From Flavimaribacter sediminis (GTDB taxonomy: Bacteria > Pseudomonadota > Alphaproteobacteria > Rhizobiales > Rhizobiaceae): a stretch of DNA of 64,000 nt. Of the stretch, positions 1 to 64,000 are shown in pieces. Position 1 is the first letter of the stretch. The number at the start of each line of letters is the position of its first letter. The notes beneath the pieces were generated by a model. The model did not search any database, was not told where the DNA came from, and saw nothing but the letters and a program-made list of their open reading frames with translations. Location: positions 620,001 to 684,000 of the forward strand of contig NZ_JAICBX010000003.1 in NCBI RefSeq assembly GCF_019492055.1. The letters run 5' to 3'. A program made the translations under genes and the position numbers.

Positions 1-109
1 AGAGCATGACCGGCCGCTCGAACTCGCCGGCGACCTCCCTGAATATGTGGATGGCTTCGCTTTCCAGCGCCTTGAGGTTCGGATCAAGGGGCGGTTTCTT
101 CTCGGTCAT
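1..109 (-). CDS. cysD: Sulfate adenylyltransferase subunit 2 (5' fragment)
   Basis: Only the first 36 or so codons lie in the window; the gene runs off the left edge. The N-terminus contains the stretch [19 protein letters not shown] followed by VML, the typical opening of CysD before its PP-loop. CysD is the catalytic subunit that, with the GTPase CysN, makes adenosine 5'-phosphosulfate (APS) from sulfate and ATP in the cytoplasm. It starts 12 bases after the cysH stop, in the same direction, so the two are almost certainly co-transcribed for assimilatory sulfate reduction. The rest of the protein cannot be assessed. Confidence 0.9.
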
Positions 110-121
110 TCTGATGTTCCA

Positions 122-862
122 TTATTGAATTGCGGAAGCCGCCGGCTGGCTGTCGTCGACATGAAGGCCGCATTCGCGTTTCTCGTCGTTTTCCCACCAC
201 CAGCGTCCGGCGCGTTCGTCCTCGCCGGGTTTGATTGCGCGCGTGCATGGTTCGCAGCCGATCGAGGGATAGCCGCGCTCGTGCAGCGGATTGGTCGGCA
301 CGCGGTTGCCTGATACAAAGCTGCGAACATCCTCGATGCTCCAGTCCGCCAGCGGATTGGCCTTTTCCAGGTTCCGGTTCTCGTCATATTCGATGAACGG
401 AACCTCGGCGCGCGCATTCGACTGCCGACGGCGCAGGCCGGTGATCCACAGATCCGCGCCCTCAAGCGCGCGCCCCAGCGGCTCGAGCTTGCGCACGCCG
501 CAGCAGGCGTGGCGGGCGTCCACGCTCTCGTAGAACCCGTTTGCGCCATACTGTTCGATGTAGGCTGCGAGCTTTTCCGGATCGGGCGTAAACCGCTCGA
601 TCTCGATACCGTATCGCTTTTCCGTCTCCTCGATGAGCGCAAGCGTCTCGGGAAACAGGCGGCCTGTCTGAAGCGTGACGATGCGCACCTGCGGCGCGGC
701 GTCGGCAAGCGCTGCCGTCAACACCTGGTCCTCGATGCCGAGGCTTGTGGTGAAGACGGGATTGACCTTGTCCATGGTCATGACGCGGATCCGCTCGATA
801 AGCGTCAGTTCCCCCAGATCGTCGATCGGTGATTTCAGTAGAATGTTCGTTCCGGATGGCAT
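122..862 (-). CDS. cysH: Assimilatory APS/PAPS reductase
   Basis: Predicted 246-residue reductase that converts adenylyl sulfate (or PAPS) to sulfite using thioredoxin-type electrons. Visible motifs are the Cys pair C120-C121 and the CxxC at C203/C206, which together ligate a [4Fe-4S] cluster in APS reductases, and the C-terminal ECGLH motif (230-234) with the catalytic cysteine C231. The paired cysteines favour the plant/bacterial APS-reductase type over the cluster-free PAPS reductase of enteric bacteria. A longer open frame extends upstream to 1084, but the ATG at 862 has a GGAG ten bases ahead and gives the normal family length. It precedes cysD in the same direction. Confidence 0.92.
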   Translation of the reverse strand: MPSGTNILLKSPIDDLGELTLIERIRVMTMDKVNPVFTTSLGIEDQVLTAALADAAPQVRIVTLQTGRLFPETLALIEETEKRYGIEIERFTPDPEKLAAYIEQYGANGFYESVDARHACCGVRKLEPLGRALEGADLWITGLRRRQSNARAEVPFIEYDENRNLEKANPLADWSIEDVRSFVSGNRVPTNPLHERGYPSIGCEPCTRAIKPGEDERAGRWWWENDEKRECGLHVDDSQPAASAIQ

Positions 863-1345
863 CGGCTTTGAACTCCGGTTTGTGTTGGCTCCAAGACTGG
901 ACCACTTCTGGCTCCAGTTGAAACAACCGGGTTCTATATGTGCGCTGCTTGCGACAAAGAATTGTCGCCCGCGGGCGAAAAGGCGGAAAATGCGTTTTTC
1001 ATTACGCGCTGCGGCGCCTGATCTTTCCCTGTTGGCAGCCCATCGCGAAGAGGTTGAACCTGCCCGCCGAACGCCTCTCGCCAAAGTAGCATCGCAGCAA
1101 TACAGTTATACATAAAACAATAAATCCGTTACCGATCTCCAAAGCTTAATATGTATCAGATACAGCGCCTTAACCATTAATATATGCACACAAATATTGC
1201 AGGCGACAGTTGAGAAAACTATTATCGAATAATGATAATTCAATATTTATATAAATGCAGTAATTCCGGTTTTTCTTTTTTTATAGACCAAAACAATAAT
1301 ATCTGCTTATCTTTAACCTATGAATAGAATCGGGGGATTCTTTAT
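863..1345. other. Intergenic region, AT-rich right half
   Basis: No gene is supported here. The left part holds the cysH promoter. From about 1090 to 1345 the sequence becomes strikingly AT-rich compared with the GC-rich genome, with many T-A steps and an inverted repeat ATTATC-7 bases-GATAAT at 1221-1239. This is the upstream region of the autotransporter gene and resembles targets of MucR/Ros or other xenogeneic-silencer-type regulators. That link is inference. Confidence 0.5.
933..968 (-). promoter_or_regulatory. Candidate cysH promoter with inverted-repeat operator
   Basis: On the minus strand, TATAGA (plus 933-938) lies 17 bases after TTCTTT (plus 956-961), a plausible -10 but weak -35. 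Overlapping the -35 is a perfect 7-bp inverted repeat, GCGACAA-AGAA-TTGTCGC, at 951-968, followed by a 12-bp GC palindrome. The location suggests an operator for sulfur control of cysH. The cognate regulator is not identifiable from the window. Confidence 0.35.
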
Positions 1346-4300
1346 ATGTTAAAGCAAGTGTGGCAGTTTTTCTGTTCTTTTGCACCGCAAAAGCAAATCG
1401 ATTCTTGTCCTTATCTAAGTTCTCGCAAACCTATAACAATACAGCCGAAACCGCTGCTTACGCTCGGTTTTGCTTTGCTTGCGACGACCGCGCTGAATGT
1501 CCGCCCGACAGCCGCCCAGACAACGCCGCCGGACGCCCCCTGCCATCAGGTCAGCGACGGCGGCGCGACGGTGACCTGCACGGGAGACGTCTCCGATGGA
1601 ATTATCCTCTTCAACGGCGCCGGCCCGGTCACCACGCTCTATGTGAACTCCGTAACCGACGATTTGGTGGCGAGTTCCGGAATCTCCGTTATCAGTTTCG
1701 TCTCGGAAGGCGACGTCACCATTATCAGCGACACGACGGACGGGCCCGGCGGACCATTCGTCATTTCCGGTGCAACCAGCGCCGTCATGGCGATTACAGC
1801 TCAATCGACGGTCTCCGGCGACGTGACCGTCAACCACACCGGCGACATCGTCATGGAAAATTCAGGAGCGATATACGCTACCGCTGCAGACGGGTCGGTC
1901 AGCATCACCCACACGGGAGATGCATCACAATCCTCCGCTGATGGAGTTCCATTGATATTTGCAACCGCCTCTTCAGACATCACCATAACGACGGTCGGCG
2001 ATCTCGCCAGAATTGGTAACGGTGCTGTGAATCTGGGAGGAGTTTCGAGCGGGGGCAGCGTCTCCCTGAACCATACCGGTTCTATTGATTTGATCGGCAA
2101 CGGCGGCCCTTCCGTCTTTGCTGTCGCAGCAAACGACGTGGACATCGTCATTGACGGCGACGTCAGTATGACAGGCGACGGCGCCCCAGAAATAGTTGCA
2201 AGATCGACGGCCGGCGACGTCCAGATCACCCATACGGGGCTTCTGACAGCAACCGGCTTTAATACCACGGGCATAATGGCGACATCCGAGCAGGGCGACG
2301 TCACGGTGACCAGGACCGGCGACCTTGCCATGACAGTTTCAGGTATTTCCGATTCCACCGGCTTCAAGGTCGGCGGCGTCTGGGCGTCTTCGGTGGAAGG
2401 CGACGTGACGATCAGCCAGACCGGCCTCGTTTCAATGACGGGAGACGGACTGTTCGGTCTGCGCGCAGAGACAGAAAACGGAAGCGCGACGATCCTGCTC
2501 GACGGCGATCTGACCATGGACGGGCTCGATACGACCGGTATACTCGCACAGGCTGGCGGCGACGGGACGATCCTGGTCACCACATACGGCGCGGTCATGG
2601 CGACCGGAGACGGCTCGACGGCGATCAGCCTTGTCAATGAAGGATCGGGCGACGTGATGTTGCAGGCCATGGGCGATGTCAGCGGCGCTGTCAACGGCGT
2701 CCAGATCGTCACCGGGACCGGCGACGCCTTTGTCGAGATAGCAGGCCTCGTCACTGGTTCAGGCGGCGTCGCTGGAGACCTGACCGGCGTCGGCGGCGAC
2801 GGAGAGGCCAGTTCCCGCGTGACGCTTATGCCCGGCTACGGCTTTGACGGCATCGTCGACGCCCGGAATGGCTACGATCGCAACAGGATCGTTCTCGGCG
2901 GCGACAGCGGCGAGGCCTTTTTCGATCTCGCCGAACTCGACGACGGCGACGATGTCGAGGAGGCCGGCGAAGTCTTCTTCGGCTTCGATCCCGTGCTCAC
3001 AAAGGAAGGCCTGTCGAGCTTCATCCTCACCGGCGTCAACGCCGATCCGTTCGAGGAAGGCGTCGTCGAAGGCGGCGGACTGTTCCTGGCCGACGGCGCA
3101 GTCGTGGCGATGGACACGGGCGGGTCTCTCAGCGTCAGCGCCGGCGCCGTGTTCGGCGGATATGGCGTCTCCAGCCTCATGGGCGACCTGATCAATATGG
3201 GCGCCGTTTCGCTTTCCGACGGATCGAGCCTGTTCGCCTCCGGAATGGAAGGCGCGAACGACGTTCTGACGATCTCCGGCGACTATTACTCCGACGGTGG
3301 TCTGTTGATCATGGACGCCTATCTCGGCGCAAGCGGATCACCGGCGGACCTGCTCGTCATCGAGGGCGACGTGACCGGCGCCGGTTCGACGGCGGTGCTC
3401 GTCAACAACGCCGGTGGACCTGGCGGCTATACCGGCCCCGGCGGCGGTATTCCGCTGATCACCGTGGCGGGCCTGACCGACGCGGAAGACTTCTACCTGG
3501 CCGCGCCCGTCACGGCCGGCGCTTTCGAATACGGCCTCGGCCTGGAAACCGACACCTGGTATCTGGAAGCGGTCAGCCTGACCGGAATAGGTGTTACGGC
3601 GCCCTATATCCCTTACGCCCTGCAGAACTTCGGCCGGGAGATCACCGGCAGCCTGTCCGAGCGGCTTGGCGGGCGCACGGGCTTCAGCCCGGACTTGCCC
3701 GGAAGCTTCAGCTTCACCGCCAATGCGGACCTGCCGGGAAGCGACGCGCCGCTTGCGCCTGAGGCAACCGAACCGGCCGCCCGCTACGGCGCCTGGGCCC
3801 GCGTGCTCGGCGCATGGTCGGACGCCGACGGCTCGCTTCTGGGCGGCTTTGGCGCTGGCTCCTATGAGGAGACCCTGTGGGCGTTGCAGGGCGGCTTCGA
3901 CGCCGTCCTTGTCTCCGAAGCCGACAGCATGCTGATCTCCTCCGCCTTTCTGCATTACGGCGGCAGCACGACGGACAGCACCGACGCAAGCTCAGGCCTG
4001 ACGGTCGGCAGCACCAGCGCAACCGGATGGGGCGGTGGTCTGGGCCTCACCTACGCAACCGCCAACGGCCTCTACATCGACACGGTCGCGACCTACACCC
4101 GCTACGATCTCGACGTCGCTGCCAACGGCGCCACCGGCTCGACCAACGCCGACGGGGTTTCCGTCTCCGGCGAGGCAGGCTGGCGGATTGCGCTGTCCGA
4201 CCGCTTCGGCCTGACGCCGCAGGCGCAGCTTGTCTACCAGAACATCGGGATCGACGGCTTCATCGATTCCTCCGCCGTAGCGACGAGCTTTTCCAACACC

Positions 4301-4609
4301 GACAGTCTCGAGGGCCGCGTCGGCCTGCGCATGGACCTGATCGGGTCCGGCTCGACGATACCGGTTCTCGTCTACGCCACGGCCGACCTCGTGCACCAGT
4401 TCCTCGACGACCCGGTCGCCGACATCAACGGAACGCCGCTGGCTCTGGGCTTCGACAATTCCGGCTACCAGCTTGGCGCCGGCCTCGAGTTCGGGGGCCC
4501 GGCGACGACGCTGTCCAGCTGGATCAACGGCAGCTACCGCGCGCCCTTCGACAGCGACAACGGCATCGCCACCTGGGACGCTACCGCAGGGGTGAAAGTC
4601 GCTTTCTGA
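1346..4609 (+). CDS. Autotransporter (type Va secretion) with tandem passenger repeats
   Basis: Predicted 1087-residue surface protein. The N-terminus has an unusually long signal sequence: about 35 polar/basic residues, then a hydrophobic core (LLTLGFALLATTAL) ending near AAQ at 56-58. Residues 158 to about 460 hold eleven copies of a roughly 27-residue unit with the pattern GDVxIxHTGDLxMTG, expected to form a beta-helix. A Gly/Asp-rich linker follows. The last 270 or so residues look like an autotransporter beta-barrel, with alternating aromatic strands and a terminal Phe (GVKVAF) as required for BAM insertion. Start chosen at the ATG after GGGGGA. Passenger function (adhesion or other) cannot be told. 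No adjacent secretion genes are needed for this class. Confidence 0.85.
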   Translation: MLKQVWQFFCSFAPQKQIDSCPYLSSRKPITIQPKPLLTLGFALLATTALNVRPTAAQTTPPDAPCHQVSDGGATVTCTGDVSDGIILFNGAGPVTTLYVNSVTDDLVASSGISVISFVSEGDVTIISDTTDGPGGPFVISGATSAVMAITAQSTVSGDVTVNHTGDIVMENSGAIYATAADGSVSITHTGDASQSSADGVPLIFATASSDITITTVGDLARIGNGAVNLGGVSSGGSVSLNHTGSIDLIGNGGPSVFAVAANDVDIVIDGDVSMTGDGAPEIVARSTAGDVQITHTGLLTATGFNTTGIMATSEQGDVTVTRTGDLAMTVSGISDSTGFKVGGVWASSVEGDVTISQTGLVSMTGDGLFGLRAETENGSATILLDGDLTMDGLDTTGILAQAGGDGTILVTTYGAVMATGDGSTAISLVNEGSGDVMLQAMGDVSGAVNGVQIVTGTGDAFVEIAGLVTGSGGVAGDLTGVGGDGEASSRVTLMPGYGFDGIVDARNGYDRNRIVLGGDSGEAFFDLAELDDGDDVEEAGEVFFGFDPVLTKEGLSSFILTGVNADPFEEGVVEGGGLFLADGAVVAMDTGGSLSVSAGAVFGGYGVSSLMGDLINMGAVSLSDGSSLFASGMEGANDVLTISGDYYSDGGLLIMDAYLGASGSPADLLVIEGDVTGAGSTAVLVNNAGGPGGYTGPGGGIPLITVAGLTDAEDFYLAAPVTAGAFEYGLGLETDTWYLEAVSLTGIGVTAPYIPYALQNFGREITGSLSERLGGRTGFSPDLPGSFSFTANADLPGSDAPLAPEATEPAARYGAWARVLGAWSDADGSLLGGFGAGSYEETLWALQGGFDAVLVSEADSMLISSAFLHYGGSTTDSTDASSGLTVGSTSATGWGGGLGLTYATANGLYIDTVATYTRYDLDVAANGATGSTNADGVSVSGEAGWRIALSDRFGLTPQAQLVYQNIGIDGFIDSSAVATSFSNTDSLEGRVGLRMDLIGSGSTIPVLVYATADLVHQFLDDPVADINGTPLALGFDNSGYQLGAGLEFGGPATTLSSWINGSYRAPFDSDNGIATWDATAGVKVAF
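1817..2740 (+). repeat. Tandem protein repeats, ~27 aa x 11
   Basis: Within the autotransporter passenger, units beginning at residues 158, 183, 210, 237, 263, 290, 317, 352, 379, 407 and 435 share a (G/N/S)(D/S)V-x-(I/V)-x-(H/R/Q)TG core. Spacing is 25-28 residues except one 35-residue unit. DNA copies have diverged, so this is an old protein repeat and not a recent DNA tandem duplication. Confidence 0.8.
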
Positions 4610-4737
4610 AGAATGTCGCCCGCAACCGGAAAGCGGCGCCCTGTCAAATCTTGTAGTGTGGCGATGCATCCCCTTCCCATGGGGCGAGCGGGTCTGTATG
4701 GAGACGCAGGCTCAACAGGCTCGGAGGCGGACTGCAT

Positions 4738-5238
4738 ATGCCGGAGAAAATCTCACTCGTCGATCTTCCAGATCTGATCGGGACGGAAGTGGGCGTGTCG
4801 GACTGGATAACTGTCGATCAGACCATGATCGACCTCTTCGCGGACGCCACGCACGACCACCAGTTCATTCATGTCGATCCGGAACGGGCGAAGGCCGAAA
4901 CGCCGTTCGGCGGCACGATCGCCCATGGTTTTCTGTCGCTCTCGCTGCTGTCGACGATGAACTACACCGGAACGCCTGAAATTCGCGAGCGCAAGATGGG
5001 CATCAATTACGGCTTCAACCGGATCCGTTTCATGGCGCCGGTGAAATCCGGCGCGCGGGTGCGCGGTCGCTTCACCCTGAAGGAGGCCCGCTACCGGGCC
5101 GCCGACATGATCATGCTGAGCTACGGCGTGGTCGTGGAGATCGAAGGCGAACCGAAACCGGCGCTGACCGCCGACTGGCTGACCGTCGGCCAGTTCGATC
5201 CGAAGGACCACCCGAACAGGGCCGACGCCGCTAAATGA
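4738..5238 (+). CDS. MaoC-family (R)-specific enoyl-CoA hydratase
   Basis: 166-residue single hot-dog-fold protein. The stretch FADATHDHQFIHVDPERA followed by a Gly-rich IAHGFLSLSLL segment is the MaoC/PhaJ signature, including the Asp and His used for hydration of trans-2-enoyl-CoA to (R)-3-hydroxyacyl-CoA. Start at the ATG preceded by GGAGG. The last 8 bases overlap the convergent soxG stop. Likely role is fatty acid or polyhydroxyalkanoate metabolism. The exact substrate cannot be determined, and there is no functional link with the neighbouring sarcosine oxidase genes beyond adjacency. Confidence 0.85.
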   Translation: MPEKISLVDLPDLIGTEVGVSDWITVDQTMIDLFADATHDHQFIHVDPERAKAETPFGGTIAHGFLSLSLLSTMNYTGTPEIRERKMGINYGFNRIRFMAPVKSGARVRGRFTLKEARYRAADMIMLSYGVVVEIEGEPKPALTADWLTVGQFDPKDHPNRADAAK

Positions 5239-5785
5239 CCGGATCGCGGATCGCCTCTGCGAGAAACCCGAACACATAGTCGGAGAAGGAGCGCCAGTGC
5301 TCCACGCGGAAGGTTTCCGCATCGTCCCGCACGAGAACAACCTCGACCTTGCCGAGCATCGTGCGCGAACAGGCGCCGACCGGAAAGGCTTCCAGCGACA
5401 GGTTCTGCGGACAGCCGGCCTTGAGCGCGGCCTCAGCTCCCTTGCCCGAAACGATCAGGGCCACGTTGCGGTGGGAAATATCGACGGCTGCGTGAAGCTG
5501 CTTGACCTTCGCGCAGGGCGCCATCAGGTCGGCGCCCGCCTCATCGATCACCAGCCACTCGTCCGGGCCGAGCCACAGTGCCGTCCGTTTGCCGTTTCTC
5601 GACTTGGCGGATGTTTTCGGCGCGTCAGGCAGTTTCACGCCGAGCGCCCGCGACAGCGGTGCGACGGCTTCCGCGCGCGCCCGGATTGAAAGGCGGCTCG
5701 CGAAGGCGGCGGGCGTTATCGTGACGACGCCCGTTCCGGCGGCGTTGCCCTCATGGGGCAGGATCATTGCGGCGGTCTCAACCAT
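5231..5785 (-). CDS. soxG: Sarcosine oxidase gamma subunit
   Basis: 184 residues, last gene of soxBDAG. The gamma subunit of heterotetrameric sarcosine oxidase is related to a GcvT-like half domain and has a structural role. Supporting features are the family-typical segments ALWLGPDEWLV and HWRSFSDYVFGFL and its invariable position after soxA. I chose the ATG at 5785, which overlaps the soxA stop by 8 bases and implies translational coupling; an upstream in-frame ATG at 5863 would lie deep inside soxA. Confidence 0.9.
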   Translation of the reverse strand: MVETAAMILPHEGNAAGTGVVTITPAAFASRLSIRARAEAVAPLSRALGVKLPDAPKTSAKSRNGKRTALWLGPDEWLVIDEAGADLMAPCAKVKQLHAAVDISHRNVALIVSGKGAEAALKAGCPQNLSLEAFPVGACSRTMLGKVEVVLVRDDAETFRVEHWRSFSDYVFGFLAEAIRDPVI

Positions 5786-8765
5786 TGACGCGCTCCCCCT
5801 TCTCGTCGAAGAAAACCATGCCCGTGACTTCCACTTCGATCGTCCGATCCGGCATCGGAACATATAATGTGTCGCCCATGCGATCCTGTCCGCCGGCGAC
5901 CAGCGCCATGGCGATGGAGCGGCCGCAATTGGGAGACCAGTAGGACGACGTGACGTGGCCGAGCATCGTCATCGGCGTCGGCTGGTTCGGGTCGGCCACG
6001 ATCTGCGCGCCCTCTTCCAGCACCGTCTCCGGATTTTTTGTCTTGAGGCCGACGAGCTGCTTGCGTCCGCCCGCCACGAGATCGGGCCGTTTCAGGCCGC
6101 GGATCCCGACAAAATCCGGCTTGCTCTTCGCGATCGCCCATCCGAGGCCGGCGTCGTGCGGCGTCACCGTGCCATCGGTGTCCTGGCCGACGATGATGAA
6201 GCCTTTTTCGGCGCGCAGCACGTGCATGGTTTCAGTGCCGTAGGCGCAGGCGCCAAGCGGCTCGGCCTGCTTCCAGACCGCTTCCAGCACCGCCTGTCCG
6301 TAATGCGCCGGCACGTTGATTTCGTAGCCCGGCTCGCCGGTGAAGGAGACGCGGAACAGCCGCGTCGGCGCGCCGCAAATCTTGCCTTCACGCACGCTCA
6401 TATGCGGCATGGCGTCGTTCGAAAGATCGATCCCCTCGACCAGCGGCGCAATGATGTCGCGCGCCTTCGGTCCCTGCACCGCGATCACCGCCCACTGTTC
6501 CGTGGTCGATGTCAGCCAGACGTCGAGATCCGGAAACTCCGTCTGGAGATAGTCTTCCATGTGATTGAGAACGCGCGGCGCGCCGCCGGTCGTCGTGGTC
6601 ACGTGGAAGCGGTCTTCCGCCATGCGGGCGACGACGCCGTCATCATAGATGAAGCCGTCCTCGCGCAGCATGATCCCGTATTTGCAGCGGCCGGGCGCCA
6701 GTTTCTGCCAGCCATTCGTGTAGATGAGATCGAGGAACTTCGCCGCGTCCGGTCCCACCACCTCGATCTTGCCGAGGGTCGAGGCGTCGAAGACGCCGGC
6801 CGTCTCGCGCACGGTCTTGCATTCGCGGCTGACGGCGGCGTGCATGTCCTCGCCGGCGCGCGGGAAATACCAGGCGCGTTTCCAGTTGCCGACATCCTCG
6901 AAAACGGCGCCCTGTTTCGTCGACCATGCATGGCTGAAGGTCTTGCGGGCCGGATCGAAGAGCTTGCCGCGACTGTGATTGACGATCGCGCCATAGGTGA
7001 CCGGCGTATAGGGCGGCCGGAACGTGGTGAGGCCAACCTCCGGCATCTGGCGGCCGAGGGATTCCGCCGCGATCGCCAGCCCATGGATGTTCGACGTCTT
7101 GCCCTGATCGGACGCCATTCCATTGGTGGTGAAGCGCTTGACGTGCTCGATGGAATGCATGCCCTCACGCACGGCGAGACGGATATCCTTCGCCGTCACG
7201 TCGTTCTGGAAGTCGACGAAGGTCTTCGCTGTGCTGTCGGCGCCGGCGCCCCGGGCGCTGCCCGACATGCCGCCCGACCAGTCGATGGCGCCTGCGGCTT
7301 CGATGCGCAGCGAGAGCCGCTTCGACTTGCCGGCGCCAAGGGCCGCGCTGCGACCCGCCGCGATCGCTTCATCGACCGTTTCCTGCAGGCCGGTCACGCC
7401 GTTGCAGCCGCCGACGGAAACCGAGGCCTGCACATTGTCGCCCGGCAGAAAGCGCTCCGTCTCCGGATCCCAGACCACCTTGCCGCGGGACTGGGAATAG
7501 AGATGGACGGCGGGCGTCCAGCCGGCGGAGGTGATCAGCGCGTCGACCGGTATCTGCGTCTTGCCGCGGCCGCCTTCGACGGTCATCGAGGAAATGCGCC
7601 GTCTGCCTTTTGCGCCAACAACGGCGCTTGCCGTCATCACGTCAATGCCGAGATCGGCGGCCGTGGACAACAGTCCCTCGCCCGGAGCATCGCGCGTATC
7701 GACGATCGCCGGCACGGACACGCCGGCGCGCGCCAGATCGAACGCGGCGGCGTAGGCTGAATCATTGGCCGTGTAGACCCCGACCTTTGAACCGACGGCC
7801 ACGCCATAATGGTTGAGATAGGCGCGGGCGGCGGAGGCGAGCATGATGCCGGGGCGATCATTGTCGGCGAAAACCATATGACGCTCGATGGCGCCTGTGG
7901 CGAGAACCACCTTTTGGGCGCGCACCTGCCAGAGCCGCTCGCGCGGCAGGTCCGGATGCGGATCGGAGAGATGGTCGGTGACCCGTTCGCACAGCGCCAC
8001 GAAATTCTGCGCGTAGTACCCGAAGGCAGTCGTGCGCGTCAGCACCCGGACATTGTCCATGGCGGTGAGTTTCGCAGCCGTATTCTGCGCCCAGTCATAG
8101 CCGTTGTCGCCGTCGATGGTGACGTCCGTGTCATAACGCAGCGCGCCGCCCGCTCCCGCCTGCTCGTCGCACAGGATCACGCTGGCGCCGCTCATCGCCG
8201 CCGCGAGCGCGGCGGAGAGCCCGGCGACGCCGGCGCCGACCACCAGAACGTCGACATGCTCGTAGCGGCTGGAATAGTGGTCCGGATCGGGTTCGTCAGG
8301 CGCAACGCCGAGACCAGCCGCGCCCCGGATGAAAGGCTCGTAGAGCTTCTGCCAGGCGACTTTCGGCCACATGAAGGTCTTGTAGTAGAAACCCGCGGCG
8401 AACATCGGGGACAGCATGTCGTTGACGGCGCCGACGTCGAAGGCGAGCGACGGCCAGCGGTTCTGCGATCCCGCCCGCATCCCTTCGAAAACCTCCTGGA
8501 CGGTGGCGCGGACATTCGGCTGGCGACGGGCGCTGTCGCGAGAAATGTCCATCAGCGCGTTCGGCTCTTCAGAACCGGCGCCCAGAACCCCGCGCGGCCG
8601 GTGATACTTGAAGGACCGGCCCATCAGGTGCACGCCGTTGGCGAGAAGCGCCGAGGCGAGCGTATCGCCTTCCAGGCCCGTATAAATCTCGCCGTCGAAC
8701 ATGAAACGGACTTTTCTTGCGGGCGTCAGCCGCCCTGCGCCCGCGATCCGGTTGGCTCCGCTCAT
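5778..8765 (-). CDS. soxA: Sarcosine oxidase alpha subunit
   Basis: 995 residues, the normal length. Domains in order are: an N-terminal ferredoxin-like module (about 15-110) that in this family lacks the iron-sulfur cysteines; a Rossmann dinucleotide-binding domain with VVGAGVAGLSAAL near 175; a second pyridine-nucleotide-disulfide-oxidoreductase region; and a C-terminal GcvT-like folate-binding half. The alpha subunit binds NAD+ and tetrahydrofolate, so the formaldehyde equivalent from sarcosine is released as 5,10-methylene-THF. It overlaps soxD by 4 bases (ATGA) and soxG by 8. Confidence 0.96.
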   Translation of the reverse strand: MSGANRIAGAGRLTPARKVRFMFDGEIYTGLEGDTLASALLANGVHLMGRSFKYHRPRGVLGAGSEEPNALMDISRDSARRQPNVRATVQEVFEGMRAGSQNRWPSLAFDVGAVNDMLSPMFAAGFYYKTFMWPKVAWQKLYEPFIRGAAGLGVAPDEPDPDHYSSRYEHVDVLVVGAGVAGLSAALAAAMSGASVILCDEQAGAGGALRYDTDVTIDGDNGYDWAQNTAAKLTAMDNVRVLTRTTAFGYYAQNFVALCERVTDHLSDPHPDLPRERLWQVRAQKVVLATGAIERHMVFADNDRPGIMLASAARAYLNHYGVAVGSKVGVYTANDSAYAAAFDLARAGVSVPAIVDTRDAPGEGLLSTAADLGIDVMTASAVVGAKGRRRISSMTVEGGRGKTQIPVDALITSAGWTPAVHLYSQSRGKVVWDPETERFLPGDNVQASVSVGGCNGVTGLQETVDEAIAAGRSAALGAGKSKRLSLRIEAAGAIDWSGGMSGSARGAGADSTAKTFVDFQNDVTAKDIRLAVREGMHSIEHVKRFTTNGMASDQGKTSNIHGLAIAAESLGRQMPEVGLTTFRPPYTPVTYGAIVNHSRGKLFDPARKTFSHAWSTKQGAVFEDVGNWKRAWYFPRAGEDMHAAVSRECKTVRETAGVFDASTLGKIEVVGPDAAKFLDLIYTNGWQKLAPGRCKYGIMLREDGFIYDDGVVARMAEDRFHVTTTTGGAPRVLNHMEDYLQTEFPDLDVWLTSTTEQWAVIAVQGPKARDIIAPLVEGIDLSNDAMPHMSVREGKICGAPTRLFRVSFTGEPGYEINVPAHYGQAVLEAVWKQAEPLGACAYGTETMHVLRAEKGFIIVGQDTDGTVTPHDAGLGWAIAKSKPDFVGIRGLKRPDLVAGGRKQLVGLKTKNPETVLEEGAQIVADPNQPTPMTMLGHVTSSYWSPNCGRSIAMALVAGGQDRMGDTLYVPMPDRTIEVEVTGMVFFDEKGERVNG

Positions 8766-9070
8766 TTCCCGTCTCCCTTTTTGGTGAGAGAATCGATGTC
8801 GGGTTTCGGTTCGCCGGTCTTGTAGGTCGCAAGAAACTTGTCGGACACGGTGTCGCGCACGGCGTTGAAGAAGCAGCCACAGCCGTGGACATGCCGCCAG
8901 CGCTCATAGGCCAGCCCCTTCGGATTGGACCGGATGAAGAAGAATGTCTCGAATTCCTCGTCGCTGATATCGGCCATGTTGGTCGGGCGCGCGATATGCG
9001 CCTCGCCGGCATGGGCGAACTCCAGTTCGGGCCGTTCTTCCTGGCAGTAGGGGCAGTAAATGAGAAGCAT
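8762..9070 (-). CDS. soxD: Sarcosine oxidase delta subunit
   Basis: 102 residues. The N-terminal CPYC...H...H pattern (CPYCQEERPE, then HAGEAHIARP) is the zinc-binding site of the delta subunit, and RWRHVHGCGCFFNAVRDT is the family's C-terminal signature. The subunit is structural in the alpha-beta-gamma-delta enzyme that oxidises sarcosine to glycine. The gene lies 20 bases after soxB and overlaps soxA by 4 bases. Confidence 0.95.
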   Translation of the reverse strand: MLLIYCPYCQEERPELEFAHAGEAHIARPTNMADISDEEFETFFFIRSNPKGLAYERWRHVHGCGCFFNAVRDTVSDKFLATYKTGEPKPDIDSLTKKGDGK

Positions 9071-9090
9071 GTCTTTGACCCTGAATTCGT

Positions 9091-10344
9091 TCAGTGAGCC
9101 ACGGCCGCCGCGGCGGCCTCGTCGATCAGTCTTCCGGTGCGGAAGCGTTCCAGCGTGAATGGCGCATTGATCGAATGCGGCGCGTCATTGGCGATCGTAT
9201 GCGCAAACACATCGGCCGATCCCGGCGTCGCCTTGAAACCGCCGGTTCCCCATCCGCAATTCACGTAGAGGCCGGGCACCGGCGTTTTCGCCAGTATCGG
9301 CGACCGGTCCGGCGTCACGTCGACGATGCCGCCCCAGGAGCGCAGCATCTTCATGCGCGTGAAGATCGGAAACATCTCGCAGATCGCATCCAGCGTGTGG
9401 CTGATAATGTGCAGTCCGCCGGTCGGGGAATAGGAGGTGTACTGGTCGGTGCCCGCGCCGATCACCAGTTCGCCCTTGTCGGACTGGGAGATATAGGCGT
9501 GCACCGTGTTGGACATGACGACGCAGGGAAACACCGGCTTGACGGGTTCGGACACCAGGGCCTGCAGCGGATAGCTCTCGAGCGGCATTCGGACGCCGGC
9601 CATCTGCATCAGGACCGAACTGTGACCGGCCGCCACGACGCCGACCTTCTTCGAGCCGATGAAGCCGCGCGTCGTCTCGACGCCTTCCACGGCGCCGTTC
9701 GAGCCGCGCTTGATTCCCATGACTTCGCAATTCTGAATAATATCGACGCCGAGGTCCGACGCGCCGCGCGCATAACCCCAGGCGACAGCATCGTGGCGCG
9801 CGACGCCGCCGACGCGTTGCAGTGCGGCCCCCATGACCGGATAGCGCGCCGTCTGCGAAATATTGAGCGGCGGGCAATAGGCCTTCGCCTGCTCGGGCGT
9901 CAGCCACTCGTTTTGCACTCCGTTCAGCCGGTTGGCGTGGATGTGGCGCTGAGCGCCCTGCACGTCATGCACATTGTGGGCGAGCATCATCACGCCGCGC
10001 GCGGAATACATGACGTTGTAATTGAGTTCCTGGCTGAGGTCGCCCCACAGCTTGATCGCATGATTATAGAGACCGGCGCTCTCGTCATAGAGATAGTTGG
10101 AGCGGATGATTGTGGTGTTGCGCCCGGTGTTTCCGCCGCCGAGCCAGCCCTTCTCCAGCACCGCGATATTGCGGACGCCATGTTTGCTCGCCAGATAATA
10201 GGCGGTTCCCAAACCGTGCCCGCCGCCGCCGATGATAACGACGTCGTATTGCTTCTTCGGTTCGGGCGAGGTCCACTGTTTGGGCCAGCCCTTGTGTCCG
10301 CGCATTGCCTCGCGCGCGACGGCGAAAATCGAGTATTTCCGCAT
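9091..10344 (-). CDS. soxB: Sarcosine oxidase beta subunit
   Basis: 417 residues. An FAD-binding [14 protein letters not shown] motif lies at about 38-51. The [14 protein letters not shown] segment carries the histidine that covalently binds FMN in this family. The beta subunit holds the catalytic site, where sarcosine is demethylated with hydrogen peroxide production. It is the first gene of soxBDAG, so the operon promoter should lie in 10345-10672. The frequently associated glyA, purU or folD genes are not in this window. Confidence 0.96.
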
Positions 10345-10672
10345 CGATACGTCGAACTCCCGGTCTCACGGCCGATCCTGTTTCGGCCAGGCTATGCTTC
10401 TGTTCGCAGATTTGGCGGAGCCATGATGCTTTCTTTGCGACGTTCAGCGCCGCGCAATTTCCGTCATTGTCTTCCAGGCGGACAAATTTGAGCCAAACTT
10501 GCCGATTACAAAGGCCAGCTATGGACTTGAGCGCGCAACTCTGGTACAGGCAGCGCAACCGTGAGGTCTTCAGACTTTCGCGAAGTAGGCATTTGTCCTA
10601 ATTTTTTTCGATAGATCTCGACTGTTCGCGCGGCCGCGCCGCTGAACATCAACCGGAAGGAACGTGACTAAG
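10345..10672. other. Divergent intergenic region soxB / rpsU
   Basis: No gene is supported in this 328-base stretch. It must contain promoters for soxB (leftward) and rpsU (rightward). Open frames crossing it do not resemble proteins. I could not assign convincing -35/-10 pairs or a clear operator. Confidence 0.5.
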
Positions 10673-10897
10673 GTGCAGGTACTTGTCCGCGACAACAATG
10701 TAGACCAGGCGCTCCGCGCTTTGAAGAAAAAGATGCAGCGCGAAGGCATTTTCCGCGAAATGAAAATGCGGGATTTCTACGAGAAACCCTCTCAGAAGCG
10801 CGCGCGCGAAAAGGCTGAAGCCGTCCGTCGCGTACGCAAGCTGGCCCGCAAGCGGGCGCAGCGCGAAGGTCTGCTCGGCGGTCGAAGCAGTCGCTGA
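10673..10897 (+). CDS. rpsU: 30S ribosomal protein S21
   Basis: 74 residues beginning [18 protein letters not shown], the classic alphaproteobacterial S21 N-terminus, with a basic C-terminal tail. S21 binds the 30S platform and assists 16S rRNA base pairing with mRNA. Two in-frame GTG codons compete. The one at 10664 is only about 3 bases from the GGAAGGA ribosome-binding site, while 10673 sits about 11 bases from it and matches the conserved start, so 10673 is preferred. A strong terminator follows at 10935. Confidence 0.93.
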
Positions 10898-10934
10898 AGC
10901 CTGCCATCATTCAAACGTTTTTGCGCGTTTTGCT

Positions 10935-10967
10935 GGGCGGGGCGACACGTTCGCCGCCGCCCTTTTT
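10935..10967 (+). terminator. Rho-independent terminator after rpsU
   Basis: GGGCGGGGCGA pairs with TCGCCGCCGCCC (one bulged base) around a short CACGT loop and is followed directly by TTTTT. It lies 38 bases after the rpsU stop and 40 before the next gene, so rpsU is probably monocistronic. Confidence 0.8.
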
Positions 10968-11006
10968 GACAAGCGGCATTGAGAGACGATTGAACAGGGA
11001 TCCCGG

Positions 11007-11846
11007 GTGAACGCCATCCATCGAAAAGCTGAAGGACGCCTGAAAGCCGCAGCCCTGCTGTTTGCCGCATCGACCATGCTTGCGGCGGCCGGCTGTACGA
11101 CGACCGGTCCGGTCGAGGTTATCAGCATCGACGAGGCTCAGGGAACGCAGGAGAACATCTCCTCGCTCACCAACGTCATCCGCAACAATCCCAACGATCC
11201 GAAGGCCTACAATACGCGCGGCAGCGCCTATGGCCGGGCCGGAGAGTTCAACAAGGCGCTGGCGGATTTCAACAAGGCCATCGCGATAGATCCGAACTAT
11301 TACCAGGCCTACGCCAATCGCGCGCTTGTCTATCGCGGCATGGGAGACCTGTCGGCCGCCTCGAACGATTACAACAAGGCCCTGCGGATCAATCCCAGGT
11401 ACGACGTCGCCTATATCGGCCGCGGCAACATGTATCGCCAGGCCGGCCAGACCAACAACGCGTTCAACGATTTCCAGGCGGCGATCAATCTCGATACGAC
11501 CGATCCCCGCGCCTACAACAATCGCGGCCTGATCTATCAGACGCGCGGCCAGCACAAGCTGGCGATCGAGGATTTCTCGACAGCCATTTCGCTGTCGCCG
11601 AGCGCGCCCCTGCCCTACAGCAATCGCGGCCTCTCCTATCTGGCCCAGGGCGACGACGAGAATGCGTTCGCCGACATCAACAAGGCGCTTGATCTCGACA
11701 AGACGATCGCCGAGGCCTGGGTCAATCAGGGTCTGGTGTACGAAAAGCGCGGCGAGTTGACGAAGGCCAAGCGGTCCTACGCCCATGCGGCGCGGCTCGA
11801 TCCAGACTACAAGCCCGCCAAGGACGGCCTCGCCCGGGTCAGCTGA
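11007..11846 (+). CDS. TPR-repeat lipoprotein (NlpI-like)
   Basis: 279 residues starting at GTG with AGGGA upstream. A basic N-terminus, a hydrophobic stretch (AAALLFAASTMLAAA) and C30 in AAAGC form a slightly non-standard lipobox (Ala where Leu is usual at -3). Six consecutive tetratricopeptide units fill residues about 55-275, with repeated signatures such as AYNTRGSAYGRAGEFNKALAD and AYNNRGLIYQ. It is probably a periplasm-facing lipid-anchored scaffold comparable to NlpI, but the partner is unknown. Confidence 0.85.
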   Translation: MNAIHRKAEGRLKAAALLFAASTMLAAAGCTTTGPVEVISIDEAQGTQENISSLTNVIRNNPNDPKAYNTRGSAYGRAGEFNKALADFNKAIAIDPNYYQAYANRALVYRGMGDLSAASNDYNKALRINPRYDVAYIGRGNMYRQAGQTNNAFNDFQAAINLDTTDPRAYNNRGLIYQTRGQHKLAIEDFSTAISLSPSAPLPYSNRGLSYLAQGDDENAFADINKALDLDKTIAEAWVNQGLVYEKRGELTKAKRSYAHAARLDPDYKPAKDGLARVS

Positions 11847-11892
11847 CCGGTTTTCGCTCTCGACAATTTTGAGAAAGGCGCACGCATTGTCC

Positions 11893-11914
11893 GACCCGCG
11901 CCGGCGCGCGGGTC
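11893..11914. terminator. Hairpin between convergent genes
   Basis: A perfect 8-bp stem GACCCGCG/CGCGGGTC with a 6-base loop lies between the ends of the TPR gene and pntB. Neither side has a T-run, so it may act as an RNA 3'-end stabiliser or a weak bidirectional terminator. Confidence 0.4.
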
Positions 11915-11930
11915 GATGCATGGCTTGGCG

Positions 11931-13325
11931 TCAGTCGATCGACTTGACGATGTCTTCCGTCATTTTCTTGGCGTCGCCGAGCAGCATCATCGTGCCGTCC
12001 TTGTAGAACAGCGTATTGTCGATGCCGGCGTAACCGGAGCCGAGCGAGCGCTTGACGAAGAGGCAGGTCTTGGCCTTGTCCACGTCGAGGATCGGCATGC
12101 CGTAGATCGGCGATGACGGATCGTCGCGCGCAGCCGGATTGGTCACGTCGTTCGCTCCAATGACATAGGCGACGTCGGCCTGTGCGAACTCGGAATTGAT
12201 ATCTTCGAGTTCGAATACTTCGTCATACGGCACATTGGCTTCCGCCAGGAGCACGTTCATGTGTCCGGGCATGCGGCCAGCCACCGGATGAATGGCGTAT
12301 TTGACCTCGACATCCTTTTCCTTCAGCAGATCGGCGAGTTCTCTCAGCGCGTGCTGCGCCTGGGCGACGGCCATGCCGTAGCCCGGAACGATGATCACCT
12401 TGGAGGCGTTCGACATCAGGAACGCGGCGTCTTCAGCCGAGCCAAGCTTGACGGAACGGTCGATGTCGTCGTCTGCGGCGGCGGCGGTCTCGCCGCCGAA
12501 GCCGCCGAGAATCACCGAAATGAATGACCGGTTCATGCCCTTGCACATGATGTAGGACAGGATCGCGCCGGAAGACCCCACCAGCGCGCCGGTGATGATC
12601 AGCGCCAGATTGCCGAGCGTGAAACCGATGCCGGCGGCTGCCCAGCCGGAGTAGGAGTTGAGCATCGATACGACGACGGGCATGTCGGCTCCGCCGATCG
12701 GAATGATGATCAGCACGCCGAGAGCCAGCGACAGGATGACGATCAGCCAGAAAACGCCGTGACTTTCGGTCGCCACCAGGACCGCGACCAGCACGACGAT
12801 GGCGATGCCGAGGCCGGCGTTAAGCGCATGCCGCATCGGCAGCATGATCGGCTTGCCGGACATGCGTCCGTCAAGTTTCAGGAAGGCGATGATCGATCCG
12901 GTGAAGGTGATCGCGCCGATGGCCACCCCGATCGACATCTCGATGAGGGCCTGTGCGTGTATCTCGCCAACGGCGCCGATCCCGAAGGAGGAAGGCGCAT
13001 AGATCGCAGCTGCGGCGACCATGACGGCGGCCAGTCCGACCAGCGAATGGAAGGCGGCGACCAGTTGCGGCATGGCGGTCATGGCGATCTTGCGCGCGAC
13101 ATAGGCGCCAACGCCGCCGCCAAGCGCAATGCCGACGATAATGAGCAGAAAACCGCCCCAGCCCGCCGATGTCAGCGTCAGGGTGGTGACGATCGCCAGC
13201 CCCATGCCGACCATGCCGTAGATGTTGCCCTGGCGGCTGGTGGTGGGATGCGAGAGACCTCTCAGGGCGAGAATGAACAGAACGCCTGAAACGAGGTAAA
13301 GGAAAGCCGCGAAACCTGGAGTCAT
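11931..13325 (-). CDS. pntB: NAD(P) transhydrogenase subunit beta
   Basis: 464 residues. The N-terminal half holds about eight hydrophobic helices that form part of the proton channel. The C-terminal NADP(H)-binding domain III contains IIVPGYGMAVAQAQHAL and YAIHPVAGRMPGHMNVLLAEA, both diagnostic. With PntA and PntAB it couples proton re-entry to reduction of NADP+ by NADH at the inner membrane. It is the last gene of pntA-pntAB-pntB, 10 bases after pntAB. Confidence 0.97.
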   Translation of the reverse strand: MTPGFAAFLYLVSGVLFILALRGLSHPTTSRQGNIYGMVGMGLAIVTTLTLTSAGWGGFLLIIVGIALGGGVGAYVARKIAMTAMPQLVAAFHSLVGLAAVMVAAAAIYAPSSFGIGAVGEIHAQALIEMSIGVAIGAITFTGSIIAFLKLDGRMSGKPIMLPMRHALNAGLGIAIVVLVAVLVATESHGVFWLIVILSLALGVLIIIPIGGADMPVVVSMLNSYSGWAAAGIGFTLGNLALIITGALVGSSGAILSYIMCKGMNRSFISVILGGFGGETAAAADDDIDRSVKLGSAEDAAFLMSNASKVIIVPGYGMAVAQAQHALRELADLLKEKDVEVKYAIHPVAGRMPGHMNVLLAEANVPYDEVFELEDINSEFAQADVAYVIGANDVTNPAARDDPSSPIYGMPILDVDKAKTCLFVKRSLGSGYAGIDNTLFYKDGTMMLLGDAKKMTEDIVKSID

Positions 13326-13335
13326 TCGACAGCCC

Positions 13336-13758
13336 TCACTTTTCTTTTTTCTTGTACATGGCGAGCATTCGCTGGGTGACCAGGAAGCCGCCGAATATGT
13401 TCACCGAGGCAAGCACCAGGGCGATGAAGCCGAAACCAGTGGCGAGCCCGCTTGCGGATATGCCGACGGCGAGAAGCGCGCCGACAACGATCACGGAAGA
13501 GATGGCGTTCGTAACCGCCATCAGCGGTGTATGGAGCGCCGGCGTAACCGACCACACCACGTAGTAGCCGACGAAGATCGCGAGCACGAAGATGGCGAAC
13601 TGGAAAACGAACGGGTCGATCACGCCGTCGCTTGCCGCGTGAGCGGCGGCTCCGGCTGTTTCAGCCGCGGCCGGAAGACCGGCGACAGCGTCGCGCACGC
13701 CTGCAACCGCGGCCTCCAGGCTGTCGAGGGCCTTGTCGAGTGCAGTATCGGCCATCAT
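13336..13758 (-). CDS. pntAB: NAD(P) transhydrogenase subunit alpha part 2 (membrane)
   Basis: 140 residues. An Ala-rich N-terminal segment is followed by three or four transmembrane helices ([48 protein letters not shown]). This is the membrane part of the alpha subunit, separate here as in Rhodospirillum and rhizobia and unlike the fused E. coli PntA. Its ATG overlaps the pntA stop by 4 bases. Confidence 0.95.
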
Positions 13759-14906
13759 GCTCCTCCGTCTGTTGCGGTTCCGCCGAAATTCGGATGAACG
13801 GCTTTTCCATCATGGGTCAGCAGCGTCGCTTTCACCAGTTCGTCTTCGGTATTGATCGAAACGGTCTTGGTTTCAGCGTCCACCAGGGTTGCAAAAAACG
13901 CCATCAGATTGCGCGCATAGAGCTGCGATGCGCTGGCGGCGACGCGACCGGGCACATTGTTGTAGCCGATGATACGAACACCCTCGACCTCCGCCACCTG
14001 ACCGGCTTTCGCGCCTTCGACATTGCCGCCGCGCTCAACGGCCAGATCGACGCAAATCGAGCCCGGCCGCATCGCCTTGAGCATGTCTTTCGTAATCAGT
14101 CTTGGCGCCGGCCTGCCCGGTATCAGCGCCGTCGTTATGACGATATCCTGTTTGGCGATGTGATCGGCCACCAGCGCCGCCTGCTTGGCCTGGTATTCTT
14201 TCGACATTTCCTTGGCGTATCCGCCTGCGGTTTCCGCCGCCTTGAATTCCTCGTCTTCGACCGCAATGAATTTTGCGCCGAGCGAGGCCACCTGCTCTTT
14301 CGCCGCCGGGCGCACATCGGTCGCCGAAACAACAGCTCCAAGACGGCGCGCGGTGGCGATCGCCTGAAGACCGGCGACGCCCGCCCCCATGACAAAAACC
14401 TTTGCGGCGGGAACCGTGCCGGCCGCGGTCATCATCATCGGCATGGCCCTGTCGTACTCGTGCGCTGCGTCGATGACTGCGCGGTAACCGGCCAGATTGG
14501 CCTGTGACGACAGGACGTCCATCGACTGCGCGCGGGTTATGCGCGGCATCAGCTCCATGGCGAAGGACGAGATCCCCGCCTTCGCCATGGCGGCAATCGC
14601 CTTGTCGTTCGAATAGGGGTCAAGGGTCGCGATCACCACTGCGCCCTTCTTGTAGGTCTTGATTTCGGCGTCCGTCGGACAGGCGACCTTCAAAACCACA
14701 TCCGCGGTCTTTGCGCCTGTCGCGGTCACGAGCTTGGCGCCGGCGGCGGCGTATTCTTCGTCCGGAATGCGCGACTCAAGTCCCGCGCCCTTCTGTACGG
14801 AGACGTCAAATCCCAGTCCGATCAGCTTTTTGACGGTGTCTGTGGAAACCGCCACGCGGCTCTCGCCGGAAGTCGATTCTTTCGGAACGAATACAATACT
14901 GGCCAA
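13755..14906 (-). CDS. pntA: NAD(P) transhydrogenase subunit alpha part 1 (NAD-binding)
   Basis: 383 residues, soluble domain I, related to alanine dehydrogenase. Typical segments are [18 protein letters not shown] near the N-terminus, [20 protein letters not shown] and the Rossmann motif [21 protein letters not shown]. It binds NAD(H) on the cytoplasmic side. It is the first gene of the pnt operon, and the small cytochrome oxidase subunit gene lies about 80 bases upstream in the same direction. Confidence 0.97.
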
Positions 14907-14985
14907 GTTTCTCTCCCCGGTGTTTACGACATGCCAGAACGCCGAGGCAGGCTTTCGCCAACCGTCCGCACACGTCCTGCTGCCA

Positions 14986-15210
14986 TCATCTCAGAAGCAT
15001 GACGCCGATAACGATGAGAACGATCGTGAGAAGCGAGGAAAAGATGAAGCCCGCCGACGTGAAGAAGCCGATCGCCATGCCAAGGAGGATCGCGATGATG
15101 GCCATGGTTCCGTATTTCGAGACGCTCAGGAACCCCTCGTAGGTTTTTTGGTGTTCTGCGTAATCCATATCAGCGCCGGTTTCCACCGGCCCGGTCGATT
15201 CTTCAGCCAT
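14986..15210 (-). CDS. aa3-type cytochrome c oxidase subunit IV
   Basis: 74 residues with an N-terminal cytoplasmic segment (DMDYAEHQKTYEGFL) and one long hydrophobic region (residues about 33-73). The HxxTYxxF segment before the helix is the signature of the small bacterial aa3-type oxidase subunit IV family. In many alphaproteobacteria this gene sits beside pnt genes and away from the cox operon, as here. Its function in the oxidase is accessory. Confidence 0.85.
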   Translation of the reverse strand: MAEESTGPVETGADMDYAEHQKTYEGFLSVSKYGTMAIIAILLGMAIGFFTSAGFIFSSLLTIVLIVIGVMLLR

Positions 15211-15353
15211 GAAGATGCTCCCTGCAAAGTAACCGCATGCGTCGGGACGGTCCGGACAGGAGCTGGATACGCCAGTCTATCTTGCCTGTTCCCGTAGAAT
15301 AGACCCTTCGCATACACGAAAGGCATGGCACAGGGCAAGGCGTCTTTCCCCTG

Positions 15354-16082
15354 TTATGCGGCGCGCAGATATTTGGCGGTGGGCCGGATTGTGAGCGGCG
15401 GGATTTCCTGCTCCTCGTGCGGCGCAAACATCATTTTCTGTTCAAAGAGCTGCGAGCGGAAGAACGGAAACCGCGTGTAGAGCCGCGGCAGGGTCGCTGG
15501 AACGTTGACGGACAGCAAAACCGCATCAACATTGTAGTTGTTCCAGTTGTACTGGGGCTGAAGCAGGCGATAGGCTTCGAACACGCGTGTGTAGAACGCC
15601 TCATGCGTTGTTTTGACGAACGCCAGGCAATGGTCGACCTTGAAGTAGTCCGTCGCCATGGTGGCTATGCGCAGCGTCAGATAGGGTATGGCGGGAATTT
15701 CCCTGACAATGGCGGGATCGGCTGCGAGACGCGCCGGATCGATAATTGTCTTGCCTGCGTCAAGCAATGGATCGAGAACCTCCGGGAACGCCTTCCTGGC
15801 GGGGCTTGTGCGATGATCCGGCGTGACGTGATGGATGCGCACGGTGCTGACGAGTTCTTCGTCGTAATACACGCCGAAGACATAGGCTTGCGGATCGAAA
15901 TCGTAGGCGTCAACGGCACTGTCGCCAAGGAACGGCATGATGTCGGCGGCCAGGAAAGCCTTTCTACGTAGCCGGGCGATGTCCTCGAAGTCTTCGGTGT
16001 AGGAAATTCTGCGATATTCCACCTTATCGAGAATACCGAGCAACTTTTCGTTAAAGACGGACTGTTTGCTCGTCTTGTCCAT
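15354..16082 (-). CDS. FeeM-like N-acyl amino acid synthase family protein
   Basis: 242 residues with a GNAT-fold acyltransferase layout like the N-acyl amino acid synthase (FeeM) and autoinducer-synthase-related group. An N-terminal Y-x-E-D-F-E-D-I-A-R-LRRKAF segment is followed by ELVSTVRIHHVTPDH (the central beta strand with the charged pair), a middle YLTLRIATMATDYFKVDH segment and a variable C-terminus. Such enzymes transfer fatty acyl groups from acyl carrier protein to an amino acid or amine. Substrate is unknown. No LuxR partner, acyl carrier protein or transporter is adjacent. The upstream region is AT-rich and long, which suggests independent regulation. Confidence 0.7.
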   Translation of the reverse strand: MDKTSKQSVFNEKLLGILDKVEYRRISYTEDFEDIARLRRKAFLAADIMPFLGDSAVDAYDFDPQAYVFGVYYDEELVSTVRIHHVTPDHRTSPARKAFPEVLDPLLDAGKTIIDPARLAADPAIVREIPAIPYLTLRIATMATDYFKVDHCLAFVKTTHEAFYTRVFEAYRLLQPQYNWNNYNVDAVLLSVNVPATLPRLYTRFPFFRSQLFEQKMMFAPHEEQEIPPLTIRPTAKYLRAA

Positions 16083-16471
16083 CGGCGCCCCTGAATTGGT
16101 AAATAACTGGTAAATGCTACCAGCGTGATTTTATTTAATAAAGATTTAACAATTCTCTAACGAATGAGAATTCATGTTAAGGTTAATTATGCATTTCGAA
16201 TGGCCGGAGTGAAAATTGTCAGGTTGCAACTTGCATCGACGTTACGCACACATGAATAGTAATCCCCGTCAACGATTTACATAAGACGCAAACACGAACG
16301 TCCAGCGCGACACAATCAAACTGTTATTGACCGGTTCAAAACCAGTCGTTTTTCAACACTTTAAGCTATTGCCCGTTCGACATCGTTGACCAACAGCGTC
16401 GCGTGCGGCGAAACTGTGATTCGGCGCCGCGAACAATGCGCAACGATTGTGGCAATCAGGGGTTAGGAAAC
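16083..16471. other. AT-rich divergent intergenic region
   Basis: 389 bases between the FeeM-like gene (leftward) and the MFS gene (rightward). An open frame extends left of the MFS start to 16403, but its product has no transporter-like character before residue 24. The part from 16090 to 16340 is notably AT-rich. I see no confident promoter, RNA gene or repeat. Confidence 0.5.
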
Positions 16472-17758
16472 ATGACTGGCGGGGGCGTCAGCAAACTGCA
16501 GAAGCCGGCTCTCGTACTGGCCATTCTCGGCACGATCAATCTGGTCAACCAGATGGATCGGGTGCTGTTTTCGCTGATGGTGGAGCCGATCAAGGCTGAA
16601 CTCAATTTTTCCGACAGCCAGATGGGGCTTCTCGGAGGCATTGCGTTCGCCGTTTCCTATGCCGTGATCGGACTGGTGGCGGGGCGAATCGCCGACAGTT
16701 GGAACAGGGTCCGGTTGATTGGCCTTGCCCTAATGATCTGGAGCGCGGCGACCGGCGCCATGGGTTTCGCCTACAGCTTTCTTCAGATGTTCGCCGGCCG
16801 GGTGGCTGTCGGCGTCGGAGAAGCAGGCTGCGTTCCCGCCTCCCAATCAATCATTTCCGACACCGTGCCGGTCAAGGACCGGGCGATGATGATCTCTCTC
16901 TTTACCGGTTTCGGCACCGTCGGCACGCTGGTCGGCCTGCTGCTTGGCGGCCTCGTGCTGGAACAGATTGGCTGGCGCATGACATTCGTCGCCTTCGGAC
17001 TGTTCGGCGCCATCCCGGTGGCCATGCTGTTTCTGTTTCTGCGTGATCCACGCCCGGAGCGTCGCTTCGTCGCATCGGAAGCGCTGTCGTTCAGCGATGT
17101 GCGCGCAATGCTCAAGCGTCGCGAAACACAGGCTTTGATCATCGCCATTCCGTTGCTTTACACCATGGTGGGCGCGGCGACCTGGATTCCCGCGTTCTTT
17201 CAAAGAACCTACGGTATTTCCACGGAAGAATTCGCCCGGGTCGGCGGCGCTTTCCTGGGCCTCGGCCTTATCGCCGGAACATTTGGCGGCGGCCTGATCA
17301 TCAAGTTTCTGGTGAAGCGCGACGCCCGCTGGGAATTCTGGTGGTCCGGCATGTCCTGCGCGCTGGCGCTTGTTCCGCTACTGCCCATCTATCTGGGCGC
17401 GGATCTCTCCATCGCCTACCCCTGCCTCTTCGCCGCCTTCTTCATTTCGGCGACAGGTTTCGGTCCCTCCATGGCCTGCATGCACAGGGTGGCCAACCAG
17501 GCCGTTCGCGCTACGGCGATCGCCGTCATCATGTTCGCAACATCCCTCATCGCCTATGGGGGCGTGCCCGCAGCCATAGGCGTCCTCAGCGATATCTTTG
17601 CACAACTGGGAATATCGGCTGATGACGGCGCGTCGCTCAGATACGCCATGCTTGCGACGATGCTGCTGCCGCCGCTCGCGTCCGTCATGTTCTTTCGCTA
17701 CGCCTATGTCGCGAAACTGGACGACGCGCCGGACGATGCAAAGGCAATCAGCGGATAG
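16472..17758 (+). CDS. MFS transporter, spinster-like
   Basis: 428 residues with twelve predicted membrane helices. The first-helix segment AILGTINLVNQMDRVLFSLM and the following LNFSDSQMGLLGGIAFAVSYA are typical of the spinster (Spns)-like major facilitator group; the loop GRIADSWNRVRLI is the motif-A region. The start at 16472 is preceded by AGGAA at ideal distance, so the 23 extra residues from an upstream ATG are not used. Cargo cannot be predicted. It ends 12 bases before the convergent GGDEF-EAL gene. Confidence 0.85.
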   Translation: MTGGGVSKLQKPALVLAILGTINLVNQMDRVLFSLMVEPIKAELNFSDSQMGLLGGIAFAVSYAVIGLVAGRIADSWNRVRLIGLALMIWSAATGAMGFAYSFLQMFAGRVAVGVGEAGCVPASQSIISDTVPVKDRAMMISLFTGFGTVGTLVGLLLGGLVLEQIGWRMTFVAFGLFGAIPVAMLFLFLRDPRPERRFVASEALSFSDVRAMLKRRETQALIIAIPLLYTMVGAATWIPAFFQRTYGISTEEFARVGGAFLGLGLIAGTFGGGLIIKFLVKRDARWEFWWSGMSCALALVPLLPIYLGADLSIAYPCLFAAFFISATGFGPSMACMHRVANQAVRATAIAVIMFATSLIAYGGVPAAIGVLSDIFAQLGISADDGASLRYAMLATMLLPPLASVMFFRYAYVAKLDDAPDDAKAISG

Positions 17759-17770
17759 GCGTCAATGGCG

Positions 17771-20119
17771 TTATTCGACGGAATGACGCTTGTCTTCGGC
17801 AAGAGCCGCTTCAGCGGGCGCCCGCTGTTTGCGATCCCGCCCTGAAATGCTCGAAATAAGCTCGGCGATGCTTCCATAGGGCACCGGAACGCCAAAGAAG
17901 AACCCCTGAACGAATTCGGCGCAATTGCTGCTTCTTATCAACTGCAACTGTTCCTCGGTCTCCACGCCCTCGATCACGACTTCCATGCCGAGTTCCCGGG
18001 AGAGATGAACGATGCCCTTGAGAAGCTTGAAAGTCTGCTCGTTGCCGGTGATGTCCGAAACGAAGGACCGGTCGATCTTGACCTTGTTGAGCGGCAGCAG
18101 ATGGAGATAGCTCAAGCTGGAATATCCGGTGCCAAAATCGTCGATGGCGATGACGACGCCCTTTTCGCGAAGCTTCTCCAGAACCCTCTTGGCCTCGGAC
18201 ATGTCCTGAACGAACGCGCTTTCCGTCACTTCGAGTTGCAAACGCGAAGCTTCGAGACCTGAGGCCTTGAGAGCCCCCTCAACCATATCGACGACGTCTT
18301 CGTTGCGCAGATCATTGGCGGACAGGTTGACCGAGACGCCGACATCGTCGCCCCAGTTCGCGCAATCCCGGCAGGCGACGTTCAGCATATGCCGCGTCAG
18401 TTCTCCGACGACGCCCATCTCCTCGGCAAGGGGAATGTAGGTTGCGGGAGACACTGACCCGAATTCCGGGTGATACCAGCGCGAAAGCGCCTCGCAGCTG
18501 GCCACGGCCATCGTGCCGGCCGCGAACATCGGCTGGTAGACGACGGAGAAGGATTTCGTGCGTATCGCATCCCGCAGCGCCGCTTTCATCTTCTGCAGGC
18601 GCGTATATTTCTCGTCCATGTCCTCGGCGAAGATCGTCCAGCCGTTCTTGTTGTTGTGCTTGGTTTCATAGAGGGCGAGGTCGGCCTTGATATGCAGATG
18701 ATCCAGGCGCGATTCCGACTTCGCCGCCACGACGACGCCGGCGCTCAGGCTGACGAAGAGGCGATTGCCGTTGATCAGATAGGTTCCGCGCAGGCTGTCG
18801 AACAACTCCGTCATCAGCTGATCGACATGCGCCTCGTCCTTGACGTTGCGGACGAAGATGACGAATTCGTCGCCGCCGAAGCGCGACAGCGTCATGGTGT
18901 CGTCGGCAAGCCCCGTGAGCCGCGCCGAGAGCGCGCACAATAACCGGTCTCCGGTCATGTGACCGCTGGTGTCGTTCACGTGTTTGAAGTCGTCGATATC
19001 GAGAACGACGAGGGCGAAGCGTTCGTCGTCCGGCATTTCGCGAATGTTCTGTTCGACGAATTCGGCGAAATAGGCGCGGTTCGGCAAACCGGTGAGTTGG
19101 TCGTACCGCGCCATGTGCATGATTTTCTCTTCCGCGCGGATACGGGCCGTCACGTTTTCGAAGATCAGAACAGCGCCTTCATTGCTTCGTCGTTTCGCAG
19201 TGAATTCCAGATACCGGTCGTCGGCGAATTTCAGAAGCGCACGCGACTTTCGTCCCTCTAGCAGACTTTCAAGTTGCGAACGCACGACGTCGGCCCGCTC
19301 CTCGGTCAGCAATGTCTGTTTGACGCCGTAGCGCAGTATTGCGTTGATTGTATGCCCGGTGAGCATCACGCCGTCCCGGAGGCCCAGCAATTCAACCGCC
19401 TTCTGGTTGGCCACGACGATGCGCTTGTCCTTGTCCAGCATGAAAAGGCCATGCGGCATATTGTTGAGCGCGGTGTCGAAGCGCCCGGCGATCTTGGCGA
19501 ATTCCCGATGCGCCATGACATTGTCATAGAGAAACTCGCGCACGCCGTTGGCCATGGACCGCGTCGTCAGGATCAAGGGAATGATCAGCAGGCCGAGCAA
19601 CGCCATGAACAGGTCGCCGCGCAGAAAAAGCGCGATGAGAAACGGCGCGCAGGCGCTGATGGATATGATGTCGACAATGCGCTTCGAACCGAAGTTCCTT
19701 CCCACCACGGACACCATCGAGCCCATTGTGATCGACAGGGAGGCGAGTTCGGCGAAATTGTCACGCGTAAAGAAGAAACTGTAGCCGGTCATGCAGCCGA
19801 CGGTCAGCGCCAGAAGGCCGACCCCGATCGTGTAGATGCGCTCCCATCGGGCGATCGTCGCCGGATCGTTAACGGAGAACTCGACTTCATCGAATCTGTG
19901 AAAGGATTGATTGCGGCCAACGAAGATCAGGAAAATCAGACCGGCGAATACCAGGTAAGCCGGGTCCCTGACCTTGAGATAGATCAGGAGACACGTCACC
20001 ACGTGCGCGATCATTCCGGCGCGCAGTGTCATGCGATTGCCGAATAGCGATCGCACGAATGACAGATACACATCTGTCGGGATGTCGCCGTCTGTATTTG
20101 CCGTCATCTGTGATGCCAT
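17771..20119 (-). CDS. Membrane-anchored GGDEF-EAL cyclic-di-GMP protein
   Basis: 782 residues. About six hydrophobic segments fill residues 30-190, a PAS-like domain lies at about 215-325, GGDEF at 335-500 and EAL at 515-765. The GGDEF motif (415-419) is intact. The RxxD inhibitory site normally just before it is absent (GLADDTMTL), so product feedback is not expected. The EAL domain keeps EAL (543-545), NLSANDL, EVTES, IDDFGTGYSS, KIDRSF and EGVETEEQ, which predicts phosphodiesterase activity. It could be bifunctional. The signal sensed by the PAS or membrane part is unknown. Confidence 0.93.
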   Translation of the reverse strand: MASQMTANTDGDIPTDVYLSFVRSLFGNRMTLRAGMIAHVVTCLLIYLKVRDPAYLVFAGLIFLIFVGRNQSFHRFDEVEFSVNDPATIARWERIYTIGVGLLALTVGCMTGYSFFFTRDNFAELASLSITMGSMVSVVGRNFGSKRIVDIISISACAPFLIALFLRGDLFMALLGLLIIPLILTTRSMANGVREFLYDNVMAHREFAKIAGRFDTALNNMPHGLFMLDKDKRIVVANQKAVELLGLRDGVMLTGHTINAILRYGVKQTLLTEERADVVRSQLESLLEGRKSRALLKFADDRYLEFTAKRRSNEGAVLIFENVTARIRAEEKIMHMARYDQLTGLPNRAYFAEFVEQNIREMPDDERFALVVLDIDDFKHVNDTSGHMTGDRLLCALSARLTGLADDTMTLSRFGGDEFVIFVRNVKDEAHVDQLMTELFDSLRGTYLINGNRLFVSLSAGVVVAAKSESRLDHLHIKADLALYETKHNNKNGWTIFAEDMDEKYTRLQKMKAALRDAIRTKSFSVVYQPMFAAGTMAVASCEALSRWYHPEFGSVSPATYIPLAEEMGVVGELTRHMLNVACRDCANWGDDVGVSVNLSANDLRNEDVVDMVEGALKASGLEASRLQLEVTESAFVQDMSEAKRVLEKLREKGVVIAIDDFGTGYSSLSYLHLLPLNKVKIDRSFVSDITGNEQTFKLLKGIVHLSRELGMEVVIEGVETEEQLQLIRSSNCAEFVQGFFFGVPVPYGSIAELISSISGRDRKQRAPAEAALAEDKRHSVE

Positions 20120-20191
20120 TTATTTTCGGCTCAACAGTAAATTAAAAGAATTAAGGAAGCTTTTATGTGCTGTGAACCCCCAATCCGGACT

Positions 20192-23100
20192 TTATTCAGC
20201 GGCAATATTCGTCGAAACGGGTTCTCCGTCGAAAAGTCTCGTGAGCTCCGAGGCTTCCTTCTCAGCCGCCTCGATTGAACGCTTCTTGACATGGCCATAG
20301 CCGCGAATGTTCAGCGGGTAGGCGAGCAATCTTGCTGCGGCCTCCAGATTTCCGGCGACCAGACCGCCCGCCACGTCGTCAAGAAGCGTTTCATAGTCCT
20401 TGAGTATGCGGCGCTCCTCGCGTCGTTCCGCCTGATATCCGAAGAGATCCAGCGCCGTGCCTCTCAAGCCGCGCATTCCGGCGAGAAGCGGATAGAATTT
20501 CATGAGCCACGGTCCGAAACTGCGCTTCTTCAGACGCCCCTTTTCATCGCGATGCGCAAGCAGCGGCGGCGCTAGATGAAATTCGAGGCTGTCCCATCCC
20601 TGAAACTGACGCTCCAGCTGACGTCTGAAATCGCCATTCGAATAGAGCCGCGCAACTTCGTATTCGTCCTTGATCGCCATCAGTTTGAAAAGCGCCCGGG
20701 CCGCAGCTTCGGTAAGGGGGCCGGCTTGTCCTGCGACAGCGGTCTCCGCCGCCTCGATCGCAGCGACCTTCGAGCGGTAGCGGCTGGCGTAGGCGGCATT
20801 CTGATAGGCGTGAAGAAACGCGCTGCGGCGCGCGATCATCTGCTGCAGATCTTCCGTCTCGCCGCCTTCTTCCGCAGGCCTGTCGGCGTCCTCGATCAGA
20901 GACCGGACATGATCCGGATCGACCGAAGCCCTGCGTCCCCAGCGAAACGCTTGTATGTTCATGTCCACCGCCTGACCATTCAGCCGGATCGCCTCCTCGA
21001 TCGTATCGGCGGCAAGGGGAACCGAACCCGATTGCGCCGCCATTCCCAGCATGAACATGTTGGCGGCGATCGCATTGCCGAACAGCTTGTTTGCGGCGTT
21101 AGAGCCATCGAAGAAAGCAACGTTTTCCTCGCCGGCCGCCTGCGTGATCGCCCGCTTCAACCGCTCGGTCGGAAGATGGTAATCGGCGTTGCGCGCAAAA
21201 TCGCCAGGCATGACTTCCGCGATATTCGCAATAAAACGGGTCTCGCCCTCTCGAACGGCCGCCAGAACCTTTCGCGACCCGGACACGACAAGATCGCAGC
21301 CGAGCACAAGATCGGCCTTGCCGGCGGGCACCCGGATCGCATGGATGTCTTCCGGACGGTCTGCGATGCGCACATGCGAGAAGACCGCGCCGCCCTTCTG
21401 GGCGAGACCGGCCATGTCGATCATGCCGCAACCCTTGTTCTCCAGATGCGCAGCCATGCCGAGAATGGCGCCGATCGTGACGACGCCTGTTCCGCCGACG
21501 CCAGTGATGATGCAGGCCCAGCCGGCGTCCATCGGAGCGATCGAAGGCGCGGGCACGCCGTCAAGCGGATCGCTTGTCAGGGCAAGCCCTTCCGCTTTTC
21601 TCAGTCTGGCGCCGTGCACCGTCACGAAGGACGGACAGAAACCCTCGATGCAGGAGAAATCCTTGTTGCAGCTTGACTGGTCGATCCGGCGTTTGCGCCC
21701 GAACTCGGTCTCTACCGGCTGTACGGAAACGCAGTTCGACTGAACGCCGCAGTCACCGCATCCCTCGCAAACCAGTTCATTGATGAATACCCGCTTGTCG
21801 GGATCCGGAAAGGCGCCGCGCTTGCGCCGGCGACGCTTTTCGGCGGCGCAGGTCTGGTCGTAGAGCAGCACCGTCACACCCGGAATGTCGCGCAGCTCCC
21901 GCTGGACGGCGTCGAGTTCCGACCTGTGATGGAAGGTTATGCGATCCGGCCAATCCATGCCCTGCGGGTACTTGTCGGGTTCATCGGACACGAGCGCGAT
22001 CCGGTCGACGCCTTCCGCGCGGACCTGTCGCGCAATCGCGTCGACGGTGAGCCCGCCCTCATGCGTCTGTCCCCCGGTCATGGCGACCGCGTCATTGTAA
22101 AGGATCTTGTAGGTAATGTTGATCTTTGACGTCAGCGCGAAGCGGATCGCCAGAAGGCCGGAATGATTGTAGGTGCCGTCTCCGAGATTCTGGAAAATGT
22201 GCTTTCGGTCGGAGAACAATCCCTGCCCCACCCACTGCGCGCCCTCGCCGCCCATCTGGGTGAAGCCCTGCGTGTTGCGATCCATCCAGATCGACATGAA
22301 ATGACAGCCGATCCCGGCCGCCGCCGTCGAACCGTCCGGCACCTTTGTCGAACTGTTGTGCGGACATCCGGAACAGAAATAAGGCGTTCGCTGGGCGATG
22401 TCCGCCGTATCGGCAAGCATCGCCTGGAACTGCCGGATACGCTTGACCTTGGCGTCGATTTTTTCCGAATGGCCGATTACCCGCAGGATCCGCTCGCCGA
22501 TGGCCACCGATATGTCGTTGGGGTCGAGCGCGCCGCGAACCGGAAACAGCCAGTTGTCGTGTTCGTCCCTCTTGCCGACGATGACCGGTTGCTGGCCGGC
22601 GCCATAGAGCTCTTCGCGCAATTGCGCTTCAATCAGGGAACGCTTTTCCTCGACCACGATCACCATATCGAGACCGTCGACCATGGGAAGGAAATCCTCG
22701 CGCGAGAGCGGCCAGGGCGTCGCGATCTTGACCAGGCGCAGGCCGATCCTCTCGGCTTCGCGCTCGTTGACGCCCAGATCTTCCAGGCTCTGGCGCACGT
22801 CGAGGAAGCTCTTGCCGACGCTGATGACGCCAAGCTTCGGACTGCGCCCGCCCGAATAGACGATGTGATTGAGGCGATTGGCGCGAATGAAGGCGCTTGC
22901 GGCCTGCCGCTTGTATTCGTGCAACCGGATTTCCTGGCCGATGAAATCCAGTTCTCCCGGCCTGATGTTCAGGCCGCCCGCGGGCATGTCGAATTCCGGC
23001 GTAACAATGTTCAGCCGATCGAGGCCCGCCTCCACGGAAGCGGTCGACTCCACATTATCCTTCACGCATTTCAGCGCCGCCCAGGTTCCCGCGAAGCGCG

Positions 23101-23668
23101 ACAGCGCATAACCGTACAGGCCGTAATCAATGATTTCCTGGACACCCGCCGGATTGAAAATCGGGATCATGGTGTCGACGAACTGGAATTCCGTCTGGTG
23201 GGCGTTGGTGGAGGATTCCGCCGTATGGTCGTCGCCCATCAGCGCCAGAACGCCGCCATGCCTTGAACTGCCGGCTAGGTTGGCGTGGCGAAAGACGTCG
23301 CCCGTCCGGTCGACGCCCGGTCCCTTACCGTACCACAAGGCGAAAACGCCGTCGAAGCGGCCACGGCCGTCAAGCTCGGCCTGCTGGGTTCCCCAGCACG
23401 CGGTCGCGGCGAGTTCCTCGTTGATGCCCGGCTGGAAGACGATGTCGGATTCTGCGAGTTTTCGCCCGGCGCGCGCAAGCTGCTGGTCAAGGCCGCCGAG
23501 CGGCGATCCGCGATAGCCGGAGACGAAGCCGGCTGTGTCGAGACCCGCCCGTCGGTCCAGTTCCTTGCGCATCAGCAACAGCCGAACAATCGCCTGGGAT
23601 CCGGTGACGAAAATCCTGTCTTTTGTCAGATCGTACTTGTCGTCGAGCGTTACGTCATGTGCTGTCAT
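20192..23668 (-). CDS. Indolepyruvate ferredoxin oxidoreductase (fused IorA-IorB)
   Basis: 1158 residues, the length of the large fused family. Order: an N-terminal pyruvate-ferredoxin-oxidoreductase-like domain, a central thiamine diphosphate domain (CSGCPHNSSTKVP near the start of this part), a cysteine-rich segment (CEGCGDCGVQSNC, then SCNKDFSCIEGFCPSF) expected to hold [4Fe-4S] clusters, then the gamma-type domain with GVGGTGVVTIGAILG. It oxidatively decarboxylates aryl- or branched-chain 2-oxo acids to acyl-CoA using ferredoxin. It is transcribed away from the TetR-led aromatic operon, whose regulator may control both. Confidence 0.93.
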   Translation of the reverse strand: MTAHDVTLDDKYDLTKDRIFVTGSQAIVRLLLMRKELDRRAGLDTAGFVSGYRGSPLGGLDQQLARAGRKLAESDIVFQPGINEELAATACWGTQQAELDGRGRFDGVFALWYGKGPGVDRTGDVFRHANLAGSSRHGGVLALMGDDHTAESSTNAHQTEFQFVDTMIPIFNPAGVQEIIDYGLYGYALSRFAGTWAALKCVKDNVESTASVEAGLDRLNIVTPEFDMPAGGLNIRPGELDFIGQEIRLHEYKRQAASAFIRANRLNHIVYSGGRSPKLGVISVGKSFLDVRQSLEDLGVNEREAERIGLRLVKIATPWPLSREDFLPMVDGLDMVIVVEEKRSLIEAQLREELYGAGQQPVIVGKRDEHDNWLFPVRGALDPNDISVAIGERILRVIGHSEKIDAKVKRIRQFQAMLADTADIAQRTPYFCSGCPHNSSTKVPDGSTAAAGIGCHFMSIWMDRNTQGFTQMGGEGAQWVGQGLFSDRKHIFQNLGDGTYNHSGLLAIRFALTSKINITYKILYNDAVAMTGGQTHEGGLTVDAIARQVRAEGVDRIALVSDEPDKYPQGMDWPDRITFHHRSELDAVQRELRDIPGVTVLLYDQTCAAEKRRRRKRGAFPDPDKRVFINELVCEGCGDCGVQSNCVSVQPVETEFGRKRRIDQSSCNKDFSCIEGFCPSFVTVHGARLRKAEGLALTSDPLDGVPAPSIAPMDAGWACIITGVGGTGVVTIGAILGMAAHLENKGCGMIDMAGLAQKGGAVFSHVRIADRPEDIHAIRVPAGKADLVLGCDLVVSGSRKVLAAVREGETRFIANIAEVMPGDFARNADYHLPTERLKRAITQAAGEENVAFFDGSNAANKLFGNAIAANMFMLGMAAQSGSVPLAADTIEEAIRLNGQAVDMNIQAFRWGRRASVDPDHVRSLIEDADRPAEEGGETEDLQQMIARRSAFLHAYQNAAYASRYRSKVAAIEAAETAVAGQAGPLTEAAARALFKLMAIKDEYEVARLYSNGDFRRQLERQFQGWDSLEFHLAPPLLAHRDEKGRLKKRSFGPWLMKFYPLLAGMRGLRGTALDLFGYQAERREERRILKDYETLLDDVAGGLVAGNLEAAARLLAYPLNIRGYGHVKKRSIEAAEKEASELTRLFDGEPVSTNIAAE

Positions 23669-23788
23669 CGAATCCTCCGTCGCTTAGAGTAATTCTATTT
23701 CACGGCGAATAAAAGCAATCGATCGCTGTGCGTGGGGCGATGTTCCGGCGCCTGCGACAAAGTCCGTTTGACTTGGCTTCGCTTTGGA

Positions 23789-23803
23789 TGCATTTAACAT
23801 GCA
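23789..23803. promoter_or_regulatory. Candidate TetR operator
   Basis: The inverted repeat TGCAT-TTAAC-ATGCA ends three bases before the TetR start codon, in the divergent region between the regulator operon and the indolepyruvate oxidoreductase gene. Its position suits autoregulation by the TetR protein. This is inferred from position and symmetry only. Confidence 0.35.
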
Positions 23804-23806
23804 ATT

Positions 23807-24499
23807 ATGCAAAAGAACGAAAAGATTGAACGACCGTACAAGAAGGCGCGGCCATCCACGCGGGATGCGATCCTCGACGCCGCGGAGACGCTCATGGCGC
23901 AACACGGCTACCACGCCGTCAGTCTGCGCGAGATCGCGCGCGCATCCGGCGCCAATCTCGGCAGCGTCACCTATCATTTCGGCGCCAAGGAAAATCTGCT
24001 CGCCGAAATCTACGAACGCCACACGCACCCGATGAATCAGCGGCGCATGGAACTGCTGCGCGAAGCCGAGCGCATTAACGATCAGGAAGACCGGTTGCTG
24101 GCGGTGATCCGGTCATTTGTGCTGCCGGCGTTTTCTTCGCAATCCGACGTCGCCGGCGGCGGCGCCCGGTTCACCAGAGTGAGGGCGATCCTGTCGATGG
24201 AGGGCAACGAAGCCGCCCAGCGCATCATCTCGGCCTCCTTCGATGACACCAGCCACGCATTCGTCGACGCGATCGCCGGCTGCATTCCCGGCGCCGATCG
24301 CAACGCGATTGTCTGGCGCTGCCATTTCCTGCTGGGCGCACTGTACTACACACTGGTCAATGGCGACCGCATCGACCGCCTCACCGGCGGTGCGTCAAGC
24401 GGCGAAGATCACGAACTGGCGATCGACCAACTGGTGCACGCCACGGCGGCCTCGCTCCGTGACCTTTCCAAAGCCGGCGACGGCCGAACCTCAACATGA
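23807..24499 (+). CDS. TetR-family transcriptional regulator
   Basis: 230 residues. The helix-turn-helix region SLREIARASGANLGSVTYHF (residues about 44-63) is typical of the family, and a roughly 150-residue ligand-binding half follows. It overlaps the PDC-hydrolase gene by 4 bases (ATGA), so it is co-transcribed with the aromatic-catabolic genes it probably controls. The ligand may be a pathway intermediate such as PDC or 4-oxalomesaconate; that is inference. Confidence 0.92.
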   Translation: MQKNEKIERPYKKARPSTRDAILDAAETLMAQHGYHAVSLREIARASGANLGSVTYHFGAKENLLAEIYERHTHPMNQRRMELLREAERINDQEDRLLAVIRSFVLPAFSSQSDVAGGGARFTRVRAILSMEGNEAAQRIISASFDDTSHAFVDAIAGCIPGADRNAIVWRCHFLLGALYYTLVNGDRIDRLTGGASSGEDHELAIDQLVHATAASLRDLSKAGDGRTST

Positions 24500-25386
24500 C
24501 GGCGAAACACCAAATGGTCACACCAGGCTATCTGCCCTTTGATCCCGATCCGGGCAAACCACATATCGTTCTGCCAGCAGGCGCCTGCGATAGCCACTGT
24601 CATGTCTTTGGACCTGCGAACAAGTTCCCCTATTCCCCGACGAGCAGCTATGTTCCTGTCGATGCGCCGAAGGAGCTCTTGTTCAAGCTGCAGGAATTCC
24701 TTGGCTTCGAAAGGGCGGTGATCGTTCAGGCGAGTTGCCACGGAACCGACAATTCGGCTCTGGTCGATGCATTGCAGGCCTCCAGAGACACCAGCCGGGG
24801 CATCGCCATCGTCGGTCCGGATATCGACGACAGGGAACTCGCCTCGCTCCATGAAGCAGGCGTGCGCGGCGTTCGCTTTAATTTCGTCAAGCGATTGAAG
24901 GCGCGCCAGTCACTCGAAGATCGCCTGAGCGTCGTGGAAAAGATCGCGCCGCTCGGCTGGCATGTCGTTATCTATACGGAACCTGAGGAGATGGACGAGA
25001 TCCAGCCGTTTCTGGAAGGCGTGGACGTGCCCGTGATCTTCGACCACATGGGCCGCGTACCGGTCGAGAAGGGTGCTGATTGCCCGGAATTCGAGCGGCT
25101 GGAGCGGCTTTTGACAAGCAGTGACCGGTTCTGGATCAAGGTCAGTTGTCCCGAACGTCTGTCCAAAAAGGGACCGCCCTACCTTGACGCGGACGCGGTG
25201 TCGCGGCGGCTGATCGAGATCCTGCCTGACCGGGTGCTTTTTGGCACCGACTGGCCGCATCCCAACATGGTGAGCCATATGCCGGACGACGGACTGCTGG
25301 TCGACCGCATCGCGCGCATATGCCCGGACGAAACCTTGAGACGAAAAATGCTGGTCGACAATCCGACCCGCCTCTACTGGACCTGA
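24496..25386 (+). CDS. ligI: 2-pyrone-4,6-dicarboxylate hydrolase (LigI-like)
   Basis: 296-residue amidohydrolase. The N-terminal DSHCHVFGP carries the HxH pair, VRFNFVKR is the strand-4/5 region of LigI-type lactonases, and LFGTDWPHPN near the C-terminus holds the catalytic Asp. LigI opens the PDC lactone to 4-oxalomesaconate in the protocatechuate/gallate 4,5-cleavage pathway. The assignment is strengthened by the three following genes, which encode enzyme families for the next steps. Overlaps the regulator gene by 4 bases. Confidence 0.82.
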   Translation: MTAKHQMVTPGYLPFDPDPGKPHIVLPAGACDSHCHVFGPANKFPYSPTSSYVPVDAPKELLFKLQEFLGFERAVIVQASCHGTDNSALVDALQASRDTSRGIAIVGPDIDDRELASLHEAGVRGVRFNFVKRLKARQSLEDRLSVVEKIAPLGWHVVIYTEPEEMDEIQPFLEGVDVPVIFDHMGRVPVEKGADCPEFERLERLLTSSDRFWIKVSCPERLSKKGPPYLDADAVSRRLIEILPDRVLFGTDWPHPNMVSHMPDDGLLVDRIARICPDETLRRKMLVDNPTRLYWT

Positions 25387-25406
25387 GAAACAAGGAAGGA
25401 GAAACC

Positions 25407-26135
25407 ATGGACAAGACCGGACTGGTTGTCAGCGCCCACGCCGCGGACTTCGTCTGGCGCGCCGGCGGCGCGATCGCCCTGCACGCCGAACGCGGATACC
25501 GCATGACGGTCGTCTGCCTGAGCTACGGCGAACGCGGCGAATCCGCAAAGCTCTGGAAGAACGAAGGCATGACGCTTGAAAAGGTGAAAGTCGCGCGCAA
25601 GGCGGAAGCGGAAGCTGCCGCGGAAGCGCTCGGCGTCGCCGATCTTGTGCTCTTCGATATCGGCGACTACCCGCTCAACATCGACGCCGCCGCAATAGAC
25701 CGGCTGGTCGACGTCTTCCGCCAGGTGCAACCGAGTTTCGTGCTGTCGCATTCGCTGGACGATCCCTACAACACCGATCATCCGGCGGCCACGCGCATGA
25801 CGCTGGACGCCCGCATGATCGCTCAGGCCTGGGGTCACAAGCCGGGGGAAAAGGTGCTCGGCGCGCCGCAGATGTATCTTTTCGAGCCGCACCAGACCGA
25901 ACAATGCGGCTGGAAGCCCGACACCATTCTCGACATCACCGATGTCTGGGAGAAGAAACGCGCCGCCATCGAGTGCATGGAGGGGCAGGAACATCTGTGG
26001 GACTACTACACCAATGTCGCGGAGAACCGCGGCAACCAGTTTCGCCGCAATTCCGGCGGCCAGGCTGGCGGCAGACCGGCGCGCTACGCCGAAGGTTTCC
26101 AGTCGATCTTCCCAAGAACCGTGGATGAACTGTGA
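25407..26135 (+). CDS. galB: PIG-L/LmbE-family 4-oxalomesaconate hydratase (GalB-like)
   Basis: 242 residues. Family features are [14 protein letters not shown] near the N-terminus (the AHPDD-like metal loop), SYGERGES and [12 protein letters not shown] with metal-binding Asp/His. Most PIG-L proteins are N-acetylglucosamine deacetylases, but GalB of Pseudomonas putida is a PIG-L-fold hydratase that adds water to 4-oxalomesaconate to give 4-carboxy-4-hydroxy-2-oxoadipate. Its place between LigI-like and aldolase genes makes GalB the best call. The ATG at 25407 has AAGGAAGGAG upstream; the in-frame upstream ATG is rejected. Confidence 0.78.
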
Positions 26136-26809
26136 TGAGCGCCGTTGTCGTACAGAACATCGAACGCGCCGAGGCAGCGGCGCGCGACGCGCTCGGCCAG
26201 TATGGCGTCGCCACCGTCCACGAGGCGCAGGGGAGAAAGGGCCTTCTCGCATCCTATATGCGGCCGATCTATCCGGGCGCTCTCGTCGCCGGAACGGCGG
26301 TGACGGTTTCGCTGGCGCCCGCCGACAACTGGATGATCCATGTGGCGGTCGAACAGTGTCGGGAGGGCGACATTCTGGTCGTCGCGCCGACATCGCCCTC
26401 CGACGCCGGCTATTTCGGCGAGTTGCTGGCGACGTCGCTTGCAGCGCGCGGCGTGCGCGGTCTGGTAATTGACGCCGGCTGCCGGGACATCAAGCCGCTG
26501 TCCGAGATGCGGTTTCCAGTCTGGTCGAAGGCGGTGTCAGCGCAGGGCACCGTCAAGGAAACGCTTGGAAGCGTCAATGTGCCGGTGGTTTGCGCCGGCG
26601 AACTCGTCAATCCGGGCGACGTCATCGTCGCCGATGACGACGGCGTCGTCGTCGTCCGGCGTGAGGAAGCGGCCGACGTGGTGGCGAAATCGCAGGCGCG
26701 CGAGGAAAAGGAAGCGGAGGTTCGCCAGAAGCTTCAATCCGGCCAGTTGGGTCTCGACGTCTACGGCATGCGCGAGAAACTGAAGGCGAAGGGCCTGAAA
26801 TATGTCTGA
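26135..26809 (+). CDS. galC: RraA-family 4-carboxy-4-hydroxy-2-oxoadipate aldolase (GalC/LigK-like)
   Basis: 224 residues of the RraA/class II pyruvate aldolase fold. [17 protein letters not shown] contains the Arg-Asp pair that binds pyruvate and the metal, and the helical C-terminal tail ([16 protein letters not shown]) is typical of the aldolase members as opposed to RraA itself. It would cleave 4-carboxy-4-hydroxy-2-oxoadipate to pyruvate and oxaloacetate, completing the 4,5-cleavage route. The ATG overlaps the previous stop (TGATG); a GTG one codon upstream is possible. Confidence 0.85.
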
Positions 26810-27869
26810 GGGAATTCCCTGCGTCTGGATGCGCGGCGGCACGTCCAAGGGCGCGTATTTCCTGAAGCAGGATCTGCCAGCGGATATCACAGAGCGCGAC
26901 CGGCTGCTTCTGTCCATCATGGGCTCCCCCGATCCGCGGCAGATAGACGGCATCGGCGGCGCAGACCCGCTGACGAGCAAGGTCGCGGTCATTAGCCGCT
27001 CAGAACGTGAAGACGCCGATATCGACTACCTGTTCCTGCAGGTTTTCGTCGATCAGGCGATCGTCACCGACGCCCAGAATTGCGGGAACATTCTCTCCGC
27101 TGTGCTGCCGTTTTCGGTCGAGAAGGGACTTGTCGAAGCGGGTGTGGAAAAGACCGAGGCCCGGATTTACATGGTAAACTCCGATCAGGTGGCCATCGTC
27201 ACGATCGACACGCCGGGAGGAAAGGTCAGCTATCGCGGTCAAGCGTCCATTGACGGCGTTCCCGGAACCGCGGCGCCGGTGCTCGAGGATTTTCCGGACG
27301 CCGCCGGATCGACCTGCGGCGCCCTGCTGCCGACGGGAAACGCCGTCGACATGATCGACGGGGTCGAGGCGACGCTGATCGACAACGGCATGCCGGTGGT
27401 CGTGGTCGCCGCGAAGGATTTTGCGATCACCGGCTATGAGACCCGCGAGGAGCTTGAGAGCAACGAGGAAATGAAGGCCAGGCTCGAAAGGCTGCGTCTG
27501 AAAGCCGGGCCGATGATGAACCTTGGCGACGTCAGGGAAAAATCGGTGCCGAAGATGACCCTGATCGCGCCGCCGGCAAAGGGCGGCGCCATTTGCACCC
27601 GCACCTTCATTCCGCACCGTTGCCACGCTTCGATCGGCGTTCTCGGCGCTGTCAGCGTCGCCACGGCCTGCATGTTGCCTGGGTCGCCCGCTCACAAAAT
27701 GGCGCAAATTCCGGCCGGCGACCGTAAAACGATTTCGGTCGAACATCCGATTGGCGAGACAAGCGTGGTGATGGAAACCGAGCCGGAGGGCGACAGCGTC
27801 AAGGTTCGCAAGGCGGCCATTGTGCGCACCGCGCGCAAACTGTTTGAAGGTCTCGTCTATCCGGCTTGA
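26802..27869 (+). CDS. galD: PrpF-family 4-oxalomesaconate tautomerase (GalD-like)
   Basis: 355 residues with the two-fold PrpF/diaminopimelate-epimerase-like fold. It opens [15 protein letters not shown] and has [14 protein letters not shown], where the cysteine is one of the catalytic pair. GalD converts keto and enol forms of 4-oxalomesaconate so that GalB can hydrate it. Overlaps galC by 8 bases. Methylaconitate isomerase (PrpF itself) is a possible alternative, but no methylcitrate-cycle genes are nearby. Confidence 0.83.
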
Positions 27870-27935
27870 CCGGTCGTCGCACTTGTGTGCATCTGCCGGC
27901 GAACGCATTGGCGCACAGCCAGCCAGGAGATGCAG

Positions 27936-28715
27936 ATGACCAAGCCAATCGTGGCGCTCCCAGCAGACGTCAAGCACACTGACGGATATGACTGGCACGC
28001 CTCGCCTCGCCAATATGTCGACGCTGCGCTAAAGGCCGCAGACGTCGTGCCCCTGATCGTGCCCGCGTTCGGCCTGGAAGAGGGCGCCGCCGAAGCGATC
28101 GCCTCCGTGCTCGACCGGGTGGACGGCGTACTGGTCACCGGCGCGCGCAGCAATGTCTATCCGGAACTCTATGGCGAGCAGGCGACAGAAGCCAACGGGC
28201 CTTACGACAGGGAACGCGATGCAACCAGCATTCCGTTGATCCGCGGCGCGATCGAGCGCGGCGTTCCGCTCTTTGCGATTTGCCGGGGCATCCAGGAGCT
28301 CAATGTCGCGCTTGGAGGCACGATCGCCACCGAGATTCATGAAAAGGAAGGCAATCTCGATCACCGCCGTGTCGAAAGCGACGATCCGGATGTCCGCTTT
28401 TCCATCCGCCAGCAGATAAAAATCGAGGCGGGCAGCTGCCTCGCCACTATTCTTGGCGCGGATAAAACAAGCGTCAATTCTCTGCATCGTCAGTCAATCG
28501 GAAATCTGGCGCCTGAGCTCGGCGTGGCGGCGGTCGCCGACGACGGGGTCATCGAGGCGGTGTCAGTGACGAATGCGCGGGGATTTGCCGTCGGCGTGCA
28601 ATGGCATCCGGAATACTGGGCGACCACCGATGCAACTTCACAGCGGCTTTTCAAGGCGTTCGGAGACGCCGTGCGGTCCTATGCCAGGAGCAGAGAAAGA
28701 GCGCTTACGGCTTGA
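27936..28715 (+). CDS. Class I glutamine amidotransferase-like hydrolase (PuuD family)
   Basis: 259 residues, peptidase C26 fold. The nucleophile elbow FAICRGIQELNVALGG places the catalytic cysteine at C116, and VQWHPEYW carries the catalytic histidine, with the Glu two residues on. PuuD hydrolyses gamma-glutamyl-GABA in putrescine breakdown, and relatives act on other gamma-glutamyl compounds. No other puu genes are beside it. It lies 66 bases after galD with its own AGGAG site, so it may be only loosely part of that operon. Its end overlaps the convergent LacI gene by 11 bases. Confidence 0.82.
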   Translation: MTKPIVALPADVKHTDGYDWHASPRQYVDAALKAADVVPLIVPAFGLEEGAAEAIASVLDRVDGVLVTGARSNVYPELYGEQATEANGPYDRERDATSIPLIRGAIERGVPLFAICRGIQELNVALGGTIATEIHEKEGNLDHRRVESDDPDVRFSIRQQIKIEAGSCLATILGADKTSVNSLHRQSIGNLAPELGVAAVADDGVIEAVSVTNARGFAVGVQWHPEYWATTDATSQRLFKAFGDAVRSYARSRERALTA

Positions 28716-29721
28716 GCGGCGTCGTCGACTGGCGAATCCGCATTTCCGGCCGGATCAGATGCAATCCGTCCGCCTCGCTTGAACCGTTGAGCTTGTCCAG
28801 CAGCGCGCGCGCCGCCATGCGGCCAACTTCAGACTGGCCGTTCCAGACGGTCGTCAGAGACGGCGTCGCGATCGAGGCTTCTTCCAGGTCGTCGTAACCG
28901 GTGACAGACACATCCTTGCCGGGAATCAGGCCGGCTCTGGCGATGCCGTTCATCAGCCCGATCGCCACCAGATCGTTCCAGCATACGGCGGCCGTCGGCT
29001 TCTGCGGCAGCGACAGAAAATTGACCGCCGCCTCGAATCCCGCCTGCTTGGTGCGCGGACCGGGAATGCGCAGGTTGGAATCGACCTTTATGTTGGCTTT
29101 CTCGAGCGCCGCGACATAACCTTCGTAGCGGTGACGGCCGGTCGAGGTCTGATCGGTGCCGCCCACCATGGCGATCACCCGGTGACCCAGTCCGATCAGA
29201 TGGTTTGTCGCCAGCGCAATGCCGTAGGCGTCGTCGCCGCGGAAGATCGGGACATCCAGATCGTCGACTGTGCGTGCGATGAGAATGGCCGGCATGTTGT
29301 TGTCTTCGGCCAGCAGAATATCGTCTTTCGGCGTTCCGATAGCCGGCGACATGATCACGCCGTCGCCGCCGAGCTGCAGCAGGGTTTCAATGAAATTGCG
29401 CTGCTTCTCCACCGAATCATAGTGGTTAGAGAGGATGAAGGTTTGCCGGTTCCTGTCGAGTTCGCTTTCGATGGCCCGCAGGATTTCGGCGTAGAACGGG
29501 TTCATGATGTCATGCACCACCACGCCGATGATGCCGGAACGCGATGTGCGCAGGCTGGCGGCGCGACGATTGTAGATATAGCCCAGCGCGCGCGCCTGCT
29601 CCTTGATCCGGTCGCGTGTCGCATCGGCGACCAGAGGACTGTCGCGCAGCGCCAGCGACACCGTAGCGGTGGAAAGCCCCAGCGAGTCGGCGATCGTGGA
29701 AAGCTTGACCTTCTGGACCAA
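28705..29721 (-). CDS. LacI-family transcriptional regulator
   Basis: 338 residues. The N-terminal helix-turn-helix TIADSLGLSTATVSLALRDS with the hinge LGYIYNRRAASLRTSRSG is diagnostic, followed by a periplasmic-binding-protein-like effector domain. Such proteins repress sugar or nucleoside catabolic genes in most cases. No obvious target operon is adjacent, so it may act in trans or on the PuuD-like gene. Confidence 0.93.
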   Translation of the reverse strand: MVQKVKLSTIADSLGLSTATVSLALRDSPLVADATRDRIKEQARALGYIYNRRAASLRTSRSGIIGVVVHDIMNPFYAEILRAIESELDRNRQTFILSNHYDSVEKQRNFIETLLQLGGDGVIMSPAIGTPKDDILLAEDNNMPAILIARTVDDLDVPIFRGDDAYGIALATNHLIGLGHRVIAMVGGTDQTSTGRHRYEGYVAALEKANIKVDSNLRIPGPRTKQAGFEAAVNFLSLPQKPTAAVCWNDLVAIGLMNGIARAGLIPGKDVSVTGYDDLEEASIATPSLTTVWNGQSEVGRMAARALLDKLNGSSEADGLHLIRPEMRIRQSTTPLKP

Positions 29722-29867
29722 TACACAAACCCTTTCGAATAGGACCGGCCTGCGCGCCGGTCACCTGCGCGCTCGCTTTTAAAGTGAAATTAAAAAGTTT
29801 TAAAGAGCGCCGGCGGAACTGTTGCGCCAGGATGGGCGCGCAGACGCGCTCCTTGAGCTGTCCTGGA

Positions 29868-30344
29868 TCAAGTGTCGATAGCCGCGACCAGATTCTGGTC
29901 GATCTTTTTCAGAAGCTTGGCAAGAGTCTTTATGTCCTTTGCGACGAGACCTTCGGTGGCGAATTTCTGCGAGCGCTTCACCGCCTTCCTGACCGCCTTG
30001 ACGGCTTCCTGGCCCTCTGTCGTCAGAAATACCCGGGACTGTCGGCCGTCCGTCTCGGACTCGCGCTTCTCGACGAACCCCTGGGCGGCAAGCCGGCTTA
30101 TGGTTTTGGTCATTGTGGGCGCGCGCACGCCAAGTTCGGCGGCGATCGCCGACAGCGGCTGACCGTTATTGGCGTCCAGAGACAGGATAACCGAATCCTG
30201 GCCGGCATAGAGACCCACTTCCAGCAATTGCCTGGACAACAGCGTTCTGGAGCTGCGCGCGGTCGCCGCAAGTTGTGCGAAAAGATCAACCTCCCGGTCC
30301 GCGTTCTTCTTCCGGTCTCCGTTGGATTTGCTTTTTTTGGCCAC
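29868..30344 (-). CDS. MarR-family transcriptional regulator
   Basis: 158 residues. Winged helix with PLSAIAAELGVRAPTMTKTISRL as recognition region and FVEKRESETDGRQSRVFLT as the wing. A Lys-rich N-terminus (KKSKSNGDRKKNADRE) precedes it. A convincing promoter lies upstream at 30390-30418, and the divergent creatininase-family gene starts 170 bases away, making that gene and marR itself the likely targets. Confidence 0.92.
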   Translation of the reverse strand: MAKKSKSNGDRKKNADREVDLFAQLAATARSSRTLLSRQLLEVGLYAGQDSVILSLDANNGQPLSAIAAELGVRAPTMTKTISRLAAQGFVEKRESETDGRQSRVFLTTEGQEAVKAVRKAVKRSQKFATEGLVAKDIKTLAKLLKKIDQNLVAAIDT

Positions 30345-30389
30345 TTCGGGTCCCCTCTACGGTTGCGAAGGAATGCATACGGACAGACC

Positions 30390-30418
30390 ACTATACGCGT
30401 TGACTGTGCCGAAATCAA
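30390..30418 (-). promoter_or_regulatory. Sigma-70-type promoter for marR
   Basis: On the minus strand TTGATT (plus 30413-30418) and TATAGT (plus 30390-30395) are separated by exactly 17 bases, close to consensus, about 45-75 bases upstream of the marR start. Confidence 0.6.
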
Positions 30419-30514
30419 AATGCACCCATAGATTGTATAAACGGTAAAATCGCCGAAGTCTCCTTCTGGCCTGACCGTTGACCGGGACCGCTTACACGAG
30501 TAACCGCTTGGTTC

Positions 30515-31306
30515 ATGACATCACCGGAACCAAGATGGTCGGAAAATCCGCCAGGATTGGACGACGCAGACCGTTCGGACTGGATCGCCGTTTTGCCGCT
30601 CGGCGCCTTAGAGCAGCATGGCCCGCATCTGCCGCCGGAAACCGATTCGATAATCGCCGAGGGAATTGTCGAACACGTCATTTCCGTGCTTCCGAATGAT
30701 CTGCCGGTGACATTTCTGCCGGTGGAGCCGGTCGGCTATTCGGTCGAACATGTCGATTTCGGTGATACGAAGACACTCTCCTTCGACGAAGCCGTACACC
30801 GCTGGCTCGGAATCGCCGGAGACCTTCACGCAGCCGGCGTCCGCAAATTCGTCATGCTCAACGCCCATGGCGGAAATTCTCCGTTGATGACGATCGTCGC
30901 AACGGAAGCCCGTATCCGGTTCGCAATGCTGGCTGTGGCGACAAGCTGGACGCGCTTCGGACTGCCGCCCGATACGATCACGGCGGACGAAAAGGCGTTC
31001 GGCATCCACGCCGGCGAAATCGAGACCTCTGTGATGCTGGCGCTCAGGCCCGATCTCGTCGACATGAAGCGCGCCGACGACTTTCTCTCACTGCAGGCGG
31101 AACTCGAACACGAGACGCGGCTTTTACGCGCCTACGGTCCACACGCCTTTGGCTGGAAAATGCGCGACCTCAATCCGAAGGGAGCAACCGGCAACGCCTT
31201 GGCTGCGACCGCTGAAAAGGGACAAAGACTGATCGACCATTCGGTCGCCGGTTTCATCGACCTGCTGCGCGACGTTGATGGATTCGATCTCGAACGTCTC
31301 GCGTGA
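30515..31306 (+). CDS. Creatininase-family amidohydrolase
   Basis: 263 residues. LPLGALEQHGPHLPPETDS is the classic N-terminal creatininase motif with metal-binding Glu, His and Asp, and NAHGGNSPL and IHAGEIETSVML supply further ligands. The family includes creatinine amidohydrolase, formamidopyrimidine hydrolases of riboflavin-type pathways and mycofactocin-related peptidases, so the exact substrate is open. It is metal dependent (Zn/Mn), which is interesting next to the CobW metallochaperone 63 bases downstream in the same direction. Confidence 0.85.
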   Translation: MTSPEPRWSENPPGLDDADRSDWIAVLPLGALEQHGPHLPPETDSIIAEGIVEHVISVLPNDLPVTFLPVEPVGYSVEHVDFGDTKTLSFDEAVHRWLGIAGDLHAAGVRKFVMLNAHGGNSPLMTIVATEARIRFAMLAVATSWTRFGLPPDTITADEKAFGIHAGEIETSVMLALRPDLVDMKRADDFLSLQAELEHETRLLRAYGPHAFGWKMRDLNPKGATGNALAATAEKGQRLIDHSVAGFIDLLRDVDGFDLERLA

Positions 31307-31369
31307 CCACTGGCGCGCGAGCCGCCATGGTCCTATATCAAGTCTCGAATTCTTCCCGGAGCTTTTTTC

Positions 31370-32431
31370 ATGAGCGAAGCCGCAAGCCCCATTCCTGTTA
31401 CAGTCCTGACCGGTTATCTCGGCTCAGGCAAAACCACCCTTCTCAACCGGATCCTGACGGAAAACCACGGCAAACGCTATGCGGTGATCGTCAACGAGTT
31501 CGGCGAGATAGGCATCGACAATGATCTCATCGTCGAATCCGACGAAGAGATCTACGACATGAACAATGGCTGCATCTGCTGCACCGTGCGCGGCGATCTG
31601 ATCCGCGTAGTCGAAGGCCTGATGCGCCGCCCGGGCCGCTTCGACGCGATCGTGGTGGAAACGACAGGCCTCGCCGATCCCGCGCCCGTCGCCCAGACAT
31701 TTTTCATGGATGACGATGTGCGGTCGAAAACGAGGCTGGACGCCGTCGTCGCGCTTGTCGACGCCAAACACCTGCCATTGCGTCTGAAGGACAGCCGCGA
31801 AGCCGAAGACCAGCTCGCCTTCGCCGATGTGGTGCTGCTGAACAAGACCGACCTCGTCGACGCAGACGAACTCGAGCGCATCGAACAGACGATCCGGTCG
31901 ATCAATCCGTCGGCGCGCATACACCGTACGGAACGCGCCGCGATCAATCTCGAAAAGATCCTCGACCGCAACGCCTTTGACCTGCAGAAGGCCCTTCAGA
32001 ACGATCCGCATTTCCTCGACCACGACGATCCCGGGCATGTCTGCGGACCGGATTGCGATCACGACCACCACGACCACGATCATCACCATCACGGTCACGA
32101 CCATCACCACCATGATCACCCGTCGGACATTCACGACACCAGTATCCAGTCGATATCGCTGAAGGCCGGCCCGCTCCGGCCGGACCTGTTTTTCCCCTGG
32201 ATTCAGTCGATCACCCAGAATGACGGTCCTTCCATTCTGCGTCTCAAGGGAATTATCGCCTTCGACGGCGATGACGAGCGTTATGTCGTTCAGGGCATCC
32301 ACATGCTGATCGAGGGAGATCACGAGCGCGTCTGGAAGCCTGACGAAAACCGCGAAAGCCGGATGGTTTTCATCGGCCGTGATCTCGACGCCGAGAAATA
32401 TCGCCGAACCTTCGCAGCCTGTCAGGCCTGA
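31370..32431 (+). CDS. CobW/COG0523-family GTP-binding metallochaperone
   Basis: 353 residues. Walker A GYLGSGKT at 15-22, the metal motif GCICC (C68, C70, C71), an NKTD guanine-specificity motif, a His/Asp-rich loop around residues 220-252 (about 16 histidines), and a C-terminal CobW domain. GTP hydrolysis in this family drives zinc (or cobalt) transfer to client enzymes. No cobalamin synthesis genes are near, so a zinc chaperone is more likely. A start at 31370 follows a GGAGC site. I did not see a clear Zur box upstream. Confidence 0.92.
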   Translation: MSEAASPIPVTVLTGYLGSGKTTLLNRILTENHGKRYAVIVNEFGEIGIDNDLIVESDEEIYDMNNGCICCTVRGDLIRVVEGLMRRPGRFDAIVVETTGLADPAPVAQTFFMDDDVRSKTRLDAVVALVDAKHLPLRLKDSREAEDQLAFADVVLLNKTDLVDADELERIEQTIRSINPSARIHRTERAAINLEKILDRNAFDLQKALQNDPHFLDHDDPGHVCGPDCDHDHHDHDHHHHGHDHHHHDHPSDIHDTSIQSISLKAGPLRPDLFFPWIQSITQNDGPSILRLKGIIAFDGDDERYVVQGIHMLIEGDHERVWKPDENRESRMVFIGRDLDAEKYRRTFAACQA

Positions 32432-32444
32432 GCGTCTCTCGCAA

Positions 32445-33419
32445 ATGGCCACAGTCGCGCCTCTGGACCTTGACGCTCACTGTCTTGCCGCCGCCTTTCT
32501 GGGCGATGTTCCGTTCTTTGCTCTGGTCGACGGGACCGTCCACTGGCTCGACCACGGCCATCATCATGCCCAGCTCTGCGACGGCATGGTTTCAGCCAGC
32601 GCCGATCCGTTTTCCAAGCGGCTGCTCATCGGTGGCGAAGACGGGAAGGTCGGGAGCATAGACGGTAGCGGCGAGACACGAGAAATCGCCTCGCTGCCCA
32701 ACAAGTGGATCAACAGCGTTGCCGCCGGACCGCGCGGGAGCGTCGCCTACAGCGCGGGCCGGTCGTCCTATGTCGTCCTTGAAGGCGGGAAAACGCACGA
32801 GTTTGCCGAACAGCGCACCGTTGAGGGGCTGGCATTCGCCCCGAAGGGCATGCGGCTCGCCGTCGCGCGCTACAACGGCGTGTCGCTGCACTGGATCGGG
32901 ACCCAGGCGGCGGCGGTCGATCTCGAATGGAAAGGCGCGCACACCGACGTCGATTTTTCACCGGACGGCGCTTACGTGGTGTCGACCATGCAGGAAAACG
33001 CCTTGCACGGCTGGCGGCTGAAGGACAATCGGGACATGCGCATGAGCGGCTATCCGGTCAAGGTCAAGTCGCTGAGCTGGAGCGCAAAAGGCAAATGGCT
33101 GGCGACGTCCGGAGCGCCGGCCGCGATTGTCTGGCCCTTTACCGGCAAGGACGGCCCGATGGGCAAGTCGCCGCTGGAACTCGGCACGCGCGGCGACCAG
33201 ATGGTCACCTTCGTCGCCTGTCACCCGTCGGACGATGTGGTGGCGATCGGCTACACGGACGGGATGGTGCTCGCAGTTCGTTTCGGAGATCAGAAGGAAG
33301 CGGTGATGCGCAGAGGCGGAAACGCCCCGATCAGTTCCATGGCATGGAACAGCCGGGGCGTTCAACTGGCGTTCGGCTCGGAAGCCGGAGAGTGCGGGGT
33401 TATCGACCTGTCGGCCTGA
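32445..33419 (+). CDS. WD40-repeat protein paired with CobW
   Basis: 324 residues forming a likely seven-bladed propeller; blades show endings such as SVAYSAG, FSPDGAYVVST and IGYTDGMV. Blade one contains an unusual DHGHHH cluster at residues 36-41, a plausible metal site. It lies 13 bases after the CobW gene, with a weak ribosome-binding site, so it is probably translated from the same transcript. The function is unknown. A role as partner or client of the metallochaperone is inference from neighbourhood and the histidine cluster. Confidence 0.82.
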   Translation: MATVAPLDLDAHCLAAAFLGDVPFFALVDGTVHWLDHGHHHAQLCDGMVSASADPFSKRLLIGGEDGKVGSIDGSGETREIASLPNKWINSVAAGPRGSVAYSAGRSSYVVLEGGKTHEFAEQRTVEGLAFAPKGMRLAVARYNGVSLHWIGTQAAAVDLEWKGAHTDVDFSPDGAYVVSTMQENALHGWRLKDNRDMRMSGYPVKVKSLSWSAKGKWLATSGAPAAIVWPFTGKDGPMGKSPLELGTRGDQMVTFVACHPSDDVVAIGYTDGMVLAVRFGDQKEAVMRRGGNAPISSMAWNSRGVQLAFGSEAGECGVIDLSA

Positions 33420-33425
33420 GCGACG

Positions 33426-34559
33426 TCAGATCACGTAGGACCGCAACGGCTCGAAACCGTTGAAGGCGACCGACGAATAGGTCGACGTGTAGGCGCCCGT
33501 GCCTTCGATCAGCACTTCGTCGCCGATGGTCAGCGACACCGGCAGCGGATACGGCACCTTTTCGTACATGACGTCGGCGCTGTCGCAGGTCGGACCGGCG
33601 AGCACGCAGGGCTCTACAGCGTCGCTGTCGCGCGGCGTGCGGATCTGGTAGCGGATCGCCTCGTCCATGGTTTCGGCGAGACCGCCGAACTTGCCGATGT
33701 CGAGATAGACCCAGCGCAGATTGTCGTTGTCGGCCTTGCGCGACACCAGAACCACTTCCGCCTTGATCACGCCGGCGTTGCCGACCATGCCGCGGCCCGG
33801 CTCGATGATGGTCTTCGGAATACGGTTGCCGAAATTGCGGCTCAGCGCTTCGAAGATCGCCTGGCCATAGGCCTGGGCGGTCGGAACGTCCTTCAGGTAA
33901 CGGGTCGGAAAACCGCCGCCCATGTTGACCATCTGCAGCTGAATGCCCTGCTTCAGCAGCGCGTCGAAGACGCGGCGCGCATCGGCGAGCGCCCGGTCCC
34001 AGGCCTCCAGGTTGGTCTGCTGCGAGCCGACATGGAAAGAAACGCCATAGGCTTCGAGGCCGAGGTCGTTCGCATAGCCGAGAACCTTCGACGCCATATC
34101 AGGAACGCAGCCGAATTTGCGCGACAGCGGCCATTCGGCGCCTTCGCCGTCGGTCAGCACGCGGCAGAAGACCCGTGCGCCGGGCGCTGCACGGGCGACT
34201 TTCTCGACTTCCTCGCAGGAGTCGACGGCGAACATCGACACGCCGAGATCATGGGCGCGCGCGATATCGCGCTCCTTCTTGATCGTGTTGCCGTAGGAGA
34301 TGCGGTCGGGCGTCGCGCCGGCTTCGAGAGCCAGTTCGATCTCGACGACCGAAGCGGCGTCGAAGTTGGAGCCAAGCGAGGCCAGCATCCGCAGGATTTC
34401 CGGGGCCGGGTTCGCCTTGACGGCGTAAAAGATGGCGCTGTCCGGCAGCGCACGCGAAAAGGCGCTGTAATTGTCGCGCACAATGTCGAGATCGACGACG
34501 AGGCAGGGGCCGTCGGGTCGTCGGGTGTTGAGAAAATCGCGAATTCGATCAGTGGTCAT
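33426..34559 (-). CDS. Ornithine/lysine decarboxylase (fold type III)
   Basis: 377 residues, matching the eukaryotic-type ODC fold found in rhizobia. K48 in YAVKANP binds pyridoxal phosphate, GGGFPTRY and EPGRGMVGNAG bind its phosphate, and C325 in GPTCDSADVMYE is the catalytic cysteine donated across the dimer. It makes putrescine and, in related rhizobial enzymes, also cadaverine. Preceded by a long structured leader (34560-34990) that probably regulates it. Convergent with the WD40 gene, 6 bases apart. Confidence 0.92.
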   Translation of the reverse strand: MTTDRIRDFLNTRRPDGPCLVVDLDIVRDNYSAFSRALPDSAIFYAVKANPAPEILRMLASLGSNFDAASVVEIELALEAGATPDRISYGNTIKKERDIARAHDLGVSMFAVDSCEEVEKVARAAPGARVFCRVLTDGEGAEWPLSRKFGCVPDMASKVLGYANDLGLEAYGVSFHVGSQQTNLEAWDRALADARRVFDALLKQGIQLQMVNMGGGFPTRYLKDVPTAQAYGQAIFEALSRNFGNRIPKTIIEPGRGMVGNAGVIKAEVVLVSRKADNDNLRWVYLDIGKFGGLAETMDEAIRYQIRTPRDSDAVEPCVLAGPTCDSADVMYEKVPYPLPVSLTIGDEVLIEGTGAYTSTYSSVAFNGFEPLRSYVI

Positions 34560-34990
34560 TACACTCTCCCAATCGGAGCGCCTTGCGCTCCTTTACCGGA
34601 CGGATCCGGTAGACAAAGGGTATCTCATAGTTGCCGCCTGCCAGGCGTTGGAGAACCGGGCATGCGACGCATATGCGACACGACGAGGGACGACCGCCCC
34701 CAATGAGCGATACGTCTGGCTTTGTCTGCCTTGGATTGGATGGGAGTCCCAACCGCACTTCCGGCAATGAAGGTGTGCCTCTAGCAGTAACCCCGGCGTT
34801 TGGAAGGCCGGCAGACACCATAAAGGCCCGCACCGTCGTTGCTTCAAGATGTCCTCGCTCTGAAGGTTGGCCGACAGAACGACTGGAGGGGTTAGTTCCA
34901 GGTACCTTACCGATGACCTCACCAATTCGAGGGTCGGCGGACACCCACAGGCACGTGCGACTTTGGGCAAGACGCAGATAGTCGTTGCCG
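34560..34990 (-). ncRNA. Long 5' leader of the decarboxylase gene, candidate speF leader element
   Basis: About 430 bases upstream of an alphaproteobacterial ornithine decarboxylase start, with a possible TATAAC -10 at plus 34993-34998. Two strong hairpins sit just ahead of the ribosome-binding site: a 7-bp stem at 34594-34611 (TACCGGA/TCCGGTA) and a 7-bp stem with a 3-base loop at 34575-34591 (GGAGCGC/GCGCTCC). Corbino and colleagues (2005) described a speF RNA motif upstream of such genes in alphaproteobacteria. Location and structure fit, but I could not align to the covariance model. Confidence 0.55.
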
Positions 34991-35014
34991 CTGTTATAAT
35001 CAAGTAAAAACTTG

Positions 35015-35053
35015 CAACGAATTTGCATGGCTGTATTGCATCCAATTTCGTTG
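35015..35053. promoter_or_regulatory. Inverted repeat in the divergent decarboxylase/amidase promoter region
   Basis: CAACGAA (35015-35021) and TTCGTTG (35047-35053) form a perfect 7-bp inverted repeat with a 25-base spacer, also flanked by matching TGCAT elements. It lies between the putative -10 of the decarboxylase and the amidase start and could bind a regulator such as the LysR protein encoded after the amidase. Confidence 0.35.
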
Positions 35054-35089
35054 AACGACATATAAGCCACAGTTCAGTATATTGAGACA

Positions 35090-36289
35090 ATGAGCGCGAC
35101 AAAAATGCCATCCGACGCCTGGAACGCATTCATGGAGAGCCCCGGCCCCGAGGTCGCGTCCAGCGGCGCGGGACCGCTTGCGGGATGCAGTCTCGCGGTC
35201 AAGGATATCTACGACGTGGCGGGCTACGTCACCGGCCGGGGCAACCCCGACTGGAAGAACGAAACCGGTCCGGCGGAGCGCACGGCGCCGTCCGTTCAGA
35301 TCCTGCTGGACGCGGGCGCCAGTTTCACAGGCAAGACCCAGACCGACGAGCTGGCCTTTTCTCTCACCGGCGACAACGCGCATTATCCGAGACCGATCAA
35401 TCCGGCCGCGCCAGATCGCGTCACCGGCGGATCTTCCTCCGGTTCGGCGGCCGCCGTGGCGGGTGGCCTTGCCGATATTGCGACGGGTTCCGACACGGGA
35501 GGCTCGATCCGTGGCCCGGCCTCGTTCTGCGGCCTGATCGGGCTCAGGGCGACGCACGGCGTGATATCTCTCGAAGGAACGATGGCGCTCTCCCCCAGCC
35601 TCGATGTCTTCGGCTGGTTCGCGCGCGACATGGAGCTCTACGAGCGGGTCGCCGGCCTGCTGCTGCCGGATTCCGACGCACGGTTCACCCGGGTCAAGCG
35701 ACTGCCCGAGATGGAAGCGCTGCTTCTTGCACCGGACGCGCGAGAGGCCTACGAAACCATGCTCGCAAAGACGCAGGGCGTGCTTGGCGCTGCTGGTGAA
35801 ACAGCAATAGAAAGCCTCGACGCCGATCAGAGATATTGGTGTTTTCGAAACATCCAGGCCCATGAAGCCTGGCGCGAACATAGCGTCTGGATATCTGCGA
35901 AGGATCGCCACCTCGGACCGGGCGTCAGGGAACGTTTTGACTATGGCGCAACCATCGACCGCCAGACCTATGACGAGGAGACCCGGCGCAGGCGTGACCT
36001 GACGCGGGAAGTGGAGCAACTGCTCGGCGACGACGGGCTGATCCTGATGCCGACCATGCCTGGAGCCGCGCCGCTCGCCGACGCATCCTTCGAAGCCATT
36101 CAGGATTATCGCGAAAGGGCGCTGCGCATGTTGTGCCTGTCGGGATTGACCGGCATGCCGCAACTGACCCTGCCGATGGCGACGGTGTCGGATGCGCCTT
36201 TCGGATTGTCGCTTTTCGGGCCCGCCGGATCCGACCGGGCCCTGCTGCGGCTGGGCCGGCGCATCCTCGAGGCCGCCAACGGGAGTTGA
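35090..36289 (+). CDS. Amidase (amidase signature family)
   Basis: 399 residues, short for the family. The Ser-cisSer-Lys triad is visible: K38 in AVKDIYD, the GGSSSG segment at 113-118 and S139 in GSDTGGSIRGP. It hydrolyses an amide, but the substrate is not predictable; plant-type AMI1 and bacterial indoleacetamide hydrolases have similar compact architecture. It lacks GatB/GatC partners, so it is not the tRNA amidotransferase. The start lies only about 10 bases after a TATATT element and has a poor ribosome-binding site, so the mRNA may have a very short leader. Confidence 0.88.
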   Translation: MSATKMPSDAWNAFMESPGPEVASSGAGPLAGCSLAVKDIYDVAGYVTGRGNPDWKNETGPAERTAPSVQILLDAGASFTGKTQTDELAFSLTGDNAHYPRPINPAAPDRVTGGSSSGSAAAVAGGLADIATGSDTGGSIRGPASFCGLIGLRATHGVISLEGTMALSPSLDVFGWFARDMELYERVAGLLLPDSDARFTRVKRLPEMEALLLAPDAREAYETMLAKTQGVLGAAGETAIESLDADQRYWCFRNIQAHEAWREHSVWISAKDRHLGPGVRERFDYGATIDRQTYDEETRRRRDLTREVEQLLGDDGLILMPTMPGAAPLADASFEAIQDYRERALRMLCLSGLTGMPQLTLPMATVSDAPFGLSLFGPAGSDRALLRLGRRILEAANGS

Positions 36290-36291
36290 TC

Positions 36292-37203
36292 ATGGACTCA
36301 CTGACCAGAATTCGCGCTTTCATCGACGTCGTCGAGGCCGAGGGATTTTCCGCCGCCGCCCGCAAGAACGGTCGCTCGAAGGCGCTGCTTTCGAAATATG
36401 TCCGGGAACTGGAAGACGATCTCGGAGCCCTGCTTCTCAACCGGACCACCCGCCAGTTTTCCCTGACGGAAGCCGGCCACACCTATTACCGCACTGCCTC
36501 CGACATCTTGAAGGAGATCGACAACCTGGCGGATCTCGTGCGCGAGAACAACGCCGACCTCAAAGGCACGATCCGCATTTCCGCGCCACGCACCTTCACG
36601 GACGCGCAAGTCGGGCGCTGCATGGTGGAGTTTGCAAAGGCCAATCCCGAAATCAGGCTGGAAATAACCTCGGAAGACCGGTTCGTCGACCTTGTGGAAG
36701 AAGGCTTCGACGTCGCCATCCGCATTACCCGCCTGGCCGACTCCGGACTGATCGCCCGCAAACTGGCGCCGTTCCGGGTCTTCGTTTGCGCCAGTCCCGA
36801 CTTCATGGCCAGCCACCCGGATCTCAAGGAGCCGACCGATCTTGCACGGGTTCCCTGCATCACCGACACCAACACAAGATCGCTCAACAACTGGCAGTTC
36901 AAGGGCAAAAATGACGCGATGGTCTCGGTAACGGTGAAGGGTCCGATGGAAATCAATAGCCCGATGGCCAGTCTGGAGGCCGCAAGATCGGGGCTTGGCG
37001 TCGCCCTGTTGCCGGATTTCATCGCCTGGCCTGCAATCCGCAACGGCGAAATCGTGAGCCTGTTCGAAGACCGCCTTCAGGATGATTCCGGCATCTACGC
37101 GGTCTATCCGCACCGGCGCTACCTCCCGGCCAAGGTCCGCGCCTTCGTCGACTTCATGGCCGCCTGGTTCAAACAGAATCCAGGATGCCATGCGGCATTG
37201 TAA
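36292..37203 (+). CDS. LysR-family transcriptional regulator
   Basis: 303 residues starting MDSLTRIRAFIDVVEAEGFS, with helix-turn-helix AARKNGRSKALLSKYVRELE, then a LysR effector domain. It begins 2 bases after the amidase stop, so the two are co-transcribed. The regulator may control the divergent region at 35015-35053, but that site is about 1.2 kb upstream of its own gene. A longer frame from 36133 overlaps the amidase and is rejected. Confidence 0.92.
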   Translation: MDSLTRIRAFIDVVEAEGFSAAARKNGRSKALLSKYVRELEDDLGALLLNRTTRQFSLTEAGHTYYRTASDILKEIDNLADLVRENNADLKGTIRISAPRTFTDAQVGRCMVEFAKANPEIRLEITSEDRFVDLVEEGFDVAIRITRLADSGLIARKLAPFRVFVCASPDFMASHPDLKEPTDLARVPCITDTNTRSLNNWQFKGKNDAMVSVTVKGPMEINSPMASLEAARSGLGVALLPDFIAWPAIRNGEIVSLFEDRLQDDSGIYAVYPHRRYLPAKVRAFVDFMAAWFKQNPGCHAAL

Positions 37204-37312
37204 CAGGTGCATTCCTGCCGCAATCCGGGTAATATGGGGCAACCGATCAAACAACCGCCTCAATCGCCTGCCAGCACACAAGGATTGTCGATTCCGTGAA
37301 AGATCCGATCGC

Positions 37313-37948
37313 ATGAAGACGCTGATCACCGCAGGATGCCTCGCCCTTGCTTCCGCTTCAGCGGCGGCCGCCCATCCGCACGTCTTTGCGGAGGCCCGGC
37401 TTGAGGTGATCATCGACGACAAGGGCGGCGTCGACCAGCTGCGCCATGTGTGGCGCTTCGACGAACTGTTTTCCTCGACCGTGATGCTGGATTTCGACGC
37501 CAACGCCGATCTCGAGCTTGAAGACGACGAACTCGCGGAAGTCGGCACGGTGATCAAGGATTCACTGGCCGATTACAACTACTTCACCTTCGTGACGAAG
37601 GACGGCAAGGAAATCAGCGTCACGCCGCCCGATGTCATTCACGCCGATTTCCAGGACGGGCAATTGCTGCTCTTCTTCGCAGTCAAGCCGTCGGAAAAAA
37701 TGTCCCTGACGGGCGACATGTCCTTCGGGACCTACGATCCGACGATGTACACCGCGATAGAGTTCTTCAACGACGAGGACATGGTCGTCAAGGGAAACGC
37801 AGGCGCATGCAGTCGCAAGGTGATCAGGCCCGACGCCGACGAGATCATTTCGCAGAACCAGGACATGCTCACCGACGCCTTCTTCAACGATCCGGCGGGC
37901 AATGATTCCTCGAAATTCTTCGCCACCAGGCTTCAAATATCCTGCTGA
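37313..37948 (+). CDS. DUF1007-family periplasmic protein
   Basis: 211 residues with a clear signal peptide (MKTLITAGCLALASASAAAA) followed directly by HPHVF, the conserved metal-like motif at the mature N-terminus of DUF1007 proteins (COG3683). The mature protein is acidic. Its stop overlaps the start of the NicO gene by one base (TGATG), so they are translationally coupled. This pairing suggests a periplasmic metal-delivering partner of the permease. A remaining alternative is an unrelated envelope role. Confidence 0.83.
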   Translation: MKTLITAGCLALASASAAAAHPHVFAEARLEVIIDDKGGVDQLRHVWRFDELFSSTVMLDFDANADLELEDDELAEVGTVIKDSLADYNYFTFVTKDGKEISVTPPDVIHADFQDGQLLLFFAVKPSEKMSLTGDMSFGTYDPTMYTAIEFFNDEDMVVKGNAGACSRKVIRPDADEIISQNQDMLTDAFFNDPAGNDSSKFFATRLQISC

Positions 37949-38910
37949 TGTCTGACGGGCGCAAGACAGCGATCCTGATTTGCCTCGCCTGCGCGCTCGC
38001 TCTGGCGCTGTCCGACGCGGCGCTCGCTCAGTCGTCTCTCGGCATCGGCGCGGCGGAGCCCGCCATCAAGACGGATGGACTGTTCGGCTCAGTCATGAGC
38101 TGGATCAATACCCAGCAGCAGACATTCTACCGCTCGCTTTCGACGGCGCTCAAGGCCATGCGCGACGACCCGACGAAACTCTGGGTGCTCATCGGGCTGT
38201 CCTTCAGCTACGGCATCTTCCACGCTGCAGGCCCCGGGCACGGCAAGGCCGTGATCTCCTCCTATCTGATCGCCAATGAGCAGGCGCTGCGCCGCGGCGT
38301 TGCGATTTCCTTTCTCGCCGCAATCATGCAGGGGCTTGTCGCGATCGGCGTCGTGGGCGTCACCTATTTCGCGTTGCGCGGAAGCGGAATATCCATGACC
38401 GTTGCGACCTGGTGGCTCGAGATCGCCAGTTATGCGTTGATAGCAGGTTTCGGCGGCTGGCTGCTGTTTCGCAAATTGCGCCCGTCGCCGGCGCATGACG
38501 ATCATCACCATCACGTGGTTGGTCCCGATGGAGCATGCGCGACCTGCGGCCATTCCCATGCGCCGGATCCGGTCAAGCTCCAGTCAGCGGATTTTGATCT
38601 GCGCGGCGCCTGGTCGGCCATCGTCGCGATTGGTCTGAGGCCCTGTTCCGGCGCGCTGATCGTGCTGACGTTCGCGCTTCTGAACGGACTTTACCTTGGC
38701 GGGCTCCTGTCGGTCGCGTCCATGTCGATCGGAACCGCAATCACCGTCTCCATACTCGCCACCCTGGCCGTGACCGCCAAAGGGGTCGCCGTGCGTTTCG
38801 CAAGCACGGAATCGGCGGCCATGCGTGTCACCCACGTCATCGAGATCGCCGGCGCGGCGCTGGTTCTGATCCTCGGGCTCACACTGCTGACCGCCGCGCT
38901 CCAGGCCTAG
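37948..38910 (+). CDS. NicO-family nickel/cobalt transporter
   Basis: 320 residues with a signal-like N-terminus, about six transmembrane helices and the hallmark motif HAAGPGHGKAVISSY (residues about 92-106). A cytoplasmic/periplasmic His-rich loop (HDDHHHHVV, then CATCGHSH) lies at about 184-210. NicO/RcnA relatives move Ni2+ or Co2+, in either direction depending on subgroup. The coupling with DUF1007 and absence of an RcnR repressor leave uptake and efflux both open. Confidence 0.85.
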   Translation: MSDGRKTAILICLACALALALSDAALAQSSLGIGAAEPAIKTDGLFGSVMSWINTQQQTFYRSLSTALKAMRDDPTKLWVLIGLSFSYGIFHAAGPGHGKAVISSYLIANEQALRRGVAISFLAAIMQGLVAIGVVGVTYFALRGSGISMTVATWWLEIASYALIAGFGGWLLFRKLRPSPAHDDHHHHVVGPDGACATCGHSHAPDPVKLQSADFDLRGAWSAIVAIGLRPCSGALIVLTFALLNGLYLGGLLSVASMSIGTAITVSILATLAVTAKGVAVRFASTESAAMRVTHVIEIAGAALVLILGLTLLTAALQA

Positions 38911-39034
38911 GCGTTTTCGTGCGCCTGCCCGACGGCACGACCTTCGGCGCCGTCCTTCTAGCCGCAAGGTCAATTATCGCGTATTGCTCCTTCCTGAACG
39001 GCTACGCCGCATCGACACCTAGGAGGAGAATACT

Positions 39035-40075
39035 TTGAGCGACGCCAACAAGATCCTGCTGCCGACATCTCTCGTCGGTTCCTACGCCATGCCGCAATGG
39101 CTGATTAACCGCGACAAGCTTGCAGGCCGGTTTCCGCCGCGCACCCGCGCCAGGGAATTGTGGCGAGTCGACCCAGAATTTCTGGAAGAGGCCCAGAACG
39201 ACGCGACGCTGCTCGCCATTCGCGATCAGGAGCGCGCCGGTCTGGACATCATTACCGACGGCGAGCAGCGCCGGGAAAGCTATTCCAACCGCTTCGCAAC
39301 CGCGCTTGAAGGCGTCGACATCGACAATCCGGGAACGGCGCTCGACCGCTCCGGCCATCCCAATCCGGTGCCGCGCGTGGTCGGAAAAATCCGCCGCAAG
39401 CACGCCGTCGAGGTCGAGGACGTGAAATTCCTGCGCGCCAACACCGACCGCCGCATCAAGATCACCGTGCCTGGCCCCTACACCATGTCGCAGCAGGCGC
39501 AGAATGATTTCTACGACAGCGAAGCCGAGATGGCGATGGACTACGCCGCCGCCGTCAACGAGGAAGTTCGCGACCTGTTCGAAGCCGGCGCCGACATCGT
39601 ACAGCTCGACGAGCCCTACATGCAGGCGCGGCCGCAGACGGCCGAAGAATACGGACTGGACGCGTTGAACCGGGCGCTTGACGGCGTCACGGGCGAGACC
39701 GCCGTGCATATCTGCTTCGGCTATGCGGCGATCATCCACGAACGTCCGGAAGGCTATTCCTTCCTGCCGCAGTTTTCAGCCTGCAAATGCAACGCCGTCT
39801 CGATCGAAACAGCCCAGTCCAACCTGGATTGCAGTGTGCTGGAAACGCTGCCTGACAAGACGATCATCCTCGGCGTGCTTGATCTCTCCGACATGACCGT
39901 TGAAACGCCAGACGTGGTCGCCGAACGCATTCGCAAGGGATTGAAGCATCATCCGGCGGACAAGATCGTCGTCGCGCCTGACTGCGGACTGAAATACCTG
40001 CCGCGCGACATCGCCTACGGCAAAATGAAGGCCATGGCCGACGGCGCCGCGATCGTCAGGAAAGAGCTGCAGTAA
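39035..40075 (+). CDS. MetE C-terminal-type methyltransferase (core-MetE)
   Basis: 346 residues, equal to the catalytic C-terminal barrel of cobalamin-independent methionine synthase without its N-terminal domain. Zinc ligands are recognisable as H225 and C227 (VHICFGYA) and C317 (PDCGLKYLP). Start is a TTG with a strong AGGAGGAG site. Members transfer methyl groups to homocysteine or related thiols; methyl donor and acceptor are not certain, as the normal folate-binding N-terminal half is missing. Confidence 0.85.
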   Translation: MSDANKILLPTSLVGSYAMPQWLINRDKLAGRFPPRTRARELWRVDPEFLEEAQNDATLLAIRDQERAGLDIITDGEQRRESYSNRFATALEGVDIDNPGTALDRSGHPNPVPRVVGKIRRKHAVEVEDVKFLRANTDRRIKITVPGPYTMSQQAQNDFYDSEAEMAMDYAAAVNEEVRDLFEAGADIVQLDEPYMQARPQTAEEYGLDALNRALDGVTGETAVHICFGYAAIIHERPEGYSFLPQFSACKCNAVSIETAQSNLDCSVLETLPDKTIILGVLDLSDMTVETPDVVAERIRKGLKHHPADKIVVAPDCGLKYLPRDIAYGKMKAMADGAAIVRKELQ

Positions 40076-40086
40076 CCAGCGAACGT

Positions 40087-40308
40087 TCAGCCTTCATCCG
40101 GGTCGCCGTCATGGCGCTGCTTGTAAAGTCCGCGCAGCCAGAAGACGGCGAAGAAGGCGAGCACGCATAGCACTGCGATCACGATGGCGAGCCAGGGTGA
40201 GATTTCGCCGAGAAACAGCATGATCTGCGGCATGAAGTAGAACAGGCCGAAGGCCCCCGCGAGGATGATCGCCGCCGCAATCGCGGAAGCGCGGTCATTC
40301 CTGGTCAT
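40087..40308 (-). CDS. Small membrane protein, two helices
   Basis: 73 residues: MTRNDRASA, then helix one (AAAIILAGAFGLFYFMPQIML), a short loop and helix two (WLAIVIAVLCVLAFFAVFWL), with a charged C-terminal tail. It overlaps the upstream acetyltransferase gene by 14 bases. Function is unknown. It may be a small subunit or adaptor in the inner membrane. Confidence 0.6.
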   Translation of the reverse strand: MTRNDRASAIAAAIILAGAFGLFYFMPQIMLFLGEISPWLAIVIAVLCVLAFFAVFWLRGLYKQRHDGDPDEG

Positions 40309-40993
40309 TGGACTTCCTTTTTGGTCTCAACTCTTCAAGTCTTCGGATCTGCCTGCCCTCACTATCGAAATTCGCAGGATCGAGCCATTGCTCGAACGCG
40401 TTGCGAAGAACCGGCCACTCGCCGTCGATGATCGAGAACCAGGCGGTGTCGCGGTTTTTGCCCTTGACCACGGCGGCCTGCCGGAAAACGCCTTCCGGCG
40501 TCATGCCGAAACGCAGCGCCGCGCGTTTCGAAGGCCCGTTCGCGTTGTCGCATTTCCATTCGAAGCGTCGATAGCCGAGCGTATCGAACACATGGCGCGC
40601 AAACAGGAAAAAGGCTTCGGTCGTGACCGGCGTTCGGGCGATCATGCTGCTCCAGTAGATATGGCCGATCTCGATGACGCCCATACCTTCTGTGATCCGC
40701 ATCAGGGTCTGGCGGCCGCCGACGACCCCTTTCTCCCTGTCGATCACGACGAAGTAAAGCGGATCGTCGCTTGCCTGCGCGGTGTCCAGCCAGGGTTGGA
40801 AATCGGCGCGGGAGGACGGCGGAACCTCCGGCAGGTAGGTAAAGCGCGCGGCCGCGTCGTCGACCGTCGCGGCAGAAAACAGGCCGTCTCCATGCCTGGC
40901 CGCCGACAGCGGCTCCAGTCGGGCGAAGCGGCCTTCCAGCGCCTTGCGTTCAGGCCGGGGACAACCGGTCCAGTGTTCGAGATTTCGTGCCAT
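40295..40993 (-). CDS. GNAT-family N-acetyltransferase (RimJ/RimL-like)
   Basis: 232 residues. The N-terminal RFARLEPLSAARHGDGLF, the central VVGGRQTLMRITEGMGVIEIGHIYW and the RRFEWKCDNANGPSKRAALRFGM segments follow the RimJ/RimL acetyltransferase pattern, including the N-x-x-S-x-x-A-x-x-x-G-F-like acetyl-CoA motif. The acceptor is unknown. Its end overlaps the small membrane protein gene, suggesting co-transcription. Confidence 0.88.
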   Translation of the reverse strand: MARNLEHWTGCPRPERKALEGRFARLEPLSAARHGDGLFSAATVDDAAARFTYLPEVPPSSRADFQPWLDTAQASDDPLYFVVIDREKGVVGGRQTLMRITEGMGVIEIGHIYWSSMIARTPVTTEAFFLFARHVFDTLGYRRFEWKCDNANGPSKRAALRFGMTPEGVFRQAAVVKGKNRDTAWFSIIDGEWPVLRNAFEQWLDPANFDSEGRQIRRLEELRPKRKSNDQE

Positions 40994-41096
40994 TGCGCCC
41001 GATCTGCATGTTTACGGATATCCATCTACAGGTTAGAGCAGGTCGTGACCAGATCGAACAGGTCACGGATCGACCATTGCTATCCGGGAGAGAGAC

Positions 41097-42266
41097 TTGA
41101 AAACCGTTGCGGCCTTCGACCGTCTGGGAGAGGAAAACGCCTTCGCCGTTCTTGCCCGCGCTGCAGCCCTGCAGGCTTCGGGCCGGGACATCATCAATCT
41201 TGGCATCGGCCAACCGGACTTCAAGACGCCGGCGCATATCGTCGAGGCGGCCGTAAAGGCGCTGCGCGACGGTCAGCATGGCTATACGCCCGCAAACGGG
41301 CTGCAGGCTACCCGCGAAGCCGTCGTCCGCCGAACCCTGACCACGACCGGCGTCGAGGTCCCGGCGGATCGCGTTATGATCATGCCTGGCGGCAAGCCGA
41401 CCATGTTTGCGGCGATCATCATGTTTGGCGAGCCGGGCGCCGAAATCCTTTATCCCGACCCCGGCTTTCCGATCTATCGGTCGATGATCGACTATACGGG
41501 CGCGACGGCCGTGCCGGTGCCGATCCGCGAGGAAAACGGTTTCGCCTTCTCCGCAGAGGAAACCCTGTCGCTGATCACCGACCGCACGCGGTTGCTGATC
41601 ATCAATTCGCCCGCCAATCCCACGGGCGGCGTGACACCCCGCGCCGAGATCGAGAAGCTGGTTGCGGGTCTTGAAAAATTCCCCGGCGTCGCGATCCTCT
41701 CCGACGAGATCTACGACGTGATGACCTATGACGGCGAAACGCATACGTCGCTGTTGACCTTTCCGGAGATCCGCGACCGGCTGATCGTCCTCAACGGCTG
41801 GTCCAAGACCTGGGCGATGACCGGATGGCGCATGGGCTGGTCGATCTGGCCGGACGGGCTTTACGACAATGTGCGCAAGCTGGCGGTCAACTGCTGGTCT
41901 TGCGTCAATGCGCCGAGCCAGTTCGCCGGCGTTTCGGCGATCGACGGACCGCAGGACGAGGTCGACGCGATGATCGCCTCCTTCGACCGGCGCCGCAGAC
42001 TGGTGACCGAAAAGCTTGAAGGCGTAAAGGGCGTGAGCTGCATCCTGCCCAAGGGCGCTTTCTACGCCTTCGCCAATATTCGCGACACCGGATGGAAATC
42101 CAGGAAACTGGCCTCGGCCCTGCTTGAGGAGACCGGCGTCGCCACCGTTGGCGGTCCGGATTTCGGCACATTGGGAGAAGGCTACATCCGCCTCTCCTGC
42201 GCCGCTTCCGACGATGACATCGCCGCCGCGATCGAGCGGATCGACCGGTTTCTCAACCCGGCGTGA
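41097..42266 (+). CDS. PLP-dependent class I/II aminotransferase
   Basis: 389 residues. K237 in SKTWAMTGWRMGW is the pyridoxal phosphate lysine; SPANPTGG and the D203-x-x-Y pair (LSDEIYD) are family signatures of fold type I aspartate-aminotransferase-like enzymes. Start is a TTG after GGGAGAG. Substrate remains open; aspartate, aromatic or branched-chain acids are all possible. Convergent with dctM, 18 bases apart. Confidence 0.9.
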   Translation: MKTVAAFDRLGEENAFAVLARAAALQASGRDIINLGIGQPDFKTPAHIVEAAVKALRDGQHGYTPANGLQATREAVVRRTLTTTGVEVPADRVMIMPGGKPTMFAAIIMFGEPGAEILYPDPGFPIYRSMIDYTGATAVPVPIREENGFAFSAEETLSLITDRTRLLIINSPANPTGGVTPRAEIEKLVAGLEKFPGVAILSDEIYDVMTYDGETHTSLLTFPEIRDRLIVLNGWSKTWAMTGWRMGWSIWPDGLYDNVRKLAVNCWSCVNAPSQFAGVSAIDGPQDEVDAMIASFDRRRRLVTEKLEGVKGVSCILPKGAFYAFANIRDTGWKSRKLASALLEETGVATVGGPDFGTLGEGYIRLSCAASDDDIAAAIERIDRFLNPA

Positions 42267-42284
42267 AACCGAACCGGCCGCCGC

Positions 42285-43901
42285 CTACCGCGTGACGATC
42301 TCCGGCCCCATCAGCGCATAGGGCAGCGTGGTCGAAAGCGCCGGCAGATAAGTCACGAGGATCAGGAAGACGAACAGCACGGCGACGAACGGAAGCGCCG
42401 CCTTGACCACCTGCATCAGGCTCATCCCCGTTATGCCTGACGTGACGAAGAGGTTGAGCCCGATTGGCGGCGTGATCATGCCGATTTCCATGTTCACAAC
42501 CATGATGATGCCCAGATGCACCGGATCCACGCCAAGTTCCATGGCGATGGGGAAGACAACCGGCGCCACGATCAGCAAAAGGCCCGACGGCTCCATGAAC
42601 TGACCGCCGATCAGAAGCAGCACGTTGACGGCGATCAGGAAGGTGAACCAGTTGAAGCCGATCCCGATCATCGTTTCCGCAATCGACTGAGGAATCCGCT
42701 CTCCGGTCAGCACATGGGCGAACAGCAGCGCGTTGACGATGATGAACATCAGCATGATGGTCGTGCGCGAGGCGTCGACCATGACCTTGCGGGTTTCCTC
42801 GTTGAAGAAGGCGCGCAGGAAATTGCGTCCCATCAGGCCAAAATTGCGTCCCCAGACCGGAAATCCCGCTGTGAGATAGGACGGTAAGGCGGAAACGCCG
42901 CCGGTTCCCCGCCATAGTGCATAGGCGATGGTGATGGCGACGGACAGGATCACCCCGACCCAGAAGCGGTGGGCAAGCGTCACGGTTTCGGAATCGGCGG
43001 TCGCGAAGAATGACAGTATCATCCAGACGAAGAAGAAGGCGAGGCCATAGACGGTCGCCGAAAAGCCGACGCGCCGACTGTCGGAATCGGTTTCCGAAAC
43101 CCAGGGGATTCCCTTCATCGGACCCATGTCGCGATAGATGAAGATCGCCACGAAGAAGGCGTAGACGGCGGCCACCGCCGCCGCTTCGGTCGGCGTGAAG
43201 ACACCGCCATAGATGCCGCCGAGAATGATGATGATCAGGAACATGCCCCAGCCGGCCTGTTTTCCGCCCTCGACCAGTTCGTGCACGCCCTTCCAGGGCT
43301 CGGCCGGCAGGTTCTTGTAGCGGGCCATGACATAGATCGCGATCATCAGCATCAGACCGGCGACGATGCCCGGAATGACGCCGGCCAGAAACATCCGGCC
43401 AACCGAAACATCGGTCGCGGCCGAATAGACGACCATCACGATCGACGGCGGAATGAGGATGCCGAGCGTGCCCGCATTGGCGATCACGCCAGAGGCGAAC
43501 TCCTTCGAGTAACCGACCTGGCGCATGCCGGCGATGGCGATCGTGCCGATTGCGACCACGGTGGCGGGCGACGATCCCGATAGCGCCGCAAACAGCATGC
43601 AGGCCAGCACGCTCGCCATGGCCAGCCCGCCGCGAAAACTGCCAACGGCCGCGATCGCGAAGCGGATGATCCGGTTGGCGACGCCTCCGGTCGACATGAA
43701 GGCGGAGGCGAGAACGAAGAATGGAATGGCCAGCAGCGTGTAGTTCTGCGACGCCGTGAAGAGCTGCAGCGCCACGGACGACATGGAGTCGGCCGAGAAG
43801 AAGGCGATGATCAGGATGGAAGACAGCCCCAGGGCCACGGCGACGGGAACGCCGAGAAACAGCAGGACGAGAACGAGGATGAAGAGAATGGCTGCGGTCA
43901 T
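42285..43901 (-). CDS. dctM: TRAP transporter large permease (DctM) with insertion
   Basis: 538 residues, about 100 longer than usual. The N-terminal half (VALGLSSILIIAFF, GIPPSIVMVVYS-type segments) and the C-terminal half (PPIGLNLFVTSGITG) are normal DctM. Between them, after a hydrophilic stretch (SETDSDSRRVGFS), lies an extra segment with two predicted helices (residues about 275-400). Part of a TRAP system that uses ion gradients to import carboxylates delivered by DctP. It lies 6 bases after dctQ. Confidence 0.93.
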   Translation of the reverse strand: MTAAILFILVLVLLFLGVPVAVALGLSSILIIAFFSADSMSSVALQLFTASQNYTLLAIPFFVLASAFMSTGGVANRIIRFAIAAVGSFRGGLAMASVLACMLFAALSGSSPATVVAIGTIAIAGMRQVGYSKEFASGVIANAGTLGILIPPSIVMVVYSAATDVSVGRMFLAGVIPGIVAGLMLMIAIYVMARYKNLPAEPWKGVHELVEGGKQAGWGMFLIIIILGGIYGGVFTPTEAAAVAAVYAFFVAIFIYRDMGPMKGIPWVSETDSDSRRVGFSATVYGLAFFFVWMILSFFATADSETVTLAHRFWVGVILSVAITIAYALWRGTGGVSALPSYLTAGFPVWGRNFGLMGRNFLRAFFNEETRKVMVDASRTTIMLMFIIVNALLFAHVLTGERIPQSIAETMIGIGFNWFTFLIAVNVLLLIGGQFMEPSGLLLIVAPVVFPIAMELGVDPVHLGIIMVVNMEIGMITPPIGLNLFVTSGITGMSLMQVVKAALPFVAVLFVFLILVTYLPALSTTLPYALMGPEIVTR

Positions 43902-43907
43902 CTCGAA

Positions 43908-44588
43908 TCAGTCCTTCAGCACGTTGCGGTTTTCAGCGACGAGATCTTCCGCCTCGTGTCCGGCGATGATCAGGTCGCGTTCGCCCGTCCATATCTGGAT
44001 CATCGCCTGAAGGCCGCGGAATGCGAGAAGCGCGAGACCGACCGGCAGAATGAGATAGGCGATCCAGCGCTGGATCCGGTCCTGCAGTCCGAAGGTTTCC
44101 TGCATCCATTCCGGATAACGCAGATCATCGAGACCGATGCCGATCTGGAACATGCGGTTCCAGTAAAAGATGGCTCCGCCCTTGGTGTCGGCGCCGAACA
44201 GATTCAGCCACGACGCCCACAGCAGGGTGATCGCATAGGCAAACACGCAAAACGCGCCGAACAGCGCGGCGACGCGGAAAAGCCGCGCGGGAAACAACCG
44301 GATCACCGCATCGACGCCGAGATGCAAGCCGGCGCGCGCGCCATAGCTCATACCGAAAAGAATCATCCATGCGAACAGGATGCGGGTGAATTCAAGCGCC
44401 CCGCCCCACCCGGAATTGAAGCCGTAACGCGCAATGACCTGGGAGAAGGAGACAATGGTGATAAGCGCCAGCAGCACCGCCAGCACATTTTCCTCGAAAC
44501 GAGCGATCGCTTCAGGATTAGCCCGTTCGACAAGAAAAAATATCACGACGACGAGCGCCATGATCCCGTAAATAATGAATTCCCCCAT
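43908..44588 (-). CDS. dctQ: TRAP transporter small permease (DctQ)
   Basis: 226 residues with four main hydrophobic helices (LVVVIFFLV, ALITIVSFSQVIARY, MILFGMSYGARAGLHLG, AYAITLLWASWLNL). ARAGLHLGVDAVIRLFP is the family's central motif. It bridges DctP and DctM in the inner membrane. A long acidic C-terminal tail is somewhat unusual. Confidence 0.92.
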   Translation of the reverse strand: MGEFIIYGIMALVVVIFFLVERANPEAIARFEENVLAVLLALITIVSFSQVIARYGFNSGWGGALEFTRILFAWMILFGMSYGARAGLHLGVDAVIRLFPARLFRVAALFGAFCVFAYAITLLWASWLNLFGADTKGGAIFYWNRMFQIGIGLDDLRYPEWMQETFGLQDRIQRWIAYLILPVGLALLAFRGLQAMIQIWTGERDLIIAGHEAEDLVAENRNVLKD

Positions 44589-44657
44589 TTCGCCCTCCCC
44601 GTGACGAAGTCTTGGATGCCCGCAATCACGCGGGCATCCGGTTTATCCGGTGAACAA

Positions 44658-45659
44658 TCAGCTGCTTGAGTTGGAATCCACAGCAGCCTGGATGACATCT
44701 TCACCAATGTCGTCCTTGAACTGGTCCCAGACGGGTCTCATCGTTTCGACCCAGACCTTGCGCTGCTCGGGCGTAAGCTCGCGAATTTCGCCACCCGCGG
44801 CGATGATGCCCTGCTTGGCCTGCTCATTGATTTCAGTTGCTTGGGCGTTGGCCTTCCGCACTTCTTCGGCGAAGATCGTCACGAACTGCTCGCGAACATC
44901 CTGAGGCAGGCTGTCCAGCCAGTCGGTCGAGGTGATCGCGAGATAGGTGAGAAGCTGGTGGTTGGTCTCGGTGACGCCATCCTGCACTTCAAAGAACTTC
45001 TGCTTGTAGATGTTGGACCACGTGTTCTCCTGACCGTCCACAACGCCGGTCTGCAATGCGCCGTAAACTTCCTTGAAAGCGAGTTTCTGGGCGGAGGCGT
45101 CCATCGCCTCGATCATGGCGACCGCGACGTCCGATGTCTGAACGCGGAACTTCAGGCCATGCGCGTCTTCCGGCGTCAGAAGCGGCTTGTTCGCCGAAAA
45201 ATGCTTCAGGCCGTTATAGATATAGCCAAGACCGGTATAGCCCTTGTCCTCGACAGCGCCGAGCATCTCCTGTCCGACCGGGCCTTCCGTGAAGTTGTTG
45301 ACTGCATCCATGGAAGAGAACAGGAACGGTAGGTCAAAGAGACGATACTTCTTTGTATAGGCCTCGAACTTGGAAAGCGAAGGCGCGGCGACCTGAACGT
45401 CGCCAAGCAGCAGGGCTTCCATCACCTTGTCGTCGTCGAACAGCGTGGAGTTCGCATAGACCTCCATGCAGGCCTTGCCGTTCATTTCTTCATTGATGCG
45501 CGCCGCAATCGCGTTGGCGGCGTCGCCCTTGGGATGGCCGCTGTCAGCAGTCACGTGGCTGAACTTGATGACGATTTCGCCATCGTCGCAGGCAGCCATC
45601 GCCTGACCTGCCGATGCGAAGAGTGCGATTGCCGAAACGGCGCCGAGTAATTTCTTCAT
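44658..45659 (-). CDS. dctP: TRAP transporter solute-binding protein (DctP)
   Basis: 333 residues with a signal peptide (MKKLLGAVSAIALFASAGQAMA) and a DctP-family fold. LKFRVQTSDVAVAMI contains the conserved Arg that grips a ligand carboxylate, and ALQTGVVDGQENTWSNI is the family hallmark. It captures an organic acid in the periplasm. It heads dctPQM and is preceded by a predicted sigma-54 promoter at 45840-45856. It could bind C4-dicarboxylates or sugar acids; the KDPG aldolase nearby hints at the latter. Confidence 0.94.
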   Translation of the reverse strand: MKKLLGAVSAIALFASAGQAMAACDDGEIVIKFSHVTADSGHPKGDAANAIAARINEEMNGKACMEVYANSTLFDDDKVMEALLLGDVQVAAPSLSKFEAYTKKYRLFDLPFLFSSMDAVNNFTEGPVGQEMLGAVEDKGYTGLGYIYNGLKHFSANKPLLTPEDAHGLKFRVQTSDVAVAMIEAMDASAQKLAFKEVYGALQTGVVDGQENTWSNIYKQKFFEVQDGVTETNHQLLTYLAITSTDWLDSLPQDVREQFVTIFAEEVRKANAQATEINEQAKQGIIAAGGEIRELTPEQRKVWVETMRPVWDQFKDDIGEDVIQAAVDSNSSS

Positions 45660-45694
45660 AGTCTCCTCCAGAGAGCCCTGGCTCTTGCTGTTAG

Positions 45695-45714
45695 CGAACG
45701 GCTTTGGCCGTTCG
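45695..45714 (-). other. Hairpin in the dctP leader
   Basis: A perfect 8-bp stem CGAACGGC/GCCGTTCG with a 4-base loop lies about 35 bases ahead of the dctP start, inside the predicted 170-base leader, just upstream of the GGAGGAG ribosome-binding site. There is no U-tract, so it is not a terminator; a role in mRNA stability or translation is possible. Confidence 0.5.
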
Positions 45715-45839
45715 ACTTCATTTGCTCATCCGGCTCGGGGCCGGCTCGATACGTCATGCTGTTTCAGGGATGCGCTTCGATCTTCAGTGTCGATACGAAA
45801 CTGCCCCTCCCGAAAGACAACGTGCCGTCGCCACATCTT

Positions 45840-45856
45840 AAGCAAGCATCATGCCA
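45840..45856 (-). promoter_or_regulatory. Sigma-54 promoter of dctPQM
   Basis: Reading on the minus strand, TGGCAT-5 bases-TTGCTT matches the -24/-12 consensus TGGCAY-N5-TTGCW with the GG and GC exactly ten bases apart. Expected start site is near 45830, giving a 5' leader of about 170 bases before dctP. The adjacent DctD-like activator has a GAFTGA motif, so the assignment is well supported by context. Confidence 0.8.
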
Positions 45857-45918
45857 AACCCGGGGAGGCCCGGCAATTATCAAAATTTATGTATGAATCA
45901 GAAAGACTTGGGAAGATT

Positions 45919-45971
45919 GCGCCGTGTCGGACCGCACAGGCGCTACGGCGACATTGGGTAGCCTGCGACAC
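45919..45971. promoter_or_regulatory. Candidate DctD upstream activating sites
   Basis: About 65-130 bases upstream of the sigma-54 promoter are an inverted repeat GCGCC (45919-45923)/GGCGC (45939-45943) and a GTGTCG (45924-45929)/CGACAC (45966-45971) pair. The location fits enhancer sites for an NtrC-type activator. Confidence 0.4.
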
Positions 45972-45998
45972 AATCTGAAAGCGGCAATGGGTAGGATT

Positions 45999-47372
45999 CT
46001 ACACATCGGCCTGTTCGTCTTGGCCGACGTCCTCCACATCTGCGGTCACGCCGAGTCGCTTCATCTTGTCGTAGAGCCCTTTTCGGGAAATTCCGAGCGC
46101 CTCGTACACCGGTCGCAACGCGCCGTTATGGCGCGCTATTTCAGCTTCGATCGCCGCCTTTTCGAAGGCGGCCACCCGCTCGGCCAGCGTCGCGTCCGGA
46201 TTGCCGGCGACGTCTGACCGGTCGTCGAAACCCGACCACATACCAAGCACAAAGCGGTCGGCGTAGTTGCGCAGTTCCCGCACGTTGCCCGGCCAGTCAT
46301 GCGACAGCAATTGCAGTTCCAGGGCGTGGTCGATCGGCGGTATCTCCCTTCGATACCGGGCGCGCGCGTCCCGCGCCAGGTGGAAGAACAGCAGCGGAAT
46401 ATCGTCCTTGCGATCCCTGAGCGGCGGCAGGGTGAGGGTCACCACGTTCAGCCGATAATAAAGATCGGAACGGAATGCGCCCTTGCGCCCTTCCGCCTCC
46501 AGGTCGAATTTCGTGGCGGCCACGAAGCGCACGTCGAGCGGAACGAGATCATTCGAGCCCAGTCGTTCAATGCAGCGATGCTCGATCGCTCGCAGCAATT
46601 TGGCCTGCAGGTCGAGCGGCATGGACTCGATCTCGTCGAGGAAGATCGTCCCGCCATTGGCGTGTTCGAGCTTGCCGATGCGCTGTTTCTGCGCCCCAGT
46701 AAAGGCGCCGGGTTCGTGTCCAAACAGTTCCGACTCGAAAATGTCGGCCGGCAGCGCAGCGCAATTGATGGCCACGAAATTGCCGCCGGAACGCGGGCTG
46801 TAATCATGCAGTGCGCGGGCGACGACCTCCTTGCCGGATCCGGTTTCGCCGACGATCAGCACATCGGCGTCGGTGTCCGCGACCGTGCTTATCTGACCGC
46901 GCAGTTTGACGATCGGCGCAGAGCGGCCGGCAAGCCGCTGGATCAGGTCGTGGCGTTGGTCCAGTTCATTGCGCAATGTCCGGTTTTCAAGGACAAGCCG
47001 GCGTTTCTCCAGCGCCCGCTCGACGACCGTGGACAATCTGGAGACGACAAAGGGTTTCTCGATAAAGTCATAGGCGCCGGCCCGCATCGCCTCGACCGCC
47101 ATCTGCACGTCGCCATGCCCGGTGATCAGGATGACCGGGTAGGCGGAATCGACAGCAAGAATTTTCTTCAGCAGCGCCATGCCGTCGTCGCCCGGCATTC
47201 GAATGTCCGTGACGACCACCGCATAATCGTCACGCCCGAGCCGCGCGATAACGTCTTCCGAGCCCGCATGCGCCGTGACCGGCAGGCCCTCGAGTTCCAG
47301 CCCCTGGGCGAGCGCATGGCGCAAATCCTCGTCGTCGTCGACCAGATGAACTGTCGGGGAACCGTCGCTCAC
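45999..47372 (-). CDS. dctD: Sigma-54-dependent response regulator (DctD)
   Basis: 457 residues from the GTG at 47372, which shares one base with the dctB stop (TAGTG) and has GGAG just upstream; a longer reading from 47414 is rejected. Domains: a receiver with phospho-acceptor D56 (VTDIRMPG), an AAA+ domain with Walker A GETGSGKE at 175-182 and GAFTGA at 222-227 that contacts sigma-54, then a C-terminal Fis-type helix-turn-helix. It should activate dctPQM at 45840-45856. Partner kinase is DctB. Confidence 0.95.
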   Translation of the reverse strand: MSDGSPTVHLVDDDEDLRHALAQGLELEGLPVTAHAGSEDVIARLGRDDYAVVVTDIRMPGDDGMALLKKILAVDSAYPVILITGHGDVQMAVEAMRAGAYDFIEKPFVVSRLSTVVERALEKRRLVLENRTLRNELDQRHDLIQRLAGRSAPIVKLRGQISTVADTDADVLIVGETGSGKEVVARALHDYSPRSGGNFVAINCAALPADIFESELFGHEPGAFTGAQKQRIGKLEHANGGTIFLDEIESMPLDLQAKLLRAIEHRCIERLGSNDLVPLDVRFVAATKFDLEAEGRKGAFRSDLYYRLNVVTLTLPPLRDRKDDIPLLFFHLARDARARYRREIPPIDHALELQLLSHDWPGNVRELRNYADRFVLGMWSGFDDRSDVAGNPDATLAERVAAFEKAAIEAEIARHNGALRPVYEALGISRKGLYDKMKRLGVTADVEDVGQDEQADV

Positions 47373-49123
47373 TACTCCGCCGCCTCCCTTTGGCTGTCGA
47401 CGGACTGCAGCCACACCACGAACCGCGCGCCGCCGAGCGCGCTCTTTTCCAGAGAGATCCGTCCGCCGAAATCACGCACGATGCCGCTGGCGATCGAAAG
47501 ACCGATGCCGATGCCGCTGCCGACGCTCTTGGTCGTGAAGAAGGGCTCGAACACGCTGTCGGCGTTCTCGTCGGACACGCCCGGCCCGTCGTCGTCCACG
47601 CAAGCGGCAACATTGCCCTCGTCGTCGCACGACAGGCTGACGACGATCCTGCCATGTCCCCTGTCTCCGATGGCGTCGACCGCATTGTTGATCAGATTGA
47701 CGAAAACCTGCGAAAGGCGGATGCGTCCGCCGAGCACCTGAGGCAGGTCGTCCGGCGGGTTCCATTCGATCACGATGCCGGCCTTGTTCGCCCGCGGCTT
47801 CGTCAACATCAGGGCTTCGTCGACAATCGGGGCAAGCGTGACAGGCTTCACGCTCGTGCCGGGTTTGCGAGAAAAGGAAAGCAGGCTGCGCGACAGCCCC
47901 GCCATGCGATCGACCAGACCTGTAATGCGGCCGAGATTGTCGCGGACGCTGTCGATGCGATCCTTTTCGAGCAGCCTCACCGAATTGTCGGAATAGGTGC
48001 GGATCGCCGCAAGCGGCTGGTTGAACTCGTGGCTGAGCGCAGCGGACATCTGGCCGAGCGCGGCCAGTTTTCCGGCCTGAACAAGTTCGGCCTGGGCCTT
48101 GCGCAAGCGCTCTTCGGCCTGTCGCCTTTCGTCGATTTCCTGCGAGAGGGAGAGGTTGGTTTCGCGCAAGGCGCGGGTGCGTTCCCGGACCAGCCGCTCT
48201 AGCCTCAGCGCCGCCGATCGATCTCTGCGCATGCGCAGGATTTGCGCCTCGCGCCATTGCACGAGGGCGAACAGACCGGCGCCGATCAGCAACACCACGA
48301 GGCCGGCGATGACGCCGCCGACGAGGCTCGCCGAAAACAGCGGCCGCCTGTCGGTCAACACATGCAGCTGCCAGTCAAGAAGCGTCAGGTCTCGGGAAAG
48401 GTCGCTGCCCGGAAGCACGCTGTCCCCAACCCGATACCTCAGAGCCTCGCCGTTCACCGAGGCGAGGGAAGAAAACGGCTGCAGGCGCCATTCGGGTCGG
48501 TTGCTCAGGAAGACCGTGCCCGTACGGTCGATCACATAGACAGGATCCGGCGACAGCGACCAGGTCGCCTCCACCGCGTCGAAATTGACGTAGACGGCCA
48601 CATGTCCGATCAGCCGGGAGCCTCGCCGGACGCCGAAGGCGAAAGCGTAGACGCGACGGCCGTCGCCAGTAATCAGCGCCTGGCGGCCGAGCCGGCCCTG
48701 CGCCGAAGCGTCAAGCAGAGCGCGTTGCTGTTCGTGTGATATGGGAAAGTCGTAATCGGCTGACGCCAGCACGCTGCCGTCTGGCCGCAAAAACGCCACG
48801 TCCTCTGCGCCCGACATGCCGGAAACCTCGATCGCCTTGCGCTTCGCCTCCGCCGCGTCGCCGGAGCCTTCGAAAAGCGCGATGACGGAATCTTCATGCG
48901 CCAACAAAGGCGGCAGCAATCGGTATTTGTCGAGGATTCCGGTCAGCGCCTCCGTCTGTACGGCGAGCGTTTCCGCCGCCCGGACCTGCAACTGTCTTTC
49001 CGCCTGCATGCGCAGGAACAGACCGCCGCCATAGGCGGCGGCGGCGCCGACGACGAACGTCAGGAGCAGGACCGCCAGCTGCAGCTGGCGAAACGACCTG
49101 CGAATGGTGTATCCGCTGACCAT
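47372..49123 (-). CDS. dctB: Sensor histidine kinase (DctB)
   Basis: 583 residues. Transmembrane helices at about 15-37 and 266-290 enclose a periplasmic double-PAS/Cache sensor of some 225 residues. A coiled-coil linker then leads to the H-box with H365 (ALSHEFNQPLAAIRTY), an N-box (NLINNAVDAIGDRG) and G-boxes (DDDGPGVSDEN, GIGIGLSIASGI). This is the DctB architecture, sensing the transported acid in the periplasm. It lies 41 bases after the KDPG aldolase gene in the same direction. Confidence 0.94.
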   Translation of the reverse strand: MVSGYTIRRSFRQLQLAVLLLTFVVGAAAAYGGGLFLRMQAERQLQVRAAETLAVQTEALTGILDKYRLLPPLLAHEDSVIALFEGSGDAAEAKRKAIEVSGMSGAEDVAFLRPDGSVLASADYDFPISHEQQRALLDASAQGRLGRQALITGDGRRVYAFAFGVRRGSRLIGHVAVYVNFDAVEATWSLSPDPVYVIDRTGTVFLSNRPEWRLQPFSSLASVNGEALRYRVGDSVLPGSDLSRDLTLLDWQLHVLTDRRPLFSASLVGGVIAGLVVLLIGAGLFALVQWREAQILRMRRDRSAALRLERLVRERTRALRETNLSLSQEIDERRQAEERLRKAQAELVQAGKLAALGQMSAALSHEFNQPLAAIRTYSDNSVRLLEKDRIDSVRDNLGRITGLVDRMAGLSRSLLSFSRKPGTSVKPVTLAPIVDEALMLTKPRANKAGIVIEWNPPDDLPQVLGGRIRLSQVFVNLINNAVDAIGDRGHGRIVVSLSCDDEGNVAACVDDDGPGVSDENADSVFEPFFTTKSVGSGIGIGLSIASGIVRDFGGRISLEKSALGGARFVVWLQSVDSQREAAE

Positions 49124-49164
49124 TCAGGCAATTTATGCAGTTTTTTCGCAGAACGCCATTGGCG

Positions 49165-49806
49165 TCAGGACGCGGTCAGGGCGCAGGCTTCTTCAGCGAG
49201 GCGGGTGATCGCCTTCCAGTCGCCGGCCGTGACGAGTTCCTTCGGCGCAACCCAGGAGCCGCCGACGCAGACGACATTGGGCAATGACAGATAGCTCTTT
49301 GCGTTGGCCGGCGTAATGCCTCCGGTCGGACAGAAACTGGTTCCCGCAAGCGGCGAGGACACGGATTTCAGGAAAGCGGCGCCGCCGGATTGTTCGGCCG
49401 GAAAAAACTTCATGACGCTGTAGCCTTCCTCGCGCAGGCTCATCACCTCGCTGACGGTCGCGGCGCCCGGAAGAAGCGGCACGGGCGCTTTGCGGGAGAC
49501 GTCGAGCAGTTCCTGCGTCGTACCTGGCGTCACGATGAATTTCGAGCCGGCCCGCATCGCCTTTTCGAACTGCGCGGCGTTGAGAATGGTTCCCGAGCCA
49601 ACCTCCGCGCCTTCAACCTCGTCAGCCACGGCGCGGATCGCATCGAGCGCCGCCTCTGTGCGCAAAGTGATCTCGATTGCCTTCAGACCGCCGGCGACGA
49701 GCGCGCGCGCCAGCGGAATGGCGGTCGCCACGCTGTCAACCGCAAGCACCGGTATGACCGGCTGCAAGGTCAGGATGGAAAGCAGTTTTTCGGTCTTCAC
49801 GCCCAT
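49165..49806 (-). CDS. eda: 2-keto-3-deoxy-6-phosphogluconate aldolase
   Basis: 213 residues, the normal length. E45 (EITLRT) is the general acid/base and K133 (VMKFFPAEQ) the Schiff-base lysine; [20 protein letters not shown] and PTGGIT are family signatures. It splits KDPG to pyruvate and glyceraldehyde-3-phosphate in the Entner-Doudoroff route. Co-directional with dctB-dctD, so carbon-acid uptake and ED metabolism may be connected here. Confidence 0.95.
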
Positions 49807-49970
49807 GTCGCCCCCGGCAAGTCATTGAAACACGCTATCGTCGATACCCCGCCATACCGGCCATGTCCATACAGGCGCAAGACAGGCGCGGGAGCGACGA
49901 ACGGGGCGAAAGCGCGCAGAAGCTCACGCAACCGTTGCACATCCGCGTTTCCGGTTATATTGCAACGGCC

Positions 49971-50909
49971 ATGAACACACACGTTACGACATCGCGCGCG
50001 ACAGACCGTTTTCTGGTCGCCGCCCTCTATCATTTCACGCCGCTGCCGGATTTCGCGTCATTGCAGGCGCGCCTGCAGGAGGTTTGCGTGAACAATGGCG
50101 TGAAGGGCACGCTGCTGCTTGCGTCCGAGGGGATCAACGGAACGATCGCCGGACCGGACGACGGCATCCGCGCAGTCCTCGATCATCTGTGGTCGATTCC
50201 GGCGTTCAGCGGCCTGGAGCACAAGGAAAGCCGTGCTTCGGACATGCCGTTCAACCGGATGAAGGTGCGGCTCAAGAAAGAGATCGTGACGATGGGAGTC
50301 GAGGATATCGACCCCTTGAAAAGCGTCGGAACCTATGTCGATCCGCAAGACTGGAACGCGCTGATTTCCGACCCGGACACGATCCTTGTCGATACGCGCA
50401 ACGATTACGAGGTCGCCATCGGGAAGTTCCGGGGCGCCGTCGATCCGGAGACGAAGTCGTTTCGCGAATTTCCCGGCTGGGTGCGCGACCACGAGGAAAT
50501 GCGTGATAAACCCAGGGTCGCGATGTACTGCACCGGCGGCATACGGTGCGAGAAGGCGACCGCGTTTCTCAAGGCTGAAGGATACACCGAGGTCTTCCAC
50601 CTGAAAGGCGGCATCCTGAAATATCTCGAAGAGGTCCCGGAAGAGGAAAGTCTCTGGGAAGGCGCCTGCTTCGTTTTCGACGAACGCGTCTCCGTCGAGC
50701 ACGGCCTGAAAGAAGGGCCGCACACATTGTGCCACGCCTGCCGCCATCCGTTGACGCCACAGGAGACGCAGAGTCCGTTCTACGTCAAGGGCGTGAGCTG
50801 TCCGCATTGTCATGAATCCCGCAGCGAGGAAGACCGGGCGCGGTTCCGCGAACGCCAGAAGCAGATCGAGCTTGCGAAAAAGCGCGGCCAAAAACACATC
50901 GGCGAATAA
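49971..50909 (+). CDS. trhO: tRNA uridine(34) hydroxylase, rhodanese-like
   Basis: 312 residues from the ATG at 49971. An N-terminal acylphosphatase-like domain ([14 protein letters not shown]) precedes a rhodanese domain with catalytic C187 in [10 protein letters not shown], followed by a Cys-rich C-terminal zinc-like segment (CHACRHPL, then CPHCHE). TrhO (YceA) hydroxylates wobble uridine 34 of certain tRNAs using oxygen to make ho5U. The ribosome-binding site is poor. Ends at a bidirectional terminator. Confidence 0.93.
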
Positions 50910-50910
50910 T

Positions 50911-50935
50911 AAAGGCGGCCGCAATGGCCGCCTTT
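50911..50935. terminator. Bidirectional terminator trhO / iron-binding protein gene
   Basis: A perfect 10-bp stem AAAGGCGGCC/GGCCGCCTTT with a 5-base loop immediately after the trhO stop and 23 bases from the end of the convergent gene. The A/T ends serve as U-tracts on both strands. Confidence 0.8.
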
Positions 50936-50957
50936 CAGGGGTCGCTGACTACCTGAA

Positions 50958-51980
50958 TCAGTTGTTGAAACCAACCATGTCGACCAGTTCGGAAGCCTTC
51001 TGGCGGTTCTTCGCGATCTCGTCGAGAGGCAGCGGATCGGGATGGATCTCGCCGAAGGATTTCACGATGTCAGACGGTTCGGCTTCCGGATAGACCGGAT
51101 ACTCGAAAACCTGTTCGGCATAGATCTCCTGGGCTTGTGGGCTGGCCAGAAATTCCATGAGCTGGAGCGCCGCGTCCTTGTTCGGAGCGTGCTTGGCGAG
51201 CGCCATGCCGGAAATGTTGACATGCGTTCCCCGAGCATCGGAGTTGGGAAACAGCACCTTGATGGCGTCGGCCCATTCTTTCTGTTCGGGTTCCTTGTCG
51301 TTGGTCATCATCAAACCAACGTAATAGGTGTTGCCGATGCCGAGATCGCACTCGCCGGCATAGATGCTTTTGGCCTGGGCGCGGTCATTTCCGGCGGGTT
51401 TGCGGGCCAGATTGTCTTTGACGCCTTTCAGCCATTCATCGGTCGCGGCCTCGCCATTGTGGGCGATCATCGAGGCGATCAGGCCGATATTGTAGCTGTG
51501 CTGGCCGCTTCGGATACAAATCTTGCCTTTCCATTTCGGATCGGCGAGCTCCTCATAGGTGATCGCGTCCTGCGCGACCCTGTCCTTCGAGGCGTAGACC
51601 ACGCGCCCGCGGGTGGTGACCCCGAACCAGTGGCCGTCCGGATCGCGATACTGCGCCGGTATTGTGGAGTTGATGGCGTCGCTGTCGACGGCTTCGGTGA
51701 CGCCTTCTTCCTTGGCGTTGCTGAGGCGGCTTATGTCGACGGTCAGAATGACGTCGGCCGGAGAGTTCTCGCCCTCGGCTTTCATCCGCTCCACCAGGCC
51801 CTTGTCGAGAAACAGAACATTGGTCTCGATGCCTGTCTTCTCTGTAAATGCGTCCAGCAGCGGCGCGATCAGGTCCGGCTGGCGATAGGAGTAGATATTG
51901 ACTTCGTCCGCCAGGGCGACGCCCGCCGTGGCGGTCGCGAAGGCTGCGCAAAGAATCGTTTTCGTGAAGCTTTTTTTCAT
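50958..51980 (-). CDS. Ferric-iron ABC transporter substrate-binding protein (FbpA/FutA type)
   Basis: 340 residues with a signal peptide (cleavage after VALA). The mature start EVNIYSYRQPDLIAPLLDAF and the tyrosine-containing NTYYVGLMM segment place it in the ferric-iron-binding group (FbpA/FutA1). It would carry Fe3+ in the periplasm to an ABC permease, which is not encoded in this window. It is divergent from rirA, and operator-like palindromes in the shared region suggest iron control. Confidence 0.88.
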   Translation of the reverse strand: MKKSFTKTILCAAFATATAGVALADEVNIYSYRQPDLIAPLLDAFTEKTGIETNVLFLDKGLVERMKAEGENSPADVILTVDISRLSNAKEEGVTEAVDSDAINSTIPAQYRDPDGHWFGVTTRGRVVYASKDRVAQDAITYEELADPKWKGKICIRSGQHSYNIGLIASMIAHNGEAATDEWLKGVKDNLARKPAGNDRAQAKSIYAGECDLGIGNTYYVGLMMTNDKEPEQKEWADAIKVLFPNSDARGTHVNISGMALAKHAPNKDAALQLMEFLASPQAQEIYAEQVFEYPVYPEAEPSDIVKSFGEIHPDPLPLDEIAKNRQKASELVDMVGFNN

Positions 51981-52028
51981 GGCGTTTCCCCTCGGTGATT
52001 TTCCTCACTGCAAAACAGGATAGTGATT

Positions 52029-52077
52029 GTCAATATTGACCGCAACAAAAACAAGATAATCACAATCATGTTATCTT
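52029..52077. promoter_or_regulatory. Candidate iron-responsive operators upstream of the iron-binding protein gene
   Basis: Two symmetric elements: the perfect 12-bp palindrome GTCAATATTGAC (52029-52040) and the inverted repeat AAGATAA-11 bases-TTATCTT (52053-52077). A minus-strand promoter TTGCGG-17 bases-TATCCT overlaps the first. RirA operators in rhizobia are AT-rich TGA/TCA-flanked sites, so RirA is a likely binder, but I cannot match it with certainty. Confidence 0.45.
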
Positions 52078-52142
52078 GGTTCAGAAGAGCAAAAACCCAT
52101 GCAGGGAGGATACCGCCATGGCCCGCTCGTTCGCCTTAAAAC

Positions 52143-52180
52143 TTGACAGACGCAATCTAAATAAATAGAATGATTCTAAA
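52143..52180 (+). promoter_or_regulatory. rirA promoter with Irr-type iron control element
   Basis: TTGACA (52143-52148), a 17-base spacer and TAGAAT (52166-52171) make a near-consensus promoter. Overlapping the -10 is AATAGAA-TGA-TTCTAAA (52164-52180), which closely matches the ICE consensus TTTAGAA-N3-TTCTAAA recognised by Irr in rhizobia; the right half is perfect and the core TAGAATGATTCTA is a full palindrome. Irr would repress rirA under low iron. Confidence 0.75.
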
Positions 52181-52202
52181 TTAGACACAGGTGAGAAGTC
52201 CC

Positions 52203-52667
52203 ATGCGGGTGACCAAACAGACAAATTATGCAGTCCGGATACTGATGTACTGCGCTGCGAATCCTATGGAACTCAGCCGCGTGCCGGAGATCGCGAAAGC
52301 TTACGGCGTTTCGGAACTGTTCCTCTTCAAGATCCTGAAACCGCTGGTGAGAGCCCGGTTGATCGAGACCGTCCGCGGACGAAACGGCGGCATCAAGCTG
52401 GCGCGCCCGGCGGAGGAGATCACCCTCTTCGACGTGGTGCGCGAAACCGAAGACAGTTTCGCCATGGCCGAATGTTTTGAAAACGAGTCCGCCGATTGTC
52501 CGCTGGTCGACAGCTGCGCCCTGAACACGGCGTGGCGGGATGCGCTCAACGCCTTTCTCATGTCCCTTTCGAAACACACGATCGCCGACCTTTCGGCTTC
52601 GCGTTTCGACATTGTCGGACGACTGGGCATTCCGACGGAACAGCCCCTGGCCGCCGCGGCGCGCTGA
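52203..52667 (+). CDS. rirA: Rhizobial iron regulator RirA
   Basis: 154-residue Rrf2-family protein beginning MRVTKQTNYAVRILMYCAAN, nearly the textbook RirA N-terminus. Helix-turn-helix RVPEIAKAYGVSELFLFKIL, then DVVRETEDSFAMAECF. C91, C99 and C105 are exactly the [Fe-S] ligand positions of characterised RirA. With an intact cluster it represses iron uptake genes when iron is plentiful. Start at the ATG 52203; an upstream ATG four codons earlier is less likely. Followed by a terminator at 52677. Confidence 0.95.
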   Translation: MRVTKQTNYAVRILMYCAANPMELSRVPEIAKAYGVSELFLFKILKPLVRARLIETVRGRNGGIKLARPAEEITLFDVVRETEDSFAMAECFENESADCPLVDSCALNTAWRDALNAFLMSLSKHTIADLSASRFDIVGRLGIPTEQPLAAAAR

Positions 52668-52676
52668 CAGGGATTT

Positions 52677-52712
52677 CGCCCCTGCCCGCCTGAGCGCCGA
52701 CAGGGGCGTTTT
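52677..52712 (+). terminator. Rho-independent terminator after rirA
   Basis: CGCCCCTG (52677-52684) pairs with CAGGGGCG (52701-52708) around a 16-base loop and is followed by TTTTCATTTT, ten bases beyond the rirA stop. Confidence 0.8.
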
Positions 52713-52729
52713 CATTTTATGATTTCAGC

Positions 52730-53011
52730 TTAAAGAACCTGGCTGAGCTTCATTGCGACGCCCATATCGCCCTCGATTTTGAGCTTTCCCTGCATGAAGG
52801 CAGCCGTCGCGTCGAGGTCTCCGGCGACGATTGATTCCAGATCTTCGAGGCTGAGACTGATCGTGCAATCGGCGTCCTTGTCTTCCGTGGTGACCGTCTG
52901 GTGGTCGATGACCAGAACGCCATCGTCGCCGCAGTCGAATTTCACGACATTGCTAAAGGAACCCTGCTCTACGCGGGGCCGAATGGTGTCGGCGATATCG
53001 GAAATGCTCAT
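52730..53011 (-). CDS. SCP2 sterol-binding-domain protein
   Basis: 93 residues forming a single SCP2 domain: VVKFDCGDDGVLVIDHQ, then DCTISLSLEDLESIVAGDLD and AFMQGKLKIEGDMGVAMKL, which is the diagnostic C-terminal block. SCP2 proteins bind lipids or acyl-CoA in the cytoplasm. The ATG at 53011 has GAGGAG upstream; a longer frame to 53389 lies antisense to the acyl-CoA dehydrogenase gene and is rejected. Divergent from that gene, fitting a fatty acid role. Confidence 0.92.
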   Translation of the reverse strand: MSISDIADTIRPRVEQGSFSNVVKFDCGDDGVLVIDHQTVTTEDKDADCTISLSLEDLESIVAGDLDATAAFMQGKLKIEGDMGVAMKLSQVL

Positions 53012-53152
53012 TCGTCGTCTCCTCTGAGGTGATGTGTTGTCGGGCGGCATATAATCGTCATCGCGGTCCGGCGCCAAGTAGGCCGTCAAAAAATTATGAC
53101 GTTGACGTAAAGGTAAATGAGTGGAATTCTCCTTTCGCCGGGAGGAAGGCCA

Positions 53153-54304
53153 ATGAAATTCACGGACGAGCACCGACAACTGGGCGCGACGGTCGCCCGG
53201 TTCGTCGAGACGGAAATCAATCCGCATGTCGACGCGTGGGAGGACGCGGAGCAGTTTCCCGCCCACGAGCTCTTCGGCAAGCTGGGACAACTCGGCCTTC
53301 TGGGCATCAAATACGACACCGCCTGCGGCGGCCTCGGGCTCGATTTTTCCTATTCCATGGTAATGGCCGAGGAACTCGGCGCAGTCCATTGCGGCGGCGT
53401 GCCGATGGCGATCGGCGTCCAGACGGACATGTGCACGCCCGCGCTCGACCGCTTCGGTTCAGATGAACTGAAGCAGGAGTGGCTGACGCCATCGATCGCC
53501 GGCGAACTGGTCGGCTGCATCGGCGTGTCGGAAGCCGGCGGCGGCTCGGACGTCGCAGCCCTCAGGACAACAGCCGTTCCGGATGGTGACGATTACATCG
53601 TCAACGGTTCGAAGATGTGGATCACCAACGGTATGCAGGCCGACTGGTGCTGCCTGCTCGCCAATACCGGCGAAGGTCCGGCCCACCGCAACAAGTCGCT
53701 GATCATCGTGCCGCTCGATTCGAAAGGCGTCACACGACAGAAAATCCACAAGATCGGCATGCATTCATCCGATACGGCCGAACTCTTCTTCGACGATGTG
53801 CGCGTGCCGAAGCGCAACCGCATCGGCCAGGAGGGCATGGGCTTCACCATGCAGATGCAGCAGTTCCAGGAGGAGCGCCTCTGGGTGGCGGCCTCCAGCC
53901 TGAAGTCGCTGGACCGGCTGATCGACGAGACCATCGCCTACACGCGCGAGCGCCGCGCCTTCGGCAAATCCGTCCTCGACAACCAGGTCGTCCATTTCCG
54001 GCTGGCCGAACTTCGCACGGAGGTCGAGAGCCTGCGCGCGCTGACCTGGCGGGCCATCGAAGACTATGTCGATGGCAATGACGCCACGCGGCTCGCCTCC
54101 ATGGCGAAACTGAAATGCGGCAGGCTCTATCGCGAAGTCGCCGACGCCTGCCTGCAATATTGGGGCGGCATGGGCTTCACCGCCGACAATCCGGTGAGCC
54201 GCGCCTATCGCGACGGTCGCCTCGGCTCCATCGGCGGCGGCGCCGACGAGATCATGCTTGGCATCATCTGCAAACTCGAGGGAACCTTGCCGGCAGGCCG
54301 TTAA
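53153..54304 (+). CDS. Acyl-CoA dehydrogenase, long-chain/isovaleryl-type active site
   Basis: 383 residues starting after GGGAGGAAGG. GVSEAGGGSDVAAL and KMWITNGMQADW are FAD-dependent dehydrogenase signatures. The C-terminal position that carries the catalytic Glu in medium-chain enzymes (EGT) reads GGGADEI here. In long-chain and isovaleryl-CoA types the base instead sits in helix G, where this protein has IDETIAYTRERRAFG. It therefore probably belongs to that class. Substrate is not fixed by sequence alone. Confidence 0.9.
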   Translation: MKFTDEHRQLGATVARFVETEINPHVDAWEDAEQFPAHELFGKLGQLGLLGIKYDTACGGLGLDFSYSMVMAEELGAVHCGGVPMAIGVQTDMCTPALDRFGSDELKQEWLTPSIAGELVGCIGVSEAGGGSDVAALRTTAVPDGDDYIVNGSKMWITNGMQADWCCLLANTGEGPAHRNKSLIIVPLDSKGVTRQKIHKIGMHSSDTAELFFDDVRVPKRNRIGQEGMGFTMQMQQFQEERLWVAASSLKSLDRLIDETIAYTRERRAFGKSVLDNQVVHFRLAELRTEVESLRALTWRAIEDYVDGNDATRLASMAKLKCGRLYREVADACLQYWGGMGFTADNPVSRAYRDGRLGSIGGGADEIMLGIICKLEGTLPAGR

Positions 54305-54511
54305 TTGCCTCTTCAATTCGAGAGCATGGCGACACGGCTGGCCTGTTACATCATCCAGAACACCTGAGCAGGACCGGCGCAACACTCCGTCAGCGACGTT
54401 ACACCGAGCTGGATAAAAAAATTCCGCTCCCTTCACAATGTCGCCCGTCACGAAAAGCCGATACACTCATAAAGTGCGCGTCATCCCCATCCCGGAAGAG
54501 GACAATCACAC

Positions 54512-55741
54512 ATGACCACCCCCATGGACGCCATTCTGGTCAAACGTTCCTCTGTCGAAGCCGCGAAGGCGGGAGCGGACACCAAATCGCTTGCTTACGA
54601 TGTTTTCGATTTCGTCCATGCCATGATCTGGGACGGATATTACGAGAGCAATCAGATCAATCCCAAAGCTGTCGCTCTCTATCACGTCGAGAAATATTAT
54701 GGAGAGGTCATGAACGGCGGACACAGTCAGTTTATTCACAACACCGCCGCCGCCGGACACTCCTGGAACGATGCTCTCGAAGCGCTGCAGGCGATGGGCG
54801 CCTCGAAACATGAAGACATTCTCCGCCGGATGATTTCCTGGGTCGAAGAAAATCCTGAGGAAGCCGAAAAACAAACCGGCTTCACGGGAGGTATTGCACC
54901 CTATCTCGACCAACTGGATGAGGAATTTTACGAGGTGAACAGGGAATCGCCGTTGACGGACATGACTTCGCAATGGGCGCTTGGCTGGGACGAACTCAGG
55001 GCTGTCGATGACGACGCGTTTGAACGAGAACTCATCAAACTCACCAAGCTCAATCCCAATCGCTCAAGAGAAATGGCGTCAAGGAGGATCGACTGGCTGA
55101 ACCGGCAGATCGCCGAATGGCTGTATGCCTCCACCGGCATGGCCGCCGCTGCTGTCCCCGGCGACGGCGGACGTCGATACCTCTACAGCCCGCTGGATGC
55201 AGAGGCGGATGGGCTGGATATATTGATCTGCAAGATCGATACGCTCGACAAGACGCGATGGGCTGTCGTCTCGGATTCCTGGACGAGAATTTACGAATTC
55301 CTGGAAGAAGACTCACAAGGGAAATCGCAGGATGGACTGGAAGACGATATCCATTCAGCGATTCGGCAAAAGGCTGCAGCATGGTACGGACGGGGCCATG
55401 CGGGAGCACAGCTGTCTGAAGTCGAAGCCGCCCGGACAGAAGACATCATCAATCTTGCGATTTCTCACAACGCCGCCGTCGCACTCGATCTTCTATTGAG
55501 GAACGCCGACTACGAATCAGAAACCCAGGTTTTCGTATCGGCCGTCCGCAAGTCGCGCATCTGGCCCGCGCCCGCGAGCGTCGAATGGGCGATCATCATC
55601 AAGGACGAATTGCTGACCGCCAGAACCTCGGCGATTGGCGCCTCGCTCACCCGCGAGAATTCCGACGGAACGACGCTCATGCTCACTGTCGACGCGCGCC
55701 AGATCGCAAAACATCATATTTGGTCCGTCGGCGATCACTAA
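54512..55741 (+). CDS. DUF4375 (DMP19-like) domain protein
   Basis: 409 residues. The N-terminal part contains the DUF4375/DMP19 hallmark ([23 protein letters not shown], residues about 57-79). The remaining 270 residues are not recognised. No signal peptide or membrane helix. Base composition looks lower in GC than its neighbours, hinting at acquisition or relaxed constraint. The gene precedes the amidoligase operon by 90 bases in the same direction, so read-through is possible but unproven. Function unknown. Confidence 0.75.
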
Positions 55742-55830
55742 CCACAAGCGTCCTTGGTCGCGAATACCGTTTGTGCATCGCCGCCGTTTATGAAACCATT
55801 GCGGCCCAAACGCAGTTTCCAGTAGTTGAC

Positions 55831-58800
55831 ATGTCAATCAAAGCCTCAATCTATCATCTCACCCATTACCGTTACGACCGTCCCGTGTCGCTTGGCCCGC
55901 AGATCATCCGTCTGCGTCCGGCGCCGCACAGCCGCACGCGGGTCATCTCGCATTCGCTGAAGGTCGCGCCGACGAAGCACTTCGTGAATCACCAGCAAGA
56001 CCCGTACGGCAACTGGATGGCGCGGTTCGTGTTTCCCGAACCGGTCAGGGAATTCAAGATCGAGGTCGACCTGGTCGCCGACATGACGGTCTACAATCCG
56101 TTCGATTTCTTCGTCGAGGAAAGCGCCGAGGAATGGCCCTTCGACTACAGCGAGGACCTGTCGCCGGATCTCGTCATCTATCGCACGCCCGAAGCGGTCG
56201 GACCGCTTCTGGCCGACTACATGAAGTCGATCGACCGCTCGATCGAACGCACGGTCGATTTCATCGTCAATCTCAACGCGCGCCTTTCCGGCGACATCGG
56301 CTACGTCATTCGCATGGAGCCCGGCGTCCAGACCCCGGAAGAGACCCTGGAGCGGAAAACCGGCTCCTGCCGCGACACGAGCTGGCTGCTCGTCCAGATT
56401 TTACGCAACCTCGGATTTGCGGCGCGGTTCGTGTCGGGATACCTGATCCAGCTCAAACCGGATCTGGTGTCGCTCGACGGTCCGCCCGGCACCGATCATG
56501 ACTTCACCGACCTGCACGCCTGGGCCGAGGTCTACCTTCCCGGCGCAGGCTGGATCGGCCTCGACCCGACATCCGGGCTTCTGACCGGGGAGAGCCACAT
56601 ACCGCTGGCCGCCACCCCGCACTATCGCAACGCCGCGCCGATATCCGGCATGGCGAGCGCCGCCGAAGTCGACTTCGCCTTCGACATGCAGATCAGGCGC
56701 ACGGCCGAACATCCGCGCATCACCAAGCCGTTTTCGGAGGAAGCCTGGGCGGATCTCGACCGACTGGGACATGAAGTCGACCAGTCGCTCGCCGCCGGCG
56801 ACGTGCGGTTGACCATGGGCGGCGAACCGACCTTCGTCTCGATCGACGATTTCGAAGCCGACGAATGGAACACCGAAGCCGTCGGACCAACCAAGCGCGA
56901 ATTCGCCGACAAGCTCATACGCCGCCTGCGCGACCGTTTCGCGCCCGGCGGCTTCCTGCACTACGGCCAGGGCAAGTGGTATCCCGGCGAAACCTTGCCG
57001 CGCTGGACCTTCTCGCTCTACTGGCGCAAGGACGACAAGCCGATCTGGTCCGACGAAAATCTGATCGCCGCCGAGAAGACCGACGCGGAAGCGACGCCGG
57101 CGCAGGCGGAAATCCTGCTGAAGACCATCGCGGACGAACTCGGCGTCGACGACGGTTTCGTTGCTCCGGCTTTTGAGGATCCCGCGGAGTGGATCGTCAA
57201 GGAAGGCAATCTGCCCGAGAACGTGACGCCCGAGAACTCGAAACTGAAGGATCCGGAAGAACGTTATCGCATTGCGCGGGTGTTCGAACGGGGTCTCACC
57301 GAGCCTTCGGGCTACGTCCTGCCGATCCAGCGCTGGCAGGCGAAAGCCGGCGGACCTCGCTGGCAGACCGAGAAATGGAAGACCCGGCGCGGCTACCTCT
57401 ATCTGGTGCCGGGCGACAGTCCCGTCGGCTACCGGCTGCCGCTTGGAACATTGCCCTATATTCCGCCGTCGCAGTTTCCCTACATCAATCCGGCCGACCC
57501 GACCGAAGAGCGCGGGCCGCTGCCTGATTTCGAAACGCAGGACGGCGTCGCCGCAGAGCAAGGCGCGCGCGCCCAGCCCATGGCCTCCTTCAACGCTATA
57601 GAGCCGGGTCAGCAGATCGTCGAACAGCATATCGGCGAACTGGACGGCGCGGTGCGCACGGCCATGTCGGTCGAGCCGCGCGACGGACGTCTCTGCGTAT
57701 TCATGCCGCCGCTCGAGAAGGTCGACGATTACCTCGAACTCGTGGCCGCCGCGGAAGCCGCCGCCCGCAAGCTTGGCATGCCCGTTCATATCGAAGGCTA
57801 CGCGCCGCCCGGCGATCCGCGCATGAACGTCATACGCGTTGCGCCCGATCCGGGCGTGATCGAGGTCAACATCCACCCGGCCGAAAGCTGGAGCGAGTGC
57901 GTCTCGATTACCGAAGCCATCTACGAGGAAGCGCGGCAAACGCGCCTCGGCGCCGACAAGTACATGATCGACGGCAAGCACACCGGCACCGGGGGCGGCA
58001 ACCACGTCGTCGTTGGCGGCGGCAAGCCGGCGGACAGCCCGTTTCTCCGGCGTCCCGATCTTCTCAAGAGCCTGATTTTGCACTGGCAGCGTCACCCGAG
58101 CCTGTCCTACCTGTTTTCCGGTCTGTTCATCGGCCCGACGAGCCAGGCGCCCAGGATCGACGAGGCGCGCCATGACAGTCTCTACGAACTGGAGATCGCC
58201 CTCTCCCAGATACCCGCGCCCGGCGAGGGCGACGCGCCGCTCCCCTGGCTGGTCGACCGGCTGCTGCGCAACATCATGGTCGACGTGACCGGCAACACCC
58301 ACCGCGCCGAGATCTGCATCGACAAGCTCTATTCACCGGACGGGCCGACCGGACGGCTTGGCCTCGTCGAGTTCCGCGGCTTCGAGATGCCGCCGGATGC
58401 GCGCATGAGCCTCGCCCAGCAGGTGCTGATACGCGCGCTGATCGCGCGCATGTGGCACAGTCCCATCGGCGGAAAGCTGACGCGATGGGGCACGGTGCTG
58501 CATGATCGTTTCATGCTGCCGCATTTCGTGTGGGAGGATTTTCTGGACGTGCTGAGGGATCTCGGCGAACACGGCTTCCGCTTCCGGCCGGAATGGTACG
58601 AGGCGCAGGCCGAATTCCGTTTCCCGTTCTGCGGCGAGGTCGAATATGAGGGTGTGAACCTCGAACTGCGGCAGGCGCTGGAGCCCTGGCATGTTCTCGG
58701 CGAGACCGGAGCAATCGGCGGCACGGTGCGCTACACTGACAGTTCGGTGGAGCGCCTGCAGGTCAAGCTGACGACGACGGACCCTGACCGTTATATCGTC

Positions 58801-59169
58801 GCCTGCAACAAGCGGCCGGTGCCGATGAGCAAGACAGGCGCGGGCGGCGTGGCCGTGGGCGGGGTGCGGTACAAGGCCTGGCAGCCGGCAATGGCCCTGC
58901 ATCCGGTGCTTCCCGTCAACGCCCCGCTGACCTTCGACATCTTCGACAGCTGGACCGGGCGGGCGCTTGGCGGCTGCGTCTATCACGTGGCGCATCCGGG
59001 CGGCCGCAATTACGAGACGTTTCCTGTCAACGGCAACGAGGCTGACGCGCGCCGTCTTGCGCGTTTCGAGGCGCTCGGCCATACTCCGGGTGCCTATGCG
59101 CCGCAGCCGGAGACGCCGCATGGAGAATTTCCTCTGACACTCGACCTCCGGCGGTCACCCGGATTCTGA
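55831..59169 (+). CDS. Transglutaminase-DUF2126 putative amidoligase
   Basis: 1112 residues from the ATG at 55831; an in-frame ATG at 55585 overlaps the preceding gene and is rejected. The N-terminus (residues 1-80) is the bacterial transglutaminase N domain, followed by the catalytic core with C180 (TGSCRDTSW), H229 (DLHAWAEVY) and D245 (LDPTSG), all present. From about 300 onward is DUF2126, described in Pfam as a putative amidoligase, with motifs [20 protein letters not shown] and a Gly-rich [13 protein letters not shown] segment. Predicted to cleave or transfer peptide amides and form new ones. First gene of a tight three-gene operon. Confidence 0.9.
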
Positions 59170-59173
59170 TCAC

Positions 59174-61579
59174 ATGCCCGTTCAAGGCGCCGCGCCGACT
59201 CCAGACGCAATTGCCCGGTTGCTTTCAGGCTACCGGACGATGCCCGGCGTGCCGGATGAACTGATGAGCGAGGCCGGCGCCGTCCGGCCCGTCTGGCTGA
59301 ACTTGCTCGAGACGCTGTCGACCATGACGACGGACGAGCTCTCCGCGCGCATGGCGCGCGGCGACCAGTATCTGCGCGACGCCGGCGTCTTCTACCGGCA
59401 ATACGACGCCGACAAGGTTTCCGAACGCGACTGGCCGCTCAGCCACATGCCGGTTCTGATCGACGAGGACGAGTGGACGAAGATCAGCGCCGGGCTGGTC
59501 CAGAGAGCCGACCTCCTGGAAAAGGTGATCGCGGACATTTACGGCGAAAACCGTTTGGTGGCCGACGGCCACATTCCCGCCGATCTGGTCGCCAACAATC
59601 CGGAATGGCTGAGGCCGCTGGTCGGCGTCGAGCCGCGCTCCGGCCATTTCCTGCATTTTCTCGCTTTCGATATCGGCCGCGGGCCCCAGGGCCAGTGGTG
59701 GGTGATCGGCGACCGCACGCAAGCGCCGTCCGGCGCCGGCTTCGCGCTGGAAAACCGGATCGCGACGACCCGCGTCTTCGCCGAAACCTACGCCAGCTCC
59801 CATATCCATCGCGTCGCGGGCTTCTTCCGCACCTTTCGCGACAGCATGCTGGCGCTGCGCGGCGGCGACGAGGGCCGGGTCGGCATTCTGACGCCCGGCC
59901 TGATGAACGACACCTATTTCGAACACGCCTATATCGCCCGCTATCTCGGCTTCATGCTGCTGGAGGGCGAAGACCTGACCGTGACCAATGGCGAACTGAT
60001 GGTGCGCACGGTCGCCGGCCTCAGACCGGTCAGCGTGTTGTGGCGACGCCTCGACGCCGTCTGGGCCGATCCTCTGGAACTGGACGAGAATTCCCGCATC
60101 GGCACGCCGGGACTGCTCGGCGCAATCCGCGCCGGCAATGTCACGATGGTCAATGCGCTCGGCTCCGGCATTCTGGAGACCCGGGCGTTCCTCGCCTTCC
60201 TGCCGCGTATCAGCGAGGCGATCAACGGCGAGGCGCTGTCGATGCCGAATATTGCGACATGGTGGTGCGGCCAGCAGGCCGAGCGCGACTACGTCAAGGC
60301 GAACGCCTCGGCCATGACCATCGGCAACGCCTACGCGACCCGGCTCCTGTCGGATTTCGATGATGTTTCGGCAATCGGCGGCGCGTTCAACCGCGAGATC
60401 GGTCAGTCCCTGGAAGACTGGATAGACCAGGGCGCCGGTGAACTTGTCGGACAGGAAGCCGTCATGCTGTCCACAACGCCCGCCTTCCAGGACGGAAACC
60501 TGACGCCGAGGCCGATGAGCCTGCGCGTATTCCTGATGCGGACGGCCGACGGCTGGCAGGTCATGCCAGGCGGCTTCGCCCGCATCGGCAAATCGGACCG
60601 CAGCGCGGCGCTCGCCATGCAGCAGGGCGGGTCGGCGGCCGATGTCTGGATTGTCTCGAAAAACCCGGTTCCGAATGACACGATGCTGTCGCCGGCGGCG
60701 GCGTCGTTCATGCGCAAACAGACCAGCGCGCTTCCAAGCCGCTCCGCGGACAATCTGTTCTGGATGGGGCGCTATGTGGAGCGGGCGGAAAACATGATCC
60801 GTCTTTTCAGGGCCTACCACGTGCGATTGTCGGAAGCCGAGGGCGCCGGCACGCCGCTGCTCCAGTCGCTGCATGACTATCTCAAGGGCATGGGCTCCGA
60901 TCCGGACGCCGCCTTTCCCGAAGGAATCGTCGCCACGCTGCAATCCGCCTCGCACGCCGCCGGCAATGTGCGCGACCGATTTTCCGTCGATGGCTGGACG
61001 GCCCTCGACGATCTGACGCGCGCCGTCGAAGACATGCAGAGGCACGCGCTGCCCGGCGCCGACATGGCCGGCTCCATGAGCGTTCTGCTGCGCAAGCTCT
61101 CCGGCTTTTCCGGGCTTGTCCACGAAAACATGTACCGCTTCACCGGATGGCGTTTCCTGAGCATCGGCCGTTCGCTTGAACGGGCGGGCGCGCTGCTCGG
61201 CGCGCTCGCCTGGTTTGCCGACGAGGCGGCGCCCGACGGCGGTTTCGACCTTGTCATCGAGATTGCCGACAGCTCAATGACCCACCGCCGGCGCTACGCG
61301 GTTGCGACAAACCGGTCGACCGTCGTCGATCTTCTGGCTCTCGATCCGCTCAATCCGCGCTCGGTCATTTACCAGCTGAACGACATCAACACCCATATCG
61401 GCTTTCTGCCGGGCGTCGATCCGCACCAGCGATTGACCCCCTTGCAGCGCGCCGTGCTCGAGGCCCAGACGAGCCTTTCACTGAAAACGACCGATACGGT
61501 TGGCACGGACGAATTGCTCGAACTCGGACAGAAGGTGACAGCCATATCCGAGCGTCTGGCCGCGGCCTATCTGAGGTAG
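59174..61579 (+). CDS. Circularly permuted ATP-grasp fused to alpha-E domain
   Basis: 801 residues, starting 4 bases after the preceding stop. Residues about 60-480 form the circularly permuted ATP-grasp (old DUF404/DUF407), with FYRQYDADKVSERDWPL, VIADIYGENRLV, VVGDRTQAPSGAG-like (WVIGDRTQAPSGAGFALENR) and MPNIATWWCGQ segments. Residues about 520-801 are the alpha-helical alpha-E domain (old DUF403), beginning SADNLFWMGRYVERAENMIRL. Elsewhere these are separate genes. ATP-grasp activity implies carboxylate-amine ligation; Iyer and Aravind (2009) predicted this family to make amide products with transglutaminases. Confidence 0.92.
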   Translation: MPVQGAAPTPDAIARLLSGYRTMPGVPDELMSEAGAVRPVWLNLLETLSTMTTDELSARMARGDQYLRDAGVFYRQYDADKVSERDWPLSHMPVLIDEDEWTKISAGLVQRADLLEKVIADIYGENRLVADGHIPADLVANNPEWLRPLVGVEPRSGHFLHFLAFDIGRGPQGQWWVIGDRTQAPSGAGFALENRIATTRVFAETYASSHIHRVAGFFRTFRDSMLALRGGDEGRVGILTPGLMNDTYFEHAYIARYLGFMLLEGEDLTVTNGELMVRTVAGLRPVSVLWRRLDAVWADPLELDENSRIGTPGLLGAIRAGNVTMVNALGSGILETRAFLAFLPRISEAINGEALSMPNIATWWCGQQAERDYVKANASAMTIGNAYATRLLSDFDDVSAIGGAFNREIGQSLEDWIDQGAGELVGQEAVMLSTTPAFQDGNLTPRPMSLRVFLMRTADGWQVMPGGFARIGKSDRSAALAMQQGGSAADVWIVSKNPVPNDTMLSPAAASFMRKQTSALPSRSADNLFWMGRYVERAENMIRLFRAYHVRLSEAEGAGTPLLQSLHDYLKGMGSDPDAAFPEGIVATLQSASHAAGNVRDRFSVDGWTALDDLTRAVEDMQRHALPGADMAGSMSVLLRKLSGFSGLVHENMYRFTGWRFLSIGRSLERAGALLGALAWFADEAAPDGGFDLVIEIADSSMTHRRRYAVATNRSTVVDLLALDPLNPRSVIYQLNDINTHIGFLPGVDPHQRLTPLQRAVLEAQTSLSLKTTDTVGTDELLELGQKVTAISERLAAAYLR

Positions 61580-61582
61580 ACC

Positions 61583-62461
61583 ATGTTCTACGACATCACG
61601 CTCCGTATTGAATATGTCTACGACCATGACGCCGATTCCAGCCGGCACATGGTGCGGCTCTATCCGGCCGACCTGCCGGGAAAACAGCGGCCCGTGGCTG
61701 CCAATATGACGGTGAAGCCGAAACCCGGAGAATGGATTAACCGGTTCGACTATTTCGGGAACAACTTCATCGAACTGGCCTTCACCGAAGCCCATCATGA
61801 AATCGCCTTCACGGTTCAGTCGCGGGTGGAGATGTTCGAGACGAGCCCGCTGTTCGACATGTCGCCGCGCCTCTCCGAACTCGGACGCGACATCGCCGCG
61901 CAGACACGGCTCGAACCCTGGTCGCCGCATAATTTCGTCGGTCCCTCGCCCCGTGTTGTCCTGGACGAGGCGACGCGCCGCTATGCGCAAGAGGTTGTGG
62001 GCGGCGATCCGAATGCGCTGCAGGCCGTGCGGGCGATCGGAACGGCGCTGCATCGCGACATGCGGTTCGATCCGGAGGCGACGACCGTCGACACGCCGAT
62101 GCTGGAGGCGTTTCACGCCCGCAACGGCGTCTGCCAGGATTTCACCCACATCATGATTTCCTGCCTGCGCGGCATCGGAATTCCCGCCGGCTATGTCAGC
62201 GGTTTTTTAAGAACCATCCCGCCGCCCGGGCAGCCGCGGATGGAAGGCGCGGACGCCATGCACGCCTGGGTGCGCGCCTGGTGCGGCTCGGAAATCGGCT
62301 GGGTCGAATATGATCCGACCAATGCGGTCGCCGCGAACACCGATCACGTGGTGATCGCACGGGGGCGCGATTATTCCGACATCGCGCCGGTGCGCGGCGT
62401 CATGCGCAGCTACGGAGACCACAAGACGACCCAGTCTGTCGACGTCGTGCCCGTGGAATAA
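61583..62461 (+). CDS. Transglutaminase-like cysteine peptidase
   Basis: 292 residues, 3 bases after the ATP-grasp gene. Catalytic triad C184 (NGVCQDFTHI), H227 (MHAWVRAWCG) and D244 (VEYDPTNAV) is intact. The N-terminus (MFYDITLRIEYVYDHDA) is the transglutaminase-N beta domain. No signal peptide, so it acts in the cytoplasm. It may process the product or substrate of the upstream ligase pair. The proteasome-like Anbu peptidase that accompanies this operon type in some genomes is not present after it. Confidence 0.92.
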   Translation: MFYDITLRIEYVYDHDADSSRHMVRLYPADLPGKQRPVAANMTVKPKPGEWINRFDYFGNNFIELAFTEAHHEIAFTVQSRVEMFETSPLFDMSPRLSELGRDIAAQTRLEPWSPHNFVGPSPRVVLDEATRRYAQEVVGGDPNALQAVRAIGTALHRDMRFDPEATTVDTPMLEAFHARNGVCQDFTHIMISCLRGIGIPAGYVSGFLRTIPPPGQPRMEGADAMHAWVRAWCGSEIGWVEYDPTNAVAANTDHVVIARGRDYSDIAPVRGVMRSYGDHKTTQSVDVVPVE

Positions 62462-62489
62462 TGACATAAGTCATCTGACTGACTCTTGA

Positions 62490-63689
62490 CTAATCCCCGA
62501 TTTCCTTTTCGGCGTTGAACAACCTGACCAGCGGCCGCATGGCGAGCACGCCGAGAAACGGGCCGATGGCGAGGCACGCCATAAGCGTCGGCCAACCGAA
62601 AGCGGCCGCGAATAGCGGCGTAATCTGTACCGTCGCCACCGTCAGCAGGAAACCGAGAGCCGTTTGCAGCGTCAGCAGGCTTCCGGCCCACTCGGGCGGG
62701 ACGAAATCAGCGACCAGCGCCGAGAATTGCGCCGAATCCGGAATAACCGCGATGCCCCACAACACGAACAGCGCGAACGTCAACGCCGGCGGTCCGCCGA
62801 AACTGAACGCCGTGAGGATGGCGAGCGATCCACTGGCGATCATGGCGATGATCGCGACCCGCGCCTTGCCGATCCTGTCTGCATAAAGGCCGGCGATTAC
62901 GCAGAACGGAGCGCCCGCCGCGATAGACACGAAGGCCGTCAGCTTGCCCAGACTGCGCGCCGCGTCCGGGTCGAGCGTGAGCGCATAGGAGGCGGTCGCC
63001 GCCGCCGCGCCCCAGGCCCACAGGACGTAGAGTTCCCACATATGGCCGAAATAGCCGAGATAGGCCGAGCGCACCCGCGGATCCGTCCACGCCAGCCGGA
63101 TGGCCTCAGGGCGGAAAGCGGGCGCGCGGCGATGATAGGGACCGAGTTCGGAAATCAGCACAAGGCATCCGCCGGCTGCGGCAAGCAGCGAGCCGGCGCC
63201 GAGCGCCATGCGCCAGTCGGCCCCGCCGAGAAAGGCAAGACCGTAAGGGACGGATTTCCCAAGCGTCAGCGTGCCGACGAGGATCCCGACCAGCAGCCCC
63301 CGGTCCCGCAACCCCCATCCGACAGTGATTTTCATGCCGACCGGATAAACGCCAGCCATCAGCGCGCCGGTCGCGAAGCGCAGCAAAACCGCTCCAAATC
63401 CGTCGATCGGGATGACCAGCAGCAGCGCATTGGCGCCAGCCGTTGCAATCGCGCAAGTCGCCAGCACCTTTCGCGGATCCAGCCGGTCGGCGAGCCCCGA
63501 AAAGGCGATCGACAGGGCGCCGACGACGAACCCCGCCTGCACAACGCTCGAAAGCAGCGATTGACGGGCCTTCGTCAGCCCGGCCTCGGCGGTGATTTCA
63601 GGCAGGATCGCCGCCGTCATGAACCACAGGCACATGCCGGACGCGGTAGCCACAAGAAGATACAGAAGCGTGCGCGCCTTGGGAGTCAT
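62490..63689 (-). CDS. MFS transporter
   Basis: 399 residues with twelve predicted helices; LLYLLVATASGMCLWFMTAA opens the protein and AFSGLADRLDPRKVL is the cytoplasmic motif-A loop. ATG at 63689 is preferred over a TTG at 63722 with no ribosome-binding site; a GAGG lies 11 bases ahead of the ATG. Cargo unknown. Located 28 bases from the end of the convergent amidoligase operon and downstream of a Lrp-family gene, with which it is probably co-transcribed. Confidence 0.85.
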   Translation of the reverse strand: MTPKARTLLYLLVATASGMCLWFMTAAILPEITAEAGLTKARQSLLSSVVQAGFVVGALSIAFSGLADRLDPRKVLATCAIATAGANALLLVIPIDGFGAVLLRFATGALMAGVYPVGMKITVGWGLRDRGLLVGILVGTLTLGKSVPYGLAFLGGADWRMALGAGSLLAAAGGCLVLISELGPYHRRAPAFRPEAIRLAWTDPRVRSAYLGYFGHMWELYVLWAWGAAAATASYALTLDPDAARSLGKLTAFVSIAAGAPFCVIAGLYADRIGKARVAIIAMIASGSLAILTAFSFGGPPALTFALFVLWGIAVIPDSAQFSALVADFVPPEWAGSLLTLQTALGFLLTVATVQITPLFAAAFGWPTLMACLAIGPFLGVLAMRPLVRLFNAEKEIGD

Positions 63690-63745
63690 CGACTGCAATG
63701 CCTCAGGAATTGAACGGCGCAACCATACAGCGACGCGCGAATGAA

Positions 63746-64000
63746 CTAAACCGGAATGTAGGAGGCCTTCTTGATTTCCTTCAGCACCACATTGGTCTTG
63801 ACGTGGGCGATCCCCGGAATGCGAAACAGGAACGTTTCGAGAAAACTGTTATAGGCGTCCAGATTCCGGCAGATCACCTTCAGATGATAGTCGGCGTCGC
63901 CAGTGGTCGAGAGACACTCCAGCACTTCCTCGCGCGCCATGACCCTGGCGATAAAATCCTCCACATGGCTGCTGTCCTGGCGGGCGAGACTGATATGCAC
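63746..64000 (-). CDS. Lrp/AsnC-family regulator (C-terminal part)
   Basis: The last 84 or so residues of a gene that starts beyond the right edge. VLECLSTTGDADYHLKVICRNLDAYNSFLETFLFRIPGIAHVKTNVVLKEIK is a RAM (amino-acid-binding) domain; split here it shows the G-D-A-D-Y-H-L core and IPGI turn that define the family. The helix-turn-helix half is outside the window. It would sense an amino acid and may control the downstream MFS gene. Confidence 0.88.
   Translation of the reverse strand: MHISLARQDSSHVEDFIARVMAREEVLECLSTTGDADYHLKVICRNLDAYNSFLETFLFRIPGIAHVKTNVVLKEIKKASYIPV

Follow-up and report, generated by a model that had tools for sequence, protein, structure and literature searches.

Control of rirA by Irr has been published for Agrobacterium and Brucella. 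In Agrobacterium tumefaciens, rirA is under Irr and is repressed at low iron (Hibbing and Fuqua 2011, as cited in the available text of PMC10374146), and the same partial text reports for Brucella melitensis that Irr binds the rirA promoter, which contains an ICE-box, in an electrophoretic mobility shift assay (EMSA; PMC10374146). RirA has three conserved cysteines according to the review PMC7762939, which places the heme regulatory motif of Irr in organisms that have no global iron regulator besides Irr and in which the motif mediates heme-triggered decay. The Irr proteins of Brucella abortus and R. leguminosarum are described as lacking this motif in the excerpt of PMC3413700, and the excerpted literature on Irr, RirA and the motif does not report a heme regulatory motif in a RirA organism. 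The box presented here is located in front of rirA in a 64-kb stretch of DNA (the window) and thereby extends the circuit known from the two published cases (PMC10374146, available text). Judged from the comparison with its relatives, the Irr-box sequence is genuine and belongs to a circuit already described, and its register on the promoter is unusual among these relatives.

The rirA gene of the window (52203..52667, plus strand) encodes an Rrf2-family iron regulator of 154 amino acids, whose translation exceeds the cut-off of the NCBIfam RirA equivalog (NF008886; 238.4 bits, cut-off 193) and carries Cys91, Cys99 and Cys105, the three cluster cysteines. The nearest named rirA loci stem from Rhizobiaceae (93 and 87% identity) and support, together with the equivalog match, the Rhizobiales affiliation that had been proposed in a preceding sequence-only reading of this DNA. 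Direct reading of the sequence, a promoter scan and comparison with relatives place the two hexamers of the rirA promoter on the plus strand, TTGACA (-35) at 52143..52148 and, after a spacer of 17 nt, TAGAAT (-10) at 52166..52171. With 11/12 matches this promoter is the sole sigma-70-like site in 51900-52900, a region in which 50 shuffles gave a mean of 0.5 such sites. The Irr box (ICE) AATAGAATGATTCTAAA, the presumed Irr operator that was identified by consensus, relatives and matrix, occupies positions 52164..52180 of the plus strand and begins 39 nt 5' of the rirA ATG (52203). It covers TAGAAT and the expected start point, and the overlap with a near-perfect sigma-70 promoter noticed in the earlier reading was accordingly borne out. 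The probable Shine-Dalgarno core AGG of rirA follows at 52189..52191 (plus strand) within ACAGGTGAG, a string that all three genomes sampled from the genus share without change.

On the opposite side of the intergenic region, the gene divergent from rirA (50958..51980, minus strand) encodes an extracellular solute-binding protein (Pfam SBP_bac_6, 79 bits, cut-off 24.6), which matches NCBIfam equivalogs below their cut-offs only. AT-rich inverted repeats at 52012-52081, located before this gene and partly conserved in the genus, possibly represent its operator. The segment 52101-52168 starts with the 16-nt string GCAGGGAGGATACCGC, which does not vary among the three genomes sampled in the genus, and continues with a short ORF of 16 codons (52118-52168; MARSFALKLDRRNLNK) that has a good Shine-Dalgarno sequence and a stop inside the rirA -10. 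A leader peptide was considered for this ORF and rejected. All differences to the two same-genus copies change the amino acid, a comparison made by eye that is a weak test with so few changes, and the ORF, which thus shows no sign of protein selection, was taken as conserved DNA.

The distribution of the box was traced in the family, in which rirA was detected in 287 of 297 genomes (E 1e-40). The 320 nt 5' of rirA were sampled in 90 of these 287 genomes, comprising the 30 best-match loci (among them the window genome and two more from the genus) and 60 others, mostly one per genus. A box with up to three mismatches from TTTRGAANNNTTCYAAA is located within 220 nt 5' of rirA in 85 of the 90 sampled genomes, the window genome counted, and is absent at this threshold from the remaining five. 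At up to two mismatches it is found in 79/90, compared with 17/4500 single-base shuffles of the same regions. Among 40 named Rhizobiales rirA loci, 36 match within three mismatches, some of them weakly or at a distance, and four have no such match. Within the genus, the box is identical at 17/17 bases in all three sampled genomes. Their aligned intergenic regions agree in 173 of 231 columns, and the longest unchanged run, 24 nt, includes the box.

The genome of the window encodes three Fur-family proteins. One of them is Irr (NF045678 IrrA, 228.6 bits, cut-off 150), whose HXH heme site is present as HHH within SDHHHFF and whose gene (L174; G000:C6:802236-802670, minus strand) adjoins an ORF taken by eye for fabA. 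The second protein is Fur-like, its gene adjoining an ORF that resembles by eye a metal-binding ABC protein, and the third is Zur-like; both remain below the equivalog cut-off. In G065, a genome of the family, two extra irr-like genes (C1, 2689370-2690487; L200 and L201) lie side by side, besides the main irr. The conservation of the box in relatives, the encoded Irr and the published binding of Irr in Brucella (PMC10374146, available text) strongly support the presence of an Irr box at rirA, as the sequence-only reading had put it.

Seven of the 14 sites that occur in the genome with up to two mismatches are located in front of genes linked to iron, heme or Fe-S clusters, or between such genes, and one of the seven is the rirA site AATAGAATGATTCTAAA. 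The other six comprise a perfect ICE that precedes the mbfA ATG by 15 nt and ICE-like sites between the divergent genes acnA and ccmA, before sdhC, about 400 nt before bfr with a short ORF in between, 141 nt before ccoN, and 18 nt before the gene of a VIT1-family transporter, a possible further Irr target (gene L014:763-1482, minus strand; site L014:1501-1517). MbfA, CcmA, SdhC, Bfr and CcoN exceed their NCBIfam cut-offs and VIT1 its Pfam cut-off, and AcnA is a partial ORF below the full-length cut-offs. A Bfd gene was suspected before bfr, where Pfam found none. Among the other seven sites, L005 has an Fe-S/FAD oxidoreductase ORF (Fer4_20, Pfam) at a distance of about 400 nt and was excluded from the iron-linked set; the rest are located inside ORFs or beside genes without a visible iron link. 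Eight of the 14 sites recur in a same-genus genome: those at mbfA, bfr and L005 by blastn, those at acnA/ccmA, sdhC, rirA and VIT1 (the last in G002) as an identical string, of which only rirA was traced to the gene, and the ccoN site, from the string match alone, as a string with one difference.

We infer a direct repression of rirA by Irr, and AATAGAATGATTCTAAA is very probably the operator through which it takes place under shortage of iron (heme). When iron is low, Irr free of heme would bind 52164-52180, and the bound protein would block RNA polymerase by covering the -10 together with the expected start point; the resulting fall of RirA would derepress iron uptake. Under sufficient iron, heme would take Irr off the DNA or destroy it, and with Irr gone the TTGACA-17-TAGAAT promoter would fire. 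The RirA made in this way would acquire its Fe-S cluster and repress the uptake genes.

The palindrome might instead be a chance resemblance, generated by the -10 and its flanks in an AT-rich promoter, and the fact that TAGAAT is simultaneously the -10 and a part of the box speaks in favor of such an origin. Compared with TTTAGAANNNTTCTAAA, the Irr box (ICE) consensus with its 7-3-7 inverted repeat, AATAGAATGATTCTAAA has two mismatches, both in the left half-site, and a perfect right half. It is the only site in the 64-kb window within three mismatches of TTTAGAANNNTTCTAAA, but at least one such site occurs in 28 of 100 window shuffles, and the consensus match alone is therefore weak evidence. 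The genome-wide counts of 14 sites within two mismatches (15 for a reversed-pattern control) and 56 within three (113 for the control) do not exceed the control, so single two-mismatch sites prove little. An ICE matrix was also built, with 82 boxes that lie upstream of rirA in genomes outside the genus. The top site of this matrix in the window is AATAGAATGATTCTAAA with 20.06 bits, followed by a runner-up with 12.53 bits, and its score falls between the 10th and 25th percentile of the 82 source boxes. The chance expectation of such a score is about 0.006 per 64 kb, a rough value since only 2 of 20 million random positions reached it, and about 0.00025 in the 222-bp region upstream of rirA at its own base composition. 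This value, the family-wide occurrence of boxes 5' of rirA and the invariance of the box in the genus while its flanks drift render a chance origin very unlikely.

Recognition of AATAGAATGATTCTAAA by a different regulator, i.e. Mur, RirA itself or another Rrf2 protein, is conceivable insofar as the genome also encodes the Fur-like and the Zur-like protein and RirA could regulate its own gene. However, the motif is that of the ICE, which is also found before mbfA, acnA/ccmA, sdhC and bfr, and the rirA promoter is devoid of TGA-N9-TCA, the core of the RirA operator (IRO). The sole copy in 51901-52203, at 51965, lies where the divergent gene begins, and autoregulation of RirA via this element was consequently rejected; we assign very little probability to another regulator as the owner of the palindrome. 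A further explanation accepts AATAGAATGATTCTAAA as an Irr site but holds that Irr activates or merely fine-tunes rirA and that other regulators dominate. It draws on the statement, in the accessible sections of PMC7762939, that the position of the ICE decides whether Irr activates or represses. The location of the box over the predicted -10 is that of a repressor, and the start of the Rhodobacter sphaeroides mbfA transcript within an Irr box was taken as fitting repression in the excerpt of PMC3413700, so that an activating or fine-tuning role of Irr at rirA appears quite improbable.

The repression of rirA by Irr had been claimed to be one half of a reciprocal circuit. The Irr-to-rirA arm of this circuit is well supported, and the opposite arm, in which RirA would act on irr, is weakly indicated: TGA-N9-TCA is present 70 nt before irr in all three genomes of the genus and at -70 in none of the four genomes of the sister genus. 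Any TGA-N9-TCA within 150 nt before the match start was found at 4 of 26 irr loci, compared with 0.85 expected by shuffling; the fourth of these loci belongs to the sister genus and harbors the element at -20 (L180). The 18 other readable irr upstream regions outside the two genera contain no TGA-N9-TCA, with distances that refer to a match start near residue 13-19 and not to the start codon. Locus L199, close to the beginning of its contig, was left out of the count. A scan for the ICE before irr yielded a best site with at least five mismatches.

The position of the box on the promoter was compared for the 85 boxes by recording TTGAC 16-18 nt before the in-box hexamer and TATA or ATAT in the 24 nt that follow the box. 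Because of a second box about 120 nt upstream, toward the divergent gene, L088-L090 were counted by the box nearer to rirA. All seven boxes of the genus and its sister genus (g85) are preceded by TTGAC, with TTGACN at 17-nt spacing retained in all seven sampled genomes; they all have A at box position 4, and none is followed by TATA or ATAT. Among the 78 other boxes, TTGAC precedes a single one (L155), position 4 is G in 69, A in 6 and T in 3, and TATA or ATAT follows in 57, compared with about 13% by shuffling all 85 flanks. The -10 thus seems to be held inside the box in the genus and g85 and to follow the box in most relatives, and since the seven genomes are related, the former arrangement may represent one event, not seven. 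A stricter automatic promoter call on all relatives gave no clear result for most of them, owing to the weakness of their -10 and -35 elements. Under this strict rule the -10 also scores as lying in the box in five regions (L104, L105, L129, L132 and L155) of the 83 from outside the two genera and in Oricola (L057) among the 40 named loci, which means that the arrangement is not unique to the genus and g85. The comparison suggests that the register of an operator on its promoter can shift without loss of the operator itself. The genomes of g85 (L087-L090) harbor a second ICE-like box with 2-3 mismatches about 173-177 nt 5' of rirA, nearer to the divergent solute-binding-protein gene, and at the equivalent place of the window there is no ICE-like site within four mismatches.

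The Irr protein encoded together with this RirA has the N-terminus MHHLTEQKTCPTRFAGDRLRSAGLRPTRQR and contains Cys10-Pro11. Cys-Pro is located 13 residues before GLRPTRQR in 3/3 sampled rows of the genus, 4/4 of g85 and 3/3 of g24, hence in 10/10, and all ten genomes have a RirA over the cut-off. The distance to GLRPTRQR is the same as for GCPWHD in G330, the heme regulatory motif known from Bradyrhizobium japonicum. The sequence here reads CPTR and not GCPxH[DE]; the following His-Asp is absent. Across the family, Cys-Pro at the register of the heme motif occurs in 10 of 68 rows, a non-random set from the 288 family genomes with Irr that comprises 26 rows from named genomes, 22 further best matches and 20 mostly chosen for the N-terminal reach of the match. 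In other families of the order, represented by 60 genomes out of 88 searched, 58 rows were readable by two parsing rules (not G383 and G338). Seven of these 58 contain Cys-Pro, all as GCPxH[DE] and all without a match to the RirA profile at E 1e-40. None of the 15 readable other-family genomes with a RirA-profile match (E 1e-40) has Cys-Pro, but nine of these 15 matches fall below the RirA cut-off and, given that the profile also matches Bacillus subtilis below the cut-off, may be other Rrf2 proteins.

An Irr tree, calculated from the sequence that starts at GLRPTRQR, has 126 rows but few columns, and its bootstrap had not settled; it unites the ten Cys-Pro rows of the family with modest support (82/76) inside the family group (67 rows, 100/97) and places the seven other-family rows in a separate starred group of eight (98/87); three changes are forced by the starred branches. 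This placement apart from the GCPxH group suggests that Cys-Pro was gained separately in the family lineage. By eye, g24 does not have the -10-in-box promoter, and the two traits are thus not fully linked. We regard it as possible, if rather doubtful, that in three related RirA-bearing genera Irr independently gained a Cys-Pro of the heme-regulatory type. Heme ligated by this Cys might then release Irr from the rirA box, or lead to its degradation, in the manner of Bradyrhizobium but in cells that still have RirA. In the same scenario, the box of two of these genera moved onto the -10, where box base 4 (A instead of G) would serve both Irr and sigma-70.

The box before rirA adds to the known iron circuit a lineage on which no study was found. 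Should the Cys-Pro of its Irr bind heme, RirA bacteria, in which heme lowers the affinity of Irr for DNA, and RirA-less bacteria, in which heme triggers the decay of Irr, would not be strictly divided, and the lineage would, if this is true, let both heme modes of Irr be tested in one cell. With the Bradyrhizobium japonicum type of Irr it shares a Cys-Pro 13 residues before GLRPTRQR, the distance read in G330 with its GCPWHD; unlike in that type, the motif is CPTR without His-Asp, RirA is present, and Irr falls within its family in the tree, apart from the GCPxH group. In most sampled relatives the box is followed by a TATA element, whereas the -10 lies inside the box here. The locus resembles Rhodobacter sphaeroides mbfA in the location of an Irr box at the putative transcription start, which was taken there as compatible with repression, and differs from it in the target gene and in the order, described as being without RirA (PMC3413700, excerpt). 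The presence of both regulators, Irr and RirA, is shared with Agrobacterium tumefaciens, and the ICE-box in the rirA promoter, where Irr binding was seen by EMSA, is shared with Brucella melitensis (PMC10374146, available text).
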